NCBI GenBank assembly: GCA_026995265.1
Contig: JALWPC010000636.1
Location: 1-35,192 of the forward strand
DNA length: 35,192 bases
Source of the DNA: Paracoccaceae bacterium
GTDB lineage: Bacteria > Pseudomonadota > Alphaproteobacteria > Rhodobacterales > Rhodobacteraceae
Direction of reading: 5' to 3'
The translations under genes were made by a program, and so were the position numbers. Positions within the stretch are counted from its first letter, which is position 1, and the number at the start of each line of letters is the position of its first letter. This document shows, piece by piece, positions 1 through 35,192 of this stretch. The notes beneath the pieces were generated by a model. The model was not told where the DNA came from. It saw only the letters and a list, made by a program, of their open reading frames with translations, and did no database searches.

Positions 1-127
1 TTGACCATGGGTTTGGTTGTGTTGATTATAAAATTGGCAAATATGGCCCATTTGTGCCCGGCTTTGGCGAGCCGGATGGGCGCTATTATTTTGATAGCGA
101 AGCGCTTGCCACCGCCGCTAAAAAATT
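1..127. repeat. Terminal direct repeat copy 1 (identical to 35066-35192); circular contig overlap
   Basis: Base-by-base match of the first 127 nt with the last 127 nt. Confidence 0.97.
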
Positions 128-140
128 ACTGAAACTTTAA
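1..140 (+). CDS. 3' end of the junction-spanning ORF (...YFDSEALATAAKKLLKL*)
   Basis: Continuation of the 34735 frame across the circular junction, TAA at 138-140. Confidence 0.8.
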   Translation, partial: DHGFGCVDYKIGKYGPFVPGFGEPDGRYYFDSEALATAAKKLLKL

Positions 141-347
141 TCCGAGTAGGGGCGACGGCCCCTAGTAAAACTTGGTGAACCCTACCAAGCGGAGAAACAG
201 GGCAAGACAGGCAATCGGTTCGGGCGGGCTTCGTTTCCGCTCAGCAAAATGGGAATCGACGAATTCGATCGTTGGCGGGAAAACCGCTAGGCTTTGCAAG
301 GCCGGTCCTATAGCGCCGGTTGGCCTGTCACCAAAACCAAATAGGAG
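141..347 (+). other. Structured intercistronic region (multiple stem-loops), candidate ncRNA or leader
   Basis: TAGGGGC-GACG-GCCCCTA 147-164; CTTGGT-GAACCCT-ACCAAG 171-189; GCGG...CCGC 275-287; AGGCC...GGCCT 299-326. Confidence 0.4.
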
Positions 348-353
348 ATGAAA

Positions 354-590
354 ATGACCAATAACAAACAAATGACCCATGAATGCAGGGTGGTTATGAA
401 GCGGCGAAATGGCGATATAGTGAGGGTGATGATCGTCGAGTGCTTGGAGAGCGCGACCACGGCGCAGGCAGAAAAACATTACAGCGACTTCGCCAAGATT
501 TTTTGTGGCCGCGAGCAAATAGCACGCGTTGAGTGCGAAATACGCCCCAAGGGCACGCATTGGGACGACCCGAGCAGGGCAACCGCATGA
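354..590 (+). CDS. Hypothetical small protein (start 348 or 354)
   Basis: AGGAG at 343-347; stop overlaps the next start (ATGA). Confidence 0.65.
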   Translation: MTNNKQMTHECRVVMKRRNGDIVRVMIVECLESATTAQAEKHYSDFAKIFCGREQIARVECEIRPKGTHWDDPSRATA

Positions 591-802
591 CCCCCGCTAG
601 GATGACACCCGAAATGATGGAGAAATCCCGCGAGCGCCTTGGCCTTGGGGCCGAGGCTTTCGCGCGGATGCTGGCCGTCAGCTACCAAACTTATTATAGC
701 TGGAAATCTGGCAGAACGCAAATCCCCGTGCGAATCCAGCGGCTTATCTATCTTGCCGAGCGGGCAGACCCGCGCCTTGTGGCTAGTTGGTCCGCGAAAT
801 AA
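587..802 (+). CDS. Small HTH DNA-binding protein (XRE/Cro-like)
   Basis: 71 aa; 'LGLGAEAFARMLAVSYQTYYSWKSGRTQIPVRIQRLI' resembles HTH; ATGA coupling with the upstream gene. Confidence 0.7.
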   Translation: MTPARMTPEMMEKSRERLGLGAEAFARMLAVSYQTYYSWKSGRTQIPVRIQRLIYLAERADPRLVASWSAK

Positions 803-1250
803 TCCCCGCCTCTATCCGGTCCATCGCCCGCGCTTTAACTCGCCGCACCGTAGTGTGCGAACGGCGCTGAATGTCGCCAACCCGCCGCGATGATAGCCCC
901 TTCGCCAGCAAAACCAACGTGCAGCGGTCGCATGTGCAATGTTTCCGGCGGTGCCGGTAGTTAATCGCGTAGCGGAACCATGTCATAACCTCGCTGTGGC
1001 GGTCGAGTGCGTCCGCCGTGGGCTGATGGCGGGGGCGTTTCTCGGTTTCCTCGCCGACCCCAACCTCGCCAACATGCTCGTGAAAATAGTCCGGCCCGTG
1101 CTGGCGCCGGACCTTGGGCCACGGGTTGCGCAAAAAACGCTCGGTTTCCATACATTCCCGCAACAGCCACCAGATGCAATCTTGCGGCGTGTGTGGCTTG
1201 CCCTCTAGGGCAAGCCTTGACCGGGCGTAGTCCATGCAGGCGTTAATCAT
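783..1250 (-). CDS. Hypothetical protein with C-terminal HTH-like segment (possibly DUF6362-like)
   Basis: 155 aa; 'LSSRRVGDIQRRSHTTVRRVKARAMDRIEAGI' looks like a sigma-type HTH. Confidence 0.6.
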   Translation of the reverse strand: MINACMDYARSRLALEGKPHTPQDCIWWLLRECMETERFLRNPWPKVRRQHGPDYFHEHVGEVGVGEETEKRPRHQPTADALDRHSEVMTWFRYAINYRHRRKHCTCDRCTLVLLAKGLSSRRVGDIQRRSHTTVRRVKARAMDRIEAGIISRTN

Positions 1251-1682
1251 TTACGGGCCGTCCAATATTTTCACCGGTGGGCTTTCCTCCCGCAATAGCC
1301 ATGCGCGCCTTTCGGATTCCGCTTCAAGCAACTTTTGGGCCCAGAGCATCCGTTCCCTAACGGCCTGTATTTTTTCATCAAGGGCCGCCGCCGACAGTGA
1401 TCCCGGCACCTCTTCAACAAAACCAACCGCGCAATCGTTGGGGCCGTGGTATGAAAATACAATTTTTCTTGTTTCGCCGCGCATTTCAGACGACGCCGTC
1501 CACCCCGGCATCAGGAATTTATCCACAACATCGCAAAACCCTTCCGGGGGCGCACCGCTTGCTTTGCCGCCCCTGAAAAGGCCAAAAATATCTAGAATTC
1601 TTCTAATCACTTCTCGCCCCTTCCGGTGCCATCCAATTAGCAAGCGCCGCCTGATAGCGCCGCCGGAGGGCTGTTTTTTCAT
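1251..1682 (-). CDS. Hypothetical protein
   Basis: 143-aa ORF, co-directional and tightly packed with neighbours. Confidence 0.55.
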   Translation of the reverse strand: MKKQPSGGAIRRRLLIGWHRKGREVIRRILDIFGLFRGGKASGAPPEGFCDVVDKFLMPGWTASSEMRGETRKIVFSYHGPNDCAVGFVEEVPGSLSAAALDEKIQAVRERMLWAQKLLEAESERRAWLLREESPPVKILDGP

Positions 1683-2061
1683 CCAACCGCGCTACCAGTT
1701 CGGCCCACGCCGGAAACCATTTTTGCGTCCGGCCCCAATGTTCTAGAACATCCCGCACGATGTCCGCCGGATAGGCCTGCAAATCGCGGGCGTAAATTTT
1801 AATCGTCGCCTCCATGTCCGGCAATTTCCGGCCCGTGTTGGTCCGGAGCGTCAATTCTCCCAGCCACGCCAACACTTGCCCTCGGTCCGGTCCGGCAAGC
1901 CATGGCCTCAATCTGGCGCTGATCGCGTCCGCCTCGGCCTGATGGCGACATACCGCCCGCCATCCCTCCCATGGCTTTTGGCTCGATTTGTGCAATTTCA
2001 CCTCGGATGAAATCCACGATTCCGGCGGGCTGTTGCCCATTTTTTCCAGCGTTTGGGGCAT
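1603..2061 (-). CDS. Putative helicase-loader/replication accessory protein (lambda P position)
   Basis: 152 aa; 'ARDLQAYPADIVRDVLEHWGRTQKWFPAWAELVARLDE' resembles a segment of phage replication accessory proteins; directly downstream of the O-like gene. Confidence 0.55.
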   Translation of the reverse strand: MPQTLEKMGNSPPESWISSEVKLHKSSQKPWEGWRAVCRHQAEADAISARLRPWLAGPDRGQVLAWLGELTLRTNTGRKLPDMEATIKIYARDLQAYPADIVRDVLEHWGRTQKWFPAWAELVARLDEKTALRRRYQAALANWMAPEGARSD

Positions 2062-2752
2062 TTTCTTTCCTCGCTTGGTCTAGGTCAATGGCCGTTTTCC
2101 AACATTCCTGATTGAGCCATGTCGCCATCATTTTAGGTCGTTGCCATTGGGCAATTTCCAGATAGTCGCGATAGTTTTCTAGGTTCCGCTCAAACCGTGA
2201 CCGTTCGGCGATTGGTATTTTGGCCAGCTTCGCAAGCACAGATTTACGGCTGCCCCTATTGGCAGGGTGGGGGTAGGCGTCCCAAGCGGCCATGGGCCAG
2301 CTATCAGGTTCTGGGTTTTCCGGTTGGCCTAAAATGTCAAACTGACTATATATATTTCTATTGGGTATGTTCTTTGGGTATGTTCTATTGGGAAGTGACG
2401 CTGGCGTCACATCAGATGTGACGGAGGAATCACATTCGGAAGTGACGCTAGAATCACATTCGACTTCAAACCGAGCCTCTAAATTGACTAGATACGCCTT
2501 GTGGCGGCCCGGCCTCCCCTTAAACGCCTTCTGGCTTTTGACATATCCCCGCTTCTCCAGCACCCCTAACGCCCTGACCACGCTTTCGCGGGCACAGCCT
2601 ATCCGGTCTGCAAGGGTTTGCTGCATTGGCCATGCCGCCTCGCCGGACTTGCCTAGATAGGTTCCAAGCGTCACGAGAACGCGAAACTGAAGATCAGTCA
2701 GGGTTTTGTCGTCAACTGCCGCCGCTGGCGTGATGGAATACCTTGCGCTCAT
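1799..2752 (-). CDS. Replication initiator, lambda O-like, N-terminal winged-helix
   Basis: 317 aa; 'LTDLQFRVLVTLGTYLGKSGEAAWPMQQTLADRIGCARESVVRALGVLEKRGYV' is a wHTH; iterons lie inside the gene; 'MMATWLNQECW' typical of phage initiator C-termini. Confidence 0.75.
   Translation of the reverse strand: MSARYSITPAAAVDDKTLTDLQFRVLVTLGTYLGKSGEAAWPMQQTLADRIGCARESVVRALGVLEKRGYVKSQKAFKGRPGRHKAYLVNLEARFEVECDSSVTSECDSSVTSDVTPASLPNRTYPKNIPNRNIYSQFDILGQPENPEPDSWPMAAWDAYPHPANRGSRKSVLAKLAKIPIAERSRFERNLENYRDYLEIAQWQRPKMMATWLNQECWKTAIDLDQARKENAPNAGKNGQQPAGIVDFIRGEIAQIEPKAMGGMAGGMSPSGRGGRDQRQIEAMACRTGPRASVGVAGRIDAPDQHGPEIAGHGGDD
2341..2462. promoter_or_regulatory. Candidate origin of replication: AT-rich tract, tandem 13-mers, three 18-bp inverted-repeat iterons
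   Basis: TTGGGTATGTTCT x2 at 2361-2373 and 2374-2386; AGTGACGCTGGCGTCACA 2394-2411; TGTGACGGAGGAATCACA 2417-2434; AGTGACGCTAGAATCACA 2441-2458. Confidence 0.7.
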
Positions 2753-3306
2753 TTCTGGCTAACCTCCGGTTTCGGCCACCAGCTGTTTTCTGGGCCGGGG
2801 ATTGTTTTCCCCTTTTTGCAATTACATGTCCGACAAACAGTAAAGAGATTATCAATATCGTTGGTACCACCAGCGCAAACAGGCATAAAGTGGTCAATGG
2901 TCTGATTCTCATCCGAACCACACCACACGCACCTAAAGCCGTCTCTCGCGTAAACCTTGATTCTGAGGCTGTTCGGTATTGTCTCGCGAGCGGGCGATTT
3001 GCTCTTAATTGGGACAGGGTCATCAAATAATTCACCCTCAACCCACAGCCAGAAATATCTGTCTGGGCCGCGCTTTGGTATCCTAACTATCAGATTTTGC
3101 TGAGATAAGCTTTTGATAATTGGCTCCAAATCATCAACACAGCACCACGCCCGCCAACTGCCGATATTATCCTCGCTAATCATAAAATATCGGTCCATTG
3201 GGCGCTCATTCCAGCAATAACCGTCGGCGGCTTTTAACAAAAACAGCCTCTCGCTGGGGCAGCTAAGCTCTTGTTGGGCGGCCCAAGCAAACTCTGCTAA
3301 ACTCAT
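2749..3306 (-). CDS. HNH endonuclease
   Basis: 185 aa; 'RDGFRCVWCGSDENQTIDHFMPVCAGGTNDIDNLFTVCRTCNCKKG' HNH motif; GGAGG upstream. Confidence 0.85.
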   Translation of the reverse strand: MSLAEFAWAAQQELSCPSERLFLLKAADGYCWNERPMDRYFMISEDNIGSWRAWCCVDDLEPIIKSLSQQNLIVRIPKRGPDRYFWLWVEGELFDDPVPIKSKSPARETIPNSLRIKVYARDGFRCVWCGSDENQTIDHFMPVCAGGTNDIDNLFTVCRTCNCKKGKTIPGPENSWWPKPEVSQK

Positions 3307-3434
3307 AACTCCCTCCTAAATTAAGCGCTATGGGGGTAAATTTGGCCCGTCATGCGCGTTTTTCGTTTTAATAGCCCAAGGGGCCGGAATTCATAAACGG
3401 CTATCTGGGTGCTTCTGTGGCGGTTGTGTCGCGC

Positions 3435-3635
3435 TCATATCGTCCCGCCCCTCTGTTTGCCAGCATAGGGCAGGCGCTTGTGGGCCTTGGCCCTTTCGTC
3501 CTCGCGCTCTACCGCGCGGGCAAGTTCCACCTCCGCGCAAATCTCATGCTCCGGAACGCGGTAAGCTTTGGCCAGTTCAGCCGTGTTGAAGCCCCGCTTT
3601 AGGCCCTCTAGATATTTGCGGCCCATGTAACTCAT
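3435..3635 (-). CDS. Small hypothetical protein
   Basis: 66 aa; ATGA coupling with 3632 ORF. Confidence 0.55.
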   Translation of the reverse strand: MSYMGRKYLEGLKRGFNTAELAKAYRVPEHEICAEVELARAVEREDERAKAHKRLPYAGKQRGGTI

Positions 3636-3901
3636 GCCCGCCTCGCAATCATGGCGCCTGCCGCTATGTCGGCCTCATCATATCCAGTGAATTTTATTTT
3701 TCTGGGCGGTGACGGCTGCCGGTCTTTCAGGCTTAGCAGGTTCCGGCGATCAACGATGCTGGCCACGGCCTCCCTTGTCCGGCGCTTGCCCGTTCGGGTT
3801 GTCAATATGGCCGCAATCTCCCGATAGGTCTTGCCGGTAGGTAGCAAGCGCTTAAGTTCCGCTATATCGCCATCCGTCCATTCCTGCCAATCATTCCTCA
3901 T
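3632..3901 (-). CDS. GcrA/Myb-like small DNA-binding protein
   Basis: 89 aa; 'WTDGDIAELKRLLPTGKTYREIAAILTTRTGKRRTREAVASIVDRRNLL' resembles a SANT/GcrA N-terminal HTH. Confidence 0.55.
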   Translation of the reverse strand: MRNDWQEWTDGDIAELKRLLPTGKTYREIAAILTTRTGKRRTREAVASIVDRRNLLSLKDRQPSPPRKIKFTGYDEADIAAGAMIARRA

Positions 3902-4172
3902 GCCGGAGGCCCTTCATAAATTCTGCCACATCCTCAACAGACCGCAATACCTGCATTGGCGACCCTTTCCAGCTGTCCCGAAATTCCACCTGCGCCTTGT
4001 TCAGCTTGGCACCCTCAATTTTAACCTCAACCAAATGCGTTTGGCCACGGTATCCAACGAGCAAATCAACGGGGGTATTCAGCCGCTCAACGCTGGCCCC
4101 ATAGGCCCTAAGCGCATCAACGATTAGTTTCTCGTTCGCGTCACGCTTAGGGTTGTAGCGGTTAAGGCTCAT
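3891..4172 (-). CDS. VRR-NUC / resolvase-like nuclease
   Basis: 'NEKLIVDALRAYGASVERLNTPVDLLVGYRGQTHLVEVKIEGAKLNKAQVEF': D-x(n)-E-x-K nuclease core; start reassigned to MSLNRYNPKRD. Confidence 0.65.
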   Translation of the reverse strand: MSLNRYNPKRDANEKLIVDALRAYGASVERLNTPVDLLVGYRGQTHLVEVKIEGAKLNKAQVEFRDSWKGSPMQVLRSVEDVAEFMKGLRHEE

Positions 4173-4330
4173 GCGGCGGCCACATCCCTTATGTTCAATA
4201 AAAAATATAGGACCATAAAAAGGGCCAAGGCCGCCGCCGACCCGTATTTCTTTTTTGACACACGCGCACCAATCATAACCGACCACATAATGGCCACGAC
4301 CAAGGAAATATAATACTCAAAATCACTCAT
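4169..4330 (-). CDS. Two-TM small membrane protein (53 aa), absent from the ORF track
   Basis: MSDFEYYISLVVAIMWSVMIGARVSKKKYGSAAALALFMVLYFLLNIRDVAAA*; ATGA overlaps on both sides. Confidence 0.6.
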   Translation of the reverse strand: MSDFEYYISLVVAIMWSVMIGARVSKKKYGSAAALALFMVLYFLLNIRDVAAA

Positions 4331-4536
4331 GCGCTCTTTACCAAGCAATACCGCGCCCAGTGCTTTTCGCCGTCGGGGCTTGGCTCGTTCACGGTTTTAA
4401 TATCGTGCCCCTCTTTGCGCAGGTCGTAAATCCTTGCGCCCAATCGGAAGCATCCGAATTTACGCAGTGCGTCAATCGGCGTAATCCCCCTTTTGTGCGT
4501 TTGCAAATATCTTAAAATCTGTTCGGCCTGCGCCAT
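4327..4536 (-). CDS. Phage helix-turn-helix domain protein
   Basis: 'QILRYLQTHKRGITPIDALRKFGCFRLGARIYDLRKEGHDI', a common phage wHTH; GGAGG upstream. Confidence 0.75.
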   Translation of the reverse strand: MAQAEQILRYLQTHKRGITPIDALRKFGCFRLGARIYDLRKEGHDIKTVNEPSPDGEKHWARYCLVKSA

Positions 4537-4545
4537 AAGTCCCTC

Positions 4546-4650
4546 CTATTTTAGCTTTTTCATCTCCACCGGATACACCACTAAAATTATTGCCCCGAAC
4601 AGGCAAATATGATAAACAGACGCCAGCACTATCATGGTTTCAAGCGTCAT
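4546..4650 (-). CDS. 34-aa single-TM protein, absent from the ORF track
   Basis: MTLETMIVLASVYHICLFGAIILVVYPVEMKKLK*; sits between the flanking genes. Confidence 0.45.
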   Translation of the reverse strand: MTLETMIVLASVYHICLFGAIILVVYPVEMKKLK

Positions 4651-5311
4651 TCGGAACCCCCATAATTAGGCGCATCAACCCCGCTAATTTTAGAAATCTT
4701 TGCACTTTCCAATGGCCACTGTCGGGCCGGTCGTAATAACCAAGCCCGACTAAATACTGGTCCCGCACCGTGGTGTGGTCGCGGTTCAATGTGTCCGCAA
4801 TCTGGTAATAGGTGGCCCCCATGCGCCTAAGCGTGTCGGTGACGGCCATTCTGGCTACAACAATCTGGTGGCTGCGTGTCCGGCCACGAATGGAGGCCAT
4901 GGGGTAGCCGGTGATTAGTTTGATAGTTTCAAGGGCCGCGCGTTGGGCCTCCCCCAATTTGGCCAATGGAACCATGCGGGCGTTGTAATTTATGCGGGGC
5001 TTGCCGTTGCAGGTAATGGATTCAGGGGATGGCTTGCGGGGGTGGGTGTGGTAGTCCGCCAATTTATCATAGGGGCGGGCGATGTCACCACCGCCCGCCA
5101 GAGGGGGGCCAATTACTGCCTGATAGACCGTCCGCCCCGCCATGGCAGTTTCACGCTTGGCGCATTGGCCCTGTCGCCGCCCCTCAACGGCGCTTAGGAG
5201 GTTGACGGGACGGTAAGGGTGGCCAGCGGTTAATCGGGGAGGAACGCAACCGCTGGCCTCGCCGGACCTTGTGCAGTCAACAAGGAGTGATGGCCCGGCG
5301 AAATCTGTCAT
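4640..5311 (-). CDS. Protein with DnaA domain IV-like C-terminal region
   Basis: 'RGRTRSHQIVVARMAVTDTLRRMGATYYQIADTLNRDHTTVRDQY' resembles the DnaA C-terminal DNA-binding helices; no AAA+ region. Confidence 0.65.
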   Translation of the reverse strand: MTDFAGPSLLVDCTRSGEASGCVPPRLTAGHPYRPVNLLSAVEGRRQGQCAKRETAMAGRTVYQAVIGPPLAGGGDIARPYDKLADYHTHPRKPSPESITCNGKPRINYNARMVPLAKLGEAQRAALETIKLITGYPMASIRGRTRSHQIVVARMAVTDTLRRMGATYYQIADTLNRDHTTVRDQYLVGLGYYDRPDSGHWKVQRFLKLAGLMRLIMGVPNDA

Positions 5312-5526
5312 GCCGCTTTCACTTTCCGCCAAGATTCGGGGGTTTCCCGCTCCATTATCTTAACGGCTTTGGCGTAGGTGTCCATCATAATTGGGCGCCC
5401 GTTTGATAGTCTAGCATAAAGCTTTGGATTATTGAAGTGACGCAAACCCCAGACCGACGGAGCGCATCCAAGGGTTTTGCAGTGGGCCTTAATCTTGGCC
5501 GCCAATTGTTTTGCTGTGTAAATCAT
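5308..5526 (-). CDS. Putative repressor-like regulator (72 aa), first gene after the leftward promoter
   Basis: MIYTAKQLAAKIKAHCKTLGCAPSVWGLRHFNNPKLYARLSNGRPIMMDTYAKAVKIMERETPESWRKVKAA*; position next to divergent promoters; HTH only weakly recognisable. Confidence 0.5.
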   Translation of the reverse strand: MIYTAKQLAAKIKAHCKTLGCAPSVWGLRHFNNPKLYARLSNGRPIMMDTYAKAVKIMERETPESWRKVKAA

Positions 5527-5533
5527 GCCTTCC

Positions 5534-5562
5534 CCTATATTGGCTGTTGCCCACAATGTCAA
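5534..5562 (-). promoter_or_regulatory. Leftward sigma70-like promoter (TTGACA-17-TATAGG)
   Basis: Minus strand: -35 TTGACA (5557-5562), 17-bp spacer, -10 TATAGG (5534-5539). Confidence 0.65.
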
Positions 5563-5595
5563 TAATATTTTTTTACTAGGGGCCAAACTTTTTTC

Positions 5596-5624
5596 TTGAC
5601 CTTGGCCTTGGCCCAATATATAAG
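5596..5624 (+). promoter_or_regulatory. Rightward sigma70-like promoter (TTGACC-17-TATAAG)
   Basis: TTGACC 5596-5601, 17-bp spacer, TATAAG 5619-5624. Confidence 0.6.
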
Positions 5625-5645
5625 GGGTTATCAATGGAGGTTGAT

Positions 5646-5948
5646 ATGCAATATTACGACTTTAACAAGGATGGCCTGTTATTTGAGGACTTGGTCATCG
5701 AATGGACCGTCACCGGATTGGAAGAACCGGAGGCTAATGTCACATATATAGCGCAGTTTGAGGGCGAGCCGAATATGCTAGAAAGCAAAAACCCTGTTGT
5801 CAAGGCATTGGCCGAATGGATGCGCGGCGTTATCGAAGGCGACACTGACGCAGAAGCCGAGGCCATCGAGGGCGCTGGTTTTTCGTTTCGCAATAGCCCA
5901 GACGGGAATCCATACACAGGAAGCTGGAGGATTACAAATGGAAAATAA
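5646..5948 (+). CDS. Hypothetical acidic protein
   Basis: GGAGG at 5636-5640 before ATG 5646. Confidence 0.7.
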   Translation: MQYYDFNKDGLLFEDLVIEWTVTGLEEPEANVTYIAQFEGEPNMLESKNPVVKALAEWMRGVIEGDTDAEAEAIEGAGFSFRNSPDGNPYTGSWRITNGK

Positions 5949-6117
5949 TATTATCCGCGAGGTCGGTATTTACCGATTACTGGAAACCCCCGACGGGAAA
6001 TACTTCCTAATCAACACACATACAGATGACGAACGCAGGGTGTCACAAAGGCTGGCTTTCTTGTTGAAGGCAGAGGGCGACTCTAGTTTTGTTGAACAGT
6101 GTTCTTTTTTTCTTTGA
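5938..6117 (+). CDS. Hypothetical small protein (59 aa)
   Basis: GGAGG before ATG 5938; overlaps the upstream stop. Confidence 0.6.
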   Translation: MENNIIREVGIYRLLETPDGKYFLINTHTDDERRVSQRLAFLLKAEGDSSFVEQCSFFL

Positions 6118-6132
6118 TGCAGGAGAAAGCTA

Positions 6133-6489
6133 ATGACTAATATAGCACGCCTACCCCTTTCCTATCGCCAATTTACGGACACGGAACTTGAAGCGGCCTT
6201 CTGGCACCTGTCCACCGCCGCCCGCGCGGTTGATGAACTTATCTTGAACCACAAGCGCGTTCTCCCCTTCACTGGCGGCATGGGGTTCCCCGGCCAGTTA
6301 ACACCAATGGTTGCGCGCTGGGAGAAAGACCTAATCGAATTGGACCAGCATATGCAAAGGGTGATTAAGGAAATGACCTTGCGCAAGATGAAAATGCCGG
6401 ACTACGCGGCGGAAAAACAAAGCCCTGCCGATGAATGGCAGGCGCAATTTGAAAGATACGAAAGCCATCTTGGAGGATGTAATGACTAA
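6133..6489 (+). CDS. Hypothetical protein
   Basis: 118-aa ORF; GGAG upstream; operon position. Confidence 0.65.
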   Translation: MTNIARLPLSYRQFTDTELEAAFWHLSTAARAVDELILNHKRVLPFTGGMGFPGQLTPMVARWEKDLIELDQHMQRVIKEMTLRKMKMPDYAAEKQSPADEWQAQFERYESHLGGCND

Positions 6490-7216
6490 AGAAAATGCGC
6501 AAGAACTCGCCGTGATGAACCAAGCGCCAACGCCGATGGAGTTAATCCAGAGCGCCATATCAAGCAATGTAACGCCGGAAGCCTTGGGCCAGCTAATGGA
6601 CCTGCAAGAGCGCTGGGAGGCCAACAATGCCAGAAAGGAATTTGACCGCGCCATGGTGGCCGTTCAAGGCGATATGCCGGAAATTGTTAAAACCAAGCAG
6701 GTGTGCTTCAAAAACAAGGCAGGCGGCTTCACCGAATATAAGCATGAAGACTTAAGCGAAATGGTGGAAATCCTGCGCCCAGTTCTCGCAAAACACGGCC
6801 TTTCGTTCCGGTGGCGCACTGCAAGCGATAAAAACCTTGTCACCGTGACCTGCCTTCTTTCCCATCAAATGGGCCATAATGAAGAAACATCTCTAAGCGG
6901 CGGCATAGATACCAGCGGCGGCAAGAACGCAATACAGGGCGTGGCTTCCGTTGTCACCTATTTGCAGCGCTATACCCTGAAGGCGGCTTTGGGCATTGCG
7001 GCGGGGCATGATGACGATGCACAATCTGTTGTCGAGCCTGACGCATCAAGTGATTGGATCGCCAAAATCGAGAACGCATCCACGGCAGCGGAGTTGCACG
7101 AAATCGGCCAAGAATTGAAGGGCGTAAATATGCCGCAAAACTCGCTTAACGCCGTCAAGAAAGCATATTCGGTGGCCCTGAAATCGCTTAGAGAGGCCGA
7201 CAATGGAGCAGCGTAG
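6482..7216 (+). CDS. ERF-family single-strand annealing recombinase
   Basis: 'EFDRAMVAVQGDMPEIVKTKQV...YKHEDLSEMVEILRPVLAKHGLSFRWRT...GVASVVTYLQRYTLKAALGIA' matches ERF features. Confidence 0.9.
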   Translation: MTKENAQELAVMNQAPTPMELIQSAISSNVTPEALGQLMDLQERWEANNARKEFDRAMVAVQGDMPEIVKTKQVCFKNKAGGFTEYKHEDLSEMVEILRPVLAKHGLSFRWRTASDKNLVTVTCLLSHQMGHNEETSLSGGIDTSGGKNAIQGVASVVTYLQRYTLKAALGIAAGHDDDAQSVVEPDASSDWIAKIENASTAAELHEIGQELKGVNMPQNSLNAVKKAYSVALKSLREADNGAA

Positions 7217-7811
7217 CGCAGAATGGATGGCGGCAAGGGCGGGCAAATTCACGGCTTCGCGCGCCTCGGCCTTGATGGCCAAGATACGGTCCGGCAAGCC
7301 CGCCAAAAGCCGAGAGGAACTAATCGTCACGCTGGCGGTCGAGCGCATCACGGGAGCATGTGTTGAGACCTATAGCAATGCGGCGATGCAGCGCGGGGTT
7401 GAATTGGAGGCCGAGGCTAGGGACGCCTATGTGTTCGAGACAGGGCAGGCGGTCGACGAGGTGGCGTTCATTGAATTTGACGGCCTGCCAAATACCGGAT
7501 GCTCGCCGGACGGCCTGATAAGCAAAGACGGCATGGTTGAAATCAAGTGCCCTGCCTCTATGGCCAAGCACGCTGACGCCATCCGCAAGGCGTCGCACGC
7601 GCAAGAATATCGCTGGCAGTTGCAGCATCAGCTTTTATGCGCCGAACGAGACTGGGTGGATATTGTTTCTTATGACCCGCGCTTTCCGGCGGGAATGCAG
7701 TTGGCAATCCACCGCGTCGAACGCGACAACGGCATGTTGGAAGAACTGGCCGAAGCCATCGAGGTGGCAGACAAGGAAGTCATTAAGATCATGAAGGAGT
7801 TGAAGAAGTGA
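7203..7811 (+). CDS. YqaJ-family viral recombinase / lambda-type exonuclease
   Basis: 'RSAEWMAARAGKFTASRASALM...NTGCSPDGLISKDGMVEIKCP...QEYRWQLQHQLLC': D...EIK core. Confidence 0.9.
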   Translation: MEQRSAEWMAARAGKFTASRASALMAKIRSGKPAKSREELIVTLAVERITGACVETYSNAAMQRGVELEAEARDAYVFETGQAVDEVAFIEFDGLPNTGCSPDGLISKDGMVEIKCPASMAKHADAIRKASHAQEYRWQLQHQLLCAERDWVDIVSYDPRFPAGMQLAIHRVERDNGMLEELAEAIEVADKEVIKIMKELKK

Positions 7812-8140
7812 TAGCACAGAAGGATATAGAGAGATGCTTTGACTTCCTTAGGGATAGCGCCGCGCAGATAGCGGATGCCCGCATGAACAAGGTAAGAACC
7901 GAGGAGATGCGCAAGGTTATCTGGTCAGAAATGCGGCGCGCGTGCAATGAAGGAACGCAGGCTGAACGAGACGCTTTCGCTTATGCCTCCGAACAATACA
8001 AAAGCCATATCGAGGAAATGGCACAAGCCGCGAGGGCGTTTGAATTGCTAAAAGCCCAGCGCGAAGCGGCGATTGCGAAGATCGACGCATGGAGAACGAG
8101 CAGCGCGAATGAGCGCGGTGCGCAGAGGGCCATCAGCTAG
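7808..8140 (+). CDS. Hypothetical protein
   Basis: 110-aa ORF, GTGATA overlap with the exonuclease stop. Confidence 0.6.
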   Translation: MIAQKDIERCFDFLRDSAAQIADARMNKVRTEEMRKVIWSEMRRACNEGTQAERDAFAYASEQYKSHIEEMAQAARAFELLKAQREAAIAKIDAWRTSSANERGAQRAIS

Positions 8141-8193
8141 GCGGGACTATTGCGCCCGTGAGGGCATAGAAATAAACCCAAAGGAGAACAGCA

Positions 8194-8418
8194 ATGTTTA
8201 AGATTGAAAAAGGAATTGAGGCCCCAAAAAGCAGGGTCGGGAGATACCCATGGAATGAGATGGAGGTTGGCGATAGTTTTTTGGTCCCATGCCGCGATGA
8301 CGAAAAGCGGGTGGTGCAAACGAAGCTGTGTGGTGCGTCGAGCAACAGGCGCAAATTCGGAGAACGATACAGGGCGGCGCAGGCAGAAGGCGGCGTTCGT
8401 ATTTGGAGAGTGAAGTGA
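8194..8418 (+). CDS. Conserved small phage protein
   Basis: 'MFKIEKGIEAPKSRVGRYPWNEMEVGDSFLVP', recurrent small phage protein type; GGAG upstream. Confidence 0.65.
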   Translation: MFKIEKGIEAPKSRVGRYPWNEMEVGDSFLVPCRDDEKRVVQTKLCGASSNRRKFGERYRAAQAEGGVRIWRVK

Positions 8419-8708
8419 CTGATAAACTCTACAAAATCAAGAAAATTACATGGAATGTTAAAAGGCCCGAATGCGAATGGAACGCCGTCCTTTATTCATT
8501 CATTCCCGTTGATTTTACAATCGTGCGCTTATCCAATGATGACTTTGTTTTGATCGAGACAACATACCTTCATAATTCGTATGTCGGAAAAGACGCACCG
8601 AGCCATATTGTCACATTACATAAATCAGAAAGAGAGGCAAAGAACGAAGCTAACCATCGCCTGGCGGTTAGGCTACAACCAACATATTTACAAGAGGTGG
8701 AGATATGA
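8415..8708 (+). CDS. Hypothetical protein (GTG start)
   Basis: GTG at 8415 overlaps the upstream TGA. Confidence 0.55.
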   Translation: MTDKLYKIKKITWNVKRPECEWNAVLYSFIPVDFTIVRLSNDDFVLIETTYLHNSYVGKDAPSHIVTLHKSEREAKNEANHRLAVRLQPTYLQEVEI

Positions 8709-8962
8709 AAAAGCGTTGCAGAAACTGCAAGCATTGGGAACTTACAGAAGATTTAACTGATTGCCCCGTTCGACGATGCTTGGGCGAATGTTCCGCTACC
8801 CCTCATGTTGATGAGGCAAGTGATTGGACTGCGGATTTTTCGCGCATGGTTGAGGCCAAAGAGCATAAAAAGACAACGGCCTTCGCCGCAGATTCGAGCG
8901 GTTATTATGCCGGTCTACTAACCAAACCAAAGCACTATTGCTCAATGTGGGAGGAGAAGTGA
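8705..8962 (+). CDS. Cys-rich small protein, possible zinc binding
   Basis: 'KKRCRNCKHWE...DCPVRRCLGECSA...HYCSMWEEK'. Confidence 0.6.
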   Translation: MKKRCRNCKHWELTEDLTDCPVRRCLGECSATPHVDEASDWTADFSRMVEAKEHKKTTAFAADSSGYYAGLLTKPKHYCSMWEEK

Positions 8963-9339
8963 TGACCGACCAAGAATTTCAGAACTATATGATGGACTTG
9001 TGGAACATGTCAGTAGGCACCCATTTCACGCGCCCTAGAATCCATTGTGCTGATGGTTTCAGTGTGTCAATTCAGGCGGGGTGGGGAAAACATTGCTACC
9101 CTCGACCATCCGCTGATGGTGAAAGTATACATGAAATAAAACACGCCTACAGAGGACCATTCCATGAATGGGAATTGGGGTTTCCATCAGCACACCCGGG
9201 TGATGAAATTATGAAATATATAGACGGCAACCCTGAAACCACCGACCCTACACAAACAGTTTATGGTTATGTGCCAACGGTGGCGGTTTTAAGATTGCTT
9301 GAAGAACATGGCGGAATAGCAAAGGAAAAACAAAAATGA
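8962..9339 (+). CDS. Hypothetical protein
   Basis: TGATG coupling; GGAGGAG upstream. Confidence 0.6.
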   Translation: MTDQEFQNYMMDLWNMSVGTHFTRPRIHCADGFSVSIQAGWGKHCYPRPSADGESIHEIKHAYRGPFHEWELGFPSAHPGDEIMKYIDGNPETTDPTQTVYGYVPTVAVLRLLEEHGGIAKEKQK

Positions 9340-9698
9340 CAGACAGTATGGACGAAAAAGTAATGGAGGCGGTGGAAACACTGGTTAAGGTAAAGGTGGC
9401 CAAAGCGCTTGAGGAAGAAGATGCGCTAATTGAAAAAATGGTGATTAAAATACTTGAGGCCCCAATATATAGCAGCCGAGGCAAAAAAACATTCATCCAA
9501 GACGAGCTTGAGCATAGAGTTCGGGCCGTCGTGCAAAAAGAGGTTGAATTGTGCCTTGCTGCGCAAGCCGAAGTAATCAAACAAACAATACACGCTAAGG
9601 CTAAGCCTATCATGGACAAGTTGGTTGAACAGGTAATCAACCACTTCGACGAGGACGATTGGCGCGTTAAATTTGATATTCATTTGGGGGGCAGGTAA
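9336..9698 (+). CDS. Hypothetical protein
   Basis: 120-aa ORF, ATGA coupling. Confidence 0.6.
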   Translation: MTDSMDEKVMEAVETLVKVKVAKALEEEDALIEKMVIKILEAPIYSSRGKKTFIQDELEHRVRAVVQKEVELCLAAQAEVIKQTIHAKAKPIMDKLVEQVINHFDEDDWRVKFDIHLGGR

Positions 9699-10132
9699 TG
9701 GCCCTACGCATCGTATCAGGACCGGCCCTGCAAAAGGACGCTTATGCCAAGCGAGGCGTGAGGGAAAAGCCCTTCCGGTCGCAATCCTACATGGCTTGGG
9801 TGGCGTCACTGCCTTGCTGCGTCACGGGCTGCACAGCGGCCAAGAGAGACGCACACCATGTGAGGCTCGGGCTATTGCAAATGGGCAAGAGGCCGCCGGA
9901 CGATAAAACAGTGCCGTTGCTCCACACGCTTCACATAGACCAATACACGGGCGCTTTGCACAAGGTTGGTGAGGCAAGGTTCTGGACCATCCACGGGATT
10001 GATCCGCACCGCTTGGCAGACGGGCTTTTCGAGATTTGGGAAACGGCCTTGCCCATGCCCACAAAAACAGACTTGGCCACTAAATTTATAGCGCTTCGCT
10101 CGGCAATCAGCGCTTCAAGGAGGGTGTCGTGA
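9698..10132 (+). CDS. DUF968-like (HNH-type) nuclease
   Basis: 'CCVTGCTAAKRDAHHVRLGLLQMGKRPPDDKTVPLLHTLHIDQYTGALHKVGEARFWTIHGIDPHRLA'. Confidence 0.7.
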   Translation: MALRIVSGPALQKDAYAKRGVREKPFRSQSYMAWVASLPCCVTGCTAAKRDAHHVRLGLLQMGKRPPDDKTVPLLHTLHIDQYTGALHKVGEARFWTIHGIDPHRLADGLFEIWETALPMPTKTDLATKFIALRSAISASRRVS

Positions 10133-10398
10133 CATACGCACGAGTATTGGTATTCCAGGAGGGCAACCAATGGATTGCGCAGTGTCTTGATTTTGACATA
10201 TGCGCCCACGCGAAAGATGAGGCGACTCTGTTGTCGCGCTTTTCTGCCGTTTTTTCGTTTGAGCGGAATTTGAGTATTGAACGAAAAGGCAACCCCTTTG
10301 CTGGCCTAGACCCCGCTCCGGAAGAATACCACGAAATGTGGCGAGACGGAGGGCCTGCCAAAAGGGTCGTTATTTTGCTACAAGGAGAAGTAATATGA
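10129..10398 (+). CDS. HicB-like fold protein without an adjacent HicA
   Basis: 'ARVLVFQEGNQWIAQCLDFDICAHAKDEATLLSRF'; GTG start. Confidence 0.5.
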   Translation: MTYARVLVFQEGNQWIAQCLDFDICAHAKDEATLLSRFSAVFSFERNLSIERKGNPFAGLDPAPEEYHEMWRDGGPAKRVVILLQGEVI

Positions 10399-10970
10399 CC
10401 CCCCAACAAATGATACATTACGACATAGAAGGCGTTATATTAGATATTAAGGAGGGCCAAGCGGATAAAGTTTGTATTGAAACTTTGCGCCGCGTTCAGG
10501 ATTTTATCTTTAACCCATGGCAGCCTATTGAGGCCGCGCCGGAAGATAAAGAACTGCTCTTAATTAGGGTTAAAGACGGGCGGGTGGCCTGTTGTCCTTG
10601 GGTAGCGAAAATACCTAACCATTTATTTCCTAACCCAACTCACTGGATGCCCCTGCCCGAACCACTAATGGAGAAGAAAAATGAAAAAGACACAAACCCT
10701 TGGGCAGGTAAAAGCACCGAGGAGATTGTGCCTGATGCTGGCCTCGGGGTTTCAGAAAATCAAAGCTGTTTTTCTCATGTCGAAAAAAGAATATATATTT
10801 TTTCTGGGTTAACTGACTGTTTGAAGGGCGCTCACATATACAATTATAGGCGAATGTTGATAGAAAAATTTGATTTAGCGTTTCTTGATGCCTCTTGGAG
10901 GCTCACCAAAAAAGGCAAAGCCTATCTCTACGCAGCTTTGCGTGAAAAGATAGGGGGTGAGGAAGAATGA
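10395..10970 (+). CDS. DUF551-domain protein with extra C-terminal region
   Basis: 'PWQPIEAAPEDKELLLIR...HWMPLPEP' is the DUF551 signature; start at 10395. Confidence 0.65.
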   Translation: MTPQQMIHYDIEGVILDIKEGQADKVCIETLRRVQDFIFNPWQPIEAAPEDKELLLIRVKDGRVACCPWVAKIPNHLFPNPTHWMPLPEPLMEKKNEKDTNPWAGKSTEEIVPDAGLGVSENQSCFSHVEKRIYIFSGLTDCLKGAHIYNYRRMLIEKFDLAFLDASWRLTKKGKAYLYAALREKIGGEEE

Positions 10971-10994
10971 CAGACGCCATCAAAAGACTGCGCG

Positions 10995-11141
10995 ATGCGT
11001 GCCGTTTGGAAATTCCGTCAAGAAGTAATCATGGAAGATGGCGACATTGATATTCTGCGCGGGCAAAATCTAGCCTGCTGGTGCAAAATCGGTGAACCCT
11101 GCCACGCAGACGTGCTGCTTAAATTAGCTAATGAGGAGTAA
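10995..11141 (+). pseudogene. Truncated DUF4326-like ORF (48 aa, C-terminal part only)
   Basis: 'ILRGQNLACWCKIGEPCHADVLLKLANEE' matches the DUF4326 C-terminus; N-terminal half missing. Confidence 0.55.
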
Positions 11142-11145
11142 GCAC

Positions 11146-11358
11146 ATGGCCACGAATATGAATATCAAGATAGTTTACCACAGGCTGCGCAATCTGCGCA
11201 TAAAATATAACGAAGGGCTGCACGAGCAATCGCAGAAGCTTGGCATAAGGCCCGTTACCATTTCTGCTATCGAGCGCGGGAAAATACAGCCACCAGAGGG
11301 TTTAGATGAAAAAATTAAAAACTGTTATCCAGAGGAACTAACCCATGACCAAGATTAA
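11146..11358 (+). CDS. XRE-family HTH protein
   Basis: 'LRNLRIKYNEGLHEQSQKLGIRPVTISAIERGKIQPPEGL'; GAGGAG upstream. Confidence 0.7.
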   Translation: MATNMNIKIVYHRLRNLRIKYNEGLHEQSQKLGIRPVTISAIERGKIQPPEGLDEKIKNCYPEELTHDQD

Positions 11359-11572
11359 ATTAACCGACGAACAGAAATTCGAGAACCATTTGCGTAAATT
11401 GAATCGCGTCCCCTACAGACTATTGCTTCGCGCGCTTATCAGAACCCCCGTGCCACTCGACCTGAAAAACCCAAACGCACTCGGGTATAAAATATTCGCG
11501 TGGCAATGCTGCACAGCGCACCTATTGGAATCGTGGGAAATACAACGCGCAGAAAACAATCGGCGGGAGTAG
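11345..11572 (+). CDS. Hypothetical protein
   Basis: 75-aa ORF in operon. Confidence 0.55.
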   Translation: MTKIKLTDEQKFENHLRKLNRVPYRLLLRALIRTPVPLDLKNPNALGYKIFAWQCCTAHLLESWEIQRAENNRRE

Positions 11573-11576
11573 TGAG

Positions 11577-11846
11577 ATGAGCAGCAAACAGATTAACTTT
11601 CAACCAATCGACTATGAGAAAGTTGAATATGGCAAGCCATATTACCTTATGTTTCAAAATGGCGACATTATACGCGCCAGCCTTATAAGAGACCATGTGG
11701 TTGATGGTGACGATATTTGGCAGGACCAGTGGGTTGCCGTCGAGGGATCGCCATATCCAGAATGCTGGAGTAATGGTGCGTGCTGGGATTTTAACGAAGA
11801 CGGCGAACCGTCCATGCTGCCAAAGCTGATAGCGGAGATTCAGTGA
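11577..11846 (+). CDS. Hypothetical protein
   Basis: 89-aa ORF in operon. Confidence 0.6.
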   Translation: MSSKQINFQPIDYEKVEYGKPYYLMFQNGDIIRASLIRDHVVDGDDIWQDQWVAVEGSPYPECWSNGACWDFNEDGEPSMLPKLIAEIQ

Positions 11847-12010
11847 TGGTAGCCTTTAACTTCACTGTCTTTACCGACAAAATTCTCAACAGCAGCAAAA
11901 CCAAAACATCGCAAGGCCGCATGTGCGGCAATGCCGTTTGCCCACAACTCGCAGAAGCGCTCGCCCGGGCAAATTGCCAACATTTAGCACTCAACAAATG
12001 CGCAGCATGA
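11846..12010 (+). CDS. 54-aa ORF resembling the C-terminal motif X end of a C5 cytosine methyltransferase
   Basis: 'KTKTSQGRMCGNAVCPQLAEALARANCQHL' = motif X (GNAV-P--A--L); TGATG coupling; catalytic domain absent. Confidence 0.6.
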   Translation: MVAFNFTVFTDKILNSSKTKTSQGRMCGNAVCPQLAEALARANCQHLALNKCAA

Positions 12011-12021
12011 GGAGATAGGTA

Positions 12022-12075
12022 ATGAATAAAAAACCCAAAAATCCACTCCCTCCCCCACCACCACCCCACCAATAG
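12022..12075 (+). CDS. 17-aa poly-proline peptide MNKKPKNPLPPPPPPHQ
   Basis: AGGAG-containing leader (GAGGAGATAGGTA) before ATG 12022. Confidence 0.4.
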   Translation: MNKKPKNPLPPPPPPHQ

Positions 12076-12087
12076 TGAGACAAAACA

Positions 12088-12417
12088 ATGGCCAAACCTA
12101 ACCGGTACGACCCGTGGCAATATACAGAAGAAGAAAAGAAGAATCTGGCCGAAAAATATCCGACCACAGAGGATTGCTTGGCCGCTATAGCGGAGATCAA
12201 CTCGCGCTTAGTAAATTTGGGCTGGAATAACGCAATCTATTGTCCAAAGGACGGCACGAGTTTTGATGCGATTGAATTTGGCTGCTCTACCATTTTTGAT
12301 TGTTGGTATGACGGCGAATGGCCGAACGGGCGTTATTGGGCATGTTATGGAGATGATATAGATATATGTCGCCCTGTTCTTTTTAGGCCGAGGAAAGAAA
12401 AACATGACCAAGATTGA
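12088..12417 (+). CDS. Hypothetical protein
   Basis: 109-aa ORF in operon. Confidence 0.6.
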   Translation: MAKPNRYDPWQYTEEEKKNLAEKYPTTEDCLAAIAEINSRLVNLGWNNAIYCPKDGTSFDAIEFGCSTIFDCWYDGEWPNGRYWACYGDDIDICRPVLFRPRKEKHDQD

Positions 12418-13498
12418 ATGGACTCACGCGCCGGGCTTCAAGGGCGAGACATGGAACCCGATAGTTGGCTGCGACATCGAAAGCGCAGGCTGTAAAAATT
12501 GCTATGCAATGAAGCAGGCCCATCGCATCGAGAAGATGCAACCGGGCGGCCACTATAAAGGCACAACAAAACTGGTGAAGGGCAAGGCCGTGTGGACGGG
12601 AAAGGTCAAGCAAGCGCCAAAGAAAAACCTCACCGCGCCCCTGCGCTGGAGCAAGCCGCGCTTGGTTTTCGTCAACTCCATGGGCGACCTGCTCCACCCT
12701 AATGTGCCGGTCGAATGGATTGACAGGGTTTTCGCCGTCATGGCACTGGCCCCGCAACATAAATTCCTTGTGCTGACAAAACACCCCAAACGGATGCGGG
12801 AATATCTAACAGCTTTTAAGCCAGCCAAGTCGGGGCACCCGCACGACCCACAAGACCATTATCCATATGTTACACGCCATGGCACGGATGTGCCAGACAG
12901 GCCGAAGGGTGAAGTATGCTTCCACAGTAACGATTGGCCGCTCCCCAATGTCGGCCTCGGCGTATCGGTCGAAAACCAAGAGACCGCAGATAAGCGCATC
13001 CCAAAACTACTGCAAACGCCCGCCGCCATGCGCTTTGTGTCTTATGAGCCTGCACTTTGTCCGGTGGATTTTACAAACATCACGGCCTCAACGCCAACCG
13101 GCGATGAACAATGGAATTGCCTCGACAAAGTAGAAGCGCGAGATGCAGAAGGTCCAGCGCCTAAAACAGTTATTGACCAGATTATCATGGGCGGCGAGAG
13201 CGGCAAGAACGCTCGGCCATTACACGCCCATTGGGTGCGACAGACACGCGACCAATGCGCTGCCGCCGGAACACCGTTTTTCCTCAAACAGTTGGGAAAT
13301 CAGGTAGGTGAGCGGCCTGAAAATTTCAAAGAGTGGTGGACCGATAGCGCAAAAAATATTGCCGCACGCGAGCGTGAAATAATAACCCTCAAGCATCGCA
13401 AAGGAGCGGACCCATTGGAGTGGCCGGAGGATTTCCGCATCCAACAATTCCCGGAGTGGATAACCACGCCATCGCAGCAACAGGAGAGTGAAGAATGA
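12404..13498 (+). CDS. Phage Gp37/Gp68 family (DUF5131) protein
   Basis: 'IEWTHAPGFKGETWNPIVGCDIESAGCKNCYAM...LTKHPKRM...NVGLGVSVENQETADKRIPKLLQTPA...VIMGGESGKNARPLH'. Confidence 0.9.
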   Translation: MTKIEWTHAPGFKGETWNPIVGCDIESAGCKNCYAMKQAHRIEKMQPGGHYKGTTKLVKGKAVWTGKVKQAPKKNLTAPLRWSKPRLVFVNSMGDLLHPNVPVEWIDRVFAVMALAPQHKFLVLTKHPKRMREYLTAFKPAKSGHPHDPQDHYPYVTRHGTDVPDRPKGEVCFHSNDWPLPNVGLGVSVENQETADKRIPKLLQTPAAMRFVSYEPALCPVDFTNITASTPTGDEQWNCLDKVEARDAEGPAPKTVIDQIIMGGESGKNARPLHAHWVRQTRDQCAAAGTPFFLKQLGNQVGERPENFKEWWTDSAKNIAAREREIITLKHRKGADPLEWPEDFRIQQFPEWITTPSQQQESEE

Positions 13499-13560
13499 CT
13501 AACTGGCAAGGAAAGCCAAAGAATGACTAAACCAACGAATGCACGGAATTAACGGGGCTT

Positions 13561-13767
13561 GTGGTGATTTGGCTGGTTCTAGTTATCACTTTCACAGATA
13601 GCGAGGGGCTGTTGTTTCGTGGATTGGGAATCTGGCTCACTGTTTTGTGCGCAGGACTCTGCCTTCGTGCTAGTTTCGATAATGGCTTTCAACCCGTTGT
13701 TAGAATGTTTTTCTATACCGCGTGTGTGATTAGTATTATCATTTTTGCCTTTTTGTTCAACGGCTGA
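13561..13767 (+). CDS. Small multi-TM membrane protein
   Basis: Three hydrophobic stretches; GTG start. Confidence 0.5.
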   Translation: MVIWLVLVITFTDSEGLLFRGLGIWLTVLCAGLCLRASFDNGFQPVVRMFFYTACVISIIIFAFLFNG

Positions 13768-13776
13768 CGGCGCGCC

Positions 13777-13917
13777 GTGGGCTGGTTGCTTCTAATATAT
13801 GTTTTAGTGCTTCTTTTTGAAAGCTGGGTGCGGCGGGTTAAGGCGCGGTTGGGCAAAGAGAACCCCACGGGCCGAAACCCGTGGGGGCCACCCGATAAAT
13901 CAGGTGGGTGGTCTTGA
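13777..13917 (+). CDS. 46-aa single-TM ORF (GTG start), absent from the ORF track
   Basis: VGWLLLIYVLVLLFESWVRRVKARLGKENPTGRNPWGPPDKSGGWS*. Confidence 0.35.
   Translation: MGWLLLIYVLVLLFESWVRRVKARLGKENPTGRNPWGPPDKSGGWS
13863..13886 (+). terminator. Strong GC hairpin CCCCACGGG-CCGAAA-CCCGTGGGG near the end of the rightward operon
   Basis: Perfect 9-bp stem; no U-tract; second hairpin CCACCC...GGGTGG at 13888-13911. Confidence 0.4.
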
Positions 13918-13975
13918 ATGAGGATAGCAAGCTAGAGCCTCGGACCTGTTGAACCTTCAAGCTGTCAGATTGCGT

Positions 13976-14116
13976 ATGAAGCAAACTCTAGAATCCGCCA
14001 AAACCTTCTATCCGGAAAATCATAATATGCCTCCTGACACTGTAGCCCGCCATATCGGCCGTCTTGGCTATCTATATGACGGCCGAGGGGCCACTTCACC
14101 AAGCAAGAGCTACTAA
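13976..14116 (+). CDS. Possible 46-aa ORF MKQTLESAKTFYPENHNMPPDTVARHIGRLGYLYDGRGATSPSKSY
   Basis: Protein-like composition, frame open upstream to 13928; no clear SD. Confidence 0.3.
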   Translation: MKQTLESAKTFYPENHNMPPDTVARHIGRLGYLYDGRGATSPSKSY

Positions 14117-14210
14117 TCCTATATAGAGAAAATTAATCCTTGGCTCAAGTAAAAATTTATGGCCATATGTTAAGTAACGCCGGACTTTCTGACATAAAGG
14201 AAACTATATG

Positions 14211-14717
14211 TCATGTTTGCGCCTTTCGTTTAACCTTTTCGCTATTCGCATCAAGCGCGGCACGTGGCATAGACCAAGACCAAACAGCAGCCCTACGGCG
14301 GATAAAATTATCAAGAGCATTGGCTATATGACCACCCGTTGAGATTAAGACCGTCGCTAGTGCGAGAATGAAAAGCCCGTTGTATGCCCACATATGGGGC
14401 AGGGTGGGGAATAGCAGGGCCGCAAAATGCAGGCCAATCATGGTCAAATGCAATAATGACATGGTGGCCAGCCACGCTAGGCCATACCGAAAGGCAAGGC
14501 TTGAAAATATAACCATCGCGGCCCCGTCAATAGTCGAATATGCTAACATCCTAAGAGGGTACGCAAGATTATCCCCTATCCATATGGTTGCAACCCATGT
14601 TGCCGCCACAACCGCCCACGCCGTGAAGGTAAACGGGCGGGTGCTGGATAGAACAACGCACAGAAGCATAATCTGCGCCACCCCATACCACATTGCCGTG
14701 TATCCTATGTCGATCAT
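14211..14717 (-). CDS. Multi-TM membrane protein
   Basis: 168 aa with several TM helices; end of late block. Confidence 0.6.
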   Translation of the reverse strand: MIDIGYTAMWYGVAQIMLLCVVLSSTRPFTFTAWAVVAATWVATIWIGDNLAYPLRMLAYSTIDGAAMVIFSSLAFRYGLAWLATMSLLHLTMIGLHFAALLFPTLPHMWAYNGLFILALATVLISTGGHIANALDNFIRRRAAVWSWSMPRAALDANSEKVKRKAQT

Positions 14718-14977
14718 TGCCCGTCCGGCGGGTTTTTGTCGTCCCCGCCGCCTAGAAGTGTTGCAGCGTCATTCAGCGCCTTGTGGCCTTGCGCTACGGC
14801 AATGCACATTTTCTTGCACGCCGCTTGCGCCGCCTTTGCGGGCTCGTGGGCCCTGGGATTGTCGCTGAACGCCGCCGCCTGCGCCGTTACCGTATCGGAA
14901 ATCTCGCCAAGCAGGCGCTCCACCGTGGCCAAGTCAGCCCTTACCTTGTCTTGCCGTCTTTTGAAGTTCTCGTCCAT
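14714..14977 (-). CDS. Hypothetical helical protein
   Basis: 87 aa; ATGA coupling. Confidence 0.55.
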   Translation of the reverse strand: MDENFKRRQDKVRADLATVERLLGEISDTVTAQAAAFSDNPRAHEPAKAAQAACKKMCIAVAQGHKALNDAATLLGGGDDKNPPDGQ

Positions 14978-14989
14978 GAAACCCTCTTT

Positions 14990-15469
14990 CTACGCCCCTA
15001 TGAGCGCTTTGGCTATAATCATTATGATGATATAGGCAATTCCGATGCCGATTGAGAACCTTAGATATTTGTTCTCGGACATAATAAGCCTTCCCCGCAC
15101 ATCTTCAATGCTTTTCGTCTTTTTAATGATTGAGGAATGGTAATGCAGATAATAGGTCAAGGCCCCGCCTATGGCCCTGAATAACAGGTTAGGATAGACC
15201 CCGTATTGAATGAATGTGTTTCCCAAGGGTTCGTCCATGTAATAAAGCGACCAAGTGAAGAACCAATAGAGACTATCGCCGAATTCCGTCATGGCCCCGA
15301 CCGTAATGGCGAGGGCCAGAATTTTCGCGGATGACGGGGCTTCGCGCCGGACCAGCCAGTGCCTTGCCGATGAATAGGCCGCCGGACCCCATGTCCTGAC
15401 AACCATTATAATCAGCGCAAACATGGTCAGGGCGATGCCGTTTTGCATCAATAAAACTATATCAAGCAT
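14990..15469 (-). CDS. Multi-TM membrane protein
   Basis: 159 aa, 3-4 hydrophobic segments. Confidence 0.6.
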   Translation of the reverse strand: MLDIVLLMQNGIALTMFALIIMVVRTWGPAAYSSARHWLVRREAPSSAKILALAITVGAMTEFGDSLYWFFTWSLYYMDEPLGNTFIQYGVYPNLLFRAIGGALTYYLHYHSSIIKKTKSIEDVRGRLIMSENKYLRFSIGIGIAYIIIMIIAKALIGA

Positions 15470-15629
15470 GACGCCCCATCTTCAAAACATCGTCGCAAAG
15501 GTCTAATATCTCTTTTTTAGAGCGTTTGCTTATCTGCTCAAGGATTAGTTCGTGTTTCCGGCGCTCGGCTTCCGTTTCCTTGTTTATCTTTTCGATGGGG
15601 ATTGGCTTAACCCTTGGCCGCATGAACAT
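15462..15629 (-). CDS. 55-aa charged protein, absent from the ORF track
   Basis: MFMRPRVKPIPIEKINKETEAERRKHELILEQISKRSKKEILDLCDDVLKMGRHA*; TAATG coupling upstream, 8-nt overlap downstream. Confidence 0.6.
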   Translation of the reverse strand: MFMRPRVKPIPIEKINKETEAERRKHELILEQISKRSKKEILDLCDDVLKMGRHA

Positions 15630-15826
15630 TATTGCCCTACCTTTTCGACTACACGCTTGTAAATCTCATCCCGCTGCCTTTGATATTCGGCAATCTGTTC
15701 CTCTAAAGCCTTTATTCGGGCGTTCTTTTCCTTGATCATCTCGCGGACTAAGTGCCCCAGAACCAGCATAATAATTCCGGCTGGCCCATATTCAACCAAG
15801 GCTTGTGATATAATATCAGGCTGCAT
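15629..15826 (-). CDS. Single-TM plus coiled-coil protein, holin-like candidate
   Basis: MQPDIISQALVEYGPAGIIMLVLGHLVREMIKEKNARIKALEEQIAEYQRQRDEIYKRVVEKVGQ; TAATG coupling. Confidence 0.5.
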   Translation of the reverse strand: MQPDIISQALVEYGPAGIIMLVLGHLVREMIKEKNARIKALEEQIAEYQRQRDEIYKRVVEKVGQ

Positions 15827-15978
15827 TATATTTCCCAAGTCCTTGCGCAGTGGGCGGTATAGCCGTGCATTATGTTCCCGTTTTCAAGCCAAAAACATTC
15901 CGTAAATGTTGGCGGCGGGTTTTGTGTTGGGACCGTTGCGCATCCGGCCAAAACCAAAGCCATCACCGCCGCCTTCAT
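15826..15978 (-). CDS. 50-aa lipoprotein, absent from the ORF track
   Basis: MKAAVMALVLAGCATVPTQNPPPTFTECFWLENGNIMHGYTAHCARTWEI*; lipobox LAGC; ATGA coupling. Confidence 0.65.
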   Translation of the reverse strand: MKAAVMALVLAGCATVPTQNPPPTFTECFWLENGNIMHGYTAHCARTWEI

Positions 15979-16259
15979 TGCTCTAGATACTCCACGAGGG
16001 AATTATGTGTTAATCGGCACTTATGGTATGCCACAGCCCAGTCGGCTGCCGCAAGGTTGACCATGGTCTGCACCTGTTCCCGCCCTGTCATGGCGTCCCA
16101 GCGCTCTTGTGGGATGTCTAGCACAGGGAGTGCGTCAGGGCATCGTTCCATCATGCTCGGCGTTGGTGCGGGCTTAGGGGCGTCCCCAATAGGCGCCCAG
16201 CGGGTTGAGCAAGCGGCGAGAAGCGGAATCAAAACCACCAATGATAAATGTCGCATCAT
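15975..16259 (-). CDS. Rz1-like lipoprotein (o-spanin candidate)
   Basis: MMRHLSLVVLIPLLAACSTRW...; lipobox LAAC; follows the Rz-like gene. Confidence 0.65.
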   Translation of the reverse strand: MMRHLSLVVLIPLLAACSTRWAPIGDAPKPAPTPSMMERCPDALPVLDIPQERWDAMTGREQVQTMVNLAAADWAVAYHKCRLTHNSLVEYLEQ

Positions 16260-16615
16260 CCACCCCTCGCTGCCTTGTTCAGAACCTCGACGGTCCCGAA
16301 GTCTATTTTACATTCACCACGCACAATCACGGGATTGTCCCGCACCACCTCACGAATGACGGTCTGGACATTGCCACGGGCTAGAGTCAGGTCAGTTGCC
16401 AGCCGATCCCGTTCATCCTCTAATCGGGCGTATTTGTCCTCCCATTCGGCCTGTATTCGTTCAATAGCGGCTTCCTGAGCGCGTTTCTCGATGGACCGGC
16501 CTTGCGACACGCCAGAGGCCCAGACGGCCACCAGCAGGCCCACAGCCGCCAATATCGCCCATATTTGCCATGGGGCACCTTTTAGAAAGTTCACCACGGC
16601 AAGGAAGATGCTCAT
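16256..16615 (-). CDS. Rz-like i-spanin
   Basis: N-terminal TM helix then charged coiled coil; ATGA coupling with lysozyme. Confidence 0.7.
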   Translation of the reverse strand: MSIFLAVVNFLKGAPWQIWAILAAVGLLVAVWASGVSQGRSIEKRAQEAAIERIQAEWEDKYARLEDERDRLATDLTLARGNVQTVIREVVRDNPVIVRGECKIDFGTVEVLNKAARGG

Positions 16616-17151
16616 TTCAAAATCCCTTCCAGAAACTTGCACCCCGACCGGAGGCCGCCGGGGGCTTCAACATGGGCGTCACTTGTGACCTCATCGGCGG
16701 TCAGATATAGCGCCCGTTCGGCCTTGCGGCGGCGCGTTAGACCGGCGACCGGCTGCAACTTGCCGTCGATGCGGGCCTTGTTCCAAAGCAGGAAGCTGTC
16801 AGCCGCCTTTTCGTCGTCATTCCGGCGGGCGTATCTAGCCACACTGGAACCCTTGAACGCGCCAATACCGACATTATAGGCAAGCGAGACCATCGCGCTA
16901 AATTCATTTTCCCCGATAAACCCCTTTTCTATGGCTTCATACAAGGCGGATTCCACCCCTTCCTCAAAGCTGGCAATATCCCGCCTTAGAAGCGTCTCGG
17001 CGTCTGTTTCCAATATTTCCATGCCCTCGACAACATCCGGCCCCGTGTGGCCGTAGCCGATGGTCAGAACGCCCGCTATGTCGCGATAGGCTTTTAATTC
17101 AAGCCCCTCGAAGGATTTGACCAGGTCAATGCCCGCTTGGTTTATTTTCAT
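16612..17151 (-). CDS. Endolysin, T4-type lysozyme (GH24)
   Basis: 'FEGLELKAYRDIAGVLTIGYGHTG' E-D-T triad; 'AMVSLAYNVGIGAFKGSSV'. Confidence 0.92.
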   Translation of the reverse strand: MKINQAGIDLVKSFEGLELKAYRDIAGVLTIGYGHTGPDVVEGMEILETDAETLLRRDIASFEEGVESALYEAIEKGFIGENEFSAMVSLAYNVGIGAFKGSSVARYARRNDDEKAADSFLLWNKARIDGKLQPVAGLTRRRKAERALYLTADEVTSDAHVEAPGGLRSGCKFLEGILK

Positions 17152-17510
17152 TTTTGCTTCCACTTCACCGTATTCGTGAACCAAAGCACCGCGAAAAATG
17201 CAAGCCACGACCTGACAGAACCAATACCAACCGATCTTAACACGCGCCTAAATTCCGCAGCCGCCACATTCTTCTCGGTGCCGTTGACTAAAAGATAGTC
17301 ATGCACAAGGGCGGCTTCCAACCAGCGCAAATCATGGGGGTTTATTATTTTACGGATACCGGGAACGCGCGGCAAGGTCACATCAAATTCAAAACCGCGT
17401 GGAATGTCGATGCGATGGGTGAGTTTGCCACCGCCCATATACCAATAATATGGGTGTTCCAGACGGAATTTGTCACCGCCGATATTGGTTATGAGCGAGC
17501 CTATTGCCAA
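17148..17510 (-). CDS. DUF1353-family protein
   Basis: 'IDIPRGFEFDVTLPRVPGIRKIINP...LEAALVHDYLL'. Confidence 0.75.
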   Translation of the reverse strand: MAIGSLITNIGGDKFRLEHPYYWYMGGGKLTHRIDIPRGFEFDVTLPRVPGIRKIINPHDLRWLEAALVHDYLLVNGTEKNVAAAEFRRVLRSVGIGSVRSWLAFFAVLWFTNTVKWKQK

Positions 17511-18013
17511 TGAATGTCATCCTTATAATTTTGAGGGATTGGTGACATGGCAAGCAGCGCATCCATCTTTGCGTCAATACTCGCAAACAACGCATCAAAT
17601 TGTTCAAGCTGTGTTTTGCGAGCCTGCTCGGTCGCGGTCAATGTCGCACCAGACGTGACTTTGTTAGTGAGACTTGTCCCTTCCGCCAGCGCCTTCATAT
17701 AATCTAAGTTAAATTCTTCTTCATTCGTCTGCCCAATAGCAGCCATCTTGCGGCGCTTGGCTTCGCGCTTCACATGCACAGGTTTAACGATAGGGCCTTG
17801 GAGTCCGTATTTTTCTAAGACATCGGTTAATCCCTGCTCGTTTGAGATGCGGGTCGGTGTGTTTGGTACGGGGGCGTCTGTTAAAGGGTCAAGACGATTT
17901 GAATCATTTAACCAATTTACATATTCTGCGTCATCTATTGGAAAATATCCAACCCGTTTGCTAGACCAAACCTTCGTCTCGTCCGCACCAACAATCCAAT
18001 AATAATCAAACAT
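17501..18013 (-). CDS. Putative tail fibre-associated/assembly protein
   Basis: Directly downstream of the tail fibre gene; 170 aa. Confidence 0.5.
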   Translation of the reverse strand: MFDYYWIVGADETKVWSSKRVGYFPIDDAEYVNWLNDSNRLDPLTDAPVPNTPTRISNEQGLTDVLEKYGLQGPIVKPVHVKREAKRRKMAAIGQTNEEEFNLDYMKALAEGTSLTNKVTSGATLTATEQARKTQLEQFDALFASIDAKMDALLAMSPIPQNYKDDIHWQ

Positions 18014-18022
18014 GAATTTCTC

Positions 18023-19639
18023 CTATAGGTAATATGCACCATCGCTCGAAAACAATGTTGCTGAATCGCCGGGGATAAAGTCCGCTGCACCGCCCTCGGT
18101 GTCCAACATGCTGCCGCTGCCTACATTATATCTTAGTCCGGTCCCTGTCCCGGTGAGAGAGAATACCGTATTTTTTAACCAGCAATATGTTTGCTGTCGC
18201 ATGTAAAATGCACCGGCGGCGCCCCATGCGTGGCTGGCAGTGAGTGTAATTGTTGTGCCGAATAGTGTTAAATAGCTTTGCCCATACATTGACGCGATGT
18301 TCGTATTGTTTGCGAGTATTTCTAAATTGGTGGAGGATGCAATGACATTAGCCCCGCTTTCAATATAGAACATGCGCGTTCCAACATTAGATTTGCAATC
18401 CTTGCAAGTGACAACAGACTTAGTTTGTGCTCTAACCCCCGATGCCGTTGCGTCAAATTGAAAACCTTGAATGGTCACAAAGGCACCATTTTTAACTAAG
18501 AATGAATTGGTTTGTCCGCTCCCAACCTTCACATTGGATGGCGTAGTTGTGTCGCCAGTTATGACGCAATCGCCGGACCCCAAAAGACCGCCTTTAATTG
18601 TGACCTGTTCATTATAACTACCGGCAGCGACGGATATGGATATTTGATAAATTGAATTATCAATGCTTTGAGCCGTATCAACCGCTTTTTGAATGGTGGC
18701 AAACGCCCCAGAACCGCTTGACATGCCATCATTGGAGTCTGAACCATTTGTTCCGTCGACATAGTAGGTTCTGGCCGCCGTTAATTTTTCGCGCGTAATC
18801 GTTCGGAGCGCGAAGGTATCCCCCAAGGCGACCCAAGAGGTTCCATCATATTGCATCCAAGCAGATGTCCCTTGGTCGTAGTAAATTACACCTGTTGCGG
18901 GGGCTAGAAAATTCCACTTGGAGTTACTCCAACCAGCAAGTTGACCGTCCTTGCCCGCCCATTCTCCCGTGGCGCCGGTCCCGACAACATATTTGTCCCC
19001 TTCTGCCGGAGAGGCTGGCGGGGTCGTTGTGGTGGAATTCTTATATACTTTATCTCGCCAAATAGAGACTTTCATCGGGACAAGGCTTGTGGTCGTGCTG
19101 GAGAAACCAATCACATCATCGACCGAACCAGAGCCCGGGCTGACGGTAACGCCATTAACAACAATATCTTCAGGAAACGACATATAAGGCGCGGCGGCGT
19201 CGTAAACTGCCTTTGCCGTCACAACCCCATTAACCGCAGTTGAAACCGACCCATCCGTTTCCCTGAAAAATCCCGTTGTTGAATCCGCTGTGTAGAACAA
19301 ACCGGGGGCGCTAACGGTTCCGTTTGGCAGGCCTACGCCTTGTCCGTCTAGCCATGTGTTGCCGACACCATTGGAGGAAAAGGCAATCCGTCCGGATGTT
19401 TTCCAATAGAATCCCGTGTTTGTGTCAGAGGTGAATGTTATTGAGGGCAGGCTTGATGTCCCATCAGGAAAATTAACCGGCCCCACAAAGGGCACGCTGC
19501 CCGCTATAATAGCCGTCAAGGCATCGGCAATGTCCTGATCGTGCGTATCATGGGCATCTGCTAATATAAGGATATTGTTATCCCTATCGTCTGTCCAATC
19601 GCGATTGCGCGAAAAGACACCGGCTCCGCTAAAGGGCAT
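18023..19639 (-). CDS. Tail fibre/spike with DUF2793-like segment and parallel beta-helix
   Basis: 'PASPAEGDKYVVGTGATGEWAGKDGQLAGWSNSKWNFLAPATGVIYYDQGTSAWMQYDGTSW' (DUF2793) and 'YYVDGTNGSDSNDGMSSGSGAFATIQKAVDTA' (beta-helix). Confidence 0.85.
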   Translation of the reverse strand: MPFSGAGVFSRNRDWTDDRDNNILILADAHDTHDQDIADALTAIIAGSVPFVGPVNFPDGTSSLPSITFTSDTNTGFYWKTSGRIAFSSNGVGNTWLDGQGVGLPNGTVSAPGLFYTADSTTGFFRETDGSVSTAVNGVVTAKAVYDAAAPYMSFPEDIVVNGVTVSPGSGSVDDVIGFSSTTTSLVPMKVSIWRDKVYKNSTTTTPPASPAEGDKYVVGTGATGEWAGKDGQLAGWSNSKWNFLAPATGVIYYDQGTSAWMQYDGTSWVALGDTFALRTITREKLTAARTYYVDGTNGSDSNDGMSSGSGAFATIQKAVDTAQSIDNSIYQISISVAAGSYNEQVTIKGGLLGSGDCVITGDTTTPSNVKVGSGQTNSFLVKNGAFVTIQGFQFDATASGVRAQTKSVVTCKDCKSNVGTRMFYIESGANVIASSTNLEILANNTNIASMYGQSYLTLFGTTITLTASHAWGAAGAFYMRQQTYCWLKNTVFSLTGTGTGLRYNVGSGSMLDTEGGAADFIPGDSATLFSSDGAYYL

Positions 19640-19704
19640 ATTTTACTCCATTCGGTTTTGTGTTAGCTTCGGAATGTATTAGAAGCCATCCCGCGAGGTG
19701 ATTT

Positions 19705-19875
19705 ATGGTCAGGGCAATTTCTTACCCGCTAGGGATTTATCTAGTTCACTGGTTGTTCAATAATTGGGGCTGGTGGGCAATCGGTCTATTCTTTGCCATC
19801 GGCGTCCCAATTGGCTTAATTCTTGAGGTCTTCTTTTACCCTGACGGAAGCCGCCGCCCCCGTCGCGGGCAATAG
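19705..19875 (+). CDS. 56-aa single-TM protein on the opposite strand, absent from the ORF track
   Basis: MVRAISYPLGIYLVHWLFNNWGWWAIGLFFAIGVPIGLILEVFFYPDGSRRPRRGQ*; GAGGTG before ATG. Confidence 0.5.
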   Translation: MVRAISYPLGIYLVHWLFNNWGWWAIGLFFAIGVPIGLILEVFFYPDGSRRPRRGQ

Positions 19876-21972
19876 TGGGCTGCTGGTCGGTATCGGTCTT
19901 GGGGCACCCCTTACCGCTCTCGCCGCTTCTTCGGCTGCGGGGCTAACCTCTTTCAATATGCGCGTTCCTATCATTTGAGGCACACGCCCGCCAATGCGCA
20001 TAAAGCTATTCAGCATCGCCAAGATATGTGTTCCGGTGTCTGAATTATTAACCGCCCCCGGTAATGGCTCGATAAAGCCCAAGACCTTCTCGAATTGTTC
20101 CATGCGCGACAATTCATCGGGGGTGAATAATTCCTTCATAAGGTGCCGCCCCTCCCCCTTTAGCTGGCGGTTCCATACCTCACGGAATGTCCCTATTTTC
20201 ATCTGCGTGCCGCCACGGGCGAAGCCTTGCTTGATCATTCTATCAAGCGCTGCTTCCCGCACCGCCTGCCATTCTTGGCTTTCAGGCCCCAGAATTTCCT
20301 TTAACCGGCGCACCGCTAGTTGAGACCCGCGCTTTTGCCCCAAGGCCGACGATGAGCCGAATATAAGGTTAACCGTCTCGGAAGGCGTCAGGTCATCGCT
20401 GACAATATCGTTTATAATCTTCCCGGCGAAGTCTTTATTGTTCTGGACCTCGAACTTGCTACCATAAAGCCGCCGTGCGCCACGGGCCTTTTTCAGGGCA
20501 TCCAAGAAGCCGGGGTCGCCTTCGATAATCCCTTTGGTGGTGGCCTCGTCTAGCCATCCGTCGAGCGACGCCTTGGCCAGCAGAACCCCGCGCCGGTCCT
20601 CCGGCGTCTTGGCGGCGTTGTAGGCGGCGTTAAGGTCTTTTCTGAATTTCTCAATTTCCCGCCAATCTATGCCCTTTAATTCCGCAGGCTCGACCTCGCT
20701 TCCCGGTGTCGTTAAGGCTCTTTCAGAATCCGCTATAGACGCGCGGGCGCGGGCAAGATTTTGGTCAAATCTGTCCAAGTCCTCCATAACCCTGAATGTT
20801 TGCTCATACCGCCTAGCCGTCGATTGGCGGGAACTAAACAGGGAAGGATTAACTACCTCCTCCGGCAACGAATCACGGATGATGTCCCTTAGTTGTCTTG
20901 CGTCGTGAATATCCACCGAAGCGCTATACTCTGCCGCCTTCTTGTAAGCGGTCTGTATCTCGCTTGAGAGCGCTTTTTCCTTGTTCCGGAGGCCACGGGC
21001 AATCATGGCGCCTGCGGTTTCCGTGTCGGGGGCTACCCGCGCGCCCAGCATATTGTTCGCCGCCTGCCTAACCTGATTGGCCTGCGCGCCTTGGAATGAC
21101 CGCATGGTCTCCATGGCCGGGCCACCCTTAACGCCTTTGGCCATCTGGCTTTCAATGCGTTGCTGGACAACATCGCCCGTGGCTTGGCCCGCCGTCAGGT
21201 CAACATCAAATTGCCGCGCTAAATCCTCGGCGGCGATAGCGGCTTCCATATCGCGGGCCCCCGATGGCCGCGTGCCTTTTTCTAGGGCCTCTAACACGGG
21301 CGGCTTTGTGCTTGTAATCCCCCGCGCTTCTTTGATTTTCTTACCCAAATAGCGGCCCATGGGGCGTGCTATAGGCGAAATAGCGGCTGAAATAACCTCC
21401 CCCGCGCCGCCACCAGCGGCGGCCATGCCAACATCGCCCAACTTAACCCCTTGCTCGGACCCGAAAGCCTGCGAAGCCTTTTGTGATGCCGCCTCCGTTG
21501 CGCCGGAAGCCGCCGCGCCGATGCCCATCTTGGACAGAAGCCCCGCGCCCATGGTCGCGGCCTTGCCTGCGGGCGCGAACTTAATCACATCACCGGCAAA
21601 GTCCGTCACATCTTGGGCGTCAATGCCGGGCTTGTTGATATAGCGCCATTTGTCGCCGGGCAACTTAACCAGTGTCCGGCCCTCGCTATCGCGACCAACC
21701 GCGGCATCTGGATATTGCTTCTTTATCATATCCGCGCGGGCATCTTGATTGCGGTTTAGGAAATAGCCGCCCGCGATTTTTGCATTCTTGGCCGTGTTCT
21801 GGAAAAAGCCACCATCCGGTCTTCCGCTCATGCTCACGGTCTGCCCCGCAATCATGCTGTCGGGGACCGGTGCGTTATTCAACAGCCCGTATTGGATAGA
21901 CTGTTCAGCGGCGCGACGCCTTGCGTTGGCAATCGCTATCGCCTTTTTTTGTTCTGCCGTTAATTCGCCCAT
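19816..21972 (-). CDS. Internal virion / DNA-ejection protein
   Basis: ~718 aa, Ala/Gly-rich, helical; position in podovirus late block. Confidence 0.65.
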   Translation of the reverse strand: MGELTAEQKKAIAIANARRRAAEQSIQYGLLNNAPVPDSMIAGQTVSMSGRPDGGFFQNTAKNAKIAGGYFLNRNQDARADMIKKQYPDAAVGRDSEGRTLVKLPGDKWRYINKPGIDAQDVTDFAGDVIKFAPAGKAATMGAGLLSKMGIGAAASGATEAASQKASQAFGSEQGVKLGDVGMAAAGGGAGEVISAAISPIARPMGRYLGKKIKEARGITSTKPPVLEALEKGTRPSGARDMEAAIAAEDLARQFDVDLTAGQATGDVVQQRIESQMAKGVKGGPAMETMRSFQGAQANQVRQAANNMLGARVAPDTETAGAMIARGLRNKEKALSSEIQTAYKKAAEYSASVDIHDARQLRDIIRDSLPEEVVNPSLFSSRQSTARRYEQTFRVMEDLDRFDQNLARARASIADSERALTTPGSEVEPAELKGIDWREIEKFRKDLNAAYNAAKTPEDRRGVLLAKASLDGWLDEATTKGIIEGDPGFLDALKKARGARRLYGSKFEVQNNKDFAGKIINDIVSDDLTPSETVNLIFGSSSALGQKRGSQLAVRRLKEILGPESQEWQAVREAALDRMIKQGFARGGTQMKIGTFREVWNRQLKGEGRHLMKELFTPDELSRMEQFEKVLGFIEPLPGAVNNSDTGTHILAMLNSFMRIGGRVPQMIGTRILKEVSPAAEEAARAVRGAPRPIPTSSPLLPATGAAASVRVKEDLKN

Positions 21973-23201
21973 AAGGCGCGCTCCTCTGGCGTCATGTATT
22001 TCCATACTTCCGGATCAACGCCTTGGGGCGGCGGTCCCTGTGGCGCTTGTTCCTGCGCCCCGCCTTTCCTTTGTGCTTTCCATTCCCCGAAAGACTGGCC
22101 ATACACCTTGTCAGCATTCTGCGGCGACAGTGGCTCATAGCCGCCCATGCCGTTCGGCACGCCGTTAACAACAGCATTATAAAGCCTGTCGAGGCGCTCA
22201 AGATTATAAAGGAGGTCATCAGCACTTTGCGATTGGTCCAAACTGCCCTTTACGGCTTGCAGTTGCCTGTTTTCGAAATCAGATACTTGCCCCAATGCGC
22301 CGCCTGTCGGGGAATTGTTCCGCATTTCCTGCAATTTATCAAAACCGATGTTCGCAGTGATTGTTTTAAGTCGATTGGCAACCGCCTTGGCTGGTGTATT
22401 AGGTATTTTGCTTGTGTAAGACAGCGCTCCGGTCGTGGCTACTGGGTTTGCCTCAATCGCATCAATAGCGTTGCGTATTTCTTGTGAAACGAGGGAGCCT
22501 TGTATTTTTGCCGCATCCTCGCGCTTGCTTGGGTCTTGAGGCCCTCCCCGTATCGCCTCCATATAGTAACGCCCGTCATCGTCTTTCGTCAGCGCGAAAC
22601 CTTGAGGAATTGACCCGACCTGCGGGCCGCTTGATCCGGTGTTAACCGTCAAGGAAGTCCCGACGCTAGGTGCTTTGACGCCACCTATGCGGCTCCACTG
22701 CCCCGATTGGGGGTCATATTGGGCCTTGTAGGGCTGGCCTGTTTGCGGATCAAAAAATTCCTGAACCGTTGGCTGCCGGTGCTCCCGCTTGTAATCCTCC
22801 TTAGCCCTAAAGTCCTCAAGGGCATTACGCCGCTGTTGCTCCGCCATTTTGGCGCTATACTGCATTTTTTGCTGTTCCGCCAACATTTGCTGGCCAAGCT
22901 CCGGGTTTAGCTTCATCACCATGGCTATTCTTTCGGGCGTAACGGTCGCATCGCCGTCTTTGCCAAGAAGTAATTCGGATAGGCGCTGATTATAATCTTC
23001 CTTCATTTGCGAGGCTTTTTCCCTCCGCTTTTTGCCAAGATACGCGCCCGCCAACCGCGCCGCCCCTTGGGTCCAGCTTTGCACCGGGCCGCCTTGTAGC
23101 GATTTTTGCAACAGCAATTCGGCCATTTGTTGCTTGCGCTGAATATCGTCAATCGAAGGATAAACTTTAGCCTGTTGTGGGGCCTGTAAATATCTTAACA
23201 T
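21960..23201 (-). CDS. Internal virion / ejection protein
   Basis: 413 aa, Gln-rich helical. Confidence 0.6.
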   Translation of the reverse strand: MLRYLQAPQQAKVYPSIDDIQRKQQMAELLLQKSLQGGPVQSWTQGAARLAGAYLGKKRREKASQMKEDYNQRLSELLLGKDGDATVTPERIAMVMKLNPELGQQMLAEQQKMQYSAKMAEQQRRNALEDFRAKEDYKREHRQPTVQEFFDPQTGQPYKAQYDPQSGQWSRIGGVKAPSVGTSLTVNTGSSGPQVGSIPQGFALTKDDDGRYYMEAIRGGPQDPSKREDAAKIQGSLVSQEIRNAIDAIEANPVATTGALSYTSKIPNTPAKAVANRLKTITANIGFDKLQEMRNNSPTGGALGQVSDFENRQLQAVKGSLDQSQSADDLLYNLERLDRLYNAVVNGVPNGMGGYEPLSPQNADKVYGQSFGEWKAQRKGGAQEQAPQGPPPQGVDPEVWKYMTPEERALWAN

Positions 23202-23203
23202 GA

Positions 23204-24649
23204 TTAACCCCCTATAAATGCCGCGCCAAGATCAAACAGGCCGCCATTGAAGGCGTTAGCGTTGCGTGAGCGCTGGTTGTAATTATTATAGATGTAGCCG
23301 CCAATAGGGGCAGCGCCTATGGCCTGCTGATAGCTGCCTTGAAATTGGGGAACATTCAACTGATTGCCGGAAAGAAGCGCGGCGATTTCATTCAAGGGCT
23401 GGTTTCGCAAGGAAAGCTGTTCTTGCAATGATTGGCCGCGAAGGTTCCCCATGGCACCAAGTTCCTGCAGCAGGGATTGATTGCCGAATTGTGCTTCCGT
23501 CAAACCCTGACCAAATGCTTGGTTTTGGGCTTGGTTATTGAAGCCGCCTTGGCGTAATTCCATGTTCTGCAACCGCGATTGCTCACTACCACCCGCAAGT
23601 ATGGCCTGCATGGCGGCGTCGTTATATTGCTGGCCAAGCAAATCCATCTGGTTATTATAAGCCTCACTTCCCGGCATCAAACCCTGATTGCGCAAACGGC
23701 TTTCCGCCGCATCGCGCTGCCGGTTGAAGTTTCGGCTAAACCGACCCATTAAAGCGTCCTCAACGCGTATCCTGTCCTCGGAATAGTCACTAGGCCCAAT
23801 GCTCCGCTGGATGCCGCGCCCATCAAGACCGCGTGGGGCGTCTATCCCGCCCGGCGGCGTTCCTGCAGGTTTCGGGGTAGCGGGGTCGGCGAAGGGCGAT
23901 GCAGTGACATCGCCCGTCACGGGGTCAATGGTCAGGCGATTATCGGGGCGCCCGACGGCAGGCTGGTTTGAAACCTGTTCGGACAGCAAGCCGGGGTTTA
24001 TCTGCGGCCCGGTGTTCTTTTCGCCCGTTCCGCGACTACGGAACACCAACTGGTCGCCGCCCGTTGTTGGGGGTGTTATAGGGGGCTGGTCGGGCGGGGA
24101 AACAGGCGGTGCCACGGGTGGCTGCGGCACCGTCGGGTCGGCGGGTGTTACCGGGTCCACCGTTGGTTGAACGGGCGGAACCGGCTGGCCCGATGTGATG
24201 GGCAGTTGCGGGTAGCCCGTAGGCGCGTAACCAAGCGAACCGCCGCCTGTCCCCGTTCCGTTTATGTCTATCGTTCTTTGCAGGTTTACGCTATTCGGCA
24301 TTAGCGGCGTGTTTGGGTCGGCTTGGAATGGGCGCCCCAAATAATCATTCAGCATACCGGACTGGTTCACCGCAAGCGTTCCCATATTGGTGCTGGCTTG
24401 GTTCTGCAAATCCAGAAGCTGTTGCTGCTCAGGCGAAAGTGTTTCCGTCCTTACTGTGGTCGGAACCTCGATGCGGTTACCTTGGGCGTCGGTGTAATAC
24501 CGGCTTTCACCGCTTGTATATTCCACCGAACCAAAGGGGGTGTATGTGTTGACATTATTCACCAAAGAACCCGCGATAGACGCATCACGGTTCGCGCCCG
24601 CTTGGGCATTGGCGGTTTGATAGGGATCGGGGGGTCGAGGACTTCTCAT
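23204..24649 (-). CDS. Proline/glutamine-rich virion protein
   Basis: 'NNVNTYTPFGSVEYTSGESRYYTDAQGN' and 'PPVSPPDQPPITPPTTGG'; ATGA coupling with the GNAT gene. Confidence 0.6.
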   Translation of the reverse strand: MRSPRPPDPYQTANAQAGANRDASIAGSLVNNVNTYTPFGSVEYTSGESRYYTDAQGNRIEVPTTVRTETLSPEQQQLLDLQNQASTNMGTLAVNQSGMLNDYLGRPFQADPNTPLMPNSVNLQRTIDINGTGTGGGSLGYAPTGYPQLPITSGQPVPPVQPTVDPVTPADPTVPQPPVAPPVSPPDQPPITPPTTGGDQLVFRSRGTGEKNTGPQINPGLLSEQVSNQPAVGRPDNRLTIDPVTGDVTASPFADPATPKPAGTPPGGIDAPRGLDGRGIQRSIGPSDYSEDRIRVEDALMGRFSRNFNRQRDAAESRLRNQGLMPGSEAYNNQMDLLGQQYNDAAMQAILAGGSEQSRLQNMELRQGGFNNQAQNQAFGQGLTEAQFGNQSLLQELGAMGNLRGQSLQEQLSLRNQPLNEIAALLSGNQLNVPQFQGSYQQAIGAAPIGGYIYNNYNQRSRNANAFNGGLFDLGAAFIGG

Positions 24650-25068
24650 GTTAAAAACCTGCAATCGCTTTTGAGCATCCCAAACATGTGCAAATCATCC
24701 TCGCCATAGCCATAAGCCTTTGGCCGGATACCTTCCGGCTTGAAGCCAAGACCTAAAGCAAGGCGCTGACAACGCTTGTTTGTTCCTGCTATTTCTGCTG
24801 ATAGGCGGGTGAAGGTTTGAGCTTCAAAAACCCACTTGAAAAAATACCGGACAAAGCCCGGCGTAAATGCGGTTGGTGTCTCCGCATATATGCTGACGGC
24901 TATATCGTGGGGCCGATAATCCGTCAATACGAGGCCGCCAACCAGCCTTCCGGCATCGTTGACCGCCCCAAAACAATAATAGGGCTTAAAGCCCGTTTCT
25001 TGGGCAACCGGAAAAGGTAGCGCCACATAGTCCGCTATCCATTGCTGCCGCCCGTGTATTAGCCTCAT
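24646..25068 (-). CDS. GNAT-family acetyltransferase-like protein
   Basis: 'YYCFGAVNDAGRLVGGLVLTDYRPHDIAVSIYAETPTAFTPGFVRYFFKWVFEAQTFTRLSAEIAGTNKRCQRLALGLGFKPEG' GNAT pattern. Confidence 0.7.
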   Translation of the reverse strand: MRLIHGRQQWIADYVALPFPVAQETGFKPYYCFGAVNDAGRLVGGLVLTDYRPHDIAVSIYAETPTAFTPGFVRYFFKWVFEAQTFTRLSAEIAGTNKRCQRLALGLGFKPEGIRPKAYGYGEDDLHMFGMLKSDCRFLT

Positions 25069-26630
25069 AAATGCGTCGATGGCTCATAAGCCACCTCATA
25101 GGATGTCATGGCAACGGGCGCGTTTTCTGAACCAACGCGCATCACCAAAGACCCCACAATTCCGTAGCCACCAATGCTTGTCGTTTGTGACCAGCCGATA
25201 TCACCACCCGCCCACGCGACCAAATCCCACGCCGATGTGTCCCATGCTGCGCCCGCCCCTAGCGCGTTAAACAGCGGCTGGTTGGTAATGCTGCCAGTGT
25301 CCGAATAATTAGTGGCCATTTTAACCCTCACAAACGGGGTGACCGATGTCTGGATATTAAGTCGGCAGGACTTGAATAATTTATTACTTTGGTAGCCAAA
25401 ATAATCCCACGCAGGCTCGACAATCCCAACCGTGTCTTGGCCGTCATCTTGGTAGCCCGTGTCCATCTTGTAAACTTTGCCAAGCGCCGCACCAAAATAT
25501 AGATCGCCATCCAGCGACCCGAAGCAATTAGCATCAATATTGGTAAATTCACACCAGCCAAGGTTATCCGGGGCGGTCGTGTTCCTTACATATTGCATGA
25601 AGTCGCCATTCAATAGCGGCGCGTTCACAAGAAGCAAGCCGCCACGGGCGTAAAAGTATAGTTCCCAACCAAACGCCGTTCTTGCGTTCTCGACCCTTTT
25701 TTGTATTTCAGGGCGGACCATATCGGATACGGTTGCATTGCGGGCCGTCTTGTAAAGCAGCGACATTAGGGAGACTATTCCGGTCTCCGTGTAAATAAGG
25801 AGATCGGCCCCCTGCTTGACCATGCAGCGGCGCGAGATCGGCCTGTCTATATTAAAAATGCCCACCAGTGCCCAAGTCGAAGCCGATGCCGGGTCCGTCC
25901 CCTTATATACTATCACCTCGCCTTCGGTTGTAACCCATGCAAGGTAATCGTCCGGGCCGTCGCCAGCATCAACCGACCACCCGGAGGCCGCCAGAAGTGT
26001 TCCGCCTTTCTTGGCCACCGCGCCTAACGGGAACTTGGTCGCCGCACCCTCGATGGCACCCGTTGCCAAATACCAGGCGTTCATGGTGTTATTTTCAATA
26101 AACCATATTCTTTGCTTGTGGACAGTGATGTGATTCAAGGTGCTGCTAGACACCCCTGTAAGGGCCGACCCGTAGGCGTTCCAGCTCGTTCCGTCAAAGC
26201 GGCGAATCGCGTCGGCACCGTTAACGCAAATAAGGTAATTGGTTGTCCCGTTCGTGAAGTTCACGGATTCAAATTCATCGGATGACAGACCCGTTATTGT
26301 TGTAATAGGCCCGCTTATGCCGGTAGCATCCGCGACCTCGCCACCGCCAGCCGCGAATAGACGCCTTGTGCTTCCGGTGTATTCCATCAGGCTTTTTATG
26401 GTGCCCCCAGATGAAGCCGTGTAGTGCAGGGTGTAGCCCTTGCGCATTTCACAAGAACCGTTATTTGGCACAAAGTTTTCCAGTCGCTTTGCAAAGCCGG
26501 GTATATTGTTGCTTTCCAGCCGGTCGCGGTAGTTCGTTCCTAAATAGGGCGCATCACGAAACACTGACCTTGTGGTCCTTGCCGGGTTATACGGAGCCGC
26601 CCGCCTTCTTATTTGTGCCGCCCGTCTCAT
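25065..26630 (-). CDS. Podovirus tail hub / stabilization-like protein
   Basis: 521 aa; 'GTNYRDRLESNNIPGFAKRLENFVPNNGSCEMRKGYTLH' start resembles podophage head-tail stabilization proteins. Confidence 0.65.
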   Translation of the reverse strand: MRRAAQIRRRAAPYNPARTTRSVFRDAPYLGTNYRDRLESNNIPGFAKRLENFVPNNGSCEMRKGYTLHYTASSGGTIKSLMEYTGSTRRLFAAGGGEVADATGISGPITTITGLSSDEFESVNFTNGTTNYLICVNGADAIRRFDGTSWNAYGSALTGVSSSTLNHITVHKQRIWFIENNTMNAWYLATGAIEGAATKFPLGAVAKKGGTLLAASGWSVDAGDGPDDYLAWVTTEGEVIVYKGTDPASASTWALVGIFNIDRPISRRCMVKQGADLLIYTETGIVSLMSLLYKTARNATVSDMVRPEIQKRVENARTAFGWELYFYARGGLLLVNAPLLNGDFMQYVRNTTAPDNLGWCEFTNIDANCFGSLDGDLYFGAALGKVYKMDTGYQDDGQDTVGIVEPAWDYFGYQSNKLFKSCRLNIQTSVTPFVRVKMATNYSDTGSITNQPLFNALGAGAAWDTSAWDLVAWAGGDIGWSQTTSIGGYGIVGSLVMRVGSENAPVAMTSYEVAYEPSTHL

Positions 26631-27323
26631 TTATCCGGAAATCGCTTTAGGATAGGCAATGTCGGCCCCGCGGGTGTATGTTTCGCGCCCTACCTTGATG
26701 ATGGAGCTTCCGCCGTTCTCGGTTTTCAGTCTTTCGAGTTCCCGTTCATAGTCCTCCATGTTTTCCTGATAGGGCAGGCCCTTGTCATGACGCCACCGCC
26801 ACAAGACACCCAAGCCAAGCAATCTTTCGCTTAAATTGAATGTGGCCGTATCTTTGGTGTATGAGGACACGGCCACCCCGTCCTCAGTGAATATCTTGTC
26901 CGTGTTATAGTAGTATTTCGCCAAGACACCGCTCGGCAGCGCGGGCTTGAAGTGAATCTGGTCGCCGTAAATTGTCCATGCGTTCACCACATAATCATAA
27001 GAACGAATGTCTAACTCAAGCCAATCATCCGGTTCCTTGATGTGTTGTAACGAGGTTTGATATTCGGAGGAAAACACCTGACCGTTAAGCAAAAGCCGCT
27101 CAAAATCGCTAGGCAGCGAAAAATCCTCCGTGGTGCCGTCACCTGTCACCGTTGCAAGGGTCTGCAATTCCTGCCAGTCGTCCGACTTTGCTATGACGCG
27201 CGCCTCGTCCGCAATCAGGGCGTTTAGTTCTTGGTGCAGGCTGCTTGCGGAGCCGACCAACGCCGTTGGCGATGGCTGGCTTATCCGTGGCGTCACACTT
27301 TGCGCTACCGTGAGGATTGTCAT
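26631..27323 (-). CDS. Head-to-tail adaptor protein
   Basis: 230 aa; content and position between capsid and stabilization genes. Confidence 0.65.
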   Translation of the reverse strand: MTILTVAQSVTPRISQPSPTALVGSASSLHQELNALIADEARVIAKSDDWQELQTLATVTGDGTTEDFSLPSDFERLLLNGQVFSSEYQTSLQHIKEPDDWLELDIRSYDYVVNAWTIYGDQIHFKPALPSGVLAKYYYNTDKIFTEDGVAVSSYTKDTATFNLSERLLGLGVLWRWRHDKGLPYQENMEDYERELERLKTENGGSSIIKVGRETYTRGADIAYPKAISG

Positions 27324-27970
27324 TAGGCGGCTTTCCTGTTCATTTCTTCAACCTTCTCGATCAGTTTCTTGCGCCCCGTGTTTTTAGACGGCGCAACGCC
27401 CGTGGCGTCCGCAATCATGTTGCGCAAATCCTCGTTCGAGTAGCTTTGATATTGGTCGTTTTCGGGGGTTTCCTTATCGCCCTCGACCATCTTTCTAAGC
27501 CGGTCAATTTCGGCCTGCATTTCGGAAACCTTGCCAACATCCGAGGCGCTTTCAAGCCATTCCTTCGCTTGGTAAACAAGGTCTTGGACACCCATACCCA
27601 GATTTTTCGCTGCCTTCGGCGATAGCGCCGCAAGTTGCTCAATAGTATGGACGCCCGCGTTATTAAGGTCAGCGGCCCGCGCCACACTAATAAACGGCGC
27701 AATCTCAAGGGCGCTGCCGCTAGCCACATATTCACGGCCATCCTGAAATGCCTTGTATTCTTCCGCAAAGCGCTCGGCGTAAGTCATGCCATGTGAAACG
27801 GATACGTCATGCGCCCGCGCCACAAAAACCGTGTTACGGTCACCGCGCTGGCCAATGCTGACAAGTTCAACTTCGTCATGGATAACCCGCCCCGCTTTTT
27901 CGGACGCCTTCTTGTTAACCTCAGCCTTGACATAAAACTTAACACTCAAGTGTTCATCTTCTTTATTCAT
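27323..27970 (-). CDS. Virion-region protein with HhH-like and C-terminal SAP/HeH-like motifs
   Basis: 'AADLNNAGVHTIEQLAALSPKAAKNLG' and 'YSNEDLRNMIADATGVAPSKNTGRKKLIEKVEEM'. Confidence 0.6.
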   Translation of the reverse strand: MNKEDEHLSVKFYVKAEVNKKASEKAGRVIHDEVELVSIGQRGDRNTVFVARAHDVSVSHGMTYAERFAEEYKAFQDGREYVASGSALEIAPFISVARAADLNNAGVHTIEQLAALSPKAAKNLGMGVQDLVYQAKEWLESASDVGKVSEMQAEIDRLRKMVEGDKETPENDQYQSYSNEDLRNMIADATGVAPSKNTGRKKLIEKVEEMNRKAA

Positions 27971-27999
27971 CGTTTTTTCCTTTCTGAAAGGGCGTAAAA

Positions 28000-28025
28000 T
28001 GGGGGTGGGTTAATTCCCACCCCCA
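28000..28025 (-). terminator. Hairpin TGGGGGTGGG-TTAATT-CCCACCCCCA with short T run on the minus strand
   Basis: Perfect 10-bp stem; minus strand continues ...CCCCCATTTTACG. Confidence 0.65.
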
Positions 28026-28031
28026 CCATTG

Positions 28032-28499
28032 TTAGTTGGTTGCACCTACGGCAGCCCAATTGATGAAGGCCGCAACGGATGCAGCGCTCCCACCGGCGGC
28101 TGTGGTCAGAACAATGCCGTCAACATCTTCCGAACCAACGCCTTGGTCGTCATCAAGTTGTCCGGCGGTCCCTGTGGTGTTTAGCACCGCATTGGCCGCG
28201 CAATTCGCCAGAACATTGACCGTGGCGACGCCGTAAACCTGCGCCCATCCATAGTCATTGTCGGCAAAATCAACCGCGATAACGCCGACGCGGTCGCCAA
28301 AAGCCGAGGCGGACGTGGTTAAGCTGGCTGTAACCGCCTGCCCCGCCTCGTCTATGATAACCGCGTCATATTGGCTCAACGCACCACTGGCCTGAACATA
28401 GGTGTAAACCTTGCCGTCTTTGGCAACGTTCGTTCCAAGTGCAAATGTGGGGCTTGTTTCCGTAACGGAAACGTCGACCCCCGTTAGATTTTCATTCAT
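28032..28499 (-). CDS. Head decoration-like protein
   Basis: 155 aa, beta-rich; directly downstream of the capsid gene. Confidence 0.65.
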   Translation of the reverse strand: MNENLTGVDVSVTETSPTFALGTNVAKDGKVYTYVQASGALSQYDAVIIDEAGQAVTASLTTSASAFGDRVGVIAVDFADNDYGWAQVYGVATVNVLANCAANAVLNTTGTAGQLDDDQGVGSEDVDGIVLTTAAGGSAASVAAFINWAAVGATN

Positions 28500-28513
28500 A
28501 GCTTGATCCTTTC

Positions 28514-29515
28514 CTATGGAGCCGAATCATACAGTTTCGCCATATGCAGCGGGTTGCACATCGTCAGTTGGCCTTTGAAACCAATGTGCTGAACGATTGC
28601 GTCCTGATTTACAGGAACGCGCTTCCCGCCGATGCTGGCGAAATTGCGATCTGGGTGGTAACGGAATTTCAATGACTTCGTGTCAATGAAATAGGTCGTG
28701 TTGGCGGGCATGGCAGACCCAATGCCGCCTTCAAGCACCACATCGACAGACTTTCCGCCGCCGTAATACTTAAGCGTTGTGAAGCCCAAAGCACCCAGCT
28801 CGTTTTCGTCTTGAATACGCTGGATAGCCGTTGTGGCCGCCGTGTAAGCGATATAATGCTCTTGCGAACACAGGATCAAATCAGGCCCCTGCATCCCACG
28901 GCTACGCTCGATCATAATCGTGTCAAAGATTTCTTTGACAGAAGATGAATCAACGCCGGTGTAACCGCTGAAATAGCTGTTGGCATCATAACTTGTGGTG
29001 CGCCATATGGCGTTGGCAGAACGGTCAATCCCGCCATAGGTGCCCGTGTTGACCACCGTAGGGATTGCCAGTTGAAGGCCGCCAATTTGGTTAGAGGCGG
29101 TGCCGTCGCTGTGTAAGTCCTCAACAAAACGGTCGATCAGTTCTTGTTCCGCCGCTTCGGTGTGGACTTTCATAATATCCATGAGTTGAGCCTTGCCCGC
29201 ATTGTCGGTCAGCTCGTCGCCGGATAATGTGATCGAAACAGCCGCCATGCGGGGGGTGAACACCGCATCATTGATCAGCTCTTTCGGGGTTGGATTCAAG
29301 AAGTCATAGCGGTTATAGCGCGTATAGCTCCCGGTTTCCTGATACAAAAGGCGCTCGCGGATTTCCGGCCCTGAATAGGGCTTCCATCCTTTGCGCCGCT
29401 TCATGGTATACAGTAAGGCGTTCGCATTGGACACAAGGTCCTGATACCCTTTGGAGCGTTCCTCAAGGGCAAGCGAAAGCGTTTCCTGCAACCGCTCAGT
29501 CGATGTGAGTGGCAT
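28514..29515 (-). CDS. Major capsid protein
   Basis: 333 aa; position after scaffold and 'LQIAIPTVVNTGTYGGIDRS'-type segments typical of phage capsids. Confidence 0.85.
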   Translation of the reverse strand: MPLTSTERLQETLSLALEERSKGYQDLVSNANALLYTMKRRKGWKPYSGPEIRERLLYQETGSYTRYNRYDFLNPTPKELINDAVFTPRMAAVSITLSGDELTDNAGKAQLMDIMKVHTEAAEQELIDRFVEDLHSDGTASNQIGGLQLAIPTVVNTGTYGGIDRSANAIWRTTSYDANSYFSGYTGVDSSSVKEIFDTIMIERSRGMQGPDLILCSQEHYIAYTAATTAIQRIQDENELGALGFTTLKYYGGGKSVDVVLEGGIGSAMPANTTYFIDTKSLKFRYHPDRNFASIGGKRVPVNQDAIVQHIGFKGQLTMCNPLHMAKLYDSAP

Positions 29516-29548
29516 AGTTTACTTCCTTTCGATTTTAATGGAGATGAA

Positions 29549-30526
29549 TCAAAGACCGGCCCTTGCGAAGGCTTGGTCAAATACATCATCAATGTTTTTG
29601 GGGTCCGGCGATTGCGTGCGGGATGAACCGCTACCCGTTCTGCCTTTCACCTGCTTTGCTCCCTTGCGCGTTTGAGGCGCTGGATTGCCCGTTTCTTGGG
29701 CTCGCGGCGCGGGGTTGATCCGTTCCGCTATTTCATACGCTTCTTCAAGCGTTTTCGCTTGGCCCGACTGGATTTGCCGACCCATGATAACCCGCAACTC
29801 CTCGAACCGTGGATGCTCCGCAGCAAACGCATCTATCTGCGCTTGCGTCCGGCTAGCCTCCTGCTCTTGCAGTGCGCCCGTTATCCGCTGCATTTCCGCC
29901 TGCTGTTGGGCAATCTGGTTTTGCAGCTCGCTTATTTTTGTTTCATATTGCGAAGTTTGCGCCGTCGGCTCCTCATAGACAATCTGCTCGGCCAATTCGT
30001 TCAGTGACTTCCCCATGGTCCTTTGCACAAGAAAATCCAACCCCTTCATAGGGTTTTCAACCAGCATTTGCTCCGCCTGATTAAACCGCTGGAACGCCGT
30101 TTTCAAATCCGTGTTATTCTGGCGGCAAATCTCGTCAAATTCCGCCAATTCATTCCAGCGTTCGGCGGGCTCTTTGTATTTCTCTATCCCCGCCGTCATT
30201 TCGCTAATGGCGCGGTCAATCTCGGCCCTTACAGGGACCGGAACATCTTTCCAAGCATCCTTAGCCAGCTTATTAAAGCGGTCGGGGGCTTCGTCAAAGC
30301 CTGTCTTTTGTTCTTCCTGTTCTTCTTCCGGTTTCTCATCAGCAGGTTCTTCCTCCGCCTCAATCGGATCATCGCGCCCCCGGTCATCGGTTTCCTCCGC
30401 ATCTTCCGCAGGCGGTTCGGTTTTGTCAAACGCCGCGTCGAATATGCCGTCAATGTCCTTCGGCGCTTCTTCGGCTTCGGGCGCGGTTTCATCTTCAGTG
30501 GGCGCTTCTTCTGTAATTTCCGTCAT
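29549..30526 (-). CDS. Scaffolding protein
   Basis: 325 aa; acidic N-terminus, coiled coil, basic C-terminus; between portal and capsid. Confidence 0.75.
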   Translation of the reverse strand: MTEITEEAPTEDETAPEAEEAPKDIDGIFDAAFDKTEPPAEDAEETDDRGRDDPIEAEEEPADEKPEEEQEEQKTGFDEAPDRFNKLAKDAWKDVPVPVRAEIDRAISEMTAGIEKYKEPAERWNELAEFDEICRQNNTDLKTAFQRFNQAEQMLVENPMKGLDFLVQRTMGKSLNELAEQIVYEEPTAQTSQYETKISELQNQIAQQQAEMQRITGALQEQEASRTQAQIDAFAAEHPRFEELRVIMGRQIQSGQAKTLEEAYEIAERINPAPRAQETGNPAPQTRKGAKQVKGRTGSGSSRTQSPDPKNIDDVFDQAFARAGL

Positions 30527-30550
30527 GTGATTCCTTTCTGAAAGGGCGTG

Positions 30551-30877
30551 TTAGTCTAAAAGCCCGGTTTTCTGCGCGGCGTGCTTGAGCGCCGTTTCAA
30601 TCGCAGCCCTATCCGGGATGGGTTTCGGCTTTGGCGTGACGGGCGCGTCATTGCCTAATTCAATAACGCCCGCCTCCCTATAGGTCTTTCTTAGCGCGGA
30701 TTTGCTTTCATATATTTTGCCGTCAAGCTGCGATTGCACGCCGTCCATGGTATCGCTGATGATGTAGGGCGTTGGCCCTGTGCGCATGTCGCGCTTTCTC
30801 GGGTAGCATTCGGACGGCCACGGCTCGTCTAAATCGTGCCAACCGCCACAAACCTTACATAACCGCTCGCGGGCCAT
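30551..30877 (-). CDS. Small protein with N-terminal Cys cluster (CKVCGGWH)
   Basis: 108 aa between portal and scaffold. Confidence 0.6.
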   Translation of the reverse strand: MARERLCKVCGGWHDLDEPWPSECYPRKRDMRTGPTPYIISDTMDGVQSQLDGKIYESKSALRKTYREAGVIELGNDAPVTPKPKPIPDRAAIETALKHAAQKTGLLD

Positions 30878-32771
30878 TTAGTATCCTCATAGTTTCTGCT
30901 TTCGTTTTTTCAGTGTCCGCCACGGTCTCGCCAATCTCGGCCTTGGCTTTGGCTTCTTCAATTTGAACCTTTTTATCTTCCCGCGCCTGCTTGGCTTTTT
31001 CCAATTCAACACGCGGATTCGGCGCGGGCGGCGTGGGTTGCTCCATAACTTTGATAAATTCGTCAATCGCTTGCGATGTGCTGCGGCTAATCCGGAAGGC
31101 CTGCGCCATGTCTTTTAACAATGACCCCGCCAACTTCGCCATGCGCGGCTCCCCCTGCACCAACGGCCCCATTTGCGCCATGAAGCCGCCAACCGCCCCG
31201 ATAAACTCACTCGCCCGCTGCTTAGCCGCCTGTTCGTCGGGCTGAATTGTGGAATCGGTCTCGATCTCCAACAAGAACGGGCGCATCCGGCCCTGGCGCA
31301 ATATACCCACAGCCCTTTCAAATGTCACCGTTTGGCGTAATTGCGCCGCCTTGGCTTGCGCCTGCTGCATGATTTGCGACGCGTCACCACCCTGCATCAC
31401 CGCTTGTTCGGCTTGGCGGTTGGCCTGCGCAAATATCATCTGCACTTGTCGCTCGATTTGCGCTTCGCGCGGCATTTCCACCATTTGCGACCAGTTAGCC
31501 AATTCTTCGATGCTGGCATTTTCAGATAATATTTCGCCAACCATCTTGGCAATATCGGCGCACATTCGGACCATGCCTTGAACCCGGTCCTTAATCCGCA
31601 CCGAGCCATATTGTGATTTTAATTGCTGCGCCCCAAGCGTTTCATTCGGGTTTGTCGCGCCGCGCATCACATCCGACAGCCCGGAAACCTGATAAACATC
31701 ATCAATAAGCTGCCGCCGTATTAAAATGCACTGCGTTATGGTGTTGGCAACCTCCTGCACGGGCATCCACGACACGGACGCGGCTATGCCGCCCGCCGCC
31801 AGCGCGGCGCTATCCGGAACCGGAACCAGCATTTGCCGGTCCGATAAATTATTAAACGCTTTTTCGATGCTTTCACCGAGATCGGTCCCAGACGCATAAA
31901 ACCCAACCATTCTAAGCGCGTTCGAAAGCGCGGAAATGCGGGCCGTCATGCGGTTTATGTCGTCAAGCTGATCCCGGTAAAATAATTGGTCCGGGACGGG
32001 CAACAGGCTATCCGGTTCGCGGGTTGTGTAAACAGGCTCGGGGCACGGGAAAAACCCCTCCAAATCAAGCGGCGGCTCGCTTTCGTCCAAAACATGGTCA
32101 AGGCCCTGTGCCACCCAGACCACCTTGTTCTTTCCTTTATGCCAGATTTCCCAAATGGCTTTTTTGGGATTTTCTTCCTTCCAGTCTATCGCTTCATTTT
32201 CTTGCTTCTTGCGGGCCTCAATGGTCCGGAACACATCGCCGAACCGCGCCACGCCTTCTTCTTCCGTTAGATACGCCCGCCGCGCGACCCATTCCACATC
32301 GTCCCAACACTCGGCCTGGTTGTGCAAAAAATCCCTTTGCGCCAGCGCCTCGACGGTTAGCCCGTCCCCATCATACACAACCCACGCAACGGCCCGCCCC
32401 GTTAGGGCCAGCCGGTCGCGCAACTGTATAGCAGCCCCGTGGACATTGGCGCCCTCCATCGCCCCAGCGATAGACCGCTCCAAAATTTCCGCAGCCTCAC
32501 GCAAGCCCCCGCCCGTGTTGCCGTGCTTTGTGTCGACAAGCGGGACCGGCGCGCGGGAATATATAGAGGGCTTCATAACCTCTAGATTGGCCCAAAATAT
32601 TTGCATCTCGGTGTCATTCGCCGCGCCGGACAGATTTTTTAGGCTTGCATATTGCTTTTTCAGCTTCTCACAAACATCAAAATATTTGCCAAAATAATCT
32701 TGCGCCCGCTGCAATTCGTCGAGCCAATAGCGCGATGTGCTTTTCTTTTCATCCATTATAGCGTCATCCAT
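30855..32771 (-). CDS. Portal protein
   Basis: 638 aa; position after TerL and 'QIFWANLEVMKPSIYSRAPVPLV', 'LSDVMRGATNPNETLGAQQLKSQYGSVRI'. Confidence 0.9.
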   Translation of the reverse strand: MDDAIMDEKKSTSRYWLDELQRAQDYFGKYFDVCEKLKKQYASLKNLSGAANDTEMQIFWANLEVMKPSIYSRAPVPLVDTKHGNTGGGLREAAEILERSIAGAMEGANVHGAAIQLRDRLALTGRAVAWVVYDGDGLTVEALAQRDFLHNQAECWDDVEWVARRAYLTEEEGVARFGDVFRTIEARKKQENEAIDWKEENPKKAIWEIWHKGKNKVVWVAQGLDHVLDESEPPLDLEGFFPCPEPVYTTREPDSLLPVPDQLFYRDQLDDINRMTARISALSNALRMVGFYASGTDLGESIEKAFNNLSDRQMLVPVPDSAALAAGGIAASVSWMPVQEVANTITQCILIRRQLIDDVYQVSGLSDVMRGATNPNETLGAQQLKSQYGSVRIKDRVQGMVRMCADIAKMVGEILSENASIEELANWSQMVEMPREAQIERQVQMIFAQANRQAEQAVMQGGDASQIMQQAQAKAAQLRQTVTFERAVGILRQGRMRPFLLEIETDSTIQPDEQAAKQRASEFIGAVGGFMAQMGPLVQGEPRMAKLAGSLLKDMAQAFRISRSTSQAIDEFIKVMEQPTPPAPNPRVELEKAKQAREDKKVQIEEAKAKAEIGETVADTEKTKAETMRILNGPRAVM

Positions 32772-34096
32772 TATAGCGCCGGCCTCAGTCTAACTTCATC
32801 ATCGGGGTCCGGCAAAATATAGGCCGGGTCAATATGTTTGGGCGGCCTTGGCCCTCGCTCTTTCGGCGGAACGGGCATCCGTGCGTTCACGGCGTATTCG
32901 CCAAATGCGTCCGCGCCGTGGCTATTTTCATCGTGGTTGGCGCCGCCAAACAATCCAGTTGCCCTTATTTGTTTCCGGCTGTAGCCACGCAACCGCTTTA
33001 GCCCGAGCGCGCACTTGGTTTCGTCAAACCAGCAAATGGGCAAAATCTTTCGCGTCGCCGCTATGCGTTCATTAGGGTTCTTGGCCACCCCGATATTTAC
33101 ATTTTTGAGGCCCAAATCATACAGGCCCTGGAGCCGTTGTTTCCCACCGTTGCCCCATTCGCGCACCTTGACGTCATGCGGCAAAAAATGGCGGTCATAG
33201 CGGTGGCCCTTGGGCTCGATCAATTCCGGCCAGAAATAATCAGGCCCCTCGCCGTCTATCTCGAAATAGTCAATCACATTGAGGCGGGTCGCGCTGATCC
33301 GCTGAAAAAACCAAATCGCCGTATAGTCATCTATGCCAATATCCCAAGCCGTCTGGACGGGCAGGCCCGGCAAATGTGGAACCACCCCAATCCGCCGGTC
33401 CCGCTCGGCGTCGCCCATCTGGCGCGAATAATAAGCCGCCTCGGTAAATATCTCATAGCCACCACCCCAAACATGGGCCGCCATGTCGGGGTCGTTTCGA
33501 TAATCGGCCTCCATATCGCGGCGCAACACATCGGGAAACCATGGATTGTCGCCCCAGTTAGCCTTAACAACGGTCATCGTTTCGGGTTCAAAATGCTGGC
33601 GAAACATTTTATCCACGGCATCCGTGTCGTGCCTGGGATTCCAGCTAAACCAAATCTCTGAGCCCTCCTTACGGATGGTTGGACGTAACATTTTCAGCGA
33701 CCGAGCGCTTAGCGTTTGAGCCTCCTCAACCCATGCGCCGTCGAATCCCTCGAGGCTTTTTATGGACTCAGCGTTGTAATTTTGCATCCCGCGAAAAATA
33801 ATCAGCGAGCCATTGCGACCCCTGATTTCACTGTCCGTCACCTCAAAATCAGCGCCAAGCCCGAATTTCTGGATTTTGTCTTCCAGCAATTGCTTGACAG
33901 AATCCTTGATCGTGTTTTGGACTTCGCGGATGCAAACGAAACGATAACCCGATTTTGCTAGCGCGCTTATTATTACCTGTTCGCCAAAAAAATGAGACTT
34001 GCCGGACCCACGCCCCCCATAGGCGCCCTTGTAGCGCTTTGGCGATAGCAGGGGCTTAAACACCCGCGCCGTTTCAATCCTCAAAATTCTGGCCAT
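32771..34096 (-). CDS. terL: Terminase large subunit (Terminase_3 / PBSX type)
   Basis: 'YKGAYGGRGSGKSHFFGE' Walker A; 'LEGFDGAWVEEAQTLS' Walker B; 'AWDIGIDDYTAIWFFQ' nuclease start. Confidence 0.95.
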   Translation of the reverse strand: MARILRIETARVFKPLLSPKRYKGAYGGRGSGKSHFFGEQVIISALAKSGYRFVCIREVQNTIKDSVKQLLEDKIQKFGLGADFEVTDSEIRGRNGSLIIFRGMQNYNAESIKSLEGFDGAWVEEAQTLSARSLKMLRPTIRKEGSEIWFSWNPRHDTDAVDKMFRQHFEPETMTVVKANWGDNPWFPDVLRRDMEADYRNDPDMAAHVWGGGYEIFTEAAYYSRQMGDAERDRRIGVVPHLPGLPVQTAWDIGIDDYTAIWFFQRISATRLNVIDYFEIDGEGPDYFWPELIEPKGHRYDRHFLPHDVKVREWGNGGKQRLQGLYDLGLKNVNIGVAKNPNERIAATRKILPICWFDETKCALGLKRLRGYSRKQIRATGLFGGANHDENSHGADAFGEYAVNARMPVPPKERGPRPPKHIDPAYILPDPDDEVRLRPAL

Positions 34097-34211
34097 TTTT
34101 AGCCGTTTCTGCTACTGTTTGGCGCCGGGCAATGTGTTCGGCCCATGGGGCCACCGCACTCGGCCCAATAATTTCAATGCCTTAGCGCGGCTCATTTTTT
34201 AGCACGATATG

Positions 34212-34472
34212 CTAAGCTTTGTCTTCCCCGCCGTCAACGATGACCGTTTCAATGCGTTGGACCTGTATGGGCCCGTCATTAGGCCCCGTCAGCTCCATCG
34301 CTTTAAGGTCAGGCAATACTTTGTTTAGCAAAGTCTTTGCGGCATTAACTTGTTGCGCGTCGGCCTCTACCTCGCCCATGGCAATCTTGCTCATGCGATT
34401 GATTAGTTGGCTTGCCCTGATCTTGGCTCGGCAAGCCTCATTGTGCCTGTATCCCTTTTTTCTTCCAGCCAT
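34212..34472 (-). CDS. terS: Putative terminase small subunit
   Basis: 'RAKIRASQLINRMSKIAMGEVEADAQQVNAAKTLLNKVLPDLKAMELTG' typical of phage TerS-like proteins; upstream of TerL. Confidence 0.7.
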   Translation of the reverse strand: MAGRKKGYRHNEACRAKIRASQLINRMSKIAMGEVEADAQQVNAAKTLLNKVLPDLKAMELTGPNDGPIQVQRIETVIVDGGEDKA

Positions 34473-34500
34473 GGTTTTCCGTGTGGTTGTGCGTTGCAAC

Positions 34501-34628
34501 ATACGGGCCGACCGTATCAGGCCGATTGTGGCTGTGGCGCTTCCTAAAAGCCGTGGTTCGCGACCACCACTAAACCGCCCGCATTGTCTGATTGTGGCCT
34601 ATTGATAACCTGATTTGGCCGATTATGG
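34501..34628. promoter_or_regulatory. Divergent regulatory region with palindromes and GATTGTGGC repeats
   Basis: ATACGG-GCCGA-CCGTAT 34501-34517; GTGGT-TCGCG-ACCAC 34553-34567; CCGATTGTGGC 34522, CTGATTGTGGC 34588, CCGATTATGG 34619. Confidence 0.5.
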
Positions 34629-34734
34629 AACCCCCTTAGCATATAATTGTTATTTTCTGGAAACCTACATTTTTCTGTTGCTATATTTTTTATAGGTGCT
34701 ATGTTTGACGGGTGGTTAGCAAGGAGAAAATGAA

Positions 34735-35192
34735 ATGACCATGCACAAACACTCAAACAATTGTGATCTAGCAGGCGGGCGCGATGCTGCCTATATGACT
34801 CTATCCGGTCCAAATGTATTGCAATTGCGTGACATTGCAAAAGCGCATGGGATCGAATGGCATCATGCAGCCGGTCACAATTCAGGGCGCCAAGTAATTG
34901 CGTTTTTTCCCAAAAACGCTGACGAAATTGCAGCCGTCAATAGACTGGCTGAGGCTGTTGACCAAGCGGCAATGGCTGAAAAAGCTAAAAAAGAGGCGCT
35001 CAAAAAAGCGGGCTTGCCAACATCAAAAGCGGCGCTCTGGCGCCATTTAGAATCTAATGGCGATGTTGACCATGGGTTTGGTTGTGTTGATTATAAAATT
35101 GGCAAATATGGCCCATTTGTGCCCGGCTTTGGCGAGCCGGATGGGCGCTATTATTTTGATAGCGAAGCGCTTGCCACCGCCGCTAAAAAATT
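34735..35192 (+). CDS. Hypothetical protein, 5' part of a 156-aa ORF running across the circular junction (MTMHKHSNNCDLAGGRDAAYM...)
   Basis: ATG with AAGGAG at 34721-34726; stays open to the window end and, once circularised, stops at 140 (331+140=471 nt, in frame). Confidence 0.8.
   Translation, partial: MTMHKHSNNCDLAGGRDAAYMTLSGPNVLQLRDIAKAHGIEWHHAAGHNSGRQVIAFFPKNADEIAAVNRLAEAVDQAAMAEKAKKEALKKAGLPTSKAALWRHLESNGDVDHGFGCVDYKIGKYGPFVPGFGEPDGRYYFDSEALATAAKK
35066..35192. repeat. Terminal direct repeat copy 2 (identical to 1-127)
   Basis: Exact match to the window start. Confidence 0.97.

Follow-up and report, generated by a model that had tools for sequence, protein, structure and literature searches.

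Origins of replication that lie inside the gene of their own initiator are known from phage lambda and its relatives. In lambda ori, hyphenated repeats of 18 bp bind dimers of the O protein and are followed by an AT-rich tract, all within gene O (PMC6022878, PMC5043065), and this tract stands on the 3′ side of the iterons (PMC5043065). Repeats in the AT-rich regions of origins are known from oriC and plasmid RK2 as well as from lambda ori, and in RK2 the initiator binds the repeats of the AT region as single strands (PMC4081077). Besides these replication systems, the transcriptional protein CRP is a useful reference for the locus described below, as its residues R180, E181 and R185, set in a helix of the form R-E-x-x-x-R, read the half-site TGTGA (PMC11253593).

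The stretch of DNA analysed here, which we call the window (35,192 nucleotides), is the complete genome of a phage, about 35,065 bp long and circular or circularly permuted; the two ends of the window (1-127 and 35066-35192) are identical over 127 bp. The contig was found within a bacterial genome bin. It encodes a terminase, a portal, a major head protein and an endolysin, and profile matches add an ERF-type annealing protein and a YqaJ-type exonuclease. GC skew gives no independent origin signal in the window, as it tracks gene direction. Some further genes can be mentioned for the record: a protein of 364 aa at 12404-13498 (+ strand) matches phrog_2045 (E 6.4e-88), and a small protein at 3632-3901 (- strand) has a weak GcrA-like match (E 0.0018, below cut-off) that may hint at an alphaproteobacterial host. 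A phage protein at 4640-5332 (- strand), for which there is no PHROG match, resembles DnaA domain IV (Bac_DnaA_C, E 2.1e-6, below the curated cut-off), and there is one perfect DnaA box in the window, TTATCCACA at 1519. We think that the replication origin of this phage very probably lies inside the initiator gene, and the features on which we base this reading are collected in Table 1.

Table 1. Features of the initiator gene and of the putative origin inside it (positions in the window)
Feature	Position	Strand	Basis or remark
Candidate helicase loader gene, P-like by position only	1603..2061	-	No family match
O-like replication initiator gene	1799..2752	-	317 aa; phrog_270 E 3.8e-21; HTH_36 E 4e-10
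Winged-helix DNA-binding domain	2483..2725	-	Residues 10-90; AlphaFold2 helices and strands in order
Start of recognition helix, R55-E56-S57-V58-V59-R60 (CRP-type R-E-xxx-R triad)	2573..2590	-	Alignment
C-terminal helical domain, candidate partner-binding part	1991..2248	-	Residues 169-254; predicted helices; phrog_270 match to residue 245
Iteron first in gene sense, AGTGACGCTAGAATCACA	2441..2458	.	
Middle iteron, TGTGACGGAGGAATCACA	2417..2434	.	
Iteron nearest the 13-mers, AGTGACGCTGGCGTCACA	2394..2411	.	
13-mer copy, AGAACATACCCAA in gene sense	2374..2386	-	
13-mer copy, AGAACATACCCAA in gene sense	2361..2373	-	
Candidate DNA unwinding region with the 13-mers and the ATATATAT tract (2345-2360)	2341..2393	.	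68% AT

The phrog_270 profile (replication initiation protein) spans residues 4-245 of the product and thereby covers both the winged helix and the C-terminal domain, with HTH_36 matching at the N-terminus. O-like PHROGs 391 and 678 match weakly, and the Pfam lambda-O family (Phage_rep_O) gave no match at E 0.1. In the AlphaFold2 model, a winged helix (residues about 10-90) is followed by a disordered linker, a helical C-terminal domain (about 169-254, with helices predicted at 169-177, 181-203, 206-231 and 243-254) and a disordered tail; pLDDT is 82-98 at residues 11-70 and falls below 50 across much of the linker. Foldseek and profile searches relate the domain to the winged helices of CRP/FNR, MarR/SlyA, the DnaD N-terminus, TubR and CodY. 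Membership of the CRP/FNR family is not indicated, as the protein has no sensor domain of the cyclic-nucleotide type and Crp-type HTH profiles match below cut-off only. Close relatives were not found by peptide patterns in IMG/VR or in GTDB genomes, and phage records and related genomes gave weak matches only. The iterons and the AT tract are held by the linker, that is, by the region of the initiator with the weakest protein constraint.

The original prediction was of an origin of the lambda type, with three 18-bp inverted repeats at a spacing of 23 and 24 bp in the middle of the gene, between the winged helix and the C-terminal domain. Both the arrangement and the exact positions are borne out: the family is that of a replication initiator by profile, the repeats are hyphenated and mid-gene, and the AT-rich tract lies on the side where lambda has it. 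The description of the half-sites needs amending. All three repeats have the outer core GTGA-N8-TCAC, and two of the six half-sites are GTGAT and not GTGAC. The palindromes are imperfect, with 7, 5 and 6 of 9 pairs, and since the window contains, at other places, five single 18-bp palindromes that are better, a lone repeat would mean little. The unusual part is the array. Two adjacent GTGA-N8-TCAC units did not occur in any of 100 shuffles of the window, a chain of three appeared in 4 of 20,000 synonymous recodings of the initiator gene, and the iteron array is the only cluster of at least three 16-mer repeats in the 35 kb. In gene sense the iterons start in reading phases 1, 1 and 0, so that CDSSVT is encoded under two units and VTPAS under the third, with an identical DNA core. 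As the units occupy two reading frames, it is the DNA of the repeat that is conserved and not the peptide. Mixed phases are also found in 62 of 88 clusters of related arrays, in which only 7 of 271 units stand in the phase that would create a TGA stop in frame. Judging from these phases, the repeat is kept as DNA, with the avoidance of stop codons as the only restriction.

On the + strand, the tandem 13-mer TTGGGTATGTTCT and the AT tract ACTATATATATTTCTA stand where the first reading of the sequence had placed them, the two copies of the 13-mer being 100% identical. As the gene is on the - strand, both elements are 3′ of the repeats in gene sense. The 53 bp of the candidate unwinding region contain 68% AT, compared with 45% for the gene. 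Such a flank is general among the related arrays, and it is one-sided: across the 88 clusters, an excess of AT over the gene mean, of 11-12 points (9-10 s.e.), is confined to the 0-50 bp 3′ of the arrays. The proposal that the 13-mers are an unusual addition reminiscent of oriC had to be dropped. They are not AT-rich like the oriC 13-mers, and tandem repeats recur at that place in the relatives: a tandem 9-16-mer is present in the 80 bp 3′ of the arrays in 24 of 86 clusters, compared with 0-5 in six other 80-bp segments around the same arrays. In the 0-80 bp 3′ of the iterons, 22 of 88 loci carry the word A[AT]CC[AG]TC, against 1 on the other strand and 2 in a control segment. The distance between its copies is mostly 11, 12 or 13 bp (6, 7 and 7 cases), and multiples of three are not preferred. 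The 13-mer of the window has another sequence and shares with this word the place, the strand and the period. By analogy, the 13-mers may be sites of single-strand contact for the initiator or the loader.

Related arrays were retrieved from IMG/VR by means of the DNA pattern alone (three GTGA-N8-TCAC units with gaps of 5-10). This search gave 45 viral loci, of which 39 have a winged helix ending at most about 170 nt upstream of the array, and in all of these but one (L052) the winged helix and the array share an open frame. In the genome collection, 20 of 61 matches stand behind a winged helix (in Actinobacteria, Bacteroidetes, Firmicutes, Proteobacteria, Omnitrophota and Dadabacteria); the remaining 41 do not and resemble other tandem repeats, so that outside viral contigs a match to the DNA pattern is not by itself diagnostic. 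The winged-helix model was derived from part of the loci, and it was therefore checked independently on 18 aligned relatives, of which 18 match phrog_270 and 17 match HTH_36. Two control searches with permuted half-sites of equal composition gave 12 loci, dominated by one family, and 3 loci. These are mostly behind winged helices too, so that winged-helix genes with an array inside them represent a general layout; GTGA is the commonest half-site among the three tested. Most of the loci found protein first have iterons with different sequences, and GTGA is thus not universal. A second iteron class with the same layout came from a control search (L140-L151), consisting of winged-helix initiators with GTCA-N8-TGAC arrays spaced by 21 bp and the helix TRRNIYRC. 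GTGAA arrays such as GTGAAATATCTTTCAC also recur in many viral contigs with no winged helix found adjacent (among L155-L214).

The comparison of 178 loci, grouped into 88 clusters at 60% identity, revealed a correspondence between iteron bases and residues of the recognition helix. It was spotted by aligning the recognition helices and then predicted before the held-out loci were scanned; a search pattern that fixes GTGA hides any covariation at these core bases. The base after GTGA (base 5) tracks the residue at the position of CRP Arg185, which is R60 in the window. Arginine is found in this column in 53 of 54 GTGAC clusters and in none of 22 GTGAA clusters (p = 3e-18; p = 4.5e-10 for the held-out part alone), and at the level of held-out loci in 50 of 51 GTGAC arrays and 0 of 31 GTGAA arrays. 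The base before GTGA (base 0) follows a second position: among GTGAY arrays, glutamate occupies the E56 column, that of CRP E181, in 12 of 13 cases when base 0 is T, compared with 2 of 53 with other bases (p = 2e-10). All eight held-out TGTGAY arrays behind a winged helix have R-E-xxx-R, as predicted beforehand and as in the window. A further prediction did not come true: none of 4 loci with GTGAT arrays (3 of them distinct) has E at the CRP-E181 column. When every column of the winged helix was scanned without preselection, the R60 column ranked first for base 5 (z 19.5) and the E56 column ranked first for base 0 = T (z 19.2).

Relatedness among the loci was handled by clustering by identity in place of a tree, since a tree of the winged helix (76 columns) is poorly resolved, with few supported forks. 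The best tree has 14 specificity switches, with 2 pairs on well-supported branches, and because of the poor resolution the number of independent switches is uncertain. Under single linkage, the link between base 5 and Arg persists at 40% (p = 7e-9) and at 35% (p = 1.8e-4), and that between base 0 and E gives p = 5.5e-6 at 40% and is weaker at 35% (p = 0.056). L342, found protein first and carrying GTGAC, has Arg as predicted; L009, also protein-first and with a GTGAA palindrome, has Lys. Apart from the recognition helix, the winged helices of L040 and L185 are 70% identical; nevertheless both recognition helix and iteron are switched between them. The window fits both rules: its helix reads ARESVVR, four of the six half-sites begin with TGTGA, and GTGA is followed by C in four and by T in two. 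The original prediction had suggested examining, in relatives, whether changes in the iterons go along with changes in the winged helix, and the answer from the R60/base 5 and E56/base 0 associations is strongly positive. From this covariation of iteron bases with recognition-helix residues we infer that the initiator binds the iterons.

Other explanations of the locus should be weighed against this evidence. The repeats might be an operator by which the initiator, or a host regulator of the CRP/FNR type, controls transcription of the replication genes while the origin lies elsewhere. The TGTGA half-site and the R-E-xxx-R helix are those of CRP (PMC11253593), and Crp-type profiles match the domain weakly. 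However, CRP sites have N6 between half-sites where the window has N8; in the relatives the array is found in the middle of the gene, immediately behind the winged helix, and not at a promoter; an AT-rich stretch with strand-specific tandem repeats follows it; and the sites vary with the recognition helix of the same gene. We therefore regard an operator as unlikely, and the spacing and mid-gene position led us to reject a host CRP site. Autoregulation is possible as a second function of the repeats. The best Foldseek matches, the TubR winged helices (E ~2e-3), are binders of centromere repeats and could point to a partition or incompatibility module instead of an origin. Many winged helices match about equally, though, and no partner NTPase was matched among the neighbouring genes tested (within 783-7811), while the protein matches replication-initiator families over residues 4-245 and the flank resembles an unwinding region. 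All this makes partition very unlikely.

It could also be proposed that the main origin uses host DnaA, for instance near the box at 1519, perhaps with the DnaA-C-like protein of 4640-5332. The box itself and the sub-threshold Bac_DnaA_C match are in favour of this; but a single unclustered box is not far from chance in 35 kb, and no array accompanies it near 1519, so that we give this proposal extremely little weight. At the level of the protein, the DNA repeat might have no role as DNA and simply result from a linker peptide, rich in Ser/Thr, that is itself repeated (ECDSSVTS, present twice). Two of the three units do encode the same eight residues and the linker is predicted to be disordered. 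Against it, the third unit is shifted by one frame with the DNA core kept, phases are mixed in the majority of clusters as given above, and a half-site base follows a residue of the helix that reads DNA. This explanation, which we rejected as contradicted by the unit phases, is in our opinion next to impossible. What we counted against the origin inside the initiator gene is that an array of three imperfectly palindromic iterons stands at the low end. This origin is nevertheless well supported as a reading of the sequence by the array, its frame-independent conservation, its position between the winged helix and the C-terminal domain, the one-sided AT flank and the covariation with the recognition helix.

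A lambda-like mechanism can be proposed on these grounds. An initiator dimer would bind each GTGA-N8-TCAC iteron through R55, E56 and R60, and the cluster of bound dimers would strain the neighbouring AT-rich region with the 13-mers to the point of opening. Loading of the host replicative helicase would then fall to the C-terminal domain, probably together with the protein from the gene at 1603-2061. That gene overlaps the initiator gene by 263 nt (1799-2061) in a different frame, and the tail of the initiator encoded in the overlap is predicted to be disordered (pLDDT ~40). Profile searches found no family for its product and phage records gave no match; in two other genomes (G202 and G170), weak relatives immediately follow O-like initiators. 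From its position, a role as loader is plausible.

To our knowledge, pairings of initiators and iterons have so far been worked out case by case. We think it likely that the initiator of the window belongs to a widespread class of phage initiators whose GTGA-type iterons, located in their own linker, are read by a residue-to-base code of two positions, so that the iteron could be predicted from the protein and the protein residues from the iteron. The member in the window would use the CRP triad at an origin, and the adjoining tandem 11-13-mers, strand-specific and not locked to codons, may be single-strand contacts for the initiator or the loader. Sequence suffices to read the code, which was confirmed by loci outside the discovery set; it would allow the prediction of origins in many uncharacterised phages. 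Moreover, it offers a ready test of how initiators change specificity, for example with the pair L040/L185, and it would show the CRP reading triad employed for replication. The residue-to-base code and the recurrent tandem 11-13-mers beside the iterons go beyond the known kind of origin. No earlier report of either was found in the literature searched, the coverage of which is incomplete.

Like lambda ori (PMC6022878, PMC5043065, PMC7466680), the window has the iterons in the middle of the initiator gene, an AT-rich tract 3′ of them and a further, putative replication gene downstream, and its iterons are likewise 18-bp inverted repeats at near-helical spacing (23 and 24). It differs in the iteron sequence (TGTGA-N8-TCACA) and number (three, compared with four in lambda), in an initiator that matches HTH_36/phrog_270 and not the Pfam lambda-O profile, in tandem 13-mers of its own sequence and in a downstream gene unrelated to lambda P by profile. 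By analogy, the putative origin of the window would work like lambda ori with a different family of initiator. The initiator of the window is also close to the phrog_270 initiators with internal iterons of the GTGA class, with which it shares the domain order, an array just after the winged helix, the spacing of 22-24 bp, the AT-rich 3′ flank and the recognition code; unlike most of them, it has E at the CRP-E181 column together with base 0 = T, a minority combination, and no other member found exceeds about 40% identity to it in the winged helix. With CRP it has in common the R-E-x-x-x-R helix and the TGTGA half-site (PMC11253593). In contrast to CRP, the protein lacks a cyclic-nucleotide domain and its predicted function is replication, the half-sites are N8 and not N6 apart, that is, two bases further, and the Arg that corresponds to R185 goes with the base that follows TGTGA, which lies immediately outside the CRP core and is not itself a core base. 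Because of this spacing and of the base tracked, the contacts need not be the same as those of CRP. Finally, the window and some of the related arrays resemble oriC and plasmid RK2 oriV, with their 13-mers, in having tandem repeats of 11-13 bp that keep to one strand of an AT-rich stretch next to the initiator sites (PMC4081077), whereas the 13-mer of the window differs from those in sequence and is itself only moderately AT-rich.
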